Source of the DNA: Thermodesulfovibrionales bacterium
GTDB lineage: Bacteria > Nitrospirota > Thermodesulfovibrionia > Thermodesulfovibrionales > Dissulfurispiraceae
DNA: 64,000 nt
Assembly (NCBI GenBank): GCA_026415695.1
Contig: JAOAGP010000053.1
Span: 1 to 64,000, forward strand
Direction: 5' to 3'
How positions within the stretch are numbered: position 1 is the first letter of the stretch; every line of letters starts with the position of its first letter. The position numbers were made by a program, and so were the translations under genes. Below the pieces are notes generated by a model. It worked only from the letters and a program-made list of their open reading frames with translations. It did no database searches and was not told where the DNA came from. Positions 1 to 64,000 of this stretch are shown here, one piece after another.

Positions 1-1
1 A

Positions 2-493
2 GAATATGTTAACAATCTTGATGACCCAGAGGTCAGGGATTATATAAATTCAAACATTGAAGAATATATTTATGAACTGAGTGTTGATAAACAAGTATAT
101 GTTGATTATGAATTCGTAATAGGGATAGAATGCAAGGCATATGCAGAAAATGCGATGTTAAAAAGGATGCTTGTTGACTTTAGTTTGTTAAAAACAATCT
201 TTCCAAATATCAGTTGTTATTTATTTCAACTTGAAAGTCAACTTGGTGGTGATTATTCTGAGATAAGAAGGATTACATACGGTAGTAAGCCAACACATAC
301 ATTAATGTCATATTTTCCTGATGTAAGGTTAAAGATTGTTACTTTTCTTAAAGGTGAACGCAAGGTTGATAAGCCAATACATAAATCAAAATACTTTAAA
401 CCATTAGACAGAAATCAAATAAAAAAGGCAATATCTCTATTAAAGGAAGATTTAAAAAGATACTTGCCAGGAAAATCATCTTTTTCAAGATAA
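2..493 (+). CDS. C-terminal part of a PD-(D/E)XK-type endonuclease (partial)
   Basis: This reading frame is open from the first bases of the window, so the gene starts upstream. About 163 residues are visible. A hydrophobic strand ends in G-I-E-C-K (E43-C44-K45 counted from base 2), with acidic residues D35 and E37 just before it. This is the usual arrangement of the catalytic E-X-K half of a PD-(D/E)XK nuclease. The rest is a basic, helix-rich tail. The family resembles small type II restriction enzymes, but I cannot name a specificity and no methyltransferase partner is visible inside the window. An ATG at 155 lies inside the domain and is not the likely start, because that choice would remove the E-X-K motif. 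The nuclease fold is an inference from one motif. Confidence 0.55.
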   Translation, partial: EYVNNLDDPEVRDYINSNIEEYIYELSVDKQVYVDYEFVIGIECKAYAENAMLKRMLVDFSLLKTIFPNISCYLFQLESQLGGDYSEIRRITYGSKPTHTLMSYFPDVRLKIVTFLKGERKVDKPIHKSKYFKPLDRNQIKKAISLLKEDLKRYLPGKSSFSR

Positions 494-573
494 TGAAACA
501 CAGATCATTTGAGGTTTGATTAAAGTTCTACATAATTAGTTGAACTCATAAACATGTTTAATAAGGAAAATCA

Positions 574-3129
574 ATGTCAGATAATACGCCATTAATGAAA
601 CAGTATTCATCCATAAAGGAGAGATACCCTGATTGTATCGTCTTTTTCAGGCTTGGTGATTTTTACGAGATGTTTGATGAGGATGCAAAGATAGCATCTT
701 CAATACTTCAGATTACTCTCACATCACGAGATAAAAACAAGGATGAACCGATTGCAATGTGTGGTGTGCCCCATTTTTCAGCAGATATTTATATCTCCAA
801 ACTCATAAAGGCAGGTTATAAGGTTGCTATATGTGAACAGGTAGAAGACCCAAAGTCTGCAAAAGGGATAGTCAAACGGGAGGTTGTAAAGGTAATTACA
901 CCGGGCACCTATTCATCGGATGAGCCAACTGAAAATACATACATCATGGGTTTATTCCTAAAGGATGAAACATACGGCGTTGCACTTGCTGATCTATCCA
1001 CAGGGGATTTTATACTCTTTGAGACCAACAATGATATACAAGACGAGGTATCTCGTTATGAGCCAAAGGAATTGCTAATCCCCGAAAGCCTCAAAGACAT
1101 CATTTTAGATGCTCAATTTGAAGGGATATTTAAGACATACTATGAGGATTGGCTCTTTGACTATCCTGATGCATACAAAAGGATGCTTAATCATTTTAAT
1201 GTTTCCACACTTGAGGGATACGGCTGCGACAATCTTCATGCAGCAATCTGTGCAGGTGGCGCTCTGCTTCATTATCTGACAGAAAATCTTAATAGTTTAA
1301 CATTCAAAGGGATAAAGGTAATAAGAACAAATGAATACATGTATATTGACAATACAACAAAGCGCAATCTTGAGATTACACAAAACCTCAAGGACGGAAC
1401 CATGAAAGGCTCACTGCTGTGGATATTGGATCACACCCAAACACCAATGGGGGCAAGACTGTTAAGAAGTGCTATTACAAAACCTCTAATGTCATTAGTT
1501 GAAATAAAAAAGAGACAGAATGCTGTTAAGACACTAATTGAGGATTATGCCTTACTTGAGGAGTTAAGGACTACATTAAGAAACATTAATGATATACAGA
1601 GACTTGCTTCAAAGATAATTAATGAAAGCATATCCCCGAAAGAAATCATTGTGCTTAAGTCATCGGTTTCTTATCTGCCAAAGATTAAAAGGGCTCTTGT
1701 GAGATCTGAAAATTCATACATAAAAGAGATTGGTGTTGAGATATCTGAATTACAAGATTTGAGGGATATTATTCAGAATGCAATAGTTGATGCCCCTTCA
1801 AATACAGTTGGTGAAGGAGGGGTAATAAGAACAGGTTATAACAAGGAGATAGATGAATTAAGGATTATTTCTTCGGATGCAAAGGGATACATCGCAAATT
1901 TAGAGCAGGAAGAAAGGATAAAGACAGGCATATCATCCTTGAAGATTGGTTACAACAAGGTGTTTGGTTACTACATAGAGGTTACCAATCCAAACCTACA
2001 GTTTGTCCCACCAGATTATATTAGGAAACAAACCCTCACAAACTGCGAAAGATTTATAACCCCTGATTTAAAAGATTACGAGGCAAAGGTCTTAAATGCG
2101 GAGCAGAGGCTCAAAGAACTGGAAACCGAAGAGTATAGAAGACTCGTAATCTCAATAAAGCGATTCACTGAAGATTTGTTTAAGACTTCTGATGCAGTGG
2201 GTATGATTGATTTTTTGTTGTCTCTTGCAACTGTAGCAAAGAGAAACGATTATACAATGCCAACGGTTGATGATTCCGATACCATAGAGATACAAGAGGG
2301 TAGGCATCCAATAGTTGAAAAGTTGATTAAAGACAGGACTATTGCGGTTGATAGCAATGCCTTTATCCCAAATGACTGTTTGTTAGATAAGAAGGACAAC
2401 ATGATACTAATCATCACAGGTCCGAACATGGCTGGTAAGTCCACATACATGAGGCAGGTTGCGCTTATATCGCTCATGGCTCAGATTGGTTCTTATGTGC
2501 CAGCTACAAAGGCAAGGATAGGGCTAATTGACAGGATATTTACGCGCATTGGGGCATCTGACTTCATCACAAGGGGTCAGAGTACATTCATGGTTGAGAT
2601 GCTTGAGACTGCAAACATATTAAACAATGCAACAGACAGGAGTTTAATCCTACTTGATGAGATTGGACGTGGCACAAGCACCTTTGATGGGATTAGTATT
2701 GCGTGGGCAGTAGTTGAGTATCTCGCTCAGGTGATAAAGGCAAGGACGCTTTTTGCTACACACTATCATGAACTGACAGATTTGGAATTTAGGATTGATA
2801 ATGTAAAAAACTACAATGTGCTTGTCAGAGAATGGGGTGACAGTATTATCTTTTTACACAGGGTTGAAAAAGGCTCTGCGGATAAGAGTTATGGGATACA
2901 GGTAGGTAGGCTTGCGGGTATTCCTGAAAAGGTGGTAGCAAGGGCTAAAGAGATATTGTCGAGGTTAGAAAAGAAGGAAGCCGAGATAACAACAAAACGG
3001 TCTGTCCAGTTAAGCCTTTTTGGAGATGCAAGTATTGAGGATGAGATATTAAACCTTGATTTGCAAAACATGACACCACAAAAGGCACTTAAAAAACTCA
3101 AGGAGTTACAAGCAAGGCTAATGAGATGA
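574..3129 (+). CDS. mutS: DNA mismatch repair ATPase MutS
   Basis: MutS recognises base mismatches and small loops and starts methyl-independent mismatch repair with MutL. The 851-residue length is normal for MutS1. The mismatch-reading Phe-X-Glu motif is F30-Y31-E32 in the N-terminal domain. Connector, lever and clamp regions follow. The ATPase domain carries the Walker A motif GPNMAGKS at 616-623, a Walker B segment ending D695-E696, and the signature GRGTSTFDG. A helix-turn-helix dimerisation tail closes the protein. The ATG is preceded by AAGGAAAA. It is the first gene of a tight run with coaE, ribF, motA and motB, and its stop overlaps the coaE start by four bases (ATGA). Confidence 0.97.
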   Translation: MSDNTPLMKQYSSIKERYPDCIVFFRLGDFYEMFDEDAKIASSILQITLTSRDKNKDEPIAMCGVPHFSADIYISKLIKAGYKVAICEQVEDPKSAKGIVKREVVKVITPGTYSSDEPTENTYIMGLFLKDETYGVALADLSTGDFILFETNNDIQDEVSRYEPKELLIPESLKDIILDAQFEGIFKTYYEDWLFDYPDAYKRMLNHFNVSTLEGYGCDNLHAAICAGGALLHYLTENLNSLTFKGIKVIRTNEYMYIDNTTKRNLEITQNLKDGTMKGSLLWILDHTQTPMGARLLRSAITKPLMSLVEIKKRQNAVKTLIEDYALLEELRTTLRNINDIQRLASKIINESISPKEIIVLKSSVSYLPKIKRALVRSENSYIKEIGVEISELQDLRDIIQNAIVDAPSNTVGEGGVIRTGYNKEIDELRIISSDAKGYIANLEQEERIKTGISSLKIGYNKVFGYYIEVTNPNLQFVPPDYIRKQTLTNCERFITPDLKDYEAKVLNAEQRLKELETEEYRRLVISIKRFTEDLFKTSDAVGMIDFLLSLATVAKRNDYTMPTVDDSDTIEIQEGRHPIVEKLIKDRTIAVDSNAFIPNDCLLDKKDNMILIITGPNMAGKSTYMRQVALISLMAQIGSYVPATKARIGLIDRIFTRIGASDFITRGQSTFMVEMLETANILNNATDRSLILLDEIGRGTSTFDGISIAWAVVEYLAQVIKARTLFATHYHELTDLEFRIDNVKNYNVLVREWGDSIIFLHRVEKGSADKSYGIQVGRLAGIPEKVVARAKEILSRLEKKEAEITTKRSVQLSLFGDASIEDEILNLDLQNMTPQKALKKLKELQARLMR

Positions 3130-3734
3130 TAAGGGTTGCTCTGACTGGCAATATTGGAATGGGTAAGACTACAGCGGCTAAGATATTTCAATCTTTAGGT
3201 GCCTGTGTTGTTTACACTGATGAGATTGTCAGAGTTCTGTTAGACAAATATGATGTAAAAAAAAGGCTCTGTGAGGTCTTCGGTGATTTTGTTGTCAAGG
3301 ACAACATCTTGGATAAGAGGGTTTTGGCAGATATTGTTTTTAGAGATGATTGTAAGCGAATGCAGTTAGAAGATATATTGCATCCATTAGTTTTTGAGGA
3401 GGTAGAGAGGGTCTGTGTTAGATGCGGCAAAGACAGCATTGTTGTAGTTGAAGCCCCTATAATATTTGAGAGGGGATACCAGAAATCCTTTGATAAGACT
3501 ATTACTGTCTTTTGTGATGAGGATATAGCAATAAAGAGATTGCTATTAAAGGGTTTTAATAAGGAAGAGGCGACCTTGAGACTTAAGTCTCAGATGCCAA
3601 TCAGCAGAAAGTGTGAGATGTCAGACTTTGTAATAGACAATAACGGCAGTATTGAAGACTTGCATAGGCAGGTTACGACGATATACCAAACATTAGAAAG
3701 GATAAAAGATGGTAGAGGTAAAAGGGATATTTAG
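3126..3734 (+). CDS. coaE: dephospho-CoA kinase
   Basis: CoaE phosphorylates the 3'-hydroxyl of dephospho-CoA in the last step of coenzyme A synthesis in the cytosol. The protein has 202 residues, as usual. It starts with the P-loop GNIGMGKTT near residues 8-16, followed by a Y-T-D-E-I segment and an H-P-L motif (from ILHPLVFEE) typical of the substrate-binding part of the family. It is translationally coupled to mutS by an ATGA overlap, and its end overlaps the start of ribF by 26 bases, so the three genes are almost certainly one transcript. Confidence 0.93.
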   Translation: MIRVALTGNIGMGKTTAAKIFQSLGACVVYTDEIVRVLLDKYDVKKRLCEVFGDFVVKDNILDKRVLADIVFRDDCKRMQLEDILHPLVFEEVERVCVRCGKDSIVVVEAPIIFERGYQKSFDKTITVFCDEDIAIKRLLLKGFNKEEATLRLKSQMPISRKCEMSDFVIDNNGSIEDLHRQVTTIYQTLERIKDGRGKRDI

Positions 3735-4662
3735 TGATGATGAGATAAAAGACCCTGTCATTACTATTGGTAATTTTGACGGTGTTCATATCGGTCATCA
3801 AAAGGTCTTTAATGTGTTGATTGAAAAGGCAAGAGAGTTACAAGGCACCCCTACGGTTATGACCTTTTATCCACATCCTGTGAAGGTTCTCATGCCAGAT
3901 AAGGATATTAAAATGATTACTACCCTTCAAGACAGGGTTACACTCTTTGAAAGAAATGGTATCAAGGGTGTGATTGTCATTGAATTTGACAAGGCATTTG
4001 CAAGCATACCAGCAGAGGTATTCATAAAGGATATACTTGTTGGCAGATTGGGGATTAAGGGTGTAGTGGTTGGAAGTAATTATGTGTTTGGTAAAGGTAA
4101 GAAGGGAACTACCGACTTGCTAAAACAAAGAGGCAAGGATTTTGGTTTTAAGGTTCATATTGTTAGTTCTAAAATGGTAGGACAAAACATAGCAAGTAGT
4201 AGTAAGATAAGACAGCTCATATCAAAGGGTAAGATAAAAGATGCCAATGAGATGTTAGGCAGGGCTTATCATATCAATGGTGTAGTTATAAAGGGGACAG
4301 GCAGAGGCAAACAACTCCTTAATATTGCTACAGCAAATCTATCCACACAAAATGAGTTGGTCCCTTCTGACGGAGTCTATGCCGTTAAAGTAACCCTTTT
4401 TGAAAATGGGATTAATACATATGATGCTGTTGCAAATATTGGTAATAACCCGACATTTAGTAATGTTCAAAAGAGTTATGAGGTTCATATATTTGACTTT
4501 GATACTGATATTTTAGGCAAAGAGGTAAGATTGCACTTCATCAAGAGGATACGAGATGAGATGAGATTTAAGACAGTAGATGACTTGAGGTCACAGATTT
4601 TGAGGGATGTTGAGGTGGCAAAGGGCATGTTATTAAAACAGGATTATAATATATTCGTTTAA
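3709..4662 (+). CDS. ribF: bifunctional riboflavin kinase / FAD synthetase
   Basis: RibF converts riboflavin to FMN and then to FAD. The N-terminal nucleotidyltransferase half (about residues 1-155) has GNFDGVHIGHQ, which contains the HXGH-type adenylylation motif. The C-terminal kinase half (about 185-310) has the T-A-N-L stretch and DGVYAVKV characteristic of riboflavin kinase. The length of 317 residues is normal. The ATG lies inside the end of coaE. An alternative start further down would cut the first strand of the Rossmann fold, so this start is preferred. FMN and FAD are cofactors of the Rnf complex encoded downstream. Confidence 0.94.
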   Translation: MVEVKGIFSDDEIKDPVITIGNFDGVHIGHQKVFNVLIEKARELQGTPTVMTFYPHPVKVLMPDKDIKMITTLQDRVTLFERNGIKGVIVIEFDKAFASIPAEVFIKDILVGRLGIKGVVVGSNYVFGKGKKGTTDLLKQRGKDFGFKVHIVSSKMVGQNIASSSKIRQLISKGKIKDANEMLGRAYHINGVVIKGTGRGKQLLNIATANLSTQNELVPSDGVYAVKVTLFENGINTYDAVANIGNNPTFSNVQKSYEVHIFDFDTDILGKEVRLHFIKRIRDEMRFKTVDDLRSQILRDVEVAKGMLLKQDYNIFV

Positions 4663-4665
4663 AAG

Positions 4666-5418
4666 ATGGATATAGCGTCATTTCTTGGTCTATTAATCGG
4701 TTTTTTGGCGATTGCAATAGGTAACTTTGCTGAGGGAGGCCAAATAGGGCACCTCCTTCAAGTTGCTGCAGCGATGATAGTGTTTGGTGGCACATTTGGC
4801 GCAGTCTTACTAAGTTATTCCTTAAAAGACATCTTGGATGCCTTTAGGGTGTTAAAAAAGGTCTTTACTGATGACGCTTTCAACCCTCATGATGTCATTG
4901 ATGATATATTAAGTATACTTACAAAGGCAAGAAAGATGGGGCTCATCGCACTTGAAAACGAGATAAATGCTATTGAGCATCCTTTTTTAAAAAGGGGGTT
5001 AGGGCTAATAATAGATGGAATGCAACCCGTCATGGTCAAAGAGGTCTTATCCAGAGAGATTGATATCTATGAGGAATACTACAAGAGGATTTCAAAGATC
5101 TATGAATCTGCTGGAGGATTTGCCCCTACAATCGGTATCTTAGGTGCTGTACTCGGACTTATTCATGTGATGCAGAATGTTACAGACCCATCAAAGATTG
5201 GAGGGGGTATAGCAGTTGCCTTCGTTGCAACAATATATGGGGTTGGTTCTGCAAATCTCGTCTTTATACCCATCGCAAAAAAGATTCAAAATAAGGTTAA
5301 ACGCGACATAGTAATCATGGAGATGATAATTGAGGGCATTATGGGGATTGAAAGTGGTTTAAATCCTTATTTTCTTAAGAATCGTCTGAACGCATTTTTG
5401 GATAACTACTATGATTAG
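4666..5418 (+). CDS. motA: flagellar motor stator protein MotA
   Basis: MotA is the membrane stator subunit that surrounds MotB and turns the flagellar rotor. This 250-residue protein has two N-terminal transmembrane segments, a cytoplasmic loop (about residues 60-150) and two further segments. The conserved proline region is G-G-F-A-P-T-I-G-I-L-G-A-V-L-G. Its N-terminus fits the shorter MotA/PomA type. It starts three bases after ribF and overlaps motB by eight bases, so the stator pair is co-translated. The driving ion, proton or sodium, cannot be read safely from the sequence. Confidence 0.92.
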   Translation: MDIASFLGLLIGFLAIAIGNFAEGGQIGHLLQVAAAMIVFGGTFGAVLLSYSLKDILDAFRVLKKVFTDDAFNPHDVIDDILSILTKARKMGLIALENEINAIEHPFLKRGLGLIIDGMQPVMVKEVLSREIDIYEEYYKRISKIYESAGGFAPTIGILGAVLGLIHVMQNVTDPSKIGGGIAVAFVATIYGVGSANLVFIPIAKKIQNKVKRDIVIMEMIIEGIMGIESGLNPYFLKNRLNAFLDNYYD

Positions 5419-6052
5419 GAAAAAGAAAAAAGAGGAAGAAGGCGAAAACCTTGACCGTTGGTTGATTTCGTATGCGGATTTCATCACACTGTTATTTACT
5501 TTTTTTGCTGCACTGTATGCACTTTCAACATTGGATAAACTAAAAGCAGAAAAGTTTAGTGGCTCTTTAAGACAAGCATTTTCTATCATAGAACAACCAA
5601 TCTACCTATATGAACAAAGAAACACAATGATCTTTGAAGATATAAGAGAGCTGATTCATGAACTGCCCGGTGTAAATGTGAAAAGGGATTCACGAGGCAT
5701 CGTAATAACATTGACGGACGCAATTTCATTTGCCTCAGGTTCTGCAGAATTAACCAATGAGATAAAACCGTTTTTAGACGGAGTATCAAGGATACTACGG
5801 ACAATTACAAACAAGATCACAATAGAAGGTCATACTGACAATGTGCCGATTGTAAGTGGACGATACCATTCAAACTTTGAACTATCAACTGCAAGGGCAT
5901 CATCGGTCTTAAGGTATTTTATTGACAAAGGTCTAATGCCTGATAGATTTGCAATCGCTGGCTATGGTGAGTTTAGGCCTATTGCCGATAATACTAATGC
6001 CGATGGGAGGGCAAGAAACAGAAGGGTTGAGATAATAATACACCCCTATTGA
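5411..6052 (+). CDS. motB: flagellar motor stator protein MotB
   Basis: MotB anchors the stator to peptidoglycan and carries the ion-binding aspartate. The single transmembrane helix begins in W-L-I-S-Y-A-D-F-I-T-L-L-F, which places the essential Asp at residue 23. The C-terminal OmpA/MotB domain shows EGHTDNVPI and LSTARASSV, the peptidoglycan-binding signature. The basic N-terminus (MIRKKKKEEE) is the usual short cytoplasmic tail. The 213-residue length is on the short side for MotB but no domain is missing. Confidence 0.93.
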   Translation: MIRKKKKEEEGENLDRWLISYADFITLLFTFFAALYALSTLDKLKAEKFSGSLRQAFSIIEQPIYLYEQRNTMIFEDIRELIHELPGVNVKRDSRGIVITLTDAISFASGSAELTNEIKPFLDGVSRILRTITNKITIEGHTDNVPIVSGRYHSNFELSTARASSVLRYFIDKGLMPDRFAIAGYGEFRPIADNTNADGRARNRRVEIIIHPY

Positions 6053-6140
6053 GGCACTGATGTTGATAGTGTTTTAGCTATTAATCTTGCCACTACGATT
6101 TTTGAGTTCACAATATGATATAATTATAAACCTTTCAACC

Positions 6141-6677
6141 ATGACCCAAGAACAAGACAGATTTATACAAATGAGGGAGTTTTCAAGGGTAGATGCACAG
6201 ATTCCCTTTGAATTCAGAGTGGTTTCTTCTGATGAGGTAGAAAGGGCATTTTCTCGTGTTGCGGCAGATACTACCATCACATACTTCTCAACCCCTAAAG
6301 AGCATGAAGATAGGGTATTAGCGGAATGGTTAAAATTGATTAACAATAAGTTAGATTCAATCATTATGCTTTTGACATTTCATAGAGAAGGATTTTCTAC
6401 CTTGCCATACAAGGATGTGAATATTAGTGGCGGAGGTATGAGTTTTTACAGCAAGGAGCACTATGATATTGGAACAGTCTTGGAATTAAAGATGCTCCTG
6501 CCGATGTTTCCACCTGTGGCTATGTATGTGTATGGAGAGGTTGTGAAATCTGAATCCCATGAAGACAAATGGCTCATAGGGGTGAAGTTTATTAAGATAG
6601 AGGAAGAGATAAGGGACGAGATAGTCCGCTTTGTCTTTAAGAGGCAGAGGGAAACCTTGCGGGAGAGAAGAAAGTAG
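6141..6677 (+). CDS. PilZ-domain protein (likely cyclic-di-GMP receptor)
   Basis: PilZ domains bind cyclic di-GMP. An R-E-F-S-R segment (the RXXXR half of the binding site) lies near the N-terminus, and D-V-N-I-S-G-G-G near residue 95 supplies the (D/N)XSXXG half. The two halves are about 80 residues apart, wider than in a simple PilZ domain. The insertion between them is helical and may be a partner-binding element. I chose the ATG at 6141. An in-frame TTG at 6087 is less likely, and an ATG at 6174 is possible. None has a clear Shine-Dalgarno. A TATAAT lies at 6119-6124. The gene ends one base before the second motA, so it may tune motor function. Confidence 0.75.
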   Translation: MTQEQDRFIQMREFSRVDAQIPFEFRVVSSDEVERAFSRVAADTTITYFSTPKEHEDRVLAEWLKLINNKLDSIIMLLTFHREGFSTLPYKDVNISGGGMSFYSKEHYDIGTVLELKMLLPMFPPVAMYVYGEVVKSESHEDKWLIGVKFIKIEEEIRDEIVRFVFKRQRETLRERRK

Positions 6678-7529
6678 ATGTTTGTAATAATCGGTTGTAT
6701 AGTGGTCATAGTGTGTGTGTTAGGTGGTTACAAGATGCACGGAGGTAATCTTAGCGTTCTTGTCCAACCTTCAGAATACATTATAATAGTTGGTGCAGCA
6801 GTAGGAGGGCTAATAATTGCATCTCCCCCAAAGATATTGTCAATGATAATCAAAGGTATGATTGGCATGCTTTCTGCAAAATCTTACACAAAAAATGACT
6901 ACCTTGAGGCATTGATTCTTTTAAGTGATATATTCACAAAGATAAGAAAAGAAGGCCTTGTTTCTATAGAGGCAGATGTTGATAATCCAGAAGCAAGTCC
7001 AATATTTTCAAAATACCCAAACTTCCTAAAAAACCATCATGCCGTTGCTCTTGTAACAGATACACTAAGGACTGTGATGACAACAAGTATATCACCACAT
7101 GAACTTGAGGCACTTCTTGACAATGAGCTTGAGGCACATCACGAGGAGGCGATGATACCGTCAAATAGTGTAAACAACATGGCAGATAGCCTACCCGGAC
7201 TTGGTATTGTTGCTGCTGTTATGGGTGTTGTTATTACTATGGGTTATATTGACCAACCTCCAAATGTGTTGGGGAATCTCATCGGTGCGGCACTTGTTGG
7301 AACATTTACAGGAGTTCTATTATGCTACGGGTTTTTTGGTCCTATGGCAAGAAACCTTGCCGTGATAGCCAACGAAAGCAAGGAGTATATGAATGTCTTT
7401 AAGGTTGGGTTGGTTGCATTTGTGGGTGGGGCAGCACCTCAGATTGCGGTTGAATTTGCAAGAAGGGTTGTGCCTGCAGTGGTAAAACCATCTTTCCTTG
7501 AGGTAGAAGAGGCTATAAGAAAGAAATAG
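6678..7529 (+). CDS. motA: second MotA-family stator protein, without adjacent motB
   Basis: This 283-residue membrane protein is of the longer, E. coli-like MotA type. It starts with an FXXIG...VLGGY-X3-GG transmembrane segment and Q-P-S-E-Y, and carries L-P-G-L-G-I-V-A-A-V-M-G, which contains the conserved proline. It is clearly different from the MotA at 4666-5418. It directly follows the PilZ gene, but no second motB is nearby, so its MotB partner must be elsewhere or it shares the MotB at 5411. The context PilZ-MotA suggests a cyclic-di-GMP-sensitive second stator. That is an inference. Confidence 0.88.
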   Translation: MFVIIGCIVVIVCVLGGYKMHGGNLSVLVQPSEYIIIVGAAVGGLIIASPPKILSMIIKGMIGMLSAKSYTKNDYLEALILLSDIFTKIRKEGLVSIEADVDNPEASPIFSKYPNFLKNHHAVALVTDTLRTVMTTSISPHELEALLDNELEAHHEEAMIPSNSVNNMADSLPGLGIVAAVMGVVITMGYIDQPPNVLGNLIGAALVGTFTGVLLCYGFFGPMARNLAVIANESKEYMNVFKVGLVAFVGGAAPQIAVEFARRVVPAVVKPSFLEVEEAIRKK

Positions 7530-7537
7530 GAGGCATT

Positions 7538-8134
7538 ATGAAGATCTTAAGGTTTTTTGTTTTATTGTTATTGGTAGTTGTGATTTCTTGTTCAACATCT
7601 ACGGTCAGATACACACACGAGGAATTGAGAGGGTTTCCCCCAGACATACAGCAGAAGATAATCAAAGGGGAAATAAGCACCGGCATGACACCCCAACAGG
7701 TAAGATATTCATGGCATGCCCCAAAGAATGTAAAGACTACACAAACTAAAGACGGCAAGGTTGTTGAAGAATGGACATATTCATACATGGGGGCTTGTCC
7801 AGTTACCCTGTATTTTAGTGATGCCAAATTGCAATCAATAATTCTGACTGATGCCTCAAAGACATCCGAGATTAGATACACAAAGGAAGAGATAAAGGCT
7901 TACCCTCCTGATATCCAACAGATGATTATAAACGCACAAGTCTCAACAGACATGACACCATCACAGGTCAGAAACTCTTGGGGGAGTCCAGAAGGTGTGA
8001 GTTCATATAAGGTAGGGGAGAAAAATGTAGAAGAGTGGATATACACCTCATCTGCCCTTTGCAGGCTTTCTCTCATATTTTCAGAAGGTAAGGTCTCTGG
8101 TATAGTCAGGTCAGAGGGTTTTAGTAGCAGATAG
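7538..8134 (+). CDS. lipoprotein with two tandem BamE/SmpA-like repeats
   Basis: The signal peptide ends in V-I-S-C, placing the lipidated cysteine at residue 18. The mature part consists of two homologous halves, about residues 24-102 and 113-190. Each begins R-Y-T-(H/K)-E-E, continues P-P-D-I-Q-Q, M-T-P-X-Q-V-R-X-S-W and V-E-E-W-X-Y, and ends in a beta strand plus G/A-K. The motif M-T-P-x-Q-V followed by a G/A-x-P turn recalls SmpA/OmlA (BamE)-like domains, but the match is weak. The start has a GGAGG-like site. It follows motA by eight bases. The function is unknown. An envelope role is likely. Confidence 0.7.
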   Translation: MKILRFFVLLLLVVVISCSTSTVRYTHEELRGFPPDIQQKIIKGEISTGMTPQQVRYSWHAPKNVKTTQTKDGKVVEEWTYSYMGACPVTLYFSDAKLQSIILTDASKTSEIRYTKEEIKAYPPDIQQMIINAQVSTDMTPSQVRNSWGSPEGVSSYKVGEKNVEEWIYTSSALCRLSLIFSEGKVSGIVRSEGFSSR

Positions 8135-8154
8135 AAGGAGAGTATAGACAAAAA

Positions 8155-10794
8155 GTGAAAAGTAATGAGATAAGAGAAGGTTTTTTAGATTATTTCCGAA
8201 GAAACGGACATGAAGTAGTCAAGAGTTCTCCACTTATTCCACACAACGACCCCACCTTGTTATTCACCAATGCTGGTATGGTGCAGTTTAAGTCGGTTTT
8301 TTTAGGCGATGAAAGACGGAATTATACAAGGGCAACTACCTGTCAAAAATCCATGAGGGCAGGTGGCAAGCACAACGACCTTGAAAATGTAGGTCATACC
8401 GCAAGGCATCATACCTTTTTTGAGATGTTAGGCAACTTTTCCTTTGGTGACTACTTTAAGGCAGATGCAATAAATTTTGCATGGGATTTATTGGTTGGGC
8501 AATTTGGATTACTAAAAGAAAGACTCTGGGTATCAGTCTATGAAAATGACGACGAGGCTGAACGACTGTGGTGTAGTCTCACTGACATCAATCCAAATCA
8601 CATTGTCAGATTGGGTGAGAAGGATAATTTTTGGCAGATGGGAGATACAGGTCCTTGCGGACCTTGTTCAGAGATTATCATAGATCAGGGAGAGGGAGTT
8701 GGTTGTAAAACGGCTGACTGTAAGGTTGGTTGTGATTGTGATAGGTATCTTGAACTGTGGAATCTTGTTTTTATGCAGTTTAATCGTGATAAGGACGGTA
8801 TGCTTACTCCATTGCCAAAACCAAGCATTGATACTGGTATGGGGCTTGAGCGTATTTCTGCTGTATTACAGGGCAAATCAACTAACTATGATACAGACCT
8901 TTTCATGCCAATCATAGCATTTGTTGAGTCTCTAAGTGGTAAGAAATACAGGGTATCTGAAGATGACGATATCTCTTTTAGGGTTATCTCGGATCATATA
9001 AGGGCAATAACCTTTCTCATTTCAGATGGTCTCATACCGTCAAATGAAGGCAGGGGCTATGTTTTAAGAAGGATAATAAGAAGGGCAAGTAGGCATGCAA
9101 GGTTGTTAGGTCTTACAGGGGCGTCACTTTACAGGGTTGTTGAACCTGTTGTTGAGACCTTTGGTGATATATATCCTGAATTAAAAACAGAATTACATAG
9201 GACAATTAAGCTGTTAAAGATTGAGGAAGAGAGATTCACAAAGACTGTTGAACAGGGTATTTCGTTGCTTGATGAGATAATAAGTAAACTCAAGTCCGAA
9301 GGATGTGCAGTAATACCGGGAGAAGAGGTCTTTAAACTTTATGATACATATGGTTTCCCTTTAGATCTCGCACGGGATATGGCATTAGATAAACATATGA
9401 CAGTGGATGAAGAGGGATTCCAAAAGGCAATGCAGGAGCAAAGACAAAGGGCAAGGGCATCTTGGACAGGTGGTGACACAACTCTGCCTCCTATATATCG
9501 GCAAATCAGTGAGAAACATCCAGAAACACATTTTGTAGGGTATGACACACTTGAAGACACCGCAAAGATATTGGCAATTATAAAGGATGGCAAAGAGATA
9601 CAACATTGTAGCAAAGGCGATGAGGTTGAATTGTTTTTGGATAAAACCCCGTTTTATGGAGAGTCAGGCGGTCAGGTGGGCGATAAAGGGGAGATATCGG
9701 TTGTTGGTAAAGAAGGTATAGGTGAGGTATTAAAAACTACAAAGATATTGTCATTGATATGCCATCACTTAAAGGTATTAGATGGAGGATTTTCTGTAGG
9801 GGATGAGGTTTTATGTAAACCTGATAAGGAAAGAAGGATATCAACGGCAAGAAACCACACCTCCACACACTTATTACACAAGGCATTAAGAGAGGTAATT
9901 GGCGAGCATGTAAAGCAATCTGGTTCTCTGGTTTCACCAGAAAGGTTGAGGTTTGACTTTACGCATTTTTATGCCCTTGAGGATAGTGAGATTAAGGCTA
10001 TTGAAGATATCGTTAACGAAAAGATTATTGAAAATATACCTGTGAGGACTGAGGTAAAGGATTTAGATACTGCACTAAAGGAAGGTGTGACTGCACTTTT
10101 TGATGAGAAGTATGGTGAGAAGGTCAGGATTGTAAGGGTTGGCGATTTTAGTGCGGAACTCTGCGGTGGCACACACTGTAAGGCAACAGGGGACATAGGG
10201 GTTTTTACAATTACATCTGAAGGAAGTGTGGCGTCAGGTATCCGCAGGATTGAGGCACTAACTGGCAGATACGCATATGAACATCTCAAATCAAAGGCTA
10301 ATGAATTACAAGCAATCGGTGAGTTATTAAAAACGGACAAACCTTTAGAAAGACTTCAGAGACTTTTAAATGAATTGAAAGAAAAGGAAAAGGCAATACA
10401 CGATATGAAATTAAGGTCGGCAGTAAGCATCTCTGATGACATACTAACTAATGCAAGGGTTATAGACGGTGTGAAGGTGGTGGTTCACAAGATTAAGGGA
10501 TTAGAGCAGAAGGACATGAGAAGTCTATCTGATAGCATTAGAGATAAATTACAAAGTGGTATAATTGTCATTGCATCTGTTAATGAACAACAGGCGGGTT
10601 TACTGTGTGTAGTAACAAAGGATTTAACGGATAGATTTAAGGCAAATGCCATTTTAAGTGAGATTGCAAGACTATCTGACGGAAAGGCTGGAGGCAAGCC
10701 CGATATGGCTCAGGGTGGCACGAAATCGCTTGATAAATTAGACAACGCACTTCAAGAAACATACAACATCATTGAGAATCTGTCTAAAAGATGA
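8155..10794 (+). CDS. alaS: alanyl-tRNA synthetase
   Basis: AlaS charges tRNA-Ala and edits mischarged Ser/Gly. The 879-residue protein has the class II catalytic core at the N-terminus (RXXT-like motif 2 region with TCQKSMRAGGKHNDLE). The editing-domain zinc ligands are H568, H572, C670 and H674 (HXXXH and CXXXH). The C-terminal C-Ala/DHHA1 domain includes a glycine-rich GKAGGKPDMAQGG. The start is a GTG. An AAGGAG lies about 13 bases upstream, a rather long spacing, but there is no in-frame ATG that keeps the conserved N-terminus. Confidence 0.97.
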   Translation: MKSNEIREGFLDYFRRNGHEVVKSSPLIPHNDPTLLFTNAGMVQFKSVFLGDERRNYTRATTCQKSMRAGGKHNDLENVGHTARHHTFFEMLGNFSFGDYFKADAINFAWDLLVGQFGLLKERLWVSVYENDDEAERLWCSLTDINPNHIVRLGEKDNFWQMGDTGPCGPCSEIIIDQGEGVGCKTADCKVGCDCDRYLELWNLVFMQFNRDKDGMLTPLPKPSIDTGMGLERISAVLQGKSTNYDTDLFMPIIAFVESLSGKKYRVSEDDDISFRVISDHIRAITFLISDGLIPSNEGRGYVLRRIIRRASRHARLLGLTGASLYRVVEPVVETFGDIYPELKTELHRTIKLLKIEEERFTKTVEQGISLLDEIISKLKSEGCAVIPGEEVFKLYDTYGFPLDLARDMALDKHMTVDEEGFQKAMQEQRQRARASWTGGDTTLPPIYRQISEKHPETHFVGYDTLEDTAKILAIIKDGKEIQHCSKGDEVELFLDKTPFYGESGGQVGDKGEISVVGKEGIGEVLKTTKILSLICHHLKVLDGGFSVGDEVLCKPDKERRISTARNHTSTHLLHKALREVIGEHVKQSGSLVSPERLRFDFTHFYALEDSEIKAIEDIVNEKIIENIPVRTEVKDLDTALKEGVTALFDEKYGEKVRIVRVGDFSAELCGGTHCKATGDIGVFTITSEGSVASGIRRIEALTGRYAYEHLKSKANELQAIGELLKTDKPLERLQRLLNELKEKEKAIHDMKLRSAVSISDDILTNARVIDGVKVVVHKIKGLEQKDMRSLSDSIRDKLQSGIIVIASVNEQQAGLLCVVTKDLTDRFKANAILSEIARLSDGKAGGKPDMAQGGTKSLDKLDNALQETYNIIENLSKR

Positions 10795-10815
10795 TGCCTG
10801 TGCAATAATCAAAAG

Positions 10816-11565
10816 ATGAAACCGCTAATACTTGTTACAAATGATGATGGTGTGTATTCTGATGGTATAACTACACTTTTTAACGCTATGAGAGAGATTG
10901 CAGATGCCTATATCGTTGCACCTGATAGGGAAAGGAGTGCTGTGAGTCATGCGTTAACCATGCACAGACCCTTAAGGGTGGAGATGATATCGGACTTTAT
11001 TTACACAGTCAATGGGACACCCACAGATTGTGTTGCTCTTGCTATAAACAAGATACTACCGAGGAAGCCCGATGTGGTTGCATCTGGGATCAATAAAGGT
11101 GCAAATTTGGGTGATGATGTTACTTATTCTGGCACTGTGTCAGCGGCTATTGAGGGAACGATACTAAATGTTCCTTCATTTGCAATATCGCTTGTTGGGA
11201 ATCATCCGTTTTTGTTTGAAACCGCAGTCCCTTATGCCAAGAAGGTTGCACAGTATATAATTGAGAATTCACTTCCATATGACACATTGCTCAATGTCAA
11301 TGTCCCAAATGTGCCTCCTGATGATATTAAGGGGATAAAACTCACAAGGCAGGGTAAACGGATATACGAAAACTCTATCAAGGATGTTACATCACCGTGG
11401 GGAGATACATACTATTGGATTGGTGGTGGACAGCCATACTATGAACACGGTGAAGGGATGGACATACAGGCTGTTATGGATGGGTATGTCTCTATCACGC
11501 CGCTACATCTTGATTTTACCAACTACGAGGCACTTGAATTACTAAAGAAGAGATGGGCACTATAG
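10816..11565 (+). CDS. surE: 5'/3'-nucleotidase SurE
   Basis: SurE is a metal-dependent nucleotidase/exopolyphosphatase linked to stress survival. The N-terminal TNDDGVYSDGI holds the two metal-binding aspartates. The family motif SGINKGANLGDDVTYSGTV follows near residue 95. The length of 249 residues is normal. Its last 13 bases overlap pcm. The surE-pcm neighbour pair is widely conserved in Gram-negative bacteria and supports both assignments. Confidence 0.95.
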   Translation: MKPLILVTNDDGVYSDGITTLFNAMREIADAYIVAPDRERSAVSHALTMHRPLRVEMISDFIYTVNGTPTDCVALAINKILPRKPDVVASGINKGANLGDDVTYSGTVSAAIEGTILNVPSFAISLVGNHPFLFETAVPYAKKVAQYIIENSLPYDTLLNVNVPNVPPDDIKGIKLTRQGKRIYENSIKDVTSPWGDTYYWIGGGQPYYEHGEGMDIQAVMDGYVSITPLHLDFTNYEALELLKKRWAL

Positions 11566-12206
11566 ACGACTACAAATATCAGAGGGATGTGATGGTAGAT
11601 ACTCAACTAATACCACGCGGTATTAGTGATAAGAGGGTGCTTGACACCATGAGGACTATTCCAAGACATTTATTCGTTCCAAAGGACTATGCCCACAGTG
11701 CGTATAATGACATGGCGTTGCCAATAGGTGAGGGGCAGACGATTTCACAACCATACATGGTTGCTGTGATGACTGAAAAACTTGCATTAACTCCTGAATG
11801 CAAGGTGTTAGAGATTGGCACTGGTTCAGGATACCAAACGGCAGTGCTTGCATCACTTGTAAAAGAGGTTTACACCATTGAAAGAATAGAGTCACTGTCA
11901 AAAAAGGCAGAACAGATACTCAAGAGTTTGGGTTTTAAGAATATACATTTCATAGTTGGAGACGGTTCATTAGGTTATCCAGATGCAAAGCCTTATGACA
12001 GGGTAATCATTACAGCTGGGGCTCCAGCAATACCGCAACCTATTAAGGAACAATTGGCTGAAGGTGGAATAATAGTTGCACCTGTAGGAGATAGATATTC
12101 ACAAACCCTTGTTGTCGTCAGAAAGACAAAGGAGGGATTTTCAACAGAATACTCAACAGGATGTGTATTTGTTCCTTTAGTAGGTAGACATGGGTGGGTC
12201 TCATAA
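11553..12206 (+). CDS. pcm: protein-L-isoaspartate O-methyltransferase
   Basis: Pcm methylates L-isoaspartyl residues in aged proteins so that they can be repaired. The 217-residue protein shows the SAM-binding motif V-L-E-I-G-T-G-S-G-Y-Q-T, the substrate segment around GEGQTISQPYMVA, and the family N-terminus with D-T-M-R-X-I-P-R-H-L-F-V-P. It overlaps surE by 13 bases and is probably co-transcribed with alaS-surE. Confidence 0.95.
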   Translation: MGTIDDYKYQRDVMVDTQLIPRGISDKRVLDTMRTIPRHLFVPKDYAHSAYNDMALPIGEGQTISQPYMVAVMTEKLALTPECKVLEIGTGSGYQTAVLASLVKEVYTIERIESLSKKAEQILKSLGFKNIHFIVGDGSLGYPDAKPYDRVIITAGAPAIPQPIKEQLAEGGIIVAPVGDRYSQTLVVVRKTKEGFSTEYSTGCVFVPLVGRHGWVS

Positions 12207-12211
12207 AGGAC

Positions 12212-12241
12212 TTGACCAAACCTAACATAAAAAACTAAAAT
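12212..12241 (+). promoter_or_regulatory. putative sigma-70 promoter for arsR-rnf
   Basis: TTGACC at 12212-12217 and TAAAAT at 12236-12241 are separated by 18 bases. The hexamers match the consensus at five of six positions each. Transcription would begin near 12248, only a few bases before the ATG at 12255, which has no Shine-Dalgarno. Confidence 0.45.
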
Positions 12242-12254
12242 TACTATCTTAAAA

Positions 12255-12593
12255 ATGAGCAAACAAAAAGACATATACGAGTTACAGGCTGACCTCTGCA
12301 AGGTATTTGCAAGTTCTATCCGCATTGAGATTATACATCTTCTCAAAGACGGGGAAAAGACAGTAAGTGAACTTGTAGAACTCCTCAATACCCCAAAGGC
12401 AAATGTTTCACAACATTTAGCAATTATGCGTCACAAGGGCATACTTAAAAACAGACGAGAGGGGGTAAATATCTACTACAGTATAGCCCATGAAAAGATT
12501 CTTCAGGCATGTACCTTGATGAGGGAAGTCCTAAACGATGTATTATCCGAACGAGGCAAGGTTGCCAATTTAGTTGAGACTGCTTCTGATTGA
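12255..12593 (+). CDS. ArsR-family winged-helix repressor
   Basis: This 112-residue protein has the ArsR/SmtB winged-helix fold. The recognition helix region is T-P-K-A-N-V-S-Q-H-L-A-I-M-R-H-K-G and the wing is around R-R-E-G-V-N-I-Y-Y-S-I. The CXC motif used by arsenic and cadmium sensors in the alpha-3 helix is absent. Two isolated cysteines are present, one near residue 15 and one near the C-terminus, so the signal is unknown. It lies 32 bases upstream of rnfC in the same direction, so it may control the Rnf operon or be controlled with it. No arsenic-resistance genes are nearby. Confidence 0.85.
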   Translation: MSKQKDIYELQADLCKVFASSIRIEIIHLLKDGEKTVSELVELLNTPKANVSQHLAIMRHKGILKNRREGVNIYYSIAHEKILQACTLMREVLNDVLSERGKVANLVETASD

Positions 12594-12625
12594 GTTCTTA
12601 TAAATTCAAATTTCACGGAGGCTAA

Positions 12626-13933
12626 ATGGCTTTCGCAACCTTTGAGCGAGGTATCCATCCGCCTGACAAAAAGTCTCTTTCAAAGGAAAGTCCAATTAGG
12701 ACAGCAACATCTCCTAAACGAGTAGTAATACCTATAATTCAGCATATAGGTGCACCCTGCAAGTTGTCTGTAAAGACAGGGCAGGAGGTAAAAAAAGGAG
12801 AGGTAGTTGCATTACCAGAGGGTTTTGTATCAGCCCCTGTCCACAGTTCTGTATCTGGAAAGATTACTGCAATAACAGATATCTCATTACCTACTGGACG
12901 GGTAGTGCCTGCTGTGGTAATTCAAAACGATATGAAGGAGACATGGATTGACTTAAAAGAGGATAAGGATTTTCTAACGCTTTCTCCTGAATATCTAAAA
13001 AACAAGGTAAAAGAGGCTGGCATTGTAGGGATGGGGGGTGCAGCATTCCCTACACATGTAAAACTCTCCCCACCAAAAGAAAAACCCATTGATGTAGTTA
13101 TTATTAACGGGGCAGAATGTGAGCCATACCTTACTGCAGATTATCGTCTAATGCTTGAAAGAGCGATGGATATAGTCAATGGACTTAAGATACTGATGGT
13201 TATTTTGGGTGTCAAAAATGGCTTTATTGGTATTGAAAACAACAAGCCTGATGCAATACAAGAGATGCAAAAGGCTGTAAGTGGTGATCCTGATATCAAA
13301 GTAATACCACTTGAGGTTAAATACCCTCAAGGTGCAGAAAAGATGCTCATAAAGGCTTGTGTGGGTAGAGAGGTCCCACCAAGGGCTCTACCAATGGATG
13401 TAGGTGTGGTTGTGCAAAATGTTGGCACTGCGGTTGCGGTATATGAGGCGGTTCGCTTTGGTAAGCCACTCATTGAAAGGGTGATGACCTTTACCGGTGA
13501 AGCTGTTAACAATCCGAGTAATCTTTATGTAAAGATTGGAACGACTATATCTGATTTAGTATCTGACTGCGGTGGTTTTAAAACACAACCAACTAAGCTA
13601 ATCTCAGGCGGTCCAATGATGGGCTTTGCAGTTAGCAACCTTGACATTCCAATTACTAAGGGGACTTCTGGTGTAGTAGCATTAACAGAGCAAGAGATTA
13701 GTCACATAAACAAATACGGACCTTGCATTAGGTGTGGTAGGTGCATTGAGGCATGTCCAATGGGGCTTATGCCTTCAATGTTGAGCATATTTAGTGAAAA
13801 AGGATTTTTTGAGGAGGCAAAGGCATATAACCTATTTGACTGCTTTGAATGTGGTAGTTGTGCCTATGTCTGTCCGTCTAAAAGACCAATAGTCCAATTT
13901 GTGAGGCTTGCAAAGTCTCAAACAAAACCATAA
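12626..13933 (+). CDS. rnfC: Rnf complex subunit RnfC (NADH-binding)
   Basis: RnfC is the peripheral subunit where NADH and FMN interact in the ferredoxin:NAD+ oxidoreductase, an ion-pumping membrane complex. The 435-residue protein contains GMGGAAFPTHVKL (nucleotide/flavin loop) and the motif N-G-A-E-C-E-P-Y-L. Two [4Fe-4S] sites follow near the C-terminus: C-I-R-C-G-R-C-I-E-A-C-P and C-F-E-C-G-S-C-A-Y-V-C-P. An ACGGAGG site precedes the ATG. It is the first of six rnf genes in the order C-D-G-E-A-B, the order seen in anaerobes such as Acetobacterium and Thermotoga. Confidence 0.96.
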   Translation: MAFATFERGIHPPDKKSLSKESPIRTATSPKRVVIPIIQHIGAPCKLSVKTGQEVKKGEVVALPEGFVSAPVHSSVSGKITAITDISLPTGRVVPAVVIQNDMKETWIDLKEDKDFLTLSPEYLKNKVKEAGIVGMGGAAFPTHVKLSPPKEKPIDVVIINGAECEPYLTADYRLMLERAMDIVNGLKILMVILGVKNGFIGIENNKPDAIQEMQKAVSGDPDIKVIPLEVKYPQGAEKMLIKACVGREVPPRALPMDVGVVVQNVGTAVAVYEAVRFGKPLIERVMTFTGEAVNNPSNLYVKIGTTISDLVSDCGGFKTQPTKLISGGPMMGFAVSNLDIPITKGTSGVVALTEQEISHINKYGPCIRCGRCIEACPMGLMPSMLSIFSEKGFFEEAKAYNLFDCFECGSCAYVCPSKRPIVQFVRLAKSQTKP

Positions 13934-13947
13934 GGGAGATTATTATT

Positions 13948-14949
13948 GTGGATGCTGCAAAAAAACATGAACCATTTATCGTAACAGTTAGCCCTCATAT
14001 AACAAGTGGTGAGACAACTTCTCGGATAATGTGGTCAGTAAGCCTTGCCTTGATGCCAGCATCAGTGATGGGAGTGTATTTTTTTGGTCCCTTGTCTGCA
14101 TTAACGCTGTTGTTATCTGTTGTTTCAGCGGTCTTTTTTGAGTATATATACCAAAAATTACTAAAAAAGACTATTACCATAAATGACGGCAGTGCTTTTT
14201 TGACAGGACTTCTCCTTGGACTTAATCTACCACCAACAGTCCCTTTTTACATACCGATAGTCGGTTCTTTTGTGGCGATAATCATCACAAAACAACTATT
14301 TGGGGGGTTAGGATACAATGTCTTTAATCCAGCCCTTATAGGTAGGGCTTTTCTTTTAATCTCCTTTCCAAAACTCATGACGATATGGAAAGAACCCACA
14401 TCTGCCTTTATACAAATAGATGCAAAAACAACAGCAACACCTTTAGGGATACTTAAAGAAGAAGGGCTTGGCAAACTCATAGAGATCTACGGCGACACAT
14501 TGAATCTGTATGTTCAGTTGTTGGTAGGATATAGAGGCGGATGTATTGGTGAGACATCTGCAATAGCAATACTCATTGGTGCAGGTTTTCTTCTGTATAG
14601 AGGCTACATCTCATGGCACATACCTGTCTCCTTTTTAGGCACTGCAGCAATCATTGCATGGATTTTTGGAGGTAAGGGGGCGTTGTTTTCTGGTGACCCT
14701 ATATTGCATCTACTAAGTGGTGGAATACTTATAGGTGCGTTTTTTATGGCTACTGACTATGTAACATCTCCATCGGTTAAGAAGGGTCAGATACTGTTTG
14801 GTATAGGGTGTGGGTTTCTGACTATGCTTATTCGTCTAAAGGGTGGGTATCCTGAAGGGGTGATGTTTGCAATACTAATCATGAACTGTTTTAGTCCCCT
14901 TATTGACAGGGGTTTTAAGACAAGGGTATTTGGGCAGGTTAAGAAATGA
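13948..14949 (+). CDS. rnfD: Rnf complex subunit RnfD
   Basis: RnfD is a polytopic membrane subunit that carries covalently bound FMN. Several hydrophobic segments are visible through the 333 residues. The flavinylation site is in T-T-A-T-P-L-G, with Thr164 as the expected FMN-linked residue. The start is GTG with AAGGGAG upstream. An ATG does not occur nearby in frame. The last four bases overlap rnfG (ATGA). Confidence 0.94.
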   Translation: MDAAKKHEPFIVTVSPHITSGETTSRIMWSVSLALMPASVMGVYFFGPLSALTLLLSVVSAVFFEYIYQKLLKKTITINDGSAFLTGLLLGLNLPPTVPFYIPIVGSFVAIIITKQLFGGLGYNVFNPALIGRAFLLISFPKLMTIWKEPTSAFIQIDAKTTATPLGILKEEGLGKLIEIYGDTLNLYVQLLVGYRGGCIGETSAIAILIGAGFLLYRGYISWHIPVSFLGTAAIIAWIFGGKGALFSGDPILHLLSGGILIGAFFMATDYVTSPSVKKGQILFGIGCGFLTMLIRLKGGYPEGVMFAILIMNCFSPLIDRGFKTRVFGQVKK

Positions 14950-15512
14950 CAGCAAAGGATATCATAAAGATTACCCTCAATCTCGTAGTAGTCTATTTGA
15001 TTGGCGGGCTTCTATTGGCAGGTGTCTATGCCAAGACATCACCAATAATGTATAAAAATGCCATTGTTGAAAAAGAGAGGGCGCTTAAAAAACTCTTACC
15101 TGATGCAGACAAGATAGAGAAATTAGGGGATTGGAAGATCCATGAAAAACCCGCAGAATACTACATTGCAAACAAGGCAGGCAAGCCTATTGGTTACATC
15201 ATCCAGTCCTATGGTAAGGGCTATTCAAGTTATATAAATGTCTTGATTGCGTTGGATACCAATCTAAAGGTCTTAAAGATAGATATCCTGTCTCATGCAG
15301 AAACGCCCGGTTTAGGGGATGAGATTGAGACCCCAGATTTTAAGAATCAGTTTGTCGGTAAAGGACTTGAGCAGATAAGACTCGTCAAGGGAGAGACCAA
15401 AGAAAACATACAGGCTATCACAGGTGTAACTATCTCAAGTAGGGCTGTTACAGACGATGCAGTAAAAAATGCGGTAGCCTTTTTGACCAAGGTTATCAAA
15501 TCAGGGGGCTAA
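14946..15512 (+). CDS. rnfG: Rnf complex subunit RnfG
   Basis: RnfG has one N-terminal transmembrane helix (about residues 10-28) and an extracytoplasmic FMN-binding domain. The flavinylation motif is T-G-V-T-I-S-S, with Thr162 in the position that receives FMN. The segment H-A-E-T-P-G-L-G is a further hallmark of the family. The 188-residue length is normal. Flavin transfer to RnfD and RnfG needs an ApbE enzyme, which is not in this window. Confidence 0.94.
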   Translation: MTAKDIIKITLNLVVVYLIGGLLLAGVYAKTSPIMYKNAIVEKERALKKLLPDADKIEKLGDWKIHEKPAEYYIANKAGKPIGYIIQSYGKGYSSYINVLIALDTNLKVLKIDILSHAETPGLGDEIETPDFKNQFVGKGLEQIRLVKGETKENIQAITGVTISSRAVTDDAVKNAVAFLTKVIKSGG

Positions 15513-15514
15513 AT

Positions 15515-16144
15515 ATGTCTGTTGAGGATAAGATAAGTTACAAAGAACTTGTATTAAATGGTATAGTCAAGGAAAACACGATATTTAAACTCGCCCTTAG
15601 CCTATGCCCTGCAATAGCGGTGACAAGTAGTTTAAGAAATGGTGTTCTTATGGGTGTAGCTGTCCTTTTTGTGCAGGTGATGGTAAATATGACCATTTCT
15701 CTGATGCGGAATTTCATACATCCTCGTATTAGGCTTCCAATATTTATGCTTGTCATATCTGGTTGGGTAACAGTTACAGATATGACGATGGCAGCATTTG
15801 CACCAGATGCCTACAAGCAGATGGGTTTGTATATCCAATTAATAGTTGCATTTGCATCAATACTTGCAAGGGCAGAGATGTTTGCAAGTAAAAACAATGT
15901 GGTTCCATCCATGTTTGATGGGTTAGGCATGGGTTTGGGTTTTTTATTTGCATTGACTGTTATTAGTTTCTTCCGTGAATTATTAGGTAAGGGTGCAATC
16001 TGGGGCATGCCTATCATAGATGCAAAACCCCTCTTGATAATGGTATTGCCTGCAGGAGGTTTTTTTGCTGTTGGTATATTGATGGGATTGTTTAATTGGC
16101 TTGACAGAAAGTATTTAGCAAAAGCAACAAGTAGCCATCATTAA
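15515..16144 (+). CDS. rnfE: Rnf complex subunit RnfE
   Basis: RnfE is one of the two homologous membrane subunits (with RnfA) that form the core of the complex. The 209-residue protein has about six hydrophobic helices. It shows the family pattern C-P-A-I-A-V-T-S-S near the N-terminus, with the conserved cysteine that coordinates the membrane-embedded Fe-S centre in Rnf and Nqr. It starts two bases after rnfG. Confidence 0.94.
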   Translation: MSVEDKISYKELVLNGIVKENTIFKLALSLCPAIAVTSSLRNGVLMGVAVLFVQVMVNMTISLMRNFIHPRIRLPIFMLVISGWVTVTDMTMAAFAPDAYKQMGLYIQLIVAFASILARAEMFASKNNVVPSMFDGLGMGLGFLFALTVISFFRELLGKGAIWGMPIIDAKPLLIMVLPAGGFFAVGILMGLFNWLDRKYLAKATSSHH

Positions 16145-16165
16145 TCTAAAAAGGGGATTATAGAG

Positions 16166-16759
16166 ATGCAAACAGACTTTGTTAAACTTTTTGAATTGAT
16201 TGTATCTGCATCGCTTATCAACAATTTTGTGTTTACGAGGTTTTTAGGACTTTGTATATTCTTTGGGGTATCAAAAAAGATGGAGACTGCTGTTGGTATG
16301 AGCATTACCTTTACATCAGTAATGATGATAAGTGCAGGCATAAGCTGGTTTATATACAATTATGTAATGATACCACTTGACATCACATTCCTAAAGATAA
16401 TCATCTTCATTGGTGTGGTTGCCACCTTTGTGCAGGCATCTGATACGATAATGAGGAAGGTATCTCCAGATTTATACTACAAGTTAGGAATATACCTTGC
16501 CCTGATATCAACCAATTGTATTATCCTTGCAGTTCCGTTGATAAATGCTGGTGAGAAATACACATTCCTTGAGAGTATTGCCTTTGGATTTGGTTCAGGG
16601 ATTGGTTTTGCCCTTGCACTGATCATCATGGCAAGTATTAGAGAAAGGCTTGAGCTTGCGGATGTGCCTGAGCCTTTTAGAGGACTTCCTATTGCCTTTG
16701 TGGTAACAGGGCTTATTGCTCTTGCTTTTACTGGGTTTTCAGGCCTAATAACGATTTAA
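16166..16759 (+). CDS. rnfA: Rnf complex subunit RnfA
   Basis: RnfA is the RnfE homologue in the membrane core. The 197-residue protein has six predicted helices and the conserved early motif N-N-F-V-F-T-R-F-L-G-L-C, whose cysteine helps bind the intramembrane Fe-S centre. It lies between rnfE and rnfB with short gaps. Confidence 0.95.
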   Translation: MQTDFVKLFELIVSASLINNFVFTRFLGLCIFFGVSKKMETAVGMSITFTSVMMISAGISWFIYNYVMIPLDITFLKIIIFIGVVATFVQASDTIMRKVSPDLYYKLGIYLALISTNCIILAVPLINAGEKYTFLESIAFGFGSGIGFALALIIMASIRERLELADVPEPFRGLPIAFVVTGLIALAFTGFSGLITI

Positions 16760-16775
16760 AGGGGACTTTGGACTG

Positions 16776-17930
16776 ATGATTGATATACTTACACAGGTTT
16801 TATTCATAATTTCAGACCTTCTAAATGTTACGCATCTTTTCATCCCGTCTGTAGGTGTTGGTGGAGGGATTGAGGCAAAGGAATCTGTAGATTTATTATC
16901 GGTGATAAAGTTTACATTAATCTTTCTTGCTGGTATTGGAGTGATCTTTGGCTTTGGACTTGCGATAGCGGCAAAAAGATTTTCAGTCAAGGTTGACCCG
17001 AGGGTTGAACAGGTCAAGGATGTGCTTGCCCATGCCCATTGTGGAGCATGTGGATACGCAGGGTGTGAGCAATACGCAGAGGCGGTTGTAAAAAATCCAG
17101 ATGTGCCTGTTAATCTTTGCGTGCCTGCAGGGGCTCGTGCTGCTGAAAAGATAGCGATTATTACTGGTAAAAAGGCAGAGTTTAAAGAGCGTGAGTTTGC
17201 AAGGGTTTTCTGCCAAGGCGGTCATGAAAATTCAACAAAGAGGTTTAAGTATGAAGGTATTTTAGATTGCAGGGCTGTGGTATTGGCAGGGGGTGGAGAT
17301 AAGTCCTGCAATTACGGTTGCCTTGGATATGGCACATGTGCAAAGGTATGTCCATTTGGGGCTATCAAAATGTCAGAGAACGGACTCCCTCAAATTGATG
17401 AGCAGAAATGCACAGGTTGTAAGAAATGTCAGACTGCTTGTCCTAAAAAGGTGATAGAGGTTTTACCGGCTTCAAAAGCGGTATTTGTATCTTGTCATAG
17501 CAAAGATAAGGGTGTTGACACAAGAAAATATTGTCAACAGGGTTGTATTGCATGTGGGATATGTGTTAAGGTATGTCCTTACGAGGCAGTAAGGGTTGTC
17601 GATAATCTTGCAAGTATAGATGTTGGAAGGTGTAGAGTTTGTGGTATCTGTGTTACAAAATGCCCAACAAAGGCAATCGTTGACTTTATACCTAACAGGG
17701 GTAAGGCTTATGTAACAGAGCGTTGTATTGGCTGTCAGTCGTGCAAGAAGATTTGCCCTGTGGATGCATCTGATGGTCAACACAAACAGAGACATACAAT
17801 TAATCAAGACAGGTGTATTGGTTGTGGTATCTGCACCTCAAGATGTCCTGTGCAGGCAATACAAGGAACATTTAATTGGGAGGTAGTCTATACTGAAGCA
17901 CAAAAAAAGAAGATGAAATCAGCAGCTTAA
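16776..17930 (+). CDS. rnfB: Rnf complex subunit RnfB, polyferredoxin form
   Basis: RnfB takes electrons from ferredoxin. After an N-terminal membrane helix (about residues 45-65) comes the RnfB Fe-S domain with C-G-A-C-G-Y-A-G-C. Six more four-cysteine ferredoxin motifs follow in the C-terminal 220 residues. They include CTGCKKCQTACP, CIACGICVKVCP, CRVCGICVTKCP, CIGCQSCKKICP and CIGCGICTSRCP. The protein is 384 residues, longer than the proteobacterial RnfB of about 190 and closer to the acetogen type. This supports use of low-potential ferredoxin in an anaerobe. Confidence 0.95.
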   Translation: MIDILTQVLFIISDLLNVTHLFIPSVGVGGGIEAKESVDLLSVIKFTLIFLAGIGVIFGFGLAIAAKRFSVKVDPRVEQVKDVLAHAHCGACGYAGCEQYAEAVVKNPDVPVNLCVPAGARAAEKIAIITGKKAEFKEREFARVFCQGGHENSTKRFKYEGILDCRAVVLAGGGDKSCNYGCLGYGTCAKVCPFGAIKMSENGLPQIDEQKCTGCKKCQTACPKKVIEVLPASKAVFVSCHSKDKGVDTRKYCQQGCIACGICVKVCPYEAVRVVDNLASIDVGRCRVCGICVTKCPTKAIVDFIPNRGKAYVTERCIGCQSCKKICPVDASDGQHKQRHTINQDRCIGCGICTSRCPVQAIQGTFNWEVVYTEAQKKKMKSAA

Positions 17931-17955
17931 AAAAATCCTAAAAAGGGGTGAAAAC

Positions 17956-19356
17956 ATGATTAAGATGTCTGCTTGCTTAATGGTTTTGATGGTTTTTATG
18001 TTTTTTCAAGTAGATGTTGTTTGTAGTAATGACTATAAAGAGCAGACGCTAACCTTACCTACCAAAGATGCAGATATTGCATTAAATCAATCTGAAAAAA
18101 ACGAGATAGATATACTTTCAACAGTCTCAAACTGGATAACAAGTCATGAAGACCCTTTTATCCAAGCAGATAAAAAACCAGAGATTGAAGATGTATCATC
18201 CAAAGCAGAAAAACTCAATGAAGAAAATGCATCAGATACCCCCCCACCTCTTGGTATAAACTTCACAAAGAATGAAACTGCAAAAAAGGCCATAGACAAA
18301 AATATTGTTTTCTTTTCTGAGAGATTAAGACACAGGTTTTCGGTGTGGTTAGAAAGATCAGCCAAATATCTTGAGATAATGAAAGACATTCTGTCTGAAC
18401 GAGGGTTGCCAGAAGAACTCGTTTTTTTGCCAATCATTGAGAGTGGTTTTAACATGAATGCTTATTCACGGGCAAGTGCAGTAGGTCCATGGCAGTTTAT
18501 TGCTGGCACTGCCAAACGGTACGGGCTAACGATTGACTGGTGGAGGGATGAAAGAAAAGACCCTGTAAAGTCAACAGAGGCGGCGGCAAGTTATCTCAAA
18601 GACTTATACAGGATGTTTGGTGCATGGCATCTTGCACTTGCAGCATACAACGCTGGTGAGGGCAAGATCATGAAGGCACTCAGGAAAACAGGCAGCGATG
18701 ATTATTGGGATTTGTTAAAGACAAAGCAGATACACAACGAAACAAAGGAATATGTTCCAAGATACATCGCAGCAACAAAGATTGCAAGGACTCCTGATAA
18801 TTACGGATTTGAAAACCTTGAATATCAACCACCACTTGAGTTTGAAGAGGTCGTAATCACTGAACCTCTTGATATAGACACCATTGCTTTAGCTGCAGAG
18901 ACCACACCAGAGACTATCAAGGAGCTTAATCCAGAATTACGGAGGTGGTGCACTCCTCTTAATGTGAAGGAATACACTGTGAGGATACCGTTAGGCAGCA
19001 AGGAACTATTCTTTGAAAACCTTGAGACTATACCACAAGAAAAGAGATTATCATTTGACTATTACAAGGTAAAAAAAGGCGATACCATTAAGAAGGTGAG
19101 TATCAATACTGGTTATCCTGTAGCAGTCATACTTGCCCTTAATTCACTTCAGGGTATAGAGACATTGACACCGGGTGAGACCCTTAAATTACCTCCGAGA
19201 GACAAGTTTACCCTTGATTTGACTGACCTAAGAGAAAAAAACAGGTCTTCTATAAAACAGATAGCTTATAAGAAATCAGATAAAGGGAATACAAAAAAAG
19301 GCACATCAAAGAAACCAAATCCCAAGTCTAAAAAACAAGTAAAGAAGAAGGTTTAA
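17956..19356 (+). CDS. mltD: MltD-like membrane-bound lytic transglycosylase with LysM
   Basis: The enzyme cleaves peptidoglycan glycan strands with formation of 1,6-anhydro ends. An N-terminal hydrophobic segment (residues 1-25) acts as signal peptide. The SLT domain (about 120-270) has the catalytic Glu162 in L-P-I-I-E-S-G, followed by the conserved S-A-V-G-P-W-Q-F and A-Y-N-A-G-E-G motifs. One LysM module follows near residues 365-412 (K-K-G-D-T). E. coli MltD carries two LysM modules. The C-terminus is a lysine-rich tail. AAGGGGTGAAAAC precedes the ATG. The gene is convergent with the aldolase gene. Confidence 0.9.
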   Translation: MIKMSACLMVLMVFMFFQVDVVCSNDYKEQTLTLPTKDADIALNQSEKNEIDILSTVSNWITSHEDPFIQADKKPEIEDVSSKAEKLNEENASDTPPPLGINFTKNETAKKAIDKNIVFFSERLRHRFSVWLERSAKYLEIMKDILSERGLPEELVFLPIIESGFNMNAYSRASAVGPWQFIAGTAKRYGLTIDWWRDERKDPVKSTEAAASYLKDLYRMFGAWHLALAAYNAGEGKIMKALRKTGSDDYWDLLKTKQIHNETKEYVPRYIAATKIARTPDNYGFENLEYQPPLEFEEVVITEPLDIDTIALAAETTPETIKELNPELRRWCTPLNVKEYTVRIPLGSKELFFENLETIPQEKRLSFDYYKVKKGDTIKKVSINTGYPVAVILALNSLQGIETLTPGETLKLPPRDKFTLDLTDLREKNRSSIKQIAYKKSDKGNTKKGTSKKPNPKSKKQVKKKV

Positions 19357-19363
19357 AAAAGAT

Positions 19364-20458
19364 TTAAGACCTTTTGGTTCTAAGAATGTCCATTAAGGCG
19401 GTGTTCTCTATCCTTATAATTTCATCAAGACACTGCTGAAATCCCTCTTTTGAGGCAACGAAGATGCCATGTCCATAGACTATTACAGCGTTTGATTGTT
19501 TCATTGCATTTGGAACGGTATTTACTAATGCATTTGTCCCTGTGCCAATCTCCCCCGAAACAATAGGTATCCCTGCAAAATATCTTTCCTTCTTGCACGA
19601 TTGATAACACATATCTCCTCTCACACAGTCTCTTTCATCGCACAGCATGGATTGTATGACTGTGAAAGGCGGATGTCCGTGAATGATATATCTAAAATCT
19701 GTATTCAAATATACCGACCTGTGTGTTGAAAACTCTGATGATGCGATAATCCCGTTTGTTGATGACATATCTAATGGGACGGTCACGATTGTGTCCTCTA
19801 ATTCGTCAAGACTACTTCCTGTCTGACTGATGTGTATGAGTCCATCATTGATAAAGGATATGTTGCCAAAATATGAATCCACGAGTCTTAATGATACTAA
19901 TGCCTTTCCAGCCTCAAAGATAGAGCCTTCCTTGAGATTTAGGGGTTGTATCTCTTTTATGAGATTGTAAATTGCCTTTGGTATTGCCTCTTTTAGATTT
20001 ATCCTATCAACAAAATACTTAACAAATAGGCTAAAAAATGTAGAACTGATGTTTATGTATGCCTGTTCAGGTGAGACCATACCGTAAGCGACTACCCTGC
20101 CATCCCTTGAAACTGCTGATTTCCTCTTTGACAATGCCTGTATTATGGACTGTTTATTTACCTTTTCAATTACTGGAAAGTCATGAAAAAATGTCCTTGT
20201 TTCGCAATCTTGGGGTATGATGACTTTGTCTTTAGAGACAACGAGGGATTCAATGATTTTTTTGTAGGGCTCAACTGGTTTGGCTATGATGAGGGAATTA
20301 ATATTCATCTCATCAAATATCGTTACGAGGGATTTTGATAATCTTGTGTTTGAATACACCCTATCGTCTGATGCTATGAAGACAGTTTCTTTTGGATTAA
20401 CCAGTCCCTGTTGCTCAAGTTTTTTAAGGTATTTTTCAATGAGCCTTTTCATCCGCAA
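19364..20458 (-). CDS. class II aldolase/adducin-family protein with N-terminal extension and four-cysteine loop
   Basis: The C-terminal half (about residues 170-364) is a zinc-dependent class II aldolase domain. It has F-G-N-I-S at 197-201, the acid/base Glu242 region S-S-E-F-S-T-H, and zinc ligands H260, H262 and H330 (H-G-H and Y-G-H-G-I-F). Family members normally have about 210-230 residues. This one has 364 because of an extra N-terminal region of unknown fold. A loop after the zinc site holds C273, C278, C284 and C288, an arrangement that could bind zinc or an Fe-S cluster. The start overlaps the AOR gene by 23 bases, and a second in-frame ATG lies two codons later. The sugar-phosphate substrate is unknown. 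Confidence 0.78.
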   Translation of the reverse strand: MRMKRLIEKYLKKLEQQGLVNPKETVFIASDDRVYSNTRLSKSLVTIFDEMNINSLIIAKPVEPYKKIIESLVVSKDKVIIPQDCETRTFFHDFPVIEKVNKQSIIQALSKRKSAVSRDGRVVAYGMVSPEQAYINISSTFFSLFVKYFVDRINLKEAIPKAIYNLIKEIQPLNLKEGSIFEAGKALVSLRLVDSYFGNISFINDGLIHISQTGSSLDELEDTIVTVPLDMSSTNGIIASSEFSTHRSVYLNTDFRYIIHGHPPFTVIQSMLCDERDCVRGDMCYQSCKKERYFAGIPIVSGEIGTGTNALVNTVPNAMKQSNAVIVYGHGIFVASKEGFQQCLDEIIRIENTALMDILRTKRS

Positions 20459-22175
20459 TAATTATCCTTCCCTGTTTATCAGCACCCCTTAATGTGTAAT
20501 ATCTACCTCTTGCATCTAAAAAATCCTGTCTGTTTATTGGTCTTATCTTGACATTTTTTGACGAACTCCCTTCTTCTTCAAAAAACCTTTGTGGTAAATC
20601 ATCGTCTTTTGAGGTAAAACCATTCTTGTTATTAAGCACTCTCTCTAATCTGCAGATCCTATCCCCAATCTCCAAAAGGCTTTGGACATTGTGTGTCAAA
20701 CCAGTTACAGCATTTAGGATATTTGCAAACTCCTCCAATGATACCGCAAAGAAGATGAACTTGCAGGCAGTCAGGGAATCTATGATGGCATTTGTATCCT
20801 CTGCAATCTTTATTATCCGAGCCTTACCTTCAAATGAAAATCTATCAGTAGCAACAGGTTTGCGTAGTATCTCATGACTAATGGGATATGCCCGCAAATG
20901 ACAACCACCTCTGTTTGAAACCGCATATCCCAATGCCATTCCGTATGAACCACGAGGGTCGTATGCTGGTAATTCAAGTCCTTTTACAGACATACTTAAA
21001 TGTCTCATACCGACACTATCAGCATATCTCAAAGAACCTTCACCCAAGATAAACCCCAAATTACCATTTCTATGGGCAATATCATGTATTAGTTGCAAAA
21101 TGCCTTTAGGCTCAAATACCTGTCCGCTTATTTCTTTGTAACAGGCAATGGTTGAGGCTGTGCTTATAGTATCAAGCCCGTAGAGGTTACAGAGTCTATT
21201 TGCCTCTGTGATTATCTCAAGAGAGTAATTGCAATTTAAAGCACCGAAATGTGAGAGTGTTTCGTATTCAGGTATCGGCATTTCGTCTTTACCTGTTTTC
21301 TTACAAAGTATGGGGCATCCATTACATCCGCTACTGATAGATTTATAATTATGATTGATTGCATATGCTGAATACCTTGAGGAATGCTCAAAGAATGTCT
21401 TTTTGAAGTTTTCCGTTGGTTCAAGCCTTTTAGCATGTATTACATCTACAAGACATGCAGTGCCGTATCTATGTAGTCCAAACTCACCATATATTGCAGG
21501 TGATGCCCTCAAGAGCCTCATTACATCCTTAACTGCGGTTTTTAAACTATCAGGATGATGTATTTGTATGGGGTTATCACCTCTTACTGCAATATACTTT
21601 AGCCTCTTGTATCCCATCACAGCCCCAAGCCCGCCCCTACCAGCATGATAGTGACCATTGTCAAACACAATGGATGCAAACCTGACAAGGTTTTCACCAG
21701 CAATGCCTATCACTGCGGTTGAGTATTTATCTTTAAAATGCTCAAAAACCTGTTTTGTATTTAGCCCAGATGCCCAAGTGCCATCCTCAATCCTTACTAA
21801 ACCACCATCTATTACGATACCAACCCACTTGTCAGACATACCGACTATCTCAAGATAATCAAATCCAGCCTTTTTTAAGGATGTGCCAAACCTTCCACCA
21901 ACTGATGAGTCAAAGACGGTGTTAGTAAGTGGTGAACGGCTTATCACAGACATCCTGCCAGATGTAACCGAAGGAGTTGCTAAAAGAGGACCAGTAGCAA
22001 ATATAATCGGTATCTCCTCTGAAAAAGGGTCTTTTGTTATCCTGTCAGAGATGATTGAGACACCAAATCCCCTGCCACCTAAATACCTTTTACAAAGCAC
22101 TTCATCAGTATCAAAAATTTCAAAGGACTTTGTAGTGAGGTCTATCTTTAGATTTTTGCCAGTGTATCCAAACAT
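20436..22175 (-). CDS. aor: aldehyde:ferredoxin oxidoreductase (AOR) family enzyme
   Basis: AOR-family enzymes use a tungsten or molybdenum bis-pyranopterin cofactor and a [4Fe-4S] cluster to oxidise aldehydes to acids with ferredoxin. The 579-residue protein begins with the typical Y-X-G-K-X-L-X-I-D-L and Y-L-G-G-R-G-F-G. It has A-T-G-P-L and the Fe-S cysteines C-N-G-C-P-I-L-C, with the fourth cysteine much later in L-T-A-C-K. It is translationally coupled to the class II aldolase downstream, so the aldehyde it oxidises may come from that enzyme. No Shine-Dalgarno is visible. A TATACT lies eight bases upstream of the ATG. Confidence 0.93.
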   Translation of the reverse strand: MFGYTGKNLKIDLTTKSFEIFDTDEVLCKRYLGGRGFGVSIISDRITKDPFSEEIPIIFATGPLLATPSVTSGRMSVISRSPLTNTVFDSSVGGRFGTSLKKAGFDYLEIVGMSDKWVGIVIDGGLVRIEDGTWASGLNTKQVFEHFKDKYSTAVIGIAGENLVRFASIVFDNGHYHAGRGGLGAVMGYKRLKYIAVRGDNPIQIHHPDSLKTAVKDVMRLLRASPAIYGEFGLHRYGTACLVDVIHAKRLEPTENFKKTFFEHSSRYSAYAINHNYKSISSGCNGCPILCKKTGKDEMPIPEYETLSHFGALNCNYSLEIITEANRLCNLYGLDTISTASTIACYKEISGQVFEPKGILQLIHDIAHRNGNLGFILGEGSLRYADSVGMRHLSMSVKGLELPAYDPRGSYGMALGYAVSNRGGCHLRAYPISHEILRKPVATDRFSFEGKARIIKIAEDTNAIIDSLTACKFIFFAVSLEEFANILNAVTGLTHNVQSLLEIGDRICRLERVLNNKNGFTSKDDDLPQRFFEEEGSSSKNVKIRPINRQDFLDARGRYYTLRGADKQGRIIIADEKAH

Positions 22176-22214
22176 GATTAAAAAGTATATACACTCTTTA
22201 AGGGTTTTTTAAAG

Positions 22215-22243
22215 TTGTCATTCTTTTCTAACATCCTTAAAAT
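22215..22243 (+). promoter_or_regulatory. putative sigma-70 promoter of pbpC, possibly giving a leaderless transcript
   Basis: TTGTCA at 22215-22220 and TAAAAT at 22238-22243 are spaced by 17 bases. The ATG at 22250 begins six bases after the -10 element and has no Shine-Dalgarno, so transcription would start at or next to the start codon. Confidence 0.5.
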
Positions 22244-22249
22244 ACATCT

Positions 22250-24358
22250 ATGCATACAATCCCGTCTATAAACTTGGTTAAGTTTTTGTCTGTTGTCTTA
22301 TTTGTAGTTTTAGCATCTCCCAACATTGCTTTTGGCATCCCTTCATTTGAAGATGTAAAAACTAAATGGCAATCATCTGAAGTTATGATATACGACAGAA
22401 AGGACAGACTTATTCAAACCGTTAGGACAGATTACAAAAAGAGGGCACTTAAGTGGGTGGGCATTAATGACATATCAAGAAATATGGTAGATGCAGTATT
22501 GTCTTCAGAGGATAGACGATTTTTTGAGCATTCTGGCGTTGATTGGCTTGCGGTGGGGTCTGCACTCCTTGAAAATATTACTGGCAGGTCAACCCGTGGT
22601 GCAAGTACGATCACGATGCAATTGGCAAGTATTTTAATAGGGCAAAAAGGGAAAAAAGACATTAATGAAAAAATAAGACAGATAAAAACCGCAAGGCAAC
22701 TGGAAGACATTTGGACTAAAGATAATATACTTGAGGCATATCTAAATCTCATATATTTTAGAGGCGACTTGCAGGGTATTTCATCGGCAGCAAACATCCT
22801 CTTTGGAAAATCTCCATCAAGTCTTACTGCAATTGAATCTGCGATGCTTGCATCACTTATAAGGAATCCAAATGCATCAGTGCAAAAGGTTGTTTTTAGG
22901 ACATGCAATATATTGGATAAGATGCAGATACCTTATGACAAGGAATCAGTCAATAAGACGGTTTCAGATGCCTTGATGTTAGTAAAAAGCAACAAGAATA
23001 GCCCGAGTTTTGCACCACACATTGTAAGACACCTTGATTTATCATCAGGCAAAAGGATAAAGACTACTATTGACATGGACCTTCAGACATTTGCTCAAGA
23101 GACATTAAAGAAACACCTAATGGTTTTACAAAGAAGCAATGTCAATGAGGGTGCTACAGTCATTATTGAAAACAAAACAGGCAATGTATTGGCTTATTTG
23201 AGTGTAAGTAATGATTTTAAGCATGTTGATGGCGTGGTGGCTAAAAGACAGGCAGGTTCTACCTTAAAACCTTTTTTATATGCACTTGCCTTGTCAAGAG
23301 GGGTATTAAATGCATCGTCTTTGTTAGAAGACGCACCTGTAAGTATCTCAACGGAAAGGGGTTTATACCTACCTAAAAACTACAATGAATCCTACAAGGG
23401 TTTGGTCACAGTAAGAACAGCCCTTGCATCCTCACTAAACACACCTGCGGTTAAAACACTTACAATGGTTGGTATAGAGGACTTCTATGAAATTTTAGTA
23501 AAACTCGGATTTGACATCAATGAAAATGCCGATTTCTACGGTTACGCCTTGGCACTTGGGGGTGTAGATGTCTCTTTGCTTGAGTTAACAAATGCTTATA
23601 GGGTGTTAGCAAACGGTGGGATTTTTTCAAGAACGAGGTTTAGTTATTCACAGGGTAGGGCGGTTTCAAAGAGGGTATTGGGTGAGGATGTAGCCTTTAT
23701 AATATCAGACATCTTGTCTGACAGGGCAGCAAGACAGGTAACCTTTGGTATGGAGAATCCCTTGTCCACTAAATCGTGGAGTGCTGTAAAGACAGGGACG
23801 AGCAAGGACATGAGGGATAACTGGTGTATAGGTTATTCAGATACCTACACCGTTGGTGTGTGGGTAGGAAATTTCTCTGGTGCTGCTATGTGGAATATTT
23901 CTGGGATTTCTGGCTCTGCACAGATTTGGCAGGAGATTATGAATCATCTGCACCGTCAAAAGTTTTCAAGACAGCCAAAGGCTCCCAAAGATGTTGTTAA
24001 GAAAGACATCTTTATAGATTCTTTTAGCGGTGTAGTAAGCGAATGGTTTATTAAAGATAGCCAAATCCCCACAGACAACAGCCTAATCGCAGTCTCGAGA
24101 CAGGGACATGAGGCAAGGATAATCTATCCTCCAACCTCAACAGTAATCGTCATTGACCCTGACATACCAAATACAGAGCAGGCGGTATTCTTTGAGATAA
24201 TGGGTGGTAACATCGGAATGAGTGTTTTTGTGGGAGATGACAAGATAGCAATCTATGGTAATATCGCAATATGGCAACCGAGGGTTGGACAACACAAGGT
24301 TAGATTAATAGATGTAAAAGGTGCTATTAGGGATGAGATTGAGATCTTTGTGAGGTAA
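22250..24358 (+). CDS. pbpC: penicillin-binding protein 1C-type bifunctional peptidoglycan synthase
   Basis: The protein polymerises and cross-links peptidoglycan in the periplasm. A membrane anchor lies near residues 10-30. The glycosyltransferase domain (GT51) has Glu87 in S-S-E-D-R-R-F-F-E-H-S-G and R-G-A-S-T-I-T-M-Q-L-A. The transpeptidase domain has S337-T-L-K340, S-S-L-N and K514-T-G. A C-terminal beta-sandwich of the BiPBP_C type (about 600-702) is characteristic of PBP1C. The 702-residue length is slightly below E. coli PBP1C. The gene end overlaps the convergent nagA-like gene by 32 bases. Confidence 0.92.
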   Translation: MHTIPSINLVKFLSVVLFVVLASPNIAFGIPSFEDVKTKWQSSEVMIYDRKDRLIQTVRTDYKKRALKWVGINDISRNMVDAVLSSEDRRFFEHSGVDWLAVGSALLENITGRSTRGASTITMQLASILIGQKGKKDINEKIRQIKTARQLEDIWTKDNILEAYLNLIYFRGDLQGISSAANILFGKSPSSLTAIESAMLASLIRNPNASVQKVVFRTCNILDKMQIPYDKESVNKTVSDALMLVKSNKNSPSFAPHIVRHLDLSSGKRIKTTIDMDLQTFAQETLKKHLMVLQRSNVNEGATVIIENKTGNVLAYLSVSNDFKHVDGVVAKRQAGSTLKPFLYALALSRGVLNASSLLEDAPVSISTERGLYLPKNYNESYKGLVTVRTALASSLNTPAVKTLTMVGIEDFYEILVKLGFDINENADFYGYALALGGVDVSLLELTNAYRVLANGGIFSRTRFSYSQGRAVSKRVLGEDVAFIISDILSDRAARQVTFGMENPLSTKSWSAVKTGTSKDMRDNWCIGYSDTYTVGVWVGNFSGAAMWNISGISGSAQIWQEIMNHLHRQKFSRQPKAPKDVVKKDIFIDSFSGVVSEWFIKDSQIPTDNSLIAVSRQGHEARIIYPPTSTVIVIDPDIPNTEQAVFFEIMGGNIGMSVFVGDDKIAIYGNIAIWQPRVGQHKVRLIDVKGAIRDEIEIFVR

Positions 24359-25193
24359 GAGAAATATATCTTTTTGGATTTTCATCTATTGCCGTGTTTA
24401 CCGTATCAGCATCAAATCCAAGTTTTTTGAGCCTTTCTGATGATTTAGCAATATCCATGCACCCTCCTAATAACCTACCATCATCTGACCTCATGCCCCC
24501 ATCATAAGAGGCTTTTCCCCTGACCATATCAGAGATTAATATGACCCTGTCCTTTCTTTTTAGCCTGAATATCATCTCTATTGTCTTTTGATGAAGGTGG
24601 TAGCCATCAGCAATCACCTCAACATACACCTCCTGATTCATTAACCCAAAGCCAGCAATACCCAATTCCCTATGATGAAAGCCTCTCATGGCATTAAACA
24701 GGTGAGTGATGCCCTTTGCACCATGATTAAATCCTGCATCTGTCTCATTAAATGTGGCATCAGAGTGCCCCATGCTTACCGTGATGCCCAAGTCAGTGGC
24801 AAGCCTTATGATATTTAATGCACCGTCTAATTCCGGTGCTATGGTGATAATCTTGATAACATCCTCAAAGCCATCAATCAACTCTCTGAATGTGTATTCA
24901 GAAGGAGGCAAGAAATTAATCTTATTTAATGCCCCGCACATATTGGGATTTAGAAAGGGTCCTTCAAGGTTTACACCCAATATCCTTGCCTGTTTTTCTG
25001 ATTGCCTTTGCATTGCTTGAGATATGGCATGTATTTGCCTACGCATGTTTTTTATTGTGGATGGATATATCGTTGGCAAGAAGGCATCGGTGCCATTTGA
25101 TTTTAGTGCTTCAGACATCTTTAAGATGTCATCAGGTGCCCCCGTCTGTGTATCAAGGGCACCAATGCCGTGGATGTGTAAGTCTATGGGCAT
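24327..25193 (-). CDS. NagA-like N-acetylglucosamine-6-phosphate deacetylase, short form
   Basis: The protein belongs to the amidohydrolase fold of NagA, which deacetylates N-acetylglucosamine-6-phosphate in amino-sugar recycling. It begins directly with D-L-H-I-H-G and keeps E in N-L-E-G-P-F, H in M-G-H-S-D-A-T, H in T-H-L-F-N-A-M and D in I-S-D-M. The 288-residue length is about 90 less than usual, because the N-terminal beta-sandwich strand region before the D-L-H-I-H motif is missing. No upstream frame adds it, since the kelch-like gene ends four bases earlier. Whether it acts on cell-wall sugars is inferred from its position between cell-wall and surface genes. Confidence 0.8.
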   Translation of the reverse strand: MPIDLHIHGIGALDTQTGAPDDILKMSEALKSNGTDAFLPTIYPSTIKNMRRQIHAISQAMQRQSEKQARILGVNLEGPFLNPNMCGALNKINFLPPSEYTFRELIDGFEDVIKIITIAPELDGALNIIRLATDLGITVSMGHSDATFNETDAGFNHGAKGITHLFNAMRGFHHRELGIAGFGLMNQEVYVEVIADGYHLHQKTIEMIFRLKRKDRVILISDMVRGKASYDGGMRSDDGRLLGGCMDIAKSSERLKKLGFDADTVNTAIDENPKRYISLTSQRSQSHP

Positions 25194-25197
25194 ATTT

Positions 25198-26817
25198 TTA
25201 AGGTTGCGAAAATTCCCCTAAAACAGTCTGCCCAATGTTTGTAATCCCCCGAAATGTAAGGCTAAATACACCACCTAATGATAAACCACCGGGTGGATCA
25301 ATCTTGATGGTGTTTACATAATAACCTGATGCCGGTCTAAAGTGTAAAGTAACCTTATTTTCAGTGCCACTATCATACGATGCAGTACAGATGTTACCAC
25401 AATTAATCCTATTATAATTATCAACTATGGTACCTAAACCAGTCTTTACAACACCAATGTATCTGTCATTAGCTGATAATAATAGTAGAGATGGATTAAG
25501 TGTGGTTTCATTAGGAGATGTGACTGAGACATTGTCAGCACTTGCTAAATCTGGTTTGCCATTATAAGCCTGTGGTGTGAAACCATTTGTGTCAAATAAG
25601 ACCCTATAATCACCACTTGCAAGATTATCAAATACAAACTGCCCTTGTGCATTTGTCATAACAGACTTTATCATTGTATTGTCAGGTGCAGGAGGGTAAA
25701 GTTTTACGATTACCCCACCTATAGCTTTTTCAAGATTGTCCTTTACTTGTCCACTTATTTTGCCACCTAATGACCCTTTACCATAATAGACTGTTGTTGA
25801 GCCAGTGCAATTGTAATTACCGACGATATAATAGATATTGCCACTTGTAACCGCAGCCTTGCCCGGTGTCAGTGCCACTGGTAAGGAAGTATCTTGTATC
25901 CATGAACCCAATGAACCATCTGGTTGGACCTTGCTGTAATAAACATCTGTACCATTCATCAATACATAGAGTCTGTCATTTTCAATAAAGAAACTTGCAT
26001 GAACCTGACTTACAGCATAGGGTAGTGGTGTAGTCTCTGTCCAAGCACCCAATGCACCTGTTGTAAGTGACACAGTGGTGTAATAAACCTTGTCTGATGT
26101 TGTGCTATCAGAGGTTCTGCCAAGTATGAGGTATGCCTTAGCATTATAAAAAACAAGTGCCCCCTCACCTGCACCTGTTACAGATGGAAGGGCAGTAGCA
26201 GTCTGCCATGGGCCGGGTAAACCTGTGGCTGGGTTAAGTTGTGAGTAGTAAAGCCTATCAGTCCATTTATATGGAGTCCCAAAGGCATTCCTACCACCGC
26301 CTACATAGAGGTAGCCATTATATGCAGCGACATAAGGGAATGAGCCAATCCATTGAGGCATTGCATTAGTAGATTGTGTCCAAGATGCGATAGTGCCATC
26401 TAAATCATTTGGTTTTGTATACCAGACATTTCCATCCCAGCTTGGACTGTTTATTGCACCACCTGCAATGTAAATGTAACCGTTTTGCTCTGCAATACCA
26501 GCAGCTACCCTAATAAAATTTCCCGTTCCCCCGCCTGTCTCAGCCCAAGTGCCTAATACCCCATCACCTATATCTTTTGTAAAAAAAACCTTACCATCAC
26601 CAGTCCCATTACTACATGCAGTACCACTTGTCCCTCCACCGACTGCATAAAAATAATCTACCCCTCCTATGTTAACCTTAGTAACTGCAGGTAATACCCT
26701 CACAGACCCCATCGCGGTATTAGTAGCCCAATTTATTGCTGCCTGCGCATTGTCTGTGATTAATAAAACTAAATAAAGAAAACCAATGATCCCCGCAATC
26801 CTTATTAATCTACTCAT
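25198..26817 (-). CDS. secreted kelch-like beta-propeller protein with carboxypeptidase-regulatory-like domain
   Basis: I chose the ATG at 26817 because AAGGAGGGG lies just upstream and a clean signal peptide follows (S-R-L-I-R, hydrophobic core, D-N-A-Q-A). The open frame extends further upstream but overlaps the divergent gene there. The mature protein of about 515 residues has several kelch-like blades, with repeats such as G-X-I-Y-I-A-G-G, G-Y-L-Y-V-G-G-G and L-G-X-W-X-X-T. A carboxypeptidase-regulatory-like beta-sandwich follows (G-K-I-S-G-Q-V-K). The C-terminal module has I-N-C-G-N-I-C-T-A-S-Y, a pattern often seen in surface proteins. The function is not known. Confidence 0.78.
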   Translation of the reverse strand: MSRLIRIAGIIGFLYLVLLITDNAQAAINWATNTAMGSVRVLPAVTKVNIGGVDYFYAVGGGTSGTACSNGTGDGKVFFTKDIGDGVLGTWAETGGGTGNFIRVAAGIAEQNGYIYIAGGAINSPSWDGNVWYTKPNDLDGTIASWTQSTNAMPQWIGSFPYVAAYNGYLYVGGGRNAFGTPYKWTDRLYYSQLNPATGLPGPWQTATALPSVTGAGEGALVFYNAKAYLILGRTSDSTTSDKVYYTTVSLTTGALGAWTETTPLPYAVSQVHASFFIENDRLYVLMNGTDVYYSKVQPDGSLGSWIQDTSLPVALTPGKAAVTSGNIYYIVGNYNCTGSTTVYYGKGSLGGKISGQVKDNLEKAIGGVIVKLYPPAPDNTMIKSVMTNAQGQFVFDNLASGDYRVLFDTNGFTPQAYNGKPDLASADNVSVTSPNETTLNPSLLLLSANDRYIGVVKTGLGTIVDNYNRINCGNICTASYDSGTENKVTLHFRPASGYYVNTIKIDPPGGLSLGGVFSLTFRGITNIGQTVLGEFSQP

Positions 26818-26915
26818 GACTCCCCTCCTTAAAAGGTATTTTTTGCGCTCAAACTTGATATAATAATACGAGAAATTGATATAAATGTCTATATTAAAAA
26901 GCAGGTTATAACAAC

Positions 26916-28058
26916 ATGCAAAACAAATACAAAATCGCTCAAGGCAATGCAGATGTAATAGATGCGTATTCACTTGCTGAGCAATTAGGAATTGATGAAG
27001 ATGAGATACTTGATTTTAGTTCAACCTCTAACCCTTTAAGCACTCCAAAGTCTGTTATTAATGCAATCAAGGATAACATCCCTTACATCTCAAGGTATCC
27101 TGATACAGAGGCGAGGTTTCTTAAGAAAGAATTATCAAGACACTATGACATACCACAGTCTTCAATAATCTGTGGTAACGGTAGCAATGAGATTATCCAT
27201 CTTATTATTCAGGCACTTCAACCTGAGAGGTTGTTACTTTTAGCACCTACATATCAAGAATACGAAAGGGCATTTAATATACATGTAAAAAGGTTTAATC
27301 TAAATGCATCTGTAGAGTATATAAACTTGACAGAAGAAAGTGACTTCGCAGTTAGTTCTAAAGAAATTATCTCATCAATCACAGGTGGTAAGGATGTTGA
27401 AACGCTAAAGAAATCACCAACCTTAAGCACACCTGATATGGTTATATTGTGTAACCCAAACAACCCTACAGGTAGTTTATTAGGTAGGGAGGAGTTGTTG
27501 GAGATTGCAAAGGTTACAAGGGCACTAAAGATACATCTTGTCATAGATGAGGCATACATAGATTTTTGTCATCAACACTCGCTGATAAATGATGTAATTG
27601 AAAATCCATATTTGTTGGTTATTAGGTCTTTTTCCAGTTTTTATGGGCTTACAGGTTTAAGATTGGGTTTTGCTGTTGTTAACCCATCGTTGATTGATAG
27701 GGTTAAAAGGCTTCAACAACCGATGTCAGTAAATACCCTTGCTCAGATTTGTGGTGTATCTGTGATTAATGATAAAAACTTCATAAGCCAGACCATCAGG
27801 CTTATTAGTGAGGAAAAGACCACCCTTGAGGATGGTTTTAGGGCAATCAAGATTAGATACTTTCCATCTGCATGCAATTTCTATCTCATCAAGATTGATA
27901 ATGCCCAAGAGGTATTAGAATCACTCAAACAAAAGGCAATAATTTTGAGAGGATGTTCGGATTTTAAGGGGTTAGATAATAGTTTTTTAAGAGTAACAGT
28001 CAGGTCTTACAAAGAAAACATGAAACTTTTAAAAGAGTTAGCAAAACTCTTAATATAG
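26916..28058 (+). CDS. class I/II aminotransferase-like protein (HisC/CobD type) lacking the PLP lysine
   Basis: The protein aligns with histidinol-phosphate aminotransferase and CobD threonine-phosphate decarboxylase. It has an N-terminal D-X-S-S-T-S-N-P-L, C-N-P-N-N-P-T-G, D-E-A-Y-I-D-F and G-L-R-L-G-F, all in order over 380 residues. At the Schiff-base position the usual S-F-(S/T)-K-F-Y is S-F-S-S-F-Y: Ser241 (codon AGT at 27636-27638) replaces the lysine that binds pyridoxal phosphate. Other cofactor-contacting motifs are intact. The protein could therefore be catalytically changed, a binding protein, or contain a sequencing error. The start has only a weak Shine-Dalgarno. Confidence 0.75.
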   Translation: MQNKYKIAQGNADVIDAYSLAEQLGIDEDEILDFSSTSNPLSTPKSVINAIKDNIPYISRYPDTEARFLKKELSRHYDIPQSSIICGNGSNEIIHLIIQALQPERLLLLAPTYQEYERAFNIHVKRFNLNASVEYINLTEESDFAVSSKEIISSITGGKDVETLKKSPTLSTPDMVILCNPNNPTGSLLGREELLEIAKVTRALKIHLVIDEAYIDFCHQHSLINDVIENPYLLVIRSFSSFYGLTGLRLGFAVVNPSLIDRVKRLQQPMSVNTLAQICGVSVINDKNFISQTIRLISEEKTTLEDGFRAIKIRYFPSACNFYLIKIDNAQEVLESLKQKAIILRGCSDFKGLDNSFLRVTVRSYKENMKLLKELAKLLI

Positions 28059-28059
28059 A

Positions 28060-29130
28060 CTAAAACTCATACGACCAGAAATATATGATATTTTTTTCTT
28101 TAAGATAATTTTCTATCTCTGGGGGGTAATCATGGGCTGTAAATATAAGCACTATGTCTTCTTTGACACCCTCAAACTCCTTTACCTTTCTTGATATCTT
28201 TATAAACCTGTCAATCTCCTTTTTGGATGGTCTAACCTTGCATTCACCAAGTAGTAAGATATCTTGACCGTTTTTTTCAGCCTTTGAATAAATATTTATC
28301 TGAAATCCGTTGACATACTTTCTGATAACATTTCCCTTAATCTTTATACCAAATGGGGCAAGGAGTCTTGGTAATGATTTATAGGCACTATTTTCCAATG
28401 AATAACCAACCGAGTTTGAAATACCCTCAAGTCTTTCTTCAATAATATCAACCCTGCCTATTAATTTGTTAAGAGAATCCTCTGTCTTCTTCTGAGCCTT
28501 GACAAGCTCCTCCATAGCAATCTCTAACCTTGAAATCCTCTTTTCGCTTTCTTTCTGAGCCTCTGTGAGCTCGTTTATTCTGATTTCGGTTCTTTTTTGG
28601 GCTTCAGCGAGTTCTTCTACCTTAAGGGTAAGTGAGTTGAGCCTCTGTTCGGTATTTTTTTGTGCCTCGGTCAGTTCTTCTACCTTAAGGGTAAGGGAAT
28701 TAAGCCTTATTTCAGTATTTTTTTGGGCTTCAGCGAGTTCTTCAATAGCAATCTCTAACCTTGAAATCCTCTTTTCGCTTTCTTTCTGAGCCTCTGTGAG
28801 TTCGTTTATTCTGATTTCGGTTCTTTTTTGAGCTTCAGCCAGTTCTTCAACCTTAAGGGTAAGGGAATTAAGCCTTATTTCAGTGTTTTTTTGTGCCTCA
28901 GTCAGTTCTTCAACCTTAAGGGTAAGGGAGTTAAGCCTCTGTTCAGTGTTTTGCTGGGCTTCAGATAGCTCTTTAACAATTCCCTTTAATTCAGAAAAAT
29001 CCTCTTTTGAAGGGGTATTTTTGATATCCTCGTATATGCGAGATAAGATTCTTGTTAATGACTTTGCTGTCTTTTCATCAACTGTATTTGTTAGTTCTTC
29101 GTATATTTCAAAAGTGTTTATCATAGTCAT
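28060..29130 (-). CDS. coiled-coil protein with C-terminal PD-(D/E)XK nuclease-like domain
   Basis: Residues about 50-230 form a long heptad-based coiled coil built from repeats of L-T-L-K-V-E-E-L-(A/T)-E-A-Q-K. Residues 240-356 form a compact domain with D290-I-L-L-L-G-E296-C-K298, a good PD-(D/E)XK active-site pattern. A family of this architecture, a coiled coil plus restriction-like endonuclease fold (DUF3782-like), is known from thermophiles and archaea. Its substrate is unknown. The coiled coil contains two nearly identical 77-residue copies (residues 69-145 and 146-222). The gene is convergent with the aminotransferase gene, and the next gene upstream is divergent. Confidence 0.72.
28465..28926 (-). 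repeat. 231-bp tandem duplication inside the coiled-coil gene
   Basis: Two copies of 231 bases (28696-28926 and 28465-28695) encode 77 residues each and differ at few positions. Inside them, shorter 63-base and 42-base units recur. The in-frame period suggests recent copy-number change by recombination. Confidence 0.85.
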
Positions 29131-29271
29131 TTAATTATAAAATTAGTAGATAGAAAAATCAAAAGATAGGATGTTGTGGTCAAATCATGATGTTTTAGAA
29201 CGGTAGTTTTAATTATTTGTAATCATGTGTTAGCATATTAGACTTTAAAAATTTTAGGAGGATATTTTTTT

Positions 29272-29976
29272 ATGAAGAGAATTCTTGTTGTATTAGTAAT
29301 GCTTTTATGGTCGTGTAACACAAGCGCAGATGTGAATAAGGTAAAGGAATTTGAAACTGTAAAAAACTTTATCAGTAAGGCAAAAGTTGAGGTGGCAGAG
29401 GTAAAGGACATAGGTAGTTTATATGAGGTTGTTGTTAGTCAAGGCAAGAGCAAAAACATCATCTATGTCACAAAGGACGGTAAATATCTAATACTTGGTA
29501 ATCTGCTTGATAAAGATGTAAATAATGTAACAAGAGAACGGGCAATGGAAATAAACAAGATTGATTTTCAGACAATTCCTTTTAGTGATGCCATAGAGAT
29601 TAAGAAGGGCAAAGGGGAAAAGAAACTCGTTATGGTAACTGATGTAAATTGCCCGTATTGCAAAAAGGCATATGAGTGGTTAAAAACAAAGGATAACTAT
29701 ACTCTTTATATATTTTTCATGCCTTTAAGTGATGTTTCTTACCAGAAGACTGTGAAGGTGTTATGTGCAAAAGACATCTTATCAGAACTCAATCTTGCAA
29801 AAGAGGGCAAAGAGCCTACTGCAAATAAGTGCGATGCCGGTGAAGCAAGACTCAAGAAGAACATAGAGTTTGCTCAAAGTATTGGTGTATCTGGGACTCC
29901 ATTGTTCATTAAACAAGACGGTAGAAGGATTGAGGGTTTTGCACAACAAAACCTTGAGGAGTATTTAGGAAAGTAA
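29272..29976 (+). CDS. DsbC-like thiol-disulfide isomerase, exported
   Basis: The protein has a signal peptide ending near L-W-S-C-N-T-S-A. The cysteine may also act as a weak lipobox. A DsbC/DsbG-like dimerisation region is present at residues 25-95, then a thioredoxin fold with the active site C127-P-Y-C130 and the cis-proline segment G-V-S-G-T-P-L-F near residue 205. A second cysteine pair (V-L-C-A-K and N-K-C-D-A) matches the structural disulfide of DsbC. The 234-residue length is normal. AGGAGG precedes the ATG. It would reshuffle disulfides or reduce substrates in the periplasm. Confidence 0.85.
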   Translation: MKRILVVLVMLLWSCNTSADVNKVKEFETVKNFISKAKVEVAEVKDIGSLYEVVVSQGKSKNIIYVTKDGKYLILGNLLDKDVNNVTRERAMEINKIDFQTIPFSDAIEIKKGKGEKKLVMVTDVNCPYCKKAYEWLKTKDNYTLYIFFMPLSDVSYQKTVKVLCAKDILSELNLAKEGKEPTANKCDAGEARLKKNIEFAQSIGVSGTPLFIKQDGRRIEGFAQQNLEEYLGK

Positions 29977-29980
29977 ATAG

Positions 29981-30010
29981 TTGCGATTTGATTTGATTGT
30001 TTGCTAAAAT
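29981..30010 (+). promoter_or_regulatory. putative sigma-70 promoter of fabG-acpP-fabF-rnc
   Basis: TTGCGA at 29981-29986 and TAAAAT at 30005-30010 are spaced by 18 bases. AGGAGG at 30025-30030 then precedes the ATG at 30040. Confidence 0.4.
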
Positions 30011-30039
30011 TATTGTCTTTTTTTAGGAGGTTGTTATTA

Positions 30040-30777
30040 ATGGAAGGACAAGTTGCTTTGGTAACTGGTGGCACTCGTGGTATTGGTAAGTCTATAGCAA
30101 CATCTTTTGTAAAGGCGGGGATAAATACAATTATTACTGGTTTGAATGAAGAACGGGCAAAGGCTGCTTTACAAGAGATAAACCAAGATACAAACAGATG
30201 TAGATTTATCAGGTCAGATGTATCAAAATCAAGCGATGTAGCATCATTATTTGAGATAATAAGCAATGAATTTGGAAGGCTTGACATACTCATAAATAAT
30301 GCTGGCGTGACTAAAGACAATCTCTTGTTAAGGTCAAAAGAGGATGATTGGGATACAGTTATGGATACTAATCTAAAAGGCACTTTTTTATGCACCCAAG
30401 AGGCCATAAAGATAATGTCTCGTCAGAAATACGGTAGGATAGTCAACCTGACCTCTGTTGTTGCATTTATTGGGAATCCTGGACAGGCAATTTATGCAGC
30501 CTCAAAGGCTGGCATCATTGGGTTTACTCGTTCAGTTGCACTTGAGTATGCAAAAAGGGGAATAACGGTAAATGCTATAGCACCGGGTTTTATCAAAACA
30601 GACATGACCGATAGGATACCAGAAAAGATAAAGACGCAGATATTAGAGATGATACCAATGGGGACTTATGGTACAGGAGAAGATATAGCAAACGCTGTGA
30701 TGTTTTTGATATCACCAAACTCTTCTTACATAACTGGACAGGTAATTCATGTGAATGGTGGTATGTATCTTGGTTAA
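30040..30777 (+). CDS. fabG: 3-oxoacyl-[acyl-carrier-protein] reductase
   Basis: FabG reduces 3-oxoacyl-ACP with NADPH in fatty acid elongation. The 245-residue SDR protein has T-G-G-T-R-G-I-G near the start, N-N-A-G, and the catalytic S...Y-A-A-S-K pattern. I chose ATG 30040 (AGGAGG ten bases upstream) over the in-frame TTG at 30001. It is followed by acpP, fabF and rnc, the common core fatty-acid order. No fabD, fabH or plsX gene is visible. Confidence 0.94.
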   Translation: MEGQVALVTGGTRGIGKSIATSFVKAGINTIITGLNEERAKAALQEINQDTNRCRFIRSDVSKSSDVASLFEIISNEFGRLDILINNAGVTKDNLLLRSKEDDWDTVMDTNLKGTFLCTQEAIKIMSRQKYGRIVNLTSVVAFIGNPGQAIYAASKAGIIGFTRSVALEYAKRGITVNAIAPGFIKTDMTDRIPEKIKTQILEMIPMGTYGTGEDIANAVMFLISPNSSYITGQVIHVNGGMYLG

Positions 30778-30828
30778 TTTTTTTACACATTAATTTAGAT
30801 TATTAAAAAATCTATAGGAGGCAGACGA

Positions 30829-31059
30829 ATGATTGATGAAAAGGTAAGGGAAATTATCGCAAAACAGTTAGGTGTAGATATTGCACAGGTTACACCGGAG
30901 GCTTCTTTTGTTGAGGATTTAGGTGCAGATTCGCTTGACACTGTGGAGCTCGTTATGGCTTTTGAAGAGGAGTTTAAGGTTGAGATCCCCGATGAAGACG
31001 CAGAGAAGATAACAAAGGTCAAGGACGCAATAGAATATATTAAGAGCAAGACTTCTTAA
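30829..31059 (+). CDS. acpP: acyl carrier protein
   Basis: This 76-residue acidic protein carries growing acyl chains on 4'-phosphopantetheine. The attachment serine lies in [10 protein letters not shown] strong AGGAGG site precedes the ATG. It lies between fabG and fabF as in many bacteria and is the housekeeping ACP. The second, larger carrier protein at 49958-50521 is clearly different. Confidence 0.97.
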
Positions 31060-31063
31060 GAGT

Positions 31064-32311
31064 ATGTCTAAAAGAAGGGTAGTTGTTACAGGATTAGGGC
31101 TTATAACACCGTTAGGTCTTAATCTGACTGAATCGTGGGATGGGCTAATCAAAGGTGTTTCAGGCATTGATAAGATTACCTATTTTGATGCCTCTTCATT
31201 CCCTGTAAGAATTGCAGGTGAAGTCAAGGGTTTTGATCCAGCAAGTTATATTGAGCAAAAAGAGATAAAAAAGATGGATAGATTTATCCAGTTTGCCATT
31301 GCTGCAACGACCCACGCCTTGCAAGATGCAAGTCTGATGATAGACGATTCTATTTCAGAAAGGGTTGGTGTTTGCATTGGTTCAGGTATGGGAGGGTTAC
31401 CAACCATAGAACATTATCATAAGGTTTTACTTGAAAGAGGATATAGGAAAATTACCCCTTTTTTCATACCAATGCTCATAATAAATCTTGCCTCGGGGAA
31501 TGTTTCCATAAAGTTTGGGGCAAAGGGTCCTAATAGCTCAATCGTCACTGCCTGTGCAACAGGAACGCACTCTATAGGTGAGGCATTCAGGATAATCCAA
31601 AGGAACGATGCAGATGTTATGATAGCGGGTGGTACGGAATCCTGTATCACTCCGTTAGGGATAGCAGGTTTTGCAGTTATGCGGGCACTATCTACACGCA
31701 ATGATGAACCCCAATTAGCAAGCAGACCATTTGATATTGACAGAGATGGATTTGTGATGGGTGAAGGTTCGGGGATAATGATACTTGAAGAACTTGAGTT
31801 TGCAAAAAACAGGGGTGCCAAGATATATGCAGAGGTTATAGGTTATGGTATGTCTGCAGATGCCTATCATCTAACTGCCCCGTCTCCAGATGGTGAGGGC
31901 GCAGCAAGGTGTATGAGGTCAGCTATAAAGGATGCGTGCATCAAACCAAGCGATATAAACTACATAAACGCTCATGGTACATCTACAAAATTTGGAGATG
32001 AGATAGAGGTAAAGGCAATAAGGAATGTCTTTGGAGATGATATCTCAAAGGTAGCTGTAAGTTCAACAAAATCAATGATTGGACATCTATTAGGAGCAGC
32101 AGGTGGTGTTGAGGCTGTGATTTCTGTTTTAACTGTCTATAATGATATCGTCCCCCCTACGATAAACATAGTAAATCAGGACCCTGAATGTGATATTGAT
32201 TGTGTTGCAAATGTTGCAAGACAGATGCAGGTCAATTGTGCGATGAGTAATTCTTTTGGATTCGGTGGAACGAATGGATGTCTTATCTTTAGAAAATATA
32301 CAGGAGATTGA
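31064..32311 (+). CDS. fabF: 3-oxoacyl-[acyl-carrier-protein] synthase II
   Basis: FabF condenses malonyl-ACP with acyl-ACP. The 415-residue protein has the full Cys-His-His triad: C164 in T-A-C-A-T-G, His in N-A-H-G-T-S-T and His in [10 protein letters not shown]. It starts four bases after acpP. Its end overlaps rnc by 38 bases. It provides the in-window reference for judging the four ketosynthase-like genes at 44-50 kb. Confidence 0.96.
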
Positions 32312-32978
32312 AAGGGCATTAGGATATCATTTTAAGGATATCTCCCTATTAAAAACTGCATTAACCCACAAATCAAAGCATTTTGAAGACCCAGTAAGTT
32401 ACAAACAATTTAACGAACGACTTGAGTTTTTAGGCGATGCAGTATTAAGCCTTTGTATATCTGAATGCCTATTTTCCAACCCTAAAAACTTTACCGAATC
32501 GCAGATGTCAAAGATGAAGTCCTATCTTGTCAAAGAATCGGTTTTACATGAAATTGCCCAGAGACTAAATTTAGGTAAGTACATTGTGTTAGGTAAGGGT
32601 GAAGAATCTACCGGTGGGAGGCAGAAAAAATCTATCCTTGCAGATACTGTTGAGGCAGTAATAGGAGCGATATTTATTGATAGCTCATATGAAAATGCCA
32701 AGGGTCTCGTTGTAGGGATATTCCAAGAAAAGATTACAAATGTGATTAATAAAAAAGAAGGTAGGGATTATAAGAGTGAATTACAAGAGGTCTGTCAGAG
32801 TAGATTTAATCTTCTACCTGTCTATTTAGTCATAAAACAAGAAGGGGAGGAGCATAAAAAGATATTCACTGTTGAGGTATGTATCAATGGCAAGGTTATG
32901 GGTAGAGGTATTGGTAAAACAAAAAAAGAGGCTGAATCATCCTCAGCCAAAGAGGCACTCTCAAGATTAGGTTTATAG
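32274..32978 (+). CDS. rnc: ribonuclease III
   Basis: RNase III cuts double-stranded RNA in rRNA maturation and mRNA decay. The catalytic domain has the signature [11 protein letters not shown] and a second acidic cluster (A-D-T-V-E-A). A C-terminal double-stranded-RNA-binding domain spans about residues 155-230. I chose the ATG at 32274. The in-frame TTG at 32256 adds six unneeded residues. It overlaps the end of fabF, consistent with a shared transcript. Confidence 0.94.
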
Positions 32979-32994
32979 GGTTTGTCCAAAGGTG

Positions 32995-34782
32995 TTAGGT
33001 ATTGTTTGTTTTTGAACCAAATTGCAGGTTGTAAAGTTCAGTGTATGTCCCGCCCTGTCTGATAAGTTCTTCGTGTGTACCTATCTGTTCAATTACTCCT
33101 TTGTTTAGCACGATAATCTTTTGAGATATCTGAACGGTTGATAGTCTATGGGCAATGACAAGAGTTGTTCTCCCGCTCATGAGTTTTTCTAATGCACTTT
33201 GAACCTTTTGTTCTGACTCTGTATCTAATGATGATGTAGCCTCATCTAATAGTAATATCTTTGGATTCTTAAGTATCGCCCTTGCTATTGTAATCCTTTG
33301 TTTCTGCCCCCCTGAAAGCCTTGCTCCTCGTTCTCCAATAATAGTATTGTAGCCATCTGGAAGTTCCATAATAAAATCATGTGCATATGCTGATTTTGCT
33401 GCCTCAATGACCTCATCTTCTGTTGCGTCTTTATTCCCTAATAGTATATTTGCCTTTACAGTATCATCAAACAAGACAACATCCTGACTTACAAGTCCTA
33501 TGGAACCTCTTAGATGTGCTAAATCAATGTCTCTTGTATCGATGTTGTCTATCTTAACGCTGCCTTTTGTAGGAAACCAGAAACCACCAACTAAATCTAC
33601 TATGGTTGTCTTGCCTGCGCCACTGTATCCTACAAGGGCTACAATCTCTCCTTCTTTGACCTCAAAGTTTATGTCCTTTAATACCTCATCTTCTGTGCCT
33701 GGATATGAAAAATACACACCTTCAAATCTTATATTGCCTTTAATCTCGTTTCTTATTCCACCAGTCTTTTCCTCATCAATCAATAACAACTCTTTTATCT
33801 TTTGAAATACTGTTCTTATCTGTTGGAAGCCGTTATGAACCTTACTTAACCTTTTTAGAGGTGTATAGACAAGGAGTATCGCTGCTATGAATGAAAAAAG
33901 TGTGCTTGGTTGTATGGAATCAGTAAGTATCAGATGACCGCCGTAAACCAAAATAATAGATACACCAATACCGCCTAAAACCTCCGCAAGTAGTCTTGAT
34001 GTTTCATCTACCTTTACCTCTTTCATGGTGTTGTTATAATGTGCATTCAGTTCATTTTTGAATCTATGTCTCATATGCTCTTCAATAGTAAATGCCTTGA
34101 TAATCTTTATTCCCTGTAATGTTTCTTGCAATGTGATTGTCACATCGGAGATGAGCACCCTTGTTTTAAGGCTTATGCGTTTTAGGATTTTACCAATATG
34201 AGCAATAGACAATAGTATTGCAGGGATGACTATAAATGACAAAAGTGCTAAGTCCCACCTTCTATAAAAAGCAACACACAATAATACAATTGCAGTTGCA
34301 CCTTCAACCACAAGATCTCTGACAGTATTAGCAAAGACGGCTTGCATCAATCCAACATCGTTTAACATCCTTGACATCACTGTTCCGCTTGGTGTGGTGG
34401 TATGAAAAGAGATTGGTAGTTTTACAAGGCGGTTATAGATGGTTTCTCTGACATCCACTGCAATCCTTGCCCCGATTGAATTCATGAGATATGTAGTAGT
34501 ATAAACAAAGATACCTCTTAACAAAAAAAGGATTATTACACCTAATGGGATGAGTGTCAAGACTGTGGTTGACTTCTTTGAAAAAACCATGTCTAACGCA
34601 GGTTGAATGCCCCATGCTATGAGCCCATTTATTCCAGAAAGGGCAGAACTGCATAAGACCGCAATGATAAAGAATCTTACATAGGGTTTTGCAAGACAAA
34701 ATAGGGTCTTTACATCGTCTTTGTAGTCCCCAGCCTTGTATTTTTGAAATACTTCAAAGACACGGTTTGAGGTATTGTTCAT
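32995..34782 (-). CDS. msbA: MsbA-like lipid A/lipid export ABC transporter
   Basis: The 595-residue protein is a fused ABC exporter half-transporter. The membrane domain (about residues 30-310) has six helices. The ATPase domain has Walker A G-Y-S-G-A-G-K-T-T, the signature L-S-G-G-Q-K-Q-R and Walker B I-L-L-L-D-E-A-T-S. MsbA flips lipid A-core across the inner membrane. The family also includes drug exporters, so the substrate is an inference from overall similarity. No Shine-Dalgarno precedes the ATG. A TATAAA lies ten bases upstream. Confidence 0.87.
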   Translation of the reverse strand: MNNTSNRVFEVFQKYKAGDYKDDVKTLFCLAKPYVRFFIIAVLCSSALSGINGLIAWGIQPALDMVFSKKSTTVLTLIPLGVIILFLLRGIFVYTTTYLMNSIGARIAVDVRETIYNRLVKLPISFHTTTPSGTVMSRMLNDVGLMQAVFANTVRDLVVEGATAIVLLCVAFYRRWDLALLSFIVIPAILLSIAHIGKILKRISLKTRVLISDVTITLQETLQGIKIIKAFTIEEHMRHRFKNELNAHYNNTMKEVKVDETSRLLAEVLGGIGVSIILVYGGHLILTDSIQPSTLFSFIAAILLVYTPLKRLSKVHNGFQQIRTVFQKIKELLLIDEEKTGGIRNEIKGNIRFEGVYFSYPGTEDEVLKDINFEVKEGEIVALVGYSGAGKTTIVDLVGGFWFPTKGSVKIDNIDTRDIDLAHLRGSIGLVSQDVVLFDDTVKANILLGNKDATEDEVIEAAKSAYAHDFIMELPDGYNTIIGERGARLSGGQKQRITIARAILKNPKILLLDEATSSLDTESEQKVQSALEKLMSGRTTLVIAHRLSTVQISQKIIVLNKGVIEQIGTHEELIRQGGTYTELYNLQFGSKTNNT

Positions 34783-34827
34783 ATAAATAGGTTTTATAAA
34801 AGCAGGTTAGGAGTCTTACCAAGAAGG

Positions 34828-35397
34828 TTAATATCTTCTATAATGGTATCCAAAACCAAAACCCCAACCCCAAGGATAGTATTCGTCATACCACGGATTG
34901 TAGTAAGGATATCGTTTCTGAGGTCTATTCCACAAAAAAATCTCCTCAATATGAAAAAAAGGGAATAAATAGTTGAGTTCTTCAATCTTACCCGGTTGAA
35001 GCCCTTTAAACACCCCTCCAATGGTAACATATCTTGTTTTCTCATAGACTATTGGGTCTAATATCCCGTATTCCTTTTTGAATAAAGCCCTAATCCTTGT
35101 ATTTGGATGTTTGCTACCCCTTGGAAATCCATCATAATCCACAGGTATGTAAACCACCTCTAATAAAGAACCCTCCTGTGTAATCTTTACATCCACTATC
35201 TGTCCTCCAAATACAAAGAGCCTGTTTTCGTATGGTAATGGATTTTCAAATAGTTCATTTATTGGGAGATTTGTATGTGCATTCTTGACAAGATTTGGGC
35301 TTAAGACATGTGTTGCACAAGAGAACAAGGCAAAACAAAAAAAGGAAACGATAATAATGTTTTTTATCATGATTATTTGTTTACTCATCACTTTCAT
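34828..35397 (-). CDS. slp: Slp-family outer membrane lipoprotein
   Basis: The signal peptide ends at L-F-S-C, the lipidation site. The mature domain has the Slp pattern of L-X-V-X-G-G-X-I beta strands (F-V-F-G-G-Q-I-V-D and V-T-I-G-G-V-F-K-G). The C-terminus is rich in Tyr, Trp and Gly (Y-P-Y-Y-N-P-W-Y). Slp proteins are starvation- or acid-induced lipoproteins of unclear function. AAGGGG precedes the ATG at 35397. Two internal ATGs would shorten the signal peptide N-region. Confidence 0.85.
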   Translation of the reverse strand: MKVMSKQIIMIKNIIIVSFFCFALFSCATHVLSPNLVKNAHTNLPINELFENPLPYENRLFVFGGQIVDVKITQEGSLLEVVYIPVDYDGFPRGSKHPNTRIRALFKKEYGILDPIVYEKTRYVTIGGVFKGLQPGKIEELNYLFPFFHIEEIFLWNRPQKRYPYYNPWYDEYYPWGWGFGFGYHYRRY

Positions 35398-35464
35398 ATC
35401 TAACCCCTTTTTATTTAATATCGCACATAGAGGGATATAAAATCAAAACAGTGTAAACAAAAAC

Positions 35465-35495
35465 TTGACAATACAATAAGATATTATTGTAAAAT
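35465..35495 (+). promoter_or_regulatory. putative promoter of the IHF/HU gene
   Basis: A perfect TTGACA (35465-35470) is followed after 17 bases by TGTAAA and after 19 bases by TAAAAT. A start site near 35502 and the AAAGAGGTG site before ATG 35543 fit. Confidence 0.4.
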
Positions 35496-35542
35496 CTCAA
35501 TCCTCATAAGGAGAATTCTATCAATTTTAAAGAGGTGAATTT

Positions 35543-35827
35543 ATGACTAAGGCTGACATTGTTGCAATTTTGATTGAAAGGATTGGTTTACAAAAGGCAG
35601 AGGCTCAAACAGTCGTGGAGATGTTGATAGAAAATGTTAAGGAAGCCTTACTGTCTGGTGAGACAGTTAAGATATCAGGATTTGGAACTTTTACTGTAAG
35701 AAAGAAAGGCTCACGAATTGGTCGTAACCCTAAAACAAAACAAGAAGTGACTATCACACCAAGAAGGGTGATTACCTTTAGGGCAAGTGAGCAACTCAAA
35801 GACCTAATAGAAAAGCCTACTACTTAA
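35543..35827 (+). CDS. ihfA: IHF alpha / HU-family DNA-bending protein
   Basis: The 94-residue protein has the DNA-bending arm G-R-N-P-K-T-K-Q-E-V, followed by R-R-V-I-T-F-R-A-S, and the dimer core S-G-F-G-T-F. The R-N-P-K-T form is shared by IHF subunits and HU. Its location directly before a merR gene is the arrangement of ihfA in several Gram-negative phyla, which favours IHF alpha. Confidence 0.88.
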   Translation: MTKADIVAILIERIGLQKAEAQTVVEMLIENVKEALLSGETVKISGFGTFTVRKKGSRIGRNPKTKQEVTITPRRVITFRASEQLKDLIEKPTT

Positions 35828-35838
35828 GTTTTTTAAGG

Positions 35839-36204
35839 ATGGAGGAGTTAGAAGAGACTTCTAATGAGTTTAGTCTCTCACCCGAAAGACTGTTTTATAA
35901 GATAGGTGAGGTGGGTAAAATCCTCGGTGTAGAGGCTCATGTAATAAGATATTGGGAGAGATTATTCCCTGAAATAAGGCCAAGTAGAAGCAAGTCAGGT
36001 CAAAGGGTATATACAAAAAAGGAAATAGACTTGCTGTCATATATAAAAAGGCTTCAGTTTGACGAGGGTTACACAATTCAAGGTGTAAAGAAGAAATTAC
36101 AAGACAGAAAACTCAGCAAGCAGGAAGTCTTCAAAAAAAACACAGAATTAGTAAGATACATCAAAACAAGACTGTTAGAAATTTTAAATAGTATTAAGAC
36201 ATAA
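35839..36204 (+). CDS. MerR-family transcriptional regulator
   Basis: The 121-residue protein has a MerR winged helix: Y-K-I-G-E-V-G-K-I-L-G-V and V-I-R-Y-W-E-R-L-F-P, then G-Q-R-V-Y-T-K-K-E-I. It lacks the cysteine metal site of metal-sensing MerR proteins. It belongs to the short group often found next to ihfA. The target is unknown. It begins eleven bases after ihfA and ends ten bases before a convergent gene. Confidence 0.9.
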   Translation: MEELEETSNEFSLSPERLFYKIGEVGKILGVEAHVIRYWERLFPEIRPSRSKSGQRVYTKKEIDLLSYIKRLQFDEGYTIQGVKKKLQDRKLSKQEVFKKNTELVRYIKTRLLEILNSIKT

Positions 36205-36214
36205 AGATGTATTT

Positions 36215-37753
36215 CTAATGTTTTAAGATACTGATACCTTCAGCCCTATCCATGTTGTAGATAGGGTATCCCTTCACTCCTTTTATCCATTGCTGGACTG
36301 CTATATAATCTGTTTTATGCCAAAATGGTATCATTGGTAGTTCATCCATGATGATGTTTTCTACTTTGTTAAGAAGTATTTGTGTATCGTTTTGATTAAT
36401 GGATGTTCTTAATGTATCCAGAAGTCTATCTACCTCACTATTAGAGAAACGAGTTTTGTTCCCCCCATATCCCTTATTTTGTGAGTGAAAAAGTGGAAAC
36501 AAAAAGTTTTCAGCATGAGGATAATCTACCCACCAGCTAAGCCAGAACAGATCAGCCTCGCCTTTAATCACAGATTCTTTAAAGGCAGTCCATTCCATCT
36601 GTTTTATCTTAAGAGTAATTCCCACACGCCTTAGATATTGTTGGATAATCTCTGCAAGGTCAACCACATCCTGTTCAGGTGTTACATACATGGTTATTGT
36701 GATGGTATTAATTCCGATGGACTTTAGGAGAAGTTTGGATCTTTGAGGGTCGTATTGAATGTCAGACACACAAGTCCAATGTCTTAACTCATCGGGGATG
36801 ATACAATCTGCTAATCGCCCTCTACCGTTCATGAATGTCTGTAGTATCTTTTTTCTATCTATTGCTAATGCCACTGCTTTGCGGAATCTACTTTCGTTAA
36901 ACGGGTGTCTCTCGGTATTCATACCCAGATAGTAGGTATTAAGGGAAGATACTCTGATAACATCCTTTTCCCTTTTTTGCATGAAGTATCTAAAGGCAGA
37001 GGCAGGGATACCCAAGACATCGATGTTTGCTACTTCATACTCAACAACAGCCGTTATGTCTTCAGGTATTATCTTATAAACAATACCAAGTGGTTCTTGG
37101 TTTTTAGTTTCTAAAGCCCTTGTTTCTAACACAATCTCTCTTGACGGATCCCATCTCTTTAAGCAGTATCTACCGGTGCATGATGGGTTGTAACTAAAGT
37201 TTGCCCCTAATCTTTCAACTGCGTTTCTATCTACCACATATCCAGCAGGCATTGTTAACATGGTTAGGAAGGGGGAAAAGGGGGTTTTGAGGATAATCTG
37301 TAAGGTATTTTCATCTATTGCATTGATGGATTCTACCCTCTCAAATACCCATCTATTAGGTGAACCAGTCTTTGAATCCATTATCCTCCTGTAAGAATAC
37401 TCAAAGTCAAACGCAGTAACCCTTCTTTTATCTTCAAAAAAGACATCGTTACTTATAGTGAAGGTGTAAATCCTTTGGTTCTTTGAGATATCCCACTTGT
37501 AAGCGATATCTGGAATTACCTTTAGATCATCTGATAGTCTCACTAATCCTCTATGTATCTTTGCTGCTACCTGAGCACTACTTACATCAGTTATAAAGGC
37601 TGGGTCAAGGGTTGTGATATCTGAATTTAATCTAATATATAGAAAGCCTTGAAGTTTGTCATTACTACTACATCCATTAAGACAAAGGGTAATGCTGAAG
37701 ATTAGAAGGATGATATTATTGTGAAGGTTTGTTTGTTTTTTTATAAGGCTCAT
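36215..37753 (-). CDS. oligopeptide/dipeptide ABC transporter substrate-binding lipoprotein
   Basis: The 512-residue protein belongs to family 5 extracellular solute-binding proteins (OppA/DppA). It has a lipoprotein signal ending at L-N-G-C, T-L-D-P-A near the mature N-terminus, and the internal A-V-A-L-A-I-D-R-K-K-I segment typical of the family. No permease or ATPase gene is next to it, so it is an orphan binding protein. It starts inside the end of the AI-2E gene (38-base overlap). AAGGATC is upstream of the ATG. Confidence 0.88.
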   Translation of the reverse strand: MSLIKKQTNLHNNIILLIFSITLCLNGCSSNDKLQGFLYIRLNSDITTLDPAFITDVSSAQVAAKIHRGLVRLSDDLKVIPDIAYKWDISKNQRIYTFTISNDVFFEDKRRVTAFDFEYSYRRIMDSKTGSPNRWVFERVESINAIDENTLQIILKTPFSPFLTMLTMPAGYVVDRNAVERLGANFSYNPSCTGRYCLKRWDPSREIVLETRALETKNQEPLGIVYKIIPEDITAVVEYEVANIDVLGIPASAFRYFMQKREKDVIRVSSLNTYYLGMNTERHPFNESRFRKAVALAIDRKKILQTFMNGRGRLADCIIPDELRHWTCVSDIQYDPQRSKLLLKSIGINTITITMYVTPEQDVVDLAEIIQQYLRRVGITLKIKQMEWTAFKESVIKGEADLFWLSWWVDYPHAENFLFPLFHSQNKGYGGNKTRFSNSEVDRLLDTLRTSINQNDTQILLNKVENIIMDELPMIPFWHKTDYIAVQQWIKGVKGYPIYNMDRAEGISILKH

Positions 37754-38783
37754 AATAAAGATCCTTGACCATCTGGATTACGGAAAAGAAGAGCACAACT
37801 ACAAGAGGACCTGCTACAAGCCCAATCAATCCAAACAGACCTAAACCACCAAGAACGCTAAAGAAGATTACGATTACAGGTAGTTTGGTTTTACTACCTA
37901 TGATAATCGGTTTAAGTATGTTGTCAATCATGCTTATACCGAATATACCTACAATTGTGAGGATAACACCCTTTATAATACTTCCTTTTATGAAAAGATA
38001 GATTGCAGCGGGTCCCCACACAACTGCTGCACCTAACAGAGGTACAAAGGATACCACAGAGGTTACAAATCCCCATAATACAGGGGATTTAAAGCCTAAA
38101 AAAGCAAGGGTTATCCCTGTTAGGATACCCTGCAACACTGCAACTGATATCCCACCATAGACTGTTGATACTACGATATCTTTAAATTGGATTATCAACT
38201 TTTCTTTCTGTGTAGGTGAAAATGGCAGATACTCTGATATGTTTGAAAGAAAGGTCTTGCCATCCTTTAAGATGAAGAATATTGAAAAGGTCATGAAGAC
38301 AAAATCAACCACAAAACCTATCACATTACCCACACTCTTTGTAACCCTTGAAAGTATCTCCTTGCTGAGATTTATAATGGCTTCTTCTAACTTCTTCTCA
38401 AATTCTTGGGCGTTCATATGGAAAAAAGATAGAATCTTCTCAAATGAACTGTATAGTTTTGGGTGTTGCATGAGATCTACAAAAAAGTCCATCTTGCCAT
38501 CCCTTATCTCCAATGCAATGGAGGTAATCTCTTGAACTAACATGATTGATATGTATGATACAGGCCCTAATATCGTAAGAACTATTATCAGTAAGGTAAT
38601 GATTGAAGAAAGGGTTGGTGATTTTATATGTTTTTGAATGAATACATAAACTGGATAAAAAACTAAAGACAATATAATGCCCCATGCGATGGGGGTTATA
38701 AATGGTGCAAAAAGAAGGAAGGTAAGGTATCCCAACCCTAATGTTATTGCAAGTAAGACAAGGTAATAAAACCAGTTGTTCAT
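37716..38783 (-). CDS. AI-2E family transporter (YdiK/PerM-like)
   Basis: This 355-residue membrane protein has about eight hydrophobic segments. Family motifs are P-L-L-G-A-A-V-V-W-G-P-A-A-I-Y-L and D-N-I-L-K-P. Members export small molecules, including sodium/proton exchange in some cases. The substrate here cannot be stated. It overlaps pgeF by four bases and the peptide-binding protein gene by 38 bases, so the three form one transcript. Confidence 0.88.
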   Translation of the reverse strand: MNNWFYYLVLLAITLGLGYLTFLLFAPFITPIAWGIILSLVFYPVYVFIQKHIKSPTLSSIITLLIIVLTILGPVSYISIMLVQEITSIALEIRDGKMDFFVDLMQHPKLYSSFEKILSFFHMNAQEFEKKLEEAIINLSKEILSRVTKSVGNVIGFVVDFVFMTFSIFFILKDGKTFLSNISEYLPFSPTQKEKLIIQFKDIVVSTVYGGISVAVLQGILTGITLAFLGFKSPVLWGFVTSVVSFVPLLGAAVVWGPAAIYLFIKGSIIKGVILTIVGIFGISMIDNILKPIIIGSKTKLPVIVIFFSVLGGLGLFGLIGLVAGPLVVVLFFSVIQMVKDLYYEPYKKTNKPSQ

Positions 38784-39499
38784 GCTGATGTCATCCCAAT
38801 TACGCTAAATTGCCTGCCTGCAGCCATTCCGTCTCGCCTGTAAGAATGGTATTTATTAGAAAGACAGTATGTGCATTCTTTGATGATATTTACATTTTCT
38901 CTTTTTATGCCTGTTTCAGTTGCTTGTAGCATATTTGCTTCTTGGAGATCAATGAAATATTTTTTGCCTTTTTTAGTCCATATGCTACCTTCAGGGGTTA
39001 CAGACATTATCTTGATAAATACATCCTTATCTATCTCATAACAACACCTGCCTATACTTGGGCAAAATATCATCTGTATATTTTCAGATGATGCACCATA
39101 ATGGGTTGTCATCATCTTAATTGTTTTTTTTACGATACCTTGTGATGTTCCACGCCATCCTGCATGTATCACACCTATTGATTGTGAGACCTCGTCAAAA
39201 ATAATTATAGGGACACAATCGGCTGTCTTAACACCGATGAATAGGTTTTTTTTGTTTGTAACTACTGCATCAGCAATAATCTGTAAATTTGGGTGCATTT
39301 CATTTGCTATGTAAACATTATCTGTGTGTTTTTGTATGGGGAAAAAAACATCATGATTTTGGGATATGGTATCTTTTAGGTAATCATTGATATTGGAGTC
39401 AAATTCTTTGGTTGTAAAAAAGGCTAATAAAGGCATATCATTTGAAATGGTTAATTTGACTACCCCTTTAATGGTGCTGTTTTTTGTTTTGTTATTCAT
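38780..39499 (-). CDS. pgeF: PgeF/YfiH-type peptidoglycan-editing and purine nucleoside phosphorylase
   Basis: The laccase-domain family (YfiH/PgeF) acts on purine nucleosides and helps keep correct peptidoglycan precursors. This 239-residue protein has K-T-A-D-C-V-P-I, H-A-G-W-R-G-T, C-P-S-I-G-R-C-C-Y-E-I and Q-K-H-T-D-N-V, which provide the Cys/His metal site. It is the first gene of a three-gene minus-strand run. Confidence 0.92.
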   Translation of the reverse strand: MNNKTKNSTIKGVVKLTISNDMPLLAFFTTKEFDSNINDYLKDTISQNHDVFFPIQKHTDNVYIANEMHPNLQIIADAVVTNKKNLFIGVKTADCVPIIIFDEVSQSIGVIHAGWRGTSQGIVKKTIKMMTTHYGASSENIQMIFCPSIGRCCYEIDKDVFIKIMSVTPEGSIWTKKGKKYFIDLQEANMLQATETGIKRENVNIIKECTYCLSNKYHSYRRDGMAAGRQFSVIGMTSA

Positions 39500-39529
39500 T
39501 ACCGAATTAATAGCATTTAGATTTGTCTT

Positions 39530-39556
39530 ATTATACCAAATTTGAGATGTTGTCTA
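39530..39556 (-). promoter_or_regulatory. putative promoter of pgeF-AI-2E-binding protein operon
   Basis: On the minus strand an extended -10, TTGGTATAAT, ends at 39530. A TAGACA at 39551-39556 lies 15 bases upstream of the TATAAT. The start site would be near 39523 and the gene start is at 39499. Confidence 0.4.
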
Positions 39557-39628
39557 TTTCTAAATTATCAACCCTGTAGTCTAAATTCTATTTATAAAAA
39601 AAAATTATAGAAATTATTAAAAGTTTTA

Positions 39629-39657
39629 TTGAGATATTTGTCATGCTTTAGTATAAT
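39629..39657 (+). promoter_or_regulatory. strong sigma-70 promoter of the TAXI-TRAP operon
   Basis: TTGAGA (39629-39634), a 17-base spacer and TATAAT (39652-39657). The start site would be near 39664, followed by AAAGGGAGGG ahead of the ATG at 39693. Confidence 0.65.
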
Positions 39658-39692
39658 TATTTTGCATTTTATCAATAAAAAAGGGAGGGAAC

Positions 39693-40685
39693 ATGAAACG
39701 TCTTGTGTGTTTGTTGGCTGTCTTGGGTTTGTTGTCTTTGACCTCAATCGCTGAGGCAAAGAAGGTATTTATCAAATGGGGGGCAACGAATGTTCGTTCA
39801 GGTTTGTATGCCAACACAGTTGCAATGGCAAGTATTGTTAAGAAGGCATACCCTGGAGAGATTGAGGTTACTGTTGTTGAAACCGGTGGCTATTTAGAAA
39901 ATCTTGTAAGGATACAAAAGAAATCCATCCACATGGGGCCTGCCGATGCAGCTGCAGGTTATGCTGCGTATGAGGGAATAATTGATTATAAGGGGAAGCA
40001 GATTAAGGATTTGAGGGTAATGTGGGGAGGCTATATTACTCCTATTCACATTGTGACCACTAAAAAGAGTGGTGCAGATACCCTTGAAAAGATAAACGGT
40101 CTTCCGTTTGCAAGCAATCCGGGAACTACTTCAGGTAGGGCGATTGAACTATTCTTTGATGCAAATGGTATAAAGCCAGTGTATAAGATGATGGGTATTG
40201 GTGCAAGTGTGGATGCCCTTAAGTCTGGTGTGGCAAGTGGTTGGTATAAGGCTGGTTTTAAAGATGCCTCAATATTGGATTTGGAATCCTCAATGGACAT
40301 CAATGTCATTCCTATTACAAAAAAGCATGTTGAGAATATGGAGAAGAAATATCCTGGACAGATAAAAACAATGACTATACCTGCAGGTCTTTTCAAGGCT
40401 GTCACAAAAGAGCAGTTGTCCTTTGCATATGTTGTAACAGACTTTGTTCATAAGGATGTGCCAGAGGATGTTGTATATAAGATTGTGAAGGCAATCTATG
40501 AAAACAGGGCGTCTCTGGTTGGTTCATTATCCACATTAAGAGAAGGCAAGTTTGATGATATGTATGCCAATGCAGAGAAATACATCCAAGTTCCCCTACA
40601 TCCTGGTGCAGTGAAGTTTTATCAAGAGGTCTTAAAGGTAAAGGTGCCTGATAGACTCTTACCGCCAGAGATGAAGAAGAAGTAA
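39693..40685 (+). CDS. TAXI-family TRAP transporter solute-binding protein
   Basis: The 330-residue periplasmic protein captures a small carboxylate, amino acid or similar solute for a TRAP transporter driven by an ion gradient. Signal peptide at residues 1-22 (A-E-A). TAXI features are K-W-G-A-T-N-V-R-S-G-L-Y, V-E-T-G-G-Y-L-E-N and S-N-P-G-T-T-S-G-R-A. The membrane component is encoded two genes downstream. The ligand cannot be inferred. Confidence 0.93.
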   Translation: MKRLVCLLAVLGLLSLTSIAEAKKVFIKWGATNVRSGLYANTVAMASIVKKAYPGEIEVTVVETGGYLENLVRIQKKSIHMGPADAAAGYAAYEGIIDYKGKQIKDLRVMWGGYITPIHIVTTKKSGADTLEKINGLPFASNPGTTSGRAIELFFDANGIKPVYKMMGIGASVDALKSGVASGWYKAGFKDASILDLESSMDINVIPITKKHVENMEKKYPGQIKTMTIPAGLFKAVTKEQLSFAYVVTDFVHKDVPEDVVYKIVKAIYENRASLVGSLSTLREGKFDDMYANAEKYIQVPLHPGAVKFYQEVLKVKVPDRLLPPEMKKK

Positions 40686-40699
40686 AGGAGGTATAAACA

Positions 40700-41071
40700 A
40701 TGATAAACAGAATGTTTCATATTTTCTTCATAACGATCTCCATATTGTGTTTTTTTACAACAGTCTCTTTTGCCTCACCAGTTATAGAGATAGTCCCTCC
40801 TTCAGGGGCACCCGGTGATGTCATAAAGATAAACGGTAAAGGTTTCAAACCTGAAGAAGAGGTAGATGTCCTTTTTATACTTGATGCGGATATAAAGATA
40901 GCAATTGGCACTGAAAAGGTGGATGTTATAAAGGCTGATGCTCAAGGAAACTTTTCCGTTAGCTCTGGAATACCTGTTAATGCAAAGCCGGGGACTTACA
41001 CTATAGAGGCTTTTGGAAATAAGGATAGTACTACAACAACAAAGGTTGAGGTTACCCCTAAAAAGAAATGA
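40700..41071 (+). CDS. small secreted IPT/TIG-like immunoglobulin-fold protein
   Basis: This 123-residue protein has a signal peptide (hydrophobic core to about residue 26) and one beta-sandwich with P-P-S-G-A-P-G-D-V-I-K-I-N-G-K-G-F, the hallmark of IPT/TIG domains. It ends P-G-T-Y-T-I-E-A-F-G and a lysine tail. AAAGGAGG precedes the ATG. It sits between the TAXI receptor and the TRAP permease, where dctQ would often be. Here the permease is already fused, so it is an extra component. A role as accessory to the transporter is only suggested by position. Confidence 0.7.
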   Translation: MINRMFHIFFITISILCFFTTVSFASPVIEIVPPSGAPGDVIKINGKGFKPEEEVDVLFILDADIKIAIGTEKVDVIKADAQGNFSVSSGIPVNAKPGTYTIEAFGNKDSTTTTKVEVTPKKK

Positions 41072-41094
41072 AAGGAGCGTTTAAACAATAAAAA

Positions 41095-43074
41095 ATGCGT
41101 AGTCTAACGGGAATATGGAAGATAATCGCAGGTATAATTGCAGGTGTGTGGGGGATCTTTATCCTCTACACATCACTTACTGTTGCACTACATCCACTTT
41201 TACAAGGTGGTATATCTCTTAGTTTTGGACTTGCTCTGGTTTTTATTGCTTATCCCCTAACAAAGTCGGTGTTAAAAGACCCACCTCCTTCCCATTCGTC
41301 AATATTGAGATTTCTTGTATTTGGCACTAAGAAATCGCCATCAGTTTTAGATATAATCATAATCGCTTTAGGCATCATCCCGTGTGTGTATATAATGATA
41401 AATTGGGAGGAGATAGTAAGAAACCCCGGCGTTTATGAAACACATCACCTTGTTTTAGGTGCTATCTTAGTGTTATGTCTACTTGAGGGGACAAGGAGGT
41501 CATTAGGTGTCGTCATACCACTTGTTGTCTTGGGATTTGTGATTTATGCCATAGTAGGACCTTCAATACCGGGCACATTTGGACATTCTGGTTTTTCAGT
41601 TGATGAACTTTTGTATCAGTTCTATCTAATGACAGAAGGTATATGGGGACTTCTTACTGATATGACAAGCAGGATAATTGCACCGTTTGTCATATTTGGA
41701 CCTGTTCTATTTGCCACTGGCGTAGGTAAGGTTTTCATGGACATTGCACAGGCATGGGGTGGCAGGATGCGTGGAGGACCCGGTCATGTAGCAGTTATAT
41801 CAAGTTCATTCTTTGGTATGCTTTCAGGTTCATCAGTTGCAAATGTGGCTACTACTGGTGCATTTACGATCCCAACCATGAAAAAATTAGGGTTTCCTCG
41901 TGAACTTGCTGCTGGTGTAGAGGCATCTGCCTCCTCTGGTGGTCAAATCATGCCTCCTATCATGGGTGCGGGGTGTTTCATCATGGCAGAGTTTCTAAAT
42001 ATCCCCTATACCAATATAATGATTGCAGGTATAATCCCAGCAATAATCTATTTCGTTGGTATCTCTGCTGGGATATGGATAGAGGCTGGACGTTATGGGA
42101 TGGGAAAACTACCCAAAGAGATGATACCTTCACTAAAAGAGATACTTAAAGCAAGGGTATTTTTCAATTTTATCATACCTATTGGCACTTTAACTGCTTT
42201 GCTCTTTTCCTTTTATCCTCCGCAGATATGTGCGGCTTGGTCGCTGATCGTTTCTGCAATAACATTTCTTATAATCGGCGGTGGTTACTCGCTTAAAGAG
42301 ATATGGCAGAGGATAAAGACTATTTGGAATGGCTATTTTGATGGAATCATGTCTGCTTTGGCATGGCTCATGGTGATGATGAGTTGTGTTCAGGTAGCAG
42401 TCACCGTTATATCTCTTACAGGTTTTGGTGTGAAGGTTTCAGAGATAATCATTAATCTTTCTGGTCACAACATCTATTTAGCCCTTGTTGCTGCAATGTT
42501 GACGGCAATAATACTTGGTATGGGGATGACAACTACTGCTGCATATGTTATTGCCGCTGCAGTGTTGGTGCCAGCAATGGAAGGTATGGGGCTTGATCCT
42601 TTGGCAAGTCACATGTTTATCTTTTACTTTGCCATAAAATCGGGTCTTACACCTCCTGTCTGTATCGCAGTGTTTACTGCTGTTGCCATATCAGGAGGAA
42701 ATTGGTTAAGGGCAGCATGGGATTCTATGAGGCTTGGAATTGGTGGCTACATAATGCCTTTTTTCTTTGTATTTGTGCCGTCCTTCTTGATGAAGGGTAG
42801 TTACGATGATATCATATTTCACTTTATCGGTGCATTTGTGGCGATGTTTACCATTGAAGCAGGGCTCATGGGATTCTTTACAAAGCCATTAACATGGCTT
42901 GAACGGATAATCTATTTTGTGGGCGGTCTATTTTTAATGGCTCCCGGATACTACACATTTATTGGTTTAGGCATATCAGCAGTTGCATTTCTGATGGAAA
43001 AGTTTAACTTCCAAATCCCAGTGATACTTAAAAGACCCCAGCAACTTGTACACAAATATAAATACACACAATAA
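41095..43074 (+). CDS. TRAP transporter fused permease (DctQ-DctM type)
   Basis: The 659-residue integral membrane protein combines the small 4-TM and the large 12-TM subunits of a TRAP transporter, as is common with TAXI receptors. The DctM part is recognised by F-G-M-L-S-G-S-S-V-A-N-V-A-T-T-G, A-S-A-S-S-G-G-Q-I-M-P-P-I-M-G and G-M-G-M-T-T-T-A-A-Y. The ATG lies unusually far (18 bases) from the only GGAG-like site. No better in-frame start is seen. Confidence 0.92.
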   Translation: MRSLTGIWKIIAGIIAGVWGIFILYTSLTVALHPLLQGGISLSFGLALVFIAYPLTKSVLKDPPPSHSSILRFLVFGTKKSPSVLDIIIIALGIIPCVYIMINWEEIVRNPGVYETHHLVLGAILVLCLLEGTRRSLGVVIPLVVLGFVIYAIVGPSIPGTFGHSGFSVDELLYQFYLMTEGIWGLLTDMTSRIIAPFVIFGPVLFATGVGKVFMDIAQAWGGRMRGGPGHVAVISSSFFGMLSGSSVANVATTGAFTIPTMKKLGFPRELAAGVEASASSGGQIMPPIMGAGCFIMAEFLNIPYTNIMIAGIIPAIIYFVGISAGIWIEAGRYGMGKLPKEMIPSLKEILKARVFFNFIIPIGTLTALLFSFYPPQICAAWSLIVSAITFLIIGGGYSLKEIWQRIKTIWNGYFDGIMSALAWLMVMMSCVQVAVTVISLTGFGVKVSEIIINLSGHNIYLALVAAMLTAIILGMGMTTTAAYVIAAAVLVPAMEGMGLDPLASHMFIFYFAIKSGLTPPVCIAVFTAVAISGGNWLRAAWDSMRLGIGGYIMPFFFVFVPSFLMKGSYDDIIFHFIGAFVAMFTIEAGLMGFFTKPLTWLERIIYFVGGLFLMAPGYYTFIGLGISAVAFLMEKFNFQIPVILKRPQQLVHKYKYTQ

Positions 43075-43079
43075 AAACC

Positions 43080-43104
43080 TGCGGGGATGAAATATTTCCC
43101 CGCA
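43080..43104 (-). terminator. intrinsic terminator of the lipid cluster
   Basis: A perfect 8-bp stem TGCGGGGA/TCCCCGCA (43080-43087 and 43097-43104) with a nine-base loop lies one base past the stop of the LpxL-family gene. On the minus strand it is followed by GGTTTTTATTG. On the plus strand no T-run follows, so it mainly serves the minus-strand cluster, although the TRAP operon converges on it. Confidence 0.75.
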
Positions 43105-43105
43105 C

Positions 43106-44011
43106 TCAATCGTAAACCTTCCACCTATTGTGTATCCACAGGTATTGATTAGGGTAAAGTCTAATAAATTCTTCCATTTGAGAAGTCATAATCTGCGTAA
43201 TCCTCTGTATCTCTTGTCTTTCATTTGGATCTTCTGATGGTAATATGGGGTCACTAATCAGAGCAACAAACTCACCGCTTGTTTCATCCCTACAACAACA
43301 AACAACAACAATAGGTCTCTTGTATGAAATACTAAGCAGTGCTGGCACAGGCGTAGCAGTAGCTGTTTTACCAAAGAAGACTACATTTAAGCCCTTCTTT
43401 GTGCTTTGGTCAGGTAGTAGCCCAATTGAAAATCCTTTTTTTAGATATTGCTGTAGTTTATAGAGGGCATTTTTCTTTGGGATGAATATCTGACCAGTAG
43501 AGGTTCTGTTTTTTAAGAGGAGTTTTTCTAAATATGGATTGTCAAGTGGTCGTGCGACGATTATTAGTGGAATGCCCACTGAGTGACTTACATGAGGCAG
43601 TATTTCCCAATTGCCAAGATGAGGTGTTACAAAGATACAGCCGTTATATTTGTCATGTAGTTCCTTTGCCTTATGAAAAACCTTAAGGATGCCCTCGTTT
43701 TTTGACGCTATTTCATGTAATCTTTGAGAATTGCTAACTACATTTTGGTATTTTACAGCCTCTAAAAAGGTAAGTGCTAATGATTGACAACTCTTAAGAG
43801 CCATCCTTTTGACAGAATCCTCTTTTAGCGAATCCTTAAATGCCTCAGATATGTTTGTCAATGCTATGTTTCTTCTCTTTTTTGAGATGTAAAAAATTGC
43901 ACTACCAATCAACTTACTCAATATCTTAAGTAATGAAACGGGCGATACCCTTATAGCTAATAGGATTGCATAAACGAGGACAAACTCTAATATGTGTCTT
44001 ATCTTCTTCAA
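43106..44011 (-). CDS. LpxL/HtrB-family lipid acyltransferase
   Basis: LpxL-family enzymes move an acyl chain from acyl-ACP to lipid A or a related lipid at the inner membrane. The 301-residue protein has an N-terminal hydrophobic anchor and the catalytic HX4(D/E) motif H131-L-G-N-W-E136. Further family blocks are V-A-R-P-L-D-N-P and L-L-P-D-Q-S. It is the last gene of the nine-gene lipid cluster and ends at a terminator. Comparable positions are held by LpxXL in rhizobial very-long-chain acyl clusters and by the acyltransferase of aryl-polyene clusters. I infer that it uses the chain made by the upstream genes. Confidence 0.88.
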   Translation of the reverse strand: MKKIRHILEFVLVYAILLAIRVSPVSLLKILSKLIGSAIFYISKKRRNIALTNISEAFKDSLKEDSVKRMALKSCQSLALTFLEAVKYQNVVSNSQRLHEIASKNEGILKVFHKAKELHDKYNGCIFVTPHLGNWEILPHVSHSVGIPLIIVARPLDNPYLEKLLLKNRTSTGQIFIPKKNALYKLQQYLKKGFSIGLLPDQSTKKGLNVVFFGKTATATPVPALLSISYKRPIVVVCCCRDETSGEFVALISDPILPSEDPNERQEIQRITQIMTSQMEEFIRLYPNQYLWIHNRWKVYD

Positions 44012-44022
44012 CCTGATGAATG

Positions 44023-45288
44023 CTATTTTGCTACTTGAATTAATGTTGCAACCGACTGACCACCTAATCCATTACTTACAGTCATGAAGATGTCTTTATC
44101 TGTTGGCGTGTGGGATTTTGTAAAAGGTATTGGAGAAAACCTTTCATCAGTATCAACAAGATTAGGGGTTTTAGGAATAAAACCATCTTTTAGGCAACAC
44201 AAAGAAATAGCAATGTCAAAGATATCACTTGCAGCACCCATATGCCCTGTGTATGGTTTTAATGCACATACTGGCACGGTTTGTTGGTAGTCTTCAAATA
44301 ACCTCATAATAGACAGCATCTCTGCATTGTCTCCCTTTTGAGACCCACTACCGTGTGCACATATGAAGCCAATATCCTCCATCTTTAATCCTGCCGATTC
44401 AAGACAGCCCCTCATAGCCCTGTAGGTCATAAAAGTAGGCACAGAGATGCCATGTTTATCAGTGGTGTCACAAACACAGTAGGTGTTGATTACCTTACCC
44501 AAGATAACAGCCCCTCTATCTAATGCCAAGTCTGGCTGTTCAATGACCAGTGCTGCTGATCCTTCTGATGGGATAAAGCCATCCCTTTTTTTATCAAATG
44601 GCATGAATGAAGATTCCCCCTTTTTACCGCTACTTATTAGTCCAAGCCCTTTCATCTCATATACACTCACATCGTTTATCCAAGATGTAGAGCCGATTAC
44701 TAATGACAACCTTGACCTATTCTGTCTAATGCTTCTTGATGCAAGATCAAGTGCTAATGAGCCACATGGTGATAGGGATGCAATGGATGTATTATCCCCC
44801 ATTACATTGAAATAGGCAGATATAAAACTAAATGGATTATTGGCAATACTATCAAGGAGGAAAAAGGGATTTACCTTATTGAGTGCCATTTTATTGAACT
44901 TATCAAATGCAATGTCTGATATCTTTGTTTTAAGGAAGTTCTTTGTTACTTGTGATATAAACTCACAACCGGTGTTTGTCAAGTCTCCTGTTGCTAAGAA
45001 GATGCATTTGTCTTCAGGGGGTATTGATTGATAATCAACCATAGACATTGCCTCAATAGCTGATATGAGCCCTAATATACCTCCACGATTTAGGAATTTA
45101 AACTGTCCTGTAAGATGGGATGGTATTTCTGGATTTTGTCCTATCTCAACACTTCCTCTGTAATCATTGTCATTATACCTTGTAAAAGAGGTTATGGACT
45201 CCCTAATTGCTTTAAGATTTTTGTCTAACCCAATACCAAGTGGTGTTGTTATCCCGATACCAGTTATCACAGGTGAAGTCATTTCCAA
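44023..45288 (-). CDS. ketosynthase-fold protein with Cys-to-Ser nucleophile change (KS1)
   Basis: This 421-residue protein is a FabF-type thiolase fold. At the nucleophile the reference T-A-C-A-T-G is S-L-S-P-C-G, so Ser173 takes the place of cysteine and a cysteine occurs two residues later (C175). The first histidine (C-A-H-G-S-G-S) and second (Y-T-G-H-M-G-A-A-S) are kept. A Ser-His-His ketosynthase could act as a chain-length factor, as a decarboxylase, or in partner dimerisation. Its start overlaps the end of the dehydratase gene by ten bases. Confidence 0.82.
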   Translation of the reverse strand: MEMTSPVITGIGITTPLGIGLDKNLKAIRESITSFTRYNDNDYRGSVEIGQNPEIPSHLTGQFKFLNRGGILGLISAIEAMSMVDYQSIPPEDKCIFLATGDLTNTGCEFISQVTKNFLKTKISDIAFDKFNKMALNKVNPFFLLDSIANNPFSFISAYFNVMGDNTSIASLSPCGSLALDLASRSIRQNRSRLSLVIGSTSWINDVSVYEMKGLGLISSGKKGESSFMPFDKKRDGFIPSEGSAALVIEQPDLALDRGAVILGKVINTYCVCDTTDKHGISVPTFMTYRAMRGCLESAGLKMEDIGFICAHGSGSQKGDNAEMLSIMRLFEDYQQTVPVCALKPYTGHMGAASDIFDIAISLCCLKDGFIPKTPNLVDTDERFSPIPFTKSHTPTDKDIFMTVSNGLGGQSVATLIQVAK

Positions 45289-45716
45289 GACTCCTGTCTG
45301 ATGAGTGTTTCAAATCGTCTTTTTTGTTGTTCCCTGTCTTCAACCTCTTCAACATCAATTACTATACCACTAAATTCGGCAACTACTTTCTTCTTACCAT
45401 CTACCTCACCAATTCCTTTAAATGATGTGTCATTTATGTTTTCTACAGTCAGTGTTATCTGGTCACCCGGTAATGCAAAACTATAAAACTTGCAGAGGGT
45501 TATATCCTGCAATAAAAACCACTTGGTAAAATCCGTCTTTTTTAGGGTAAACCACCCTGCAAGTTGAACCAATGCCTCAAGAAGCAATACACCGGGCATC
45601 ACAGGTCTGTCAGGGAAATGGAATTCAAGAAAGTCTTCACTCATTGCTACATTCTTAACCCCTACAATTGTGTTGTCTTTAATCTCCTTTATCCTATCAA
45701 TCAACAAATACCTCAA
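45279..45716 (-). CDS. FabZ-like 3-hydroxyacyl-ACP dehydratase (DH1)
   Basis: The 145-residue hot-dog fold protein carries H-F-P-D-R-P-V-M-P-G-V, with the catalytic His, followed by L-L-L-E-A-L-V-Q, with the catalytic Glu. It would dehydrate the 3-hydroxyacyl intermediate in the dedicated chain-building pathway. It lies between two ketosynthase genes with a ten-base overlap on one side and three bases on the other. Confidence 0.88.
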   Translation of the reverse strand: MRYLLIDRIKEIKDNTIVGVKNVAMSEDFLEFHFPDRPVMPGVLLLEALVQLAGWFTLKKTDFTKWFLLQDITLCKFYSFALPGDQITLTVENINDTSFKGIGEVDGKKKVVAEFSGIVIDVEEVEDREQQKRRFETLIRQESWK

Positions 45717-45719
45717 TTT

Positions 45720-46982
45720 CTATCCTCCATACTTTCTAAATAGTAATGTGGTGTTTTGACCACCAAATCCAAAAGAATTTGACATGGCATTTCTGATAGT
45801 TATAGCAAGTGGCTTATTGGCTGTGTAATCAAGGTCACACTTTGTATCTGGTGATGAGAGGTTTAGGGTAGGGTGTATGATGTCATCCTTAACAGACATA
45901 GCAGTAAACACAGCCTCTGGTGCACCGCTTGCAGACAGAAGATGACCAATGAGTGATTTGCTTGAGTTTATCTTTAAATTATAAGCGTGTTCTTTAAAGA
46001 CCTCTTTGATTGCTATTGTCTCTGATATGTCATTAAGTTTTGTGCTTGTCCCGTGTGCGTTAATATAGTCAACCTCTTCTGGTCTTATACTTGCATCCTC
46101 AAGTGCCTTTGTCATTGAGATGATAGCACCCTTGCCATTAGGTTCTGGGGCGGTTATCTGATAGGCATCTATTGATGCCCCATAACCTGCAATCTCACAA
46201 TATATGTTTGCCCCTCTTTTTATGGCGTGCTTTTCTGATTCAAGCACCAAAAAACCTGCACCTTCACCCATCACAAGCCCAGACCTTCTGCTGTCAAAGG
46301 GCTTACATGCAGTGGTATCTTTTGAGGGTGATGCAGCACCAAGTAAGACAAAGAAGATTAGACCAACTGGGTTTATCATTGAATCAGAGCCACCTGCGAT
46401 AACAATATCGGTCTCTCCCCTTTGAATCGCCCTTAAGCCAATACCGATTGCCTGTGTTGCTGATGCACATGCTGATGTGACGGTTATATTTCTACCACAA
46501 ACCCCAAATCTCCTTGCGATAAGGGCTGGAGGTCTGTGAGAGTTGTTTCTCAATATTGATTCCTTGTGAATGAGACTGTAATTTTTAAAAAGCATCTCAT
46601 TGCTGAAGGACTTATCCTCCATGAAGTTAAAGATGTCTTCTAACCTATTGATGCCTAATCCTGCAGAAAAGGAGATTTGGGATTGTCTTAATTGGTCTTG
46701 ATTAAGTCCTGCATCATCAATCGCCTCTTTTGCTGCCCAAAGTGCAAACAATGTGCGCGACTCACCTTCTATGTTTGCCTCTTGAGGAAATGCTCTTTTA
46801 ATCTCCTCAACATCATCCTTTGATACTATCCCAGCCACACTTATAGGTGAATTGGGATAGATATCTTGTATTAACCTTATGCCGTTTTGCCCTTTAAGTG
46901 CAGCATCCCAGTTTGTCTTTAGTCCTAACCCCAAGGATGTTACAATACCAAGACCTGTGATTAGTGCCTTTTGTTTTATCAT
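45720..46982 (-). CDS. 3-oxoacyl-ACP synthase, catalytically complete (KS2)
   Basis: FabF-type ketosynthase of 420 residues with C172 in T-S-A-C-A-S-A, His in N-A-H-G-T-S-T and His in L-I-G-H-L-L-S-A-S-G. It probably provides one of the two condensing activities of the cluster and may pair with a non-catalytic neighbour, as ketosynthase and chain-length factor do in type II polyketide and aryl-polyene systems. That pairing is an inference. The gene is followed at three bases by DH1. Confidence 0.9.
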   Translation of the reverse strand: MIKQKALITGLGIVTSLGLGLKTNWDAALKGQNGIRLIQDIYPNSPISVAGIVSKDDVEEIKRAFPQEANIEGESRTLFALWAAKEAIDDAGLNQDQLRQSQISFSAGLGINRLEDIFNFMEDKSFSNEMLFKNYSLIHKESILRNNSHRPPALIARRFGVCGRNITVTSACASATQAIGIGLRAIQRGETDIVIAGGSDSMINPVGLIFFVLLGAASPSKDTTACKPFDSRRSGLVMGEGAGFLVLESEKHAIKRGANIYCEIAGYGASIDAYQITAPEPNGKGAIISMTKALEDASIRPEEVDYINAHGTSTKLNDISETIAIKEVFKEHAYNLKINSSKSLIGHLLSASGAPEAVFTAMSVKDDIIHPTLNLSSPDTKCDLDYTANKPLAITIRNAMSNSFGFGGQNTTLLFRKYGG

Positions 46983-47040
46983 CTAATAACGCCCTTTTAA
47001 AGCATCTTTGATAATCAGCCTTTTTAAGAAAGACTAATTG

Positions 47041-47487
47041 CTACTGTCTAACATCAATTCCACTATAGTAATGAAACCATCGTTTTAGCATATCGCTGTC
47101 AACATTGTGAAAATGGCTGTAGATTATCCTATTTATCCTTGCAATCTCATCTCCATCAACGGTCATCCATGCCCTGCCAAGTGAATCTCTCTTGTTTGTG
47201 TTTATTATCTCACCATGTATTGTAGCCTTTATGCCGGGTCTTAAATCAGGACATACCCTTACCCCATCAATAAGGGTCATGATTGATGAGAGGTTGAAGT
47301 TATGCGTGTAGATTATCAACCATCCTAAAAGTTGTGCCATTGCCTCAATGTATATTACCCCGGGAATGAGGGGCTTTTTTGTAAAATGACCCCTAAAGAA
47401 CTCCTCTGAAAGCGAGAATGTCTTTACACCTATGATGTCCTTTCCTTTATTGATAATATCAATCTTGTCGTAGTATAAAAACCTCAT
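47041..47487 (-). CDS. FabZ-like 3-hydroxyacyl-ACP dehydratase (DH2)
   Basis: A 148-residue hot-dog fold protein with G-H-F-T-K-K-P-L-I-P-G-V (His) and I-Y-I-E-A-M-A-Q (Glu). It is clearly different from DH1, so the two may differ in chain length or double-bond geometry, as in clusters that carry two dehydratases. It overlaps the start-side neighbour (KS3) by four bases. A 58-base gap separates it from KS2. Confidence 0.86.
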   Translation of the reverse strand: MRFLYYDKIDIINKGKDIIGVKTFSLSEEFFRGHFTKKPLIPGVIYIEAMAQLLGWLIIYTHNFNLSSIMTLIDGVRVCPDLRPGIKATIHGEIINTNKRDSLGRAWMTVDGDEIARINRIIYSHFHNVDSDMLKRWFHYYSGIDVRQ

Positions 47488-48623
47488 TTTCCTCTTCCAA
47501 TGATCAGCGATGTTACATTGCCCTCAACACTCATCGCATTTATGAGTATGTGTTTTATTGGTTTTGATGTGGCAACTATGTTTGTAGTTTGTCCTAAAAG
47601 TATCCTGATACCTAACGATACATCAAAAGCCCCTGCACACGAAAGCATGTCTCCGACAAAAGGTTTTGTGCATATTGTGGTTACTGATGAGTTGCCAAAA
47701 ACAGTTTTTATTGCCCTGTCTTCGTTATGCCCATCGTGTGTTTGTGTATCATCATGTGTAAAGATAAGGTTGATGTCATTTGGTTTAAGGTTGGCATCCT
47801 CAAGGGCAAGTCTCATAGATGTTGTAATAGCATCTGTTGTAGCACCACCATTTATCTCATCAAAACCAAAACTTGCTCCAAAACCATTTATAACACAGAG
47901 TGCTGATATCCCTCTTTCTTGGGCATTACAGATGTTTTCAAGACAGAATGCAACCACACCTTCTGAAAGTGCATAGGATGGGATATTGCTTGTATCACCA
48001 ACTCTACTTGCCTTTGTATTACAAAGCAGGTATCTTACAAGACACAGCGGTGAGATTATCTCACTTACAGCCCCTGCTATTGCTACCCTTGATCTCCCCT
48101 CAACAACAGACATCCAACCTTCGTAAATGGCATTTAAAGATGAGTCTGAATGTGGTGAGAAGACCCCATTATCTCCCTTTATACCTAATCTGATGGCACA
48201 CTGACACATGGCAATATTATTAAGCATTGTAAGTGGCCATAATGGATAAATCTCCCTAAACCCCTTTTTAAAAAAAAGTGTATAATCAAGATGCCCATCT
48301 TTTATTGATTTGTTTACAGCAGGCAATAAGTCAGAAACATCGTAATCAAACATGCCTAATGCTGTAAAGATACCGATGTCATGGGGTTCATAATGGTCAA
48401 GAAACGAATCTTTAAAGACAGCACCTGTTGCACTTAGCAACATTGCGGTGTGCTTACCAATAATTTTTGAGTCTCTTGATTTGGATTCTGAATGAACGAC
48501 ATCGCAGATGTGATGATTGTCAATATCAAAAAAGTCATTTAAGTCTTTGAACCTTACCCCTTTTGATTCAGGAGTTTTAGGGGCGATAACCTCCATTGAG
48601 GTTATTGCAATATCATGTATCAT
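47484..48623 (-). CDS. degenerate ketosynthase-fold protein lacking active-site residues (KS3)
   Basis: I chose the ATG at 48623 (GAGAGGG upstream, 11-base overlap with KS4) over the longer open frame. The 379-residue protein keeps the overall ketosynthase layout, but where Cys is expected there is S-P-H158-S-D-S. The first His is kept (I-F-T-H-D-D). The second is replaced by Asp (F-V-G-D-M-L-S-C-A-G). It cannot be a normal condensing enzyme. The open frame, tight coupling and preserved fold segments argue against a pseudogene. A chain-length-factor or scaffold role is likely. Confidence 0.72.
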   Translation of the reverse strand: MIHDIAITSMEVIAPKTPESKGVRFKDLNDFFDIDNHHICDVVHSESKSRDSKIIGKHTAMLLSATGAVFKDSFLDHYEPHDIGIFTALGMFDYDVSDLLPAVNKSIKDGHLDYTLFFKKGFREIYPLWPLTMLNNIAMCQCAIRLGIKGDNGVFSPHSDSSLNAIYEGWMSVVEGRSRVAIAGAVSEIISPLCLVRYLLCNTKASRVGDTSNIPSYALSEGVVAFCLENICNAQERGISALCVINGFGASFGFDEINGGATTDAITTSMRLALEDANLKPNDINLIFTHDDTQTHDGHNEDRAIKTVFGNSSVTTICTKPFVGDMLSCAGAFDVSLGIRILLGQTTNIVATSKPIKHILINAMSVEGNVTSLIIGRGK

Positions 48624-49911
48624 TATCCCTCTCTGCTCCGATACACAGGCATGCATTCTGTCCACCAAAACCAAAGGAGTTTGATAGGGCTATTTTATGT
48701 GACTTCTTGATAGCATTGTTTGGCACATAAAAAAGATCACACTTGGGGTCAGGAAATTCGTAATTAATGGTGGGTAGTATCGTTGAATCGTTTATGCCCA
48801 TCAGTGTAAGCACACACTCAATGGCTCCAGCTGCTGCGATGGCATGCCCAAGCATTGACTTGTTTGAACTTATGGGTATCTCTCTTGCCCTTTCCCCAAA
48901 TACCTCTTTTATTGCCAGAGTTTCTGTCATGTCGTTTTGAAGGGTGGATGTCCCATGTGCATTTATGTAATCTATATCGTCAATAGTAATGCCTGCGTCT
49001 TTTATAGCCTTTTTCATTGCTATTATTGCACCTAATCCTTTAGGATGCATATCAGTGATTCTGTAGGCATCAGCAGAGGCGCCATAACCCATCAATTCAC
49101 CATATATCTTTGTCCCTCTACTTAAGGCATGGTGATATTCTTCAAGTATTACTACGCCAGCCCCTTCTGACATAACAAAACCATTCCGTTTTCTGTCAAA
49201 TGGTCTTGATGCAGTTTGTGGTGAGGTATATCGTTCTGCAAGTGCCTTTAGAGAGATAAAACCTAAATAACCAAAAAAATCCGTCACAGATTCAGAACCA
49301 CCAGCAACAAACACATCTGCCCTGTCATCCAATATCGCCTTGTATGCCTCACCGATAGCTTGGGCACCAGCGGCACAGGCTGAAACACTTATCATGTTGT
49401 GCCCCCGTATATCAAATACATCGGCGCAGATGGTTGATGTAATGTCAGGTTTTCTTTTAAAGAAATTGAGATAGTTATATCCGCCTGACTTTTCCATTTG
49501 TGCTAAATCCCATTTGTCTCTTGTATTGTAAAATCTATGGAGGTGTAGCATATCCTTAATCTTGGGATTATCACCATGATTGCCAACACTTACACCTATC
49601 CTGTAACGGTCTTTTACAGAGTCAAGACCTGCCATGGTGTATGCCTCTTTTGTGGCATGTATGAGTAGTAAGGCACCTCTTGATAAGTATTTTAATGACT
49701 TGCCTACAATAGACTTATCAAGCCAGTCTTCTTTTACCTCTCCACCAATATTACAAGGCAGTGAGGAGGTGTCAAATGATTTTATATAGTCAATACCTGA
49801 CCTTCCAGCCTTGCAATTCGTGAAGGTTTCTTGGGCATTTGCACCAAGGCAGGTAATCATACCATACCCTGTTATTACAACCCTTTTTCTTGATTTATGA
49901 TGTGGGATCAT
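48613..49911 (-). CDS. 3-oxoacyl-ACP synthase, catalytically complete (KS4)
   Basis: The 432-residue protein has C179 in S-V-S-A-C-A-A-G, His in N-A-H-G-T-S-T and His in M-L-G-H-A-I-A-A-A-G. It directly follows the AcpXL-like carrier and overlaps KS3 by 11 bases. The KS4/KS3 pair, with one active and one degenerate partner encoded back to back, recalls the KS/CLF heterodimers of type II polyketide synthases. Confidence 0.9.
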   Translation of the reverse strand: MIPHHKSRKRVVITGYGMITCLGANAQETFTNCKAGRSGIDYIKSFDTSSLPCNIGGEVKEDWLDKSIVGKSLKYLSRGALLLIHATKEAYTMAGLDSVKDRYRIGVSVGNHGDNPKIKDMLHLHRFYNTRDKWDLAQMEKSGGYNYLNFFKRKPDITSTICADVFDIRGHNMISVSACAAGAQAIGEAYKAILDDRADVFVAGGSESVTDFFGYLGFISLKALAERYTSPQTASRPFDRKRNGFVMSEGAGVVILEEYHHALSRGTKIYGELMGYGASADAYRITDMHPKGLGAIIAMKKAIKDAGITIDDIDYINAHGTSTLQNDMTETLAIKEVFGERAREIPISSNKSMLGHAIAAAGAIECVLTLMGINDSTILPTINYEFPDPKCDLFYVPNNAIKKSHKIALSNSFGFGGQNACLCIGAERDNDT

Positions 49912-49957
49912 AGTGAGACTAAAGTAGAATGTTTATTTTGAGTTCTTTAGCAGAGGG

Positions 49958-50521
49958 CTAAAAAATCCTTCTTTCCTTTTGGATGTTTTCAATATAATTG
50001 ACTATCAAATCATCTCCATTTGTGTATTCTGCTGGTTCACCGCAGGATGAACATACCAACTGAAGATGCTCTGCAAACTTCCAATCTTTACCCCCACATG
50101 CAGTGCATTTCTCTGGTAGGGTTTGAAGTATATCCATCACACCCTTTGCAAGCGATTCTACGGTTATTAAGGATGTAACCTCATCAATGTAAATGCCTGA
50201 TTTTAGGTCTTTTGCCTTCTCACCAAGCCTTATTTTGAGCAATTCGATTGCCTTGTCCGTCAGTTTTCCAGTATCGTCAATAGCCACACCCTCTCCATAT
50301 AACTCCTCAACATGCTCAAGGATAAATCTCCTTGCCATCTTTATACCAAAGGTTTGCTCTAATCGGTAATTTATATCAAGAAAGTCAAGTGACTCAGCCC
50401 CTAAATCCTTGATCAAGGAACTGTCTGGTGTAATCCTTGAGATGTCAATGTTGAGTGTCTCTGCGATTGCCTTTTTTGTCTCTTCTAAAACCTGTTCATA
50501 GGTGATGAAATTGTTTGACAT
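49958..50521 (-). CDS. AcpXL-like acyl carrier protein fused to a zinc ribbon
   Basis: Residues 1-70 are a carrier domain. Ser44 in D-L-G-A-E-S-L-D-F-L-D-I is the phosphopantetheine site, and the following F-G-I-K segment resembles rhizobial AcpXL (special ACP for very-long-chain lipid A acyl groups). A helical linker follows (about 75-135), then a zinc ribbon with C139-X2-C142 and C157-X2-C160. Normal ACPs have 75-95 residues. At 187 this one is more than twice that length. The role of the ribbon is unknown. It may dock partner enzymes. The domain reading is direct from motifs. Confidence 0.83.
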   Translation of the reverse strand: MSNNFITYEQVLEETKKAIAETLNIDISRITPDSSLIKDLGAESLDFLDINYRLEQTFGIKMARRFILEHVEELYGEGVAIDDTGKLTDKAIELLKIRLGEKAKDLKSGIYIDEVTSLITVESLAKGVMDILQTLPEKCTACGGKDWKFAEHLQLVCSSCGEPAEYTNGDDLIVNYIENIQKERRIF

Positions 50522-50535
50522 TAAATGCCCTCCAT

Positions 50536-51303
50536 TTATCTAAAGTGTATAATCTGATTGCTCATTCCTCTATCTACAACTATCGTTTGCCCCCTAATAC
50601 CCCTGCTTGCAGGTAGGCAAAGGAATGCTACCACCTCTGCAATCTCCTGTTCGTCAACTATCATGTCTTCAGGTATCTTATCGATCCCTTCCCACATCTG
50701 TCTTAAGACCTTAAAGGAATCGGTTTTCACTATGCCACCGCATACTGCATTAACGGATATCTTGTCATTTGCAAGGCTACAAGATAGATCCCTGATTACC
50801 GTTTCCATCGCAGATTTCATCATCCCAAGTGGATAAGACGGATTATAAAACCTGCTTCCAAGACTTGATATGAAGACTATCTTACCTTGCGTTTCCTTAA
50901 GCAATGGTATTGCCTGTTGGATACAAAATATGTTTCCAAACAGATTGACATCAACGAGTTGTCTCAATTCCCTCTCAAAGAGTTTTTCAATGGGTTTAAA
51001 GGGTGCCCGAGCAGCATTTAAAATAAGAAAATCCAATCTGTTGAATGTATCTTTGACCTTTTCAAAGAGTGTCTTTACATCCTCTTTTGATGATATATCA
51101 GTCCTAACAACGAGGGATTTTAGACCCATGTTGTTGATGGTATCAGAAAGGGAAAATGCCTGTGTTTCAGACGAACCACCAGCCTTTGTGTAATTTATAA
51201 CGATGTTACATCCTAAATTAGCAAAGTGCTGTGCGATTGCCCTGCCAATACCCCTTGAACTTCCAGTTATCAGAGCAACTTTATCTTGCAATGGTAGATT
51301 CAT
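50536..51303 (-). CDS. SDR-family reductase, FabL/FabI-like (first gene of lipid cluster)
   Basis: The 255-residue Rossmann protein has T-G-S-S-R-G-I-G and R-G-Q-T-I-V-V-D near the end. From memory, the segment I-S-S-L-G-S-R-F-Y and the downstream V-C-G-G-I-V-K-T-D look closer to FabL-type enoyl-ACP reductases than to FabG. The Tyr-Lys spacing is odd: Y157 and K163 are five residues apart, not three as in FabG and not six as in FabI/FabL. It could reduce the enoyl or the 3-oxo intermediate. No other reductase is present in the cluster. Confidence 0.78.
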   Translation of the reverse strand: MNLPLQDKVALITGSSRGIGRAIAQHFANLGCNIVINYTKAGGSSETQAFSLSDTINNMGLKSLVVRTDISSKEDVKTLFEKVKDTFNRLDFLILNAARAPFKPIEKLFERELRQLVDVNLFGNIFCIQQAIPLLKETQGKIVFISSLGSRFYNPSYPLGMMKSAMETVIRDLSCSLANDKISVNAVCGGIVKTDSFKVLRQMWEGIDKIPEDMIVDEQEIAEVVAFLCLPASRGIRGQTIVVDRGMSNQIIHFR

Positions 51304-51359
51304 GATAAGGTTGTAATTTTACCATTAAGGCTGTGATTTTTTCTATAAAAGTATCAACC

Positions 51360-51390
51360 TTGACAGAGTGATTATGCTATTCTATGTAAT
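51360..51390 (+). promoter_or_regulatory. putative promoter of the restriction-modification pair
   Basis: Perfect TTGACA (51360-51365) followed by TGTAAT (51385-51390) at 19 bases or TATGTA at 17 bases. It lies in the 147-base divergent gap between the lipid cluster and the methyltransferase gene. Confidence 0.35.
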
Positions 51391-51450
51391 GGCAAGTTTG
51401 AACATTGTGGATTATTTGAGATGCAATCAAGTTAAAATAACATCTCGGAT

Positions 51451-52284
51451 ATGGAATCTTTAGAACTCAATAACATCTATCACATGGATTGCATTGAAGG
51501 TATGAAGAATATACCTGAAGACAGTATTGATATTGTCATCACAGACCCACCATTTGCGATAGACTTTAAGGCAAAAAGGAGTAATTACAACAGGACAGCA
51601 ACTCGGGTTATTGAAGGGTATAATGAGATACCAAAGGACAATTACCATGATTTTACGATTAAATGGATGACAGAGGTTTATCGTGTGCTTAGAGATTCTG
51701 GTAGTATGTATGTGTTTTCTGGTTGGAATAATCTCAAAGATATCTTAATTGCAATTGATGATTTGGGATTTATCACAGTCAATCATATCATTTGGAAATA
51801 CCAGTTTGGTGTTGTTACAAAAAGGAGGTTTATTACATCACATTATCATTGTCTTTATGTCTGTAAGGATGATGCAAAGAGAAGATTTTTCCCTTATGCC
51901 CGATTTCAAAAGGATGCGACAGATGGTAATGGTGGTAGCCTACATTACAAGGACAAAGAGGATGTCTGGGTGATTAAACGAGAGTATTGGACAGGACAGC
52001 AAAAAACCCCCACAAAGTTACCAGCAGAACTCATAAAGAAGATACTTTTGTATTCAACACAAGAGGGGGATGTTGTGTTAGACCCCTTTTTAGGCTCTGG
52101 ACAGGTTGCCGTAATTAGCAAGTTGATGAATAGAAGATATATAGGTTTTGAGATTGTAAAAGAGTATTATGAATTTGCTAAAAAAAGGCTGGAAGAAAAT
52201 TTGTATACGATAAAAGACAATCAACAAAGAATCACGAGTAATATACCACTTAATCTCTTTGAAAAGAAACAAGATGAATTTTAA
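51451..52284 (+). CDS. type II DNA methyltransferase, beta class
   Basis: The 277-residue protein has the catalytic D32-P-P-F35 near the N-terminus and the SAM-binding motif D211-P-F-L-G-S-G-Q near the C-terminus, the order of beta-class enzymes. DPPF favours N6-adenine methylation, but N4-cytosine cannot be excluded. It protects the host from the endonuclease that follows with an 11-base overlap. The start has no good Shine-Dalgarno. Confidence 0.88.
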   Translation: MESLELNNIYHMDCIEGMKNIPEDSIDIVITDPPFAIDFKAKRSNYNRTATRVIEGYNEIPKDNYHDFTIKWMTEVYRVLRDSGSMYVFSGWNNLKDILIAIDDLGFITVNHIIWKYQFGVVTKRRFITSHYHCLYVCKDDAKRRFFPYARFQKDATDGNGGSLHYKDKEDVWVIKREYWTGQQKTPTKLPAELIKKILLYSTQEGDVVLDPFLGSGQVAVISKLMNRRYIGFEIVKEYYEFAKKRLEENLYTIKDNQQRITSNIPLNLFEKKQDEF

Positions 52285-52924
52285 AGAAATATCAGAACAA
52301 ATTGCACAGAAATTGCAAACTATACATAAATTCTGGGACGGTAAAGAGTCAATTTTAGAAATGAAAGAAGCAGGATACCCCCATTGGAAGCAAATGGAAT
52401 GGATAGGATTTTATTTTCAGTTCATATGTGAGAAGAATTTGCGATGCTTTATGGATATACCCGGGCCAAAATATGGCAATGTTCAATTTGATGCTTTTAA
52501 ACATATTCCTTGGGATTTTAAAGCTCATGCTATGAATACGAGTAGTCATCAAATAATAGTAAATGATTCAGAAGCTACTGCTAATGGGATTAGACAGTAT
52601 AATGCGGTTGGATTAATATTAGCATTAGGTAAGGTTCAATATAACGATGAGGATAGAAAATTCCAAGCATGGCATGAATCCATAAAAGGTAAGATATCAG
52701 AATATACAATACATAGAATAAAAAGAGGTGCTTGGTCAAGGATAAGGAAGGTTTCTTTTGAGTTAAAACAAATTGCTTTTATAAAAATAAGAGATGAAAC
52801 ACTAATAAAGTGTGGGGCATTTCAACAGGATTTTAGAAATGCTAATGGTAGTCCTAGAAGATCAAAAGTTTTACTAGATCTTGAAAAGATAGACGAAGAA
52901 CTTGAATATTGCATTGAGTTTTAA
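52274..52924 (+). CDS. type II restriction endonuclease, PD-(D/E)XK fold
   Basis: I chose ATG 52274. An in-frame start at 52259 is possible. The 216-residue protein has F-D73-A-F followed by W-D81-F-K83, a plausible PD-(D/E)XK centre. Its overlap with the methyltransferase gene marks it as the cognate restriction enzyme. The recognition site cannot be read from the sequence. The pair looks more AT-rich than its neighbours, as expected for acquired defence genes. Confidence 0.78.
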   Translation: MNFKEISEQIAQKLQTIHKFWDGKESILEMKEAGYPHWKQMEWIGFYFQFICEKNLRCFMDIPGPKYGNVQFDAFKHIPWDFKAHAMNTSSHQIIVNDSEATANGIRQYNAVGLILALGKVQYNDEDRKFQAWHESIKGKISEYTIHRIKRGAWSRIRKVSFELKQIAFIKIRDETLIKCGAFQQDFRNANGSPRRSKVLLDLEKIDEELEYCIEF

Positions 52925-52938
52925 TAAAACTAATCAGC

Positions 52939-53862
52939 ATGCAAAAGAGATATCCATCATATCTTAATCTTACCCTTGATGAACTGAGCCAAAAGGTGCA
53001 GAAGGCGTTTGATATGATGACTGCCTGTAGCCTATGCCCTCGTCATTGTGGTGTAGATAGGACAAAAGGTCAAAGAGGGTATTGTAATACTGGTATATTG
53101 CCCTTTGTATCAAGTTGGGGGCCACACTATGGCGAAGAAAAACCATTGGTAGGCATGTATGGTTCAGGCACGATATTCTTTGGTAATTGTAATCTTGGTT
53201 GTATCTTCTGTCAAAACTACACCATTAGCCATTTAGGTGAAGGCACTGAGATGTCTTATCAGGAACTTGCAGACATCATGCTTGGCATTGAGGCAAGGGG
53301 ATGTCACAACATAAACCTCGTCACACCAACTCACCAAATGCCCATGATACTTAAGTCTTTACAGATTGCTATAAACAAAGGCATACACACTCCTATTGTC
53401 TATAACTGTGGTGGATACGAATCCCTTGAGGCAATAAGACTACTTGATGGCATTGTTGATATATACATGCCTGATATAAAGTTTGCTGACCCCTCTGTGT
53501 CAAAAAGGCTTGCAGATGCAGAGGACTATTTTGAGAGATGCAAAGAGGCTGTCAAAGAGATGCACAGACAGGTTGGAGACCTTGAGATTGTTGGAGGGGT
53601 TGCAAGAAGAGGATTACTTATTAGGCATCTTGTGTTACCAAATGGGCTGTCAGGCACAAAGGCTGTGATGGAGTTTATAGCAAAGGATATATCATCAAAT
53701 ACCTTTGTAAATGTAATGGATCAATACTATCCCTGTTACAAGGCACGAGAGGATGAACTGCTAAATAGAAGGATTACAATGCAGGAATACAAGTCTGCAC
53801 TAAAAATAACAAAAGAGGCAGGTATAAGAAGGGATGAATCTCAAATTCATTGGGGCTATTAA
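52939..53862 (+). CDS. PflA-like radical SAM protein (COG1313/PflX type)
   Basis: The radical SAM cluster motif is C84-N-L-G-C88-I-F-C91. An N-terminal cysteine set, C30-X2-C33-X3-C37 and C49, may hold a second cluster or zinc. The 307-residue protein matches the uncharacterised group related to pyruvate formate-lyase activating enzyme. No glycyl radical enzyme is in the window, so its target is unknown. Its end overlaps the beta-CASP nuclease gene by 29 bases. Confidence 0.88.
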   Translation: MQKRYPSYLNLTLDELSQKVQKAFDMMTACSLCPRHCGVDRTKGQRGYCNTGILPFVSSWGPHYGEEKPLVGMYGSGTIFFGNCNLGCIFCQNYTISHLGEGTEMSYQELADIMLGIEARGCHNINLVTPTHQMPMILKSLQIAINKGIHTPIVYNCGGYESLEAIRLLDGIVDIYMPDIKFADPSVSKRLADAEDYFERCKEAVKEMHRQVGDLEIVGGVARRGLLIRHLVLPNGLSGTKAVMEFIAKDISSNTFVNVMDQYYPCYKAREDELLNRRITMQEYKSALKITKEAGIRRDESQIHWGY

Positions 53863-55216
53863 GACGGTTACAGGTAGTTGTTTTCATTTGACAATTAATG
53901 ACAAGCAGATCTTAGTTGATTGTGGTATGCATCAGGGACCCCATAGTGATGAGGAAAACAGGCAGGAGTTTGACTTTGAACCATATGAGATAGATTATCT
54001 CATACTTACACACGCACACATAGACCATTCTGGTTTAATACCTCTGCTGATAAAACGGGGATTTGAGGGTAAGATTGTTTGCACACCTGCAACGGCTGAT
54101 TTACTGTTGATAATGCTCAAGGATTCTGCACACATTCAAGAAAAGGATGCTGAATGGCTAAACAAACAAGAGATGAGGGCAGGTAGAGAGCCTATCGTTC
54201 AACCACTTTATACAGTTGAAGATGTAGAGGATGTAGCAAGACATCTGATGCTGATTCAATACGACACGATTGAACACCTATCAAAAGAGATACGGATAAG
54301 ACTTGTTGATGCAGGGCATATCTTGGGTTCTGCATCTGTTGAGTTGTGGTATAAGGATAGTCAAACAGAAAAGAAGATTGTATTTTCAGGAGATATAGGC
54401 AGGGTCAACAATCCTATTGTAAGAGACCCAAAGACAGTTAATGATGCTGATGTAGTGTTAATTGAGTCAACCTATGGGAATAGATTGCATAAGGACTTGG
54501 AGTCGTCTATCAAGGAGTTTGTTGAGGTTATACATTACACATTTAAAAGGGGAGGTAATGTCTTTGTGCCATCATTTGCTGTTGGCAGGACACAAGACAT
54601 ACTTTACATACTTTACAAACTTGAAAAAGAAAAGAGTCTGCCACCACACAAGGTTTTTGTTGATAGCCCTCTTGCGGAAGAGGCAACAACGGTATATTTA
54701 AGACACAAGGAGTGTTTTGATGAAGAGGCACTAGAGATATTCAAAAAGGATAAAGATATCTTTAGGAATTTTAAATTTACTACATCAGTAGAGGCATCTC
54801 AGGAGATAAACAAGATTAAATCTGGTGCTATTGTGATTGCTGGTAGCGGGATGTGTGAAGGTGGAAGGATACGGCATCATCTAAAGCACAATCTCTGGAG
54901 GAAGGAATGCAGTATTGTTTTCTCTGGATATCAGGTAGTAGGCACATTAGGTAGAAAAATCATTGACGGAGCAAAGTTAGTAAAGATACTTGGTAATGAG
55001 ATTGCTGTCAAGGCATCTGTGCATACAATAGGCGGATTTTCAGCACATGCAGATAGAGATGGTCTCATCAATTGGCTCAAGGCGATAAATGGTAATCCTT
55101 TGGTGTATGTTGTGCATGGTGAGGAGACGATATCAGAAGATTTTGCAAAATATATAAGTGAAAACCTTCAAATGAAGGCTGTAGTGCCTGAAAAGGGATT
55201 GATAGTTAATCATTAA
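53834..55216 (+). CDS. metallo-beta-lactamase-fold beta-CASP nuclease
   Basis: The 460-residue protein has the zinc motif H60-A-H62-I-D64-H65, a beta-CASP insert and the C-terminal S-A-H-A-D-R motif. It belongs to the YSH1/CPSF-like group of RNA-processing nucleases. Bacterial members probably act on RNA. A Shine-Dalgarno-like AAGAAGGG is inside the end of the radical SAM gene. The end overlaps convergent mgsA by four bases. Confidence 0.9.
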   Translation: MNLKFIGAIKTVTGSCFHLTINDKQILVDCGMHQGPHSDEENRQEFDFEPYEIDYLILTHAHIDHSGLIPLLIKRGFEGKIVCTPATADLLLIMLKDSAHIQEKDAEWLNKQEMRAGREPIVQPLYTVEDVEDVARHLMLIQYDTIEHLSKEIRIRLVDAGHILGSASVELWYKDSQTEKKIVFSGDIGRVNNPIVRDPKTVNDADVVLIESTYGNRLHKDLESSIKEFVEVIHYTFKRGGNVFVPSFAVGRTQDILYILYKLEKEKSLPPHKVFVDSPLAEEATTVYLRHKECFDEEALEIFKKDKDIFRNFKFTTSVEASQEINKIKSGAIVIAGSGMCEGGRIRHHLKHNLWRKECSIVFSGYQVVGTLGRKIIDGAKLVKILGNEIAVKASVHTIGGFSAHADRDGLINWLKAINGNPLVYVVHGEETISEDFAKYISENLQMKAVVPEKGLIVNH

Positions 55217-55755
55217 ATGTCGTCACAACCACAATTTGCCTCATGGGTTTGTTGATTTTGTTTTGCCTTGTAGTCTTCATCAATTCCAAACTTATCGGCA
55301 GATCTTTCTTTTTGATATATGTTGTCGTAATCTGTAACAAGTCTCTCATACTCTTGGTGCATCAGTGGAGATGCAATAATGAAGTCAGCAGTTGAACGGT
55401 TACAGGCAATAGGTATGTTGTAAACAACGGCAATTCTCAAAAGTGCACTCACATCGGAACTATGAGGATGGACATCAAGTGGGTCGGAGAAAAAGACAAT
55501 GGCGTCTATTTCATTTTCTGCTATCTTTGCACCTACTTGCTGATCCCCACCAAGAGGTCCGCTTTTAAAGCACTTGACATCAAGCCCTACGGTTTGTCTT
55601 AAAATCTTACAAGTAGTGCCTGTGCCATAGAGCTCATATTTTGACAATATGTCTTTGTTGTATTCTGCCCATTCAACCATGTCTTTTTTCATTGCATCAT
55701 GTGCAATGAGGACAATCCTTTTCTTTTCTGGCATCTTGATTGTTATTTTTTTCAT
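55213..55755 (-). CDS. mgsA: methylglyoxal synthase
   Basis: MgsA converts dihydroxyacetone phosphate to methylglyoxal and phosphate. The catalytic Asp71 is in G-P-L-G-G-D-Q-Q, and the family block D-P-L-D-V-H-P-H-S-S-D-V follows with the conserved histidines. At 180 residues it is longer than the usual 150. The extra C-terminus ends in C-G-C-D-D. A GGAGGT site precedes the ATG. It could supply an aldehyde for the AOR enzyme elsewhere in the window, which is speculation. Confidence 0.93.
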   Translation of the reverse strand: MKKITIKMPEKKRIVLIAHDAMKKDMVEWAEYNKDILSKYELYGTGTTCKILRQTVGLDVKCFKSGPLGGDQQVGAKIAENEIDAIVFFSDPLDVHPHSSDVSALLRIAVVYNIPIACNRSTADFIIASPLMHQEYERLVTDYDNIYQKERSADKFGIDEDYKAKQNQQTHEANCGCDDI

Positions 55756-55899
55756 CTTAAATACCTCCTTTTAAGAAAACTTACATCCTATATTATAAAG
55801 ATTTGTATGTAAAAACGAGTTTAAAATATGTTTAAGGAGTTTTAAGATTGTTTAAAAAAGAGGCAAAGGGTAGAAATTTATTAATTTTATTTTTTTTTA

Positions 55900-55905
55900 T
55901 ATAAT
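55900..55905 (+). promoter_or_regulatory. putative -10 element of the hybrid kinase gene
   Basis: TATAAT lies eight bases before the ATG at 55914, which has no Shine-Dalgarno. A good -35 element is not visible. Confidence 0.3.
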
Positions 55906-55913
55906 ACTTGTTA

Positions 55914-58900
55914 ATGCCTAAACCAAGAATAAAAAAACCAACGGGATTATCACTATCAATCCTTGACTCATTCACCGACAATATCTGTTTGGTGGACAGT
56001 CAAGGAAACATTGTTTTTACGAACAAGGCATGGCAAGAATTTGCAAAGAACAATGGTGGTGAGGCAATTGATGATTGGACATCCTTCAATTATTTTGATG
56101 TATGTCTCAAGGTAAACGGCGCTGATAGGAAAGAGTCAATTAAGGTTTCAGACGGATTAAGACAAATACTTTCAGGCAAATCGGATTTTTTCGCATTAGA
56201 ATATCCATGCAAAACCAAAGACCAACAATTATGGTTTGTTGTAAGGATAAACCCTTTTGTCCATCAAAATAGCAGATATGCCCTCATTACTCATCAAGAT
56301 GTTACAGGTATAAAGACAGCACATTTAGAGGTCAAAAAAAGAGAAAAACTTTTTTATGAAGCTCAACACATTGCCCGTTTTGGTTTTTGGGAATGGGATA
56401 TCAAAGCAGGCACGCTTTACTGGTCTGATGAGGTATATAGAATCTTTGGTCTAAAGCCTCAACAATTTCAGGCGACATATGAGGCATTTCTAAATACAGT
56501 GCATCCTGATGATAGAGATTTAGTAATAAATGCAGTAAATGATGCCGTTTATAAAAACAGCCCTTATGACATAATCCATCGCATTATCCTTCCTGATAAC
56601 AACATGAGGATAGTTAGGGAATGTGGCAATGTTTTTTATGAAGACAGGCAACCTGTAAGGATGATAGGGGTGGTGCATGACATCACTGAACAAGAAAATA
56701 TAAAGTTAGCACTTCAAAAGGAAAAAGAGACTGCACAGAGATACCTTGATATTGTTGGAGTAATGATAGTCGTTTTGGATACATCAGGTAATGTGGTGCT
56801 TGTCAACAAAAAGACATGTGAGGTTCTTGGCTATTCTGAAGATGAGATTATTGGCAGTAACTGGTTTTTGAAGTTTATCCCGCCTAAAATAAGAGCAAAG
56901 GTAACAGATGCTTTTAATAATATATTGAACAAAAATCTTAAACCTGTTGAACAATATGAAAATACTGTGCTTACAAGAAATGGAACAGAGAGATTAATCT
57001 CATGGAGAAATACCTACTTGCTTGATAATAATGGTTCAATTATTAATGTGCTGTCATCTGGTGAAGATATTACAGACATCAGGAGTAAGGAGATTCAATA
57101 TGAAAGTATTTTAAAGACAGCGATGGAGGGTTTTTGGATTACTGATTTAGAAGGAAGGTTTCTTGATTTTAATAATGCCTACTGTGAGTTGATTGGTTAT
57201 AGCAGAGAAGAATTGCTAAAGATGAGGATAAGTGATGTAGAGGCAGTTGAAAATCCAGAGGATACTAAAAGGCACATAGAGACTATTATGGCGACTGGAT
57301 ACGACCGTTTTGAGACAAAACACAGACGGAAAGATGGCGAGATTATTGATATTGAGGTGAGTGTTACATACAACGATGTTATTGGCGACAGGTTAATAGT
57401 GTTTTTAAGAAACATAACTGAGCGTAAGGCTATAGAAAACGCCTTAAGGAAGAGTGAAGAAAGATTCAGGGCTATCTCTGAAAATGCTAATTCAGGTATT
57501 GCCCTTGCTGATAGGTATGGATATATTGTTTATGCAAATAGGGCTTTTGTTGAAATCGTTAGGTATCCAGAGGATGAATTGATAGGCATTCATTTTGGGG
57601 TATTTACTCATCCTGATGATTTGCCTAAAGAATTAGAACTTGTTGAGGAGATGATAAAGGGTAAAAGGAACTATTACAGAATTGAAAAGAGATACATAAA
57701 CAAGCTTGGCGATATTGTCTGGGTTGACTTGGCTGTGTCTGTGATAAGGGATTCAAGCAATGAACCAGTAAACTTTGTAGGTATTGTAATTGATATAACA
57801 TCACGCAAGATGGCTGAATTTGCACTTCAGAATGCTAAAGATGAGTCTGAAAAGGCAAACAAGGCAAAAAGTGAATTTTTAGCAAATATGAGCCATGAGA
57901 TTAGAACACCACTGAATGTGATTTTAGGGCTTGGGCATCTTGCACTAAAGACAAATCTTGAGCCAAGACAGAAGGATTACATCACGAAGATATATGCGTC
58001 TGCACAATCTCTGTTGGGAATCATCAATGATATTCTTGATTTTTCAAAGATTGAGGCTGGTAAACTTGATATTGAATATGCAAATTTTAATTTAGATGAC
58101 ATCTTACAACATATTGCAAATCTCGTCTCTGTAAGGGCAGAGGAAAAGGGGCTTGAGATACTATTTCAGATAGACTCCACTGTGCCAAAATGGTTGATAG
58201 GAGACCCACTTAGAATATCCCAGATACTTACAAATCTTGTAAACAATGCAGTGAAATTTACTGAAAGTGGTGAGATTGTCATATCAGTAAAACTTGTGGA
58301 AATAAAGGGGAAAGATGTCAAGCTGCTTATCTATGTTGCAGATACTGGGATAGGTATGACTGAAGATGAGATTAAGACCCTGTTTAGACCTTTTACTCAA
58401 GCCGATGCCTCTACAACACGGAGGTATGGTGGCACAGGTCTTGGATTGAGTATTGTAAAAAAACTTGTTGATTTGATGGGTGGCGAGGTATGGGTAGAAA
58501 GCACAAAGGGTGTCGGCAGCATATTTTATGTAACCTTACCTCTGAAGGTATATAAGTTTGAGGAGATGAAGTGTAAGATTTTACCTCGTGAAATTACCAA
58601 TAAAAAGGTGCTTGTCGTAGATGATAATCCTACATCAAGGTTAATCTTAAAGGAGATGCTTCAATCCTTTTCTTTTAATGTTGACACCGCATCTTCAGGA
58701 ATTGAGGCATTAGACATCTTAAGTAAAAGTGATATAAATGAATACTGCATAATCATCTTGGATTACAAGATGCCACATCTTGACGGGTTTGAAACTGCAA
58801 AAAGGTTGTCTATGTTGAGCAGCTCTAAAAATATACCTAATTCAGTTATTATGGTCAGTGCCTTTGGTAAAGAGGAGCTAAAAGAAAAGGCTTACGAAGT

Positions 58901-60065
58901 GGGCATCAAGGGTTTTTTAACAAAACCATTTAAGCCTTCTGATTTGTATAATCTGATTTTAGAGAATCTTAAACTACAATCACTTTTAGATGAATATGAT
59001 GATGATAAAAAACAGACTATGACCTCAGATATTGCTGATTTATCAGGTATAAGGGTACTTTTAGTTGAAGACCATGAGATTAATCAACAAGTTGCAAAGG
59101 AGCTTTTAGAATCTGTAGGTATTACAGTTGACATTGCTAAAAATGGTGTAGAGGCAGTAAACAAGGTCAAATATAATGAGATGTATGACGCTATACTCAT
59201 GGATATCCAGATGCCTGAAATGGACGGATTTGAAGCAACAAAGATTATAAGGAAGATACATACTCTTGAGGCGTTGCCAATAATAGCAATGACTGCTCAT
59301 GCTATGGCAGAAGAAAAAGAAAAGTGTTTTTCTGTAGGGATGAACGACCACATACCAAAGCCCATTAGACCTGAAGAACTATTTAGCAAACTCATAAAGC
59401 ACATAAAAAAGAATGTTTTGATGATAAACAATCAGAGGCTTTTATCAAGCCTGCAAGATGTAGAAATGCCACAAGGACTAAAAGGTATTGATACACAACT
59501 TGGCATGAAAAGGACAAACTACAACAAGAAGCTCCTTTTTAACATAATCCAGAAATTTATTGAGGAAAATCAGCAGACCATTTTTAACCTTGAAAGTGCT
59601 ATCGGAGAAAAGAGGATTAATGATGCACTTACAATCCTTCATAAACTCAAGGGCACATCAGGCACTATATGTGCAATCAAACTGCATGAAAGTGTAAAGG
59701 AGATTGAATCAGCATTAAAGACACATCAATCTGATGAAATAGTTTCATCATTACTTAAAGGGGTAAGGGATAACCTTTTTGAGGTTCTCTCAAATAGAAG
59801 TATTTTCACACAACAAGATGCTACATTTACAAGATCTTCAGTTGTTGAGATGAAGGAAGTTGTTGATGATTTAATCCTATTGCTTAAAAAGTTAGAAAAC
59901 AATGACCTATCTGCAATTGATTTGCTTGAGAAGATAAAAACCAATAATAACTTTGTCTCTATGCCAGTCTTTAAAGAGATACAATCAAGGATTAACATAT
60001 TGAACTTTGAAGAAGCAAGATATTTGTTGAAAGAGGCTATGTCAAGCCTAAACATTAGTCAATAA
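55914..60065 (+). CDS. soluble hybrid histidine kinase with five PAS, two REC and one HPt domain
   Basis: The 1383-residue protein has no obvious transmembrane segment. Five PAS domains lie at about 10-125, 140-255, 260-385, 390-505 and 510-640. The HisKA box [10 protein letters not shown] contains the phosphorylated His661. The ATPase domain has N and G boxes. REC1 has Asp950 (L-D-Y-K-M-P). REC2 has Asp1097 (M-D-I-Q-M-P). The HPt domain has His1243 in H-K-L-K-G-T-S-G. This is a BarA-like phosphorelay that ends at HPt, so a separate response regulator must act as output. The signal is likely cytosolic (redox, oxygen or a small ligand). ATG 55914 is preferred over TTG 55908. Confidence 0.93.
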
Positions 60066-60100
60066 ACTTATTAGTAATTCTTATAAGTTATTGTTTTTTT
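60061..60100 (+). terminator. AU-rich intrinsic terminator after the hybrid kinase gene
   Basis: ACTTAT (60066-60071) pairs with ATAAGT (60083-60088), extended by AATA/TATT. A run of seven T follows at 60094-60100. The stem is weak and overlaps the stop codon. Confidence 0.4.
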
Positions 60101-60101
60101 G

Positions 60102-60129
60102 TTGTGTTATTATGTATTGCTTTTATTAT
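60102..60129 (+). promoter_or_regulatory. putative promoter of fadL-acyl-CoA synthetase
   Basis: TTGTGT (60102-60107), 16 bases, TATTAT (60124-60129). The start site would be near 60136. AAAGGGAGG precedes ATG 60166. Confidence 0.4.
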
Positions 60130-60165
60130 AGTTCAACTCAAAAAAATCTAAGAAAGGGAGGCAAC

Positions 60166-61518
60166 ATGAAGAAGGTTTGTAGTTTGGTGCTTGTAGTAGT
60201 GAGTTTGGTATTTGTCTTGTTTACTTACAAAGATTGCGAATCTGCCGGTTACGCACTGATTGAGCAGGGTGTTAGTGGTTTAGGCAATGCATATGCAGGC
60301 GGTGCAGCAAGTGCCCTTGATGCAACTACAATATTTTACAACCCTGCAGGCATTACGAGGTTTAACTATCCGCAAATAATTGGTGCAGGTCATGTCATCA
60401 TACCAAGTGCAAAATTTACTAATCAAGGTTCAACCCACATACTACAAAGTAAAACAGGAGTGCCTCTTTTAGGTGACAATGGGGATGACGCAGGTGTAAC
60501 CGCATTTGTGCCAAATCTGTATTTTTCTATGCCAATAAGTAACAAACTGTTTTTTGGCGTGGGTATCTATTCTCCGTTTGGATTAGAGACAAACTATGGA
60601 AACACATGGGTTGGAAGGTATCATGCGATTAAATCGGATATGGTTACAATCAACATCAACCCAACGATTGCATACAAGGTAACAGATAATCTAAGTTTAG
60701 GCTTTGGTATAAGTGCCCAATACATCAAGGCTGAACTTACAAATGCTATAGACTTTGGGACTATGGATGCCCTTGGTGTCTTTGCACCGATAAAAATAGG
60801 TCTTATACCCCAGATGGCTGATGGATATGCAAAGTTAAAGGGTGATTCATGGGGTGTAGGTTTTAACATTGGTGCGTTGTATGAATTTACAAAGGATACG
60901 AGGATTGGGGTATCCTATCGTTCAAGGATCAAACAAAAATTAAGTGGCGATGCTGAGTTTACAAATGTGCCTGCTGCTTTATCCCCACTACCAGTATTTA
61001 AAAACGGAGGGATAACAGCAAGAGTAACACTTCCTGATTCACTGTCTGCAAGTATCTATCACAATATCAATGACAAATGGGCAATAATGGGTGATGTTAC
61101 ATGGATGGGATGGAGGACATTTGATGAGTTGAGGATAAAGTTTGACAACCCAGCCCAAGCAGATGCCGTTACAACAACAAGCTGGAATAATTCAATGCGG
61201 TATTCTTTGGGTGTATCTTTTAAGCCCATTGAAAATCTAACATTGAGGACAGGCGTTGCATACGATGAAACCCCAATCCCAGATGCTCAACATAGGACTC
61301 CAAGGATACCAGATACCGATAGAACATGGATTGCATTTGGTGCAGGTTACAAACTGACAGACAAGATAACGATTGATGGAGGTTATGTCCATATATTCTT
61401 CAAAGAGGCGTTTACCGATAAAAATCCTACCGGTGAGGATGCAGTAAGAGGTGGGTTAAAAGGCTCTTACAAAGGGCATGTGGACATCATAAGCCTTCAG
61501 CTTACATACAAGTTTTAA
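60166..61518 (+). CDS. fadL: FadL/OmpP1/TodX-family outer membrane transport protein
   Basis: FadL-type beta-barrels let long-chain fatty acids or other hydrophobic molecules across the outer membrane. I chose ATG 60166 because of AAAGGGAGG and a good signal peptide (about residues 1-28, ending C-E-S-A-G). The mature N-terminus has G-L-G-N-A-Y-A-G-G-A-A and Y-N-P-A-G, the family hallmarks. The C-terminus ends in F, as outer membrane barrels do. It is followed after two bases by an acyl-CoA synthetase gene, so fatty-acid uptake is likely. Confidence 0.92.
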   Translation: MKKVCSLVLVVVSLVFVLFTYKDCESAGYALIEQGVSGLGNAYAGGAASALDATTIFYNPAGITRFNYPQIIGAGHVIIPSAKFTNQGSTHILQSKTGVPLLGDNGDDAGVTAFVPNLYFSMPISNKLFFGVGIYSPFGLETNYGNTWVGRYHAIKSDMVTININPTIAYKVTDNLSLGFGISAQYIKAELTNAIDFGTMDALGVFAPIKIGLIPQMADGYAKLKGDSWGVGFNIGALYEFTKDTRIGVSYRSRIKQKLSGDAEFTNVPAALSPLPVFKNGGITARVTLPDSLSASIYHNINDKWAIMGDVTWMGWRTFDELRIKFDNPAQADAVTTTSWNNSMRYSLGVSFKPIENLTLRTGVAYDETPIPDAQHRTPRIPDTDRTWIAFGAGYKLTDKITIDGGYVHIFFKEAFTDKNPTGEDAVRGGLKGSYKGHVDIISLQLTYKF

Positions 61519-61520
61519 CC

Positions 61521-63044
61521 ATGCAGTTACAAGAGAAATTCATCCATATTGCGAGAAAGTATAGCGGTAAAATCATTTTTAATGACCGCTATTCAAACAA
61601 GAAGGCAACATATGGTAAGGCACTCATTGCCACTTTACTGCTATCAAGTAAGATAAAGAGATTTAGAGAGGCTCATATCGGTATTATGATACCCACATCC
61701 GCTGGTTGTGCATTTTCGGTAATAGGTACTTTGATGGCAGGCAAGGTGCCTGTAATGATTAACTACTCAACAGGGGCTGCCAATAATGCAAGATATGCCC
61801 AGAAAAAGTGCGGATTTCAGACAATCATCACCTCAAAGGCATTAATAGAAAAGATCAATTGTCCAGTCGTTGAGGGTATGATTTTTATTGAGGATATTGT
61901 TGAAAGGATTACGGTAAGGGAAAAATTAAGGGCTGCGGTTACCGCAAGACTTCCGATTGGCATCCTAAAAAAGATTACCAACTGTGGAGATGACGATGAG
62001 ACATCAGTGATACTCTTTACAAGTGGCAGTGAAAAAGACCCAAAGGCTGTGGAACTCACACACAAAAATATCATGTCAAATATTGAAGGCTTTAGTTCAA
62101 TGGTTGATTTGAGCCATAAGGATGTAATGTTGGCAAATCTGCCTTACTTTCATGTCTTTGGTCTTACAGTAAATCTCTGGACACCTATTTATCACGGGAT
62201 GACTATCGTATCTTATGCAAACCCTCTTGAATTTCAGACCGTATGCCAAGTTATAAGAGAAGAAAGACCAACAGTAATGGCTGGCACCCCAAGTTTTTGG
62301 TGGGGATATTTGAGAAAATCAGAAAAAGGTGATTTTGATAGTCTAAGAATCATGATTAGTGGTGCTGATAAATGCCCTCAACCACTGAGAGATGGTTTTA
62401 CTGAAAAACACTCAAAGGTATTGCTTGAAGGTTATGGAACTACAGAGACATCTCCAGTGATATCTACAAACACTCCAACACAAAACAAGCCCGGAAGCAT
62501 TGGTAAACCCTTACCGAATGTGCAGGTGATGATAGAAAACTATGAAACAGGACAGGTATGTAAACCGGGAGAGATAGGCAGGATAATGGTAAAGGGTGAC
62601 AATGTGATGAAAGGGTATTTTAACGATATTGAAGAGACATCAATGAGGATCAGACATGGATGGTATGATACAGGAGATATGGGCTATCTCGACGAAGATG
62701 GTTACCTGTGGCACTGTGGGAGGCTGAAGAGATTTGTAAAGATAGGTGGTGAGATGGTATCACTTGTAAAGATTGAGGATACCCTTGAAAAGTTGTTGCC
62801 ACAAGACATCAATTGTTGTGTTGTTGAGGTGCCAGATGAGACAAAGGGTGCAAGGATAGTGGTAGCAGTTACAGAGAAGATTGATGAAAAGAAGATACTC
62901 AAACAACTTACCCAACTACTGCCAAACATTGCAATTCCTAAACAATTCGTAGTCATGCCCGAACTTCCTAAGATGGGTAGTGGTAAGATTGACTTTAGAA
63001 AGGTGACCGAAAAGGTCAATGCAATATTGAAGGAAGGCAAATAG
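61521..63044 (+). CDS. AMP-binding acyl-CoA/acyl-ACP synthetase
   Basis: The 507-residue protein activates a fatty acid as acyl-AMP and then as thioester. The P-loop is I-L-F-T-S-G-S-E-K-D-P-K. Further motifs are Y-G-T-T-E-T-S-P and W-Y-D-T-G-D, and the C-terminal lysine is in G-S-G-K-I-D-F-R-K. Its closest look is the AMP-binding half of Aas (2-acylglycerophosphoethanolamine acyltransferase/acyl-ACP synthetase), so ACP may be the acceptor. Together with FadL it probably feeds exogenous fatty acids into lipid synthesis. Its stop codon is inside a terminator hairpin. Confidence 0.88.
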   Translation: MQLQEKFIHIARKYSGKIIFNDRYSNKKATYGKALIATLLLSSKIKRFREAHIGIMIPTSAGCAFSVIGTLMAGKVPVMINYSTGAANNARYAQKKCGFQTIITSKALIEKINCPVVEGMIFIEDIVERITVREKLRAAVTARLPIGILKKITNCGDDDETSVILFTSGSEKDPKAVELTHKNIMSNIEGFSSMVDLSHKDVMLANLPYFHVFGLTVNLWTPIYHGMTIVSYANPLEFQTVCQVIREERPTVMAGTPSFWWGYLRKSEKGDFDSLRIMISGADKCPQPLRDGFTEKHSKVLLEGYGTTETSPVISTNTPTQNKPGSIGKPLPNVQVMIENYETGQVCKPGEIGRIMVKGDNVMKGYFNDIEETSMRIRHGWYDTGDMGYLDEDGYLWHCGRLKRFVKIGGEMVSLVKIEDTLEKLLPQDINCCVVEVPDETKGARIVVAVTEKIDEKKILKQLTQLLPNIAIPKQFVVMPELPKMGSGKIDFRKVTEKVNAILKEGK

Positions 63045-63060
63045 CCTTCCTTTGTTTTTT
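63030..63060 (+). terminator. intrinsic terminator overlapping the synthetase stop codon
   Basis: A 9-bp stem AAGGAAGGC/GCCTTCCTT (63030-63038 and 63044-63052) with a five-base loop contains the TAG stop codon at 63042-63044. It is followed by TGTTTTTT. The next gene starts at 63061, directly after the T-run. Confidence 0.75.
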
Positions 63061-63279
63061 ATGAAGGCCAAGATTAAAGGGAAAATAAGGATAAACAGAG
63101 AACTCTGTAAAGGTTGTGGATACTGTATCTATGCCTGTCCAAATCAATGCATAGTGTTGGATAATAGTATCAACTCTAAAGGATATATCCCAGTAGTTTT
63201 TTTGGGAAAGGATAGTTGCACAGGTTGCACCTCTTGTGCAATTATCTGTCCTGATATTGCAATTACAGTATGGCGTTAG
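63061..63279 (+). CDS. 2[4Fe-4S] ferredoxin, KorD/VorD-like
   Basis: The 72-residue protein has two four-cysteine motifs: C-K-G-C-G-Y-C-I-Y-A-C-P and C-T-G-C-T-S-C-A-I-I-C-P. The pattern K-G-K-I-R-I-N-R-E-L-C at the start and N-S-K-G-Y-I-P-V between the clusters resemble the delta subunit of 2-oxoacid:ferredoxin oxidoreductases. The alpha and beta subunits do not follow. No Shine-Dalgarno precedes the ATG. An in-frame TTG at 63052 is possible. Confidence 0.82.
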   Translation: MKAKIKGKIRINRELCKGCGYCIYACPNQCIVLDNSINSKGYIPVVFLGKDSCTGCTSCAIICPDIAITVWR

Positions 63280-63428
63280 ATATCCTTTATTTTATGAATA
63301 AAAAAAGGTTGCCGTATAACCCAGAGTGGTTTTTCTTAATGGTTTAGGATTGTTTTAATGTTGTTAATGAATAAAAGATTTTATTTAAGATTTTTACGAG
63401 ACTACAATAGTTAGGAGGAACGATTTTT

Positions 63429-63701
63429 ATGAAACTTACGCATGAAGAATTTGTAAAGAAGGCAATAATATCATTGAGGACAGGTGATTACAAAGGTATC
63501 CATTCTGTATATTCAGGCTTTAACGATGCATTCAAGAAGTATTTTGAGGGAGAGGATCCAGTGAAGGTTACTAATCAATTAGCTGAAGAGGGAAAGATTG
63601 TATTAAGACCTGCAAAAGGTGGTATGATGATATATCTACCTGAAGATGCGCCACAAAAAATGACAAAAGGGGAGGATGCCCTTAAAAAGATGGGCCTTTG
63701 A
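63429..63701 (+). CDS. conserved-looking small protein of unknown function
   Basis: I do not recognise this 90-residue protein. It is charged and helical, with an N-terminal L-T-H-E-E-F-V-K-K-A-I, a middle Y-X-G-F-N-D-A-F-K-K-Y-F and a strand pair V-L-R-P-A-K-G-G-M-M-I-Y that could be the wing of a winged helix. A strong AGGAGG site precedes the ATG, which supports expression. It has no signal peptide or membrane segment. Confidence 0.7.
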   Translation: MKLTHEEFVKKAIISLRTGDYKGIHSVYSGFNDAFKKYFEGEDPVKVTNQLAEEGKIVLRPAKGGMMIYLPEDAPQKMTKGEDALKKMGL

Positions 63702-63740
63702 AAGACAAACATCATTTTGATTTCTCTGTCACATTATTCT

Positions 63741-63767
63741 TGAATTTTTATTTGTTTTTTCCGATAA
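63741..63767 (+). promoter_or_regulatory. sigma-28 (FliA) type flagellar promoter
   Basis: TGAATTTT (63741-63748), 11 bases, TCCGATAA (63760-63767). The FliA consensus is TAAAGTTT-N11-GCCGATAA, so six and seven of eight bases match with exact spacing. The downstream gene starts at 63789. Confidence 0.65.
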
Positions 63768-63788
63768 TAAAAGCAGAGGTGTGAGAAA

Positions 63789-64000
63789 ATGGCAGAGATA
63801 ACCCTAAATACCAACTTAAACAACAATTTAGCTACTGGATATACCCAGAAGGCAGACATTCAAAAGAATGTAGCCGTAGGGGTAAATCCAGAGGATACTT
63901 CTGCTTTTAATGCCTCAGTGATGTCTAATAAGACAGCAGTTAGACCTGTAAACAACAACGAAAGTAAGGCAAATAACCCACAGACATCAGAGAAGGAAGA
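63789..64000 (+). CDS. N-terminal part of a sigma-28-controlled protein, possibly FlaG (partial)
   Basis: The frame is open to the window end with about 70 residues visible. The sequence is polar and rich in Asn, Thr and Lys with no signal peptide, as in the disordered N-terminus of FlaG and other flagellar filament-associated proteins. A GAGGTG site precedes the ATG. Membership of the flagellar regulon is inferred from the promoter. The specific name FlaG is a guess. Confidence 0.5.
   Translation, partial: MAEITLNTNLNNNLATGYTQKADIQKNVAVGVNPEDTSAFNASVMSNKTAVRPVNNNESKANNPQTSEKE

Follow-up and report, generated by a model that had tools for sequence, protein, structure and literature searches.

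What an acyl carrier protein (ACP) gains from a putative zinc ribbon at its C-terminus is the question raised by this locus of the window, the whole stretch of 64,000 nucleotides that was analysed. Carrier pathways in one cell are usually thought to be kept apart by surface charge and by subtle helix contacts. Here a whole conserved domain has apparently been added once to a carrier and kept across phyla together with one enzyme set. Judged from sequence, the ribbon-ACP very probably serves a type II, highly reducing fatty-acid or polyketide-like synthase as its dedicated carrier; that the ribbon docks it on the enzymes of the cluster has an even chance.

Gene and carrier domain

The ribbon-ACP gene lies on the minus strand (49958-50521, start at the 50521 end) and is a single open frame of 187 aa; the plus strand of the same interval is full of stops. 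On translation of this frame, the residue numbers of the preliminary description (Ser44, C139, C142, C157, C160) are correct. The attachment site Ser44 stands within E43-S44-L45-D46-F47-L48-D49 (ESLDFLD) and is invariant in the alignment of relatives, and the tail cysteines are arranged as C139-X2-C142 and C157-X2-C160. The Pfam PP-binding model is matched with an E-value of 2e-9 and 37.9 bits, above its gathering score of 20.8. By sequence the protein is a real acyl carrier protein, for which phosphopantetheinylation is predicted. It had been called AcpXL-like: the carrier domain is borne out by the PP-binding match, but AcpXL is a resemblance only, the best NCBIfam model, PRK06508 (AcpXL), scoring 50.2 bits, below its equivalog cut-off of 83 bits. 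No Pfam or NCBIfam family other than PP-binding was matched above its cut-off.

An erroneous fusion of a separate ribbon gene was ruled out, as 30 ribbon-complete proteins, drawn from several phyla, have both parts in one frame. The opinion that no stand-alone ACP with such a ribbon had been characterised holds for the sources searched: no curated family covers the architecture, and no account of it was found in the literature searched, with most subscription papers outside the reach of that search. The combination of ACP and ribbon seems undescribed, each component being of a familiar kind.

Ribbon and predicted structure

The motif C-X1-2-C-X4-W-X8-10-C-X2-C-X8-GD[DE]L is matched by all 30 ribbon-complete proteins, the window's included, a set that contains near copies and does not amount to 30 independent events. 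All four cysteines, the tryptophan and the GD(D/E)L helix are kept in each of them, and the first knuckle is CXC in seven. Because the motif is kept in 30 of 30 while the ACP part is free of cysteine in 30 of 31 proteins, the four-cysteine ribbon is judged from the alignment to be well beyond chance expectation. A zinc ribbon is defined by two Cys knuckles on beta-hairpins that hold one zinc ion; the four cysteines and predicted strands are seen here, and zinc is the putative metal. In Pfam, the ribbon region gave weak matches only, mainly to zinc-ribbon families (TFIIB, rubredoxin-like, DZR), and in the fold search the ribbon of TFIIB was matched weakly (E 0.38); the closest ribbons by sequence or fold are likewise weak matches, mostly zinc ribbons such as those of TFIIB and ribosomal proteins. 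With a ribbon-only profile the ACP was the sole match in seven of eight genomes, the eighth adding one weak extra match.

The AlphaFold model of the ribbon-ACP, computed with an alignment of 17 relatives, has a mean pLDDT of 91 and a pTM of 0.85. Its helices at 8-23, 44-58, 67-75, 89-103, 112-116 and 121-132 are followed by a ribbon of two strands and, at 169-184, by a terminal helix. The confidence of the ribbon is higher inside the full protein (92-95) than when it is folded alone (71), and for this reason the model suggests that the ribbon packs on the rest of the ACP. In the Foldseek alignment, ACPs of 80 aa extend across some 120 model columns, which suggests that the canonical ACP helix IV may be the late helix at 121-132. 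At residues 82-96, the other placement considered, the tail of an ordinary ACP aligned only at the level of chance, with 103 of 300 shuffles doing as well.

Ribbonless relatives and origin of the ribbon

Whole-genome profile searches also returned ribbonless relatives of 130-140 aa that end after the middle region. This region had been described as a helical linker. Helices are indeed predicted there, and the region is better regarded as belonging to a long-form ACP, in which it is conserved and which is also found without a ribbon. Ribbonless long ACPs have the ACP core and the middle region in common with the ribbon-ACP, and a ketosynthase gene was nearby in 14 of the 16 ribbonless loci read, several of which also hold dehydratase and LpxL-type genes; they differ in lacking both the ribbon and the terminal helix. 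On this comparison of sequences, the middle region belongs to the long ACP and the ribbon is an addition to it.

In a tree built on the ACP part, ribbon columns excluded, the ribboned proteins form one side of a single branch (support 100/99) and the ribbonless proteins stand on the other, their own order being unsure owing to long branches. With a root outside the ribboned proteins, the simplest reading of the tree would be that the ribbon was added once to a long ACP.

Operon in the window

The operon runs from 51303 to 43106 in the gene order of Table 1, with short gaps or overlaps. The real start of KS2 is probably the ATG at 48623. KS1 is followed by a KS2 that has lost its active cysteine, which is the gene arrangement of a type II pair of ketosynthase and chain length factor (KS-CLF); the genes adjoin, and the two proteins may form a heterodimer.

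Table 1. Genes of the operon, listed from 51303 to 43106
Feature	Coordinates	Strand	Evidence
FabL-like SDR, probable enoyl- or ketoacyl-ACP reductase	50536..51303	-	Pfam adh_short_C2 2.5e-48
Long-form ACP of 187 aa with putative zinc ribbon at C-terminus	49958..50521	-	Ser44; Cys 139, 142, 157, 160; terminal helix 169-184
KS1, FabF-type ketosynthase, Cys-His-His intact	48613..49911	-	TIGR03150 424 bits; motifs kept in all relatives
KS2, degenerate ketosynthase, chain-length-factor-like	47484..48674	-	Active Cys gone in all, catalytic His in most
DH1, FabZ/FabA-like hot-dog dehydratase	47041..47487	-	Pfam FabA 3.4e-14; H and E in window protein
KS3, FabF-type ketosynthase, Cys-His-His intact	45720..46982	-	TIGR03150 404 bits
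DH2, FabZ-like hot-dog dehydratase	45279..45716	-	Pfam FabA 8.5e-18
KS4, divergent ketosynthase	44023..45288	-	Lys and His kept; Cys absent in 5 of 15 aligned
LpxL/HtrB-type acyltransferase with HX4E	43106..44011	-	Pfam Lip_A_acyltrans 3.8e-44

For the SDR the best NCBIfam model is FabL (208 bits, below the cut-off of 328) and the best PDB match is FabL of B. subtilis (3oic, 1.9e-41). The protein of the window and all its relatives have Y-X5-K in place of the Yx6K motif of FabL (PMC9260719), so that reduction of enoyl groups by this enzyme is likely but not sure.

Elsewhere the window encodes an ordinary ACP of 76 aa (30829-31059), flanked by a fabG-like and a fabF-like frame; these genes (30502-31300) are probably those of housekeeping fatty acid synthesis. 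The interval 51451-52924 holds a CcrM-like N6/N4 DNA methylase (277 aa) followed by a 221-aa frame, perhaps its restriction partner. By eye, three frames at 39693-43074 resemble a TAXI-type TRAP transporter (binding protein, small protein and fused membrane protein).

Distribution and co-occurrence

Relatives of the ribbon-ACP were sought by a contig scan, whose full-length query (the window protein) favours ribboned relatives, and by whole-genome profile searches, which accept ribbonless ones too. They were found in Nitrospirota, in Thermodesulfobacteriota and metagenome-assembled genomes titled Deltaproteobacteria, in Acidobacteriota and in Gammaproteobacteria. The search for the pair of ACP and ribbon in other genomes, which the preliminary description had proposed, found it in several phyla and always with the ketosynthase/acyltransferase gene set. 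The gene order of the operon also recurs in relatives from several phyla, and the LpxL-type acyltransferase is the last gene in most complete operons. Between KS3 and DH2, a FabG-like SDR is encoded in many relatives, and an AcpS-type phosphopantetheinyl transferase in at least six; neither gene is present in the operon of the window, where this junction is at 45716-45720. In one relative (L008:3217-6378) the operon is apparently interrupted between KS1 and KS2 by the insertion of a 1053-aa frame that is read from the other strand.

Full-length ribbon-ACPs were present in 10 of 198 Nitrospirota genomes, an eleventh match being ribbonless, and the KS2 profile found the same 10 at E <= 1e-110, with all other matches no stronger than 7e-70, where ordinary FabF proteins score; these are raw counts over the 198 genomes, kinship ignored. 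The two genes are about 47 kb apart in genome G083 and on different contigs in G158, G062 and G150. Where the split operon was read (L102 and L103 in G083, L104 and L105 in G158), the SDR, the ribbon-ACP and KS1 are in one locus and the rest in the other. As the ribbon-ACP occurs in the same 10 genomes as KS2 even with the operon split, the set of SDR, ACP and KS1 and the remainder are evidently kept together without being adjacent. The ribbon-ACP is absent from 12 sampled genomes of the family of the source organism, a pattern that would fit horizontal transfer or loss on several occasions.

Proposed role of the carrier and its ribbon

What is read from the sequences is the gene set, the motifs and their conservation, the co-occurrence and the one branch that bears the ribbon; charging, elongation, processing and unloading of the carrier are steps that we infer from the gene families. 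Ser44 would take up phosphopantetheine, several relatives encoding an AcpS-type transferase in the same operon. KS1 and KS3, both predicted to be active, would elongate the chain on the ribbon-ACP, accompanied in the operon by the divergent or inactive KS2 and KS4, and each round would be processed by FabG/FabL-like reductases and the two dehydratases. The LpxL-type acyltransferase would then transfer the finished, probably long, chain from the ribbon-ACP to an envelope lipid. The ribbon and terminal helix may form a metal-stabilised extension of the ACP, specific for the enzymes of the cluster and most likely for a pair of ketosynthase and inactive ketosynthase, and may hold the carrier separate from housekeeping fatty acid synthesis. 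The docking role is likewise inferred, as are the metal, the length of the chain and its acceptor. As the operon of the window is without FabG and AcpS, housekeeping enzymes would serve there, and the idea of full insulation is weakened. The ribbon does not appear to be required for the chemistry, since ribbonless long ACPs adjoin similar ketosynthase, dehydratase and LpxL genes. It may steer the carrier to the cluster's enzymes, as suggested earlier, and the co-occurrence with KS2 agrees with this.

The ribbon might instead be a stabiliser alone, packing on the enlarged insertion of the ACP and holding a larger acyl pocket or the fold without contact to a partner. The high confidence of the single-body model (pTM 0.85), the lower certainty of the ribbon alone and the presence of the same middle region in related ribbonless long ACPs point this way; yet those ACPs evidently persist without a ribbon, and the strict co-occurrence with KS2 fits partner recognition at least as well, so that this reading is rather unlikely. 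That the ribbon or the terminal helix serves chain delivery, by binding the carrier to the LpxL-type acyltransferase or to the membrane and not to the ketosynthases, is improbable: the acyltransferase, already named as an option in the preliminary description, does end most complete operons, but ribbonless long ACPs also adjoin LpxL genes, and split operons keep the ACP with the SDR and KS1, the acyltransferase of G158 being in the other locus. The four cysteines might also sense redox state or metal (disulfide/zinc or iron) and turn the carrier on or off. This would fit hosts from anoxic samples, of which there are some by record title, and the rubredoxin-like entry among the weak Pfam matches. 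It is very improbable against weak sequence and fold matches that are mostly zinc ribbons (TFIIB, ribosomal proteins) and operons that have no recurrent gene for a redox partner.

A dedicated carrier of a type II synthase, with the ribbon giving partner specificity, is the best explanation as a whole and is held to be evenly balanced between right and wrong. With the natural ribbonless relatives as controls, the specificity of a carrier for its partners can be put to a direct test. In uncultured Nitrospirota and other bacteria, an envelope lipid that is so far undescribed is a candidate product of the operon.

Comparison with known systems

In the rhizobial VLCFA-lipid A system, a C26-C28 chain is transferred to lipid A. 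The cluster acpXL-fabZXL-fabF1XL-fabF2XL-lpxXL provides for this system the same functions as are found in the window, namely a stand-alone special ACP, a ketosynthase pair, a dehydratase and an LpxL-type acyltransferase (PMC5613085), and AcpXL of R. palustris (RPA2022) is among the PDB matches of the ribbon-ACP (9.2e-9). That the operon is plainly this system has nevertheless only the slightest probability: the ACP falls below the PRK06508 cut-off, is about twice as long as the 93 positions of that model and bears a ribbon, whereas AcpXL is shorter and ribbonless, and the window has two ketosynthase pairs and two dehydratases where the rhizobial cluster has one of each.

The aryl polyene type II synthase (ApeO-ApeC, ApeR, ApeQ and dehydratases; PMC8358021) resembles the operon in having a ketosynthase with chain length factor, an extra ketosynthase, a ketoreductase, one or more dehydratases and stand-alone ACPs. 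It differs in its two ACPs, for which no ribbon is described; in the operon of the window no gene for an aryl starter was recognised, and the FabL-like reductase could saturate the chain. Nitrospirae are one of the phyla for which KS-CLF pairs have been catalogued (PMC10132072), and the enzyme type is therefore not new to the phylum.

For a role of the ribbon in partner specificity, the DUF35 family (PF01796) offers a precedent by analogy only. Its member PhlB has a Cys4 ribbon and mediates the binding of the thiolase-fold proteins PhlA and PhlC (PMC6392133), PhlA having been described as an inactive member of the fold and a proposed regulator of chain length (PMC2954200). As would be the case for the ribbon-ACP, a Cys4 ribbon works with a thiolase-fold pair of which one partner is inactive. 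DUF35 combines its ribbon with an OB fold, whereas the ribbon of the window is fused to an ACP; DUF35 is not among the families listed for 17 ribbon-ACP members, and the model contains no OB-like set of strands. It is possible, though doubtful, that the ribbon-ACP, through a metal module of its own, stays in a lasting complex with a pair of ketosynthase and inactive ketosynthase, in the manner of DUF35 but of independent origin, within an undescribed envelope-lipid pathway of several phyla.
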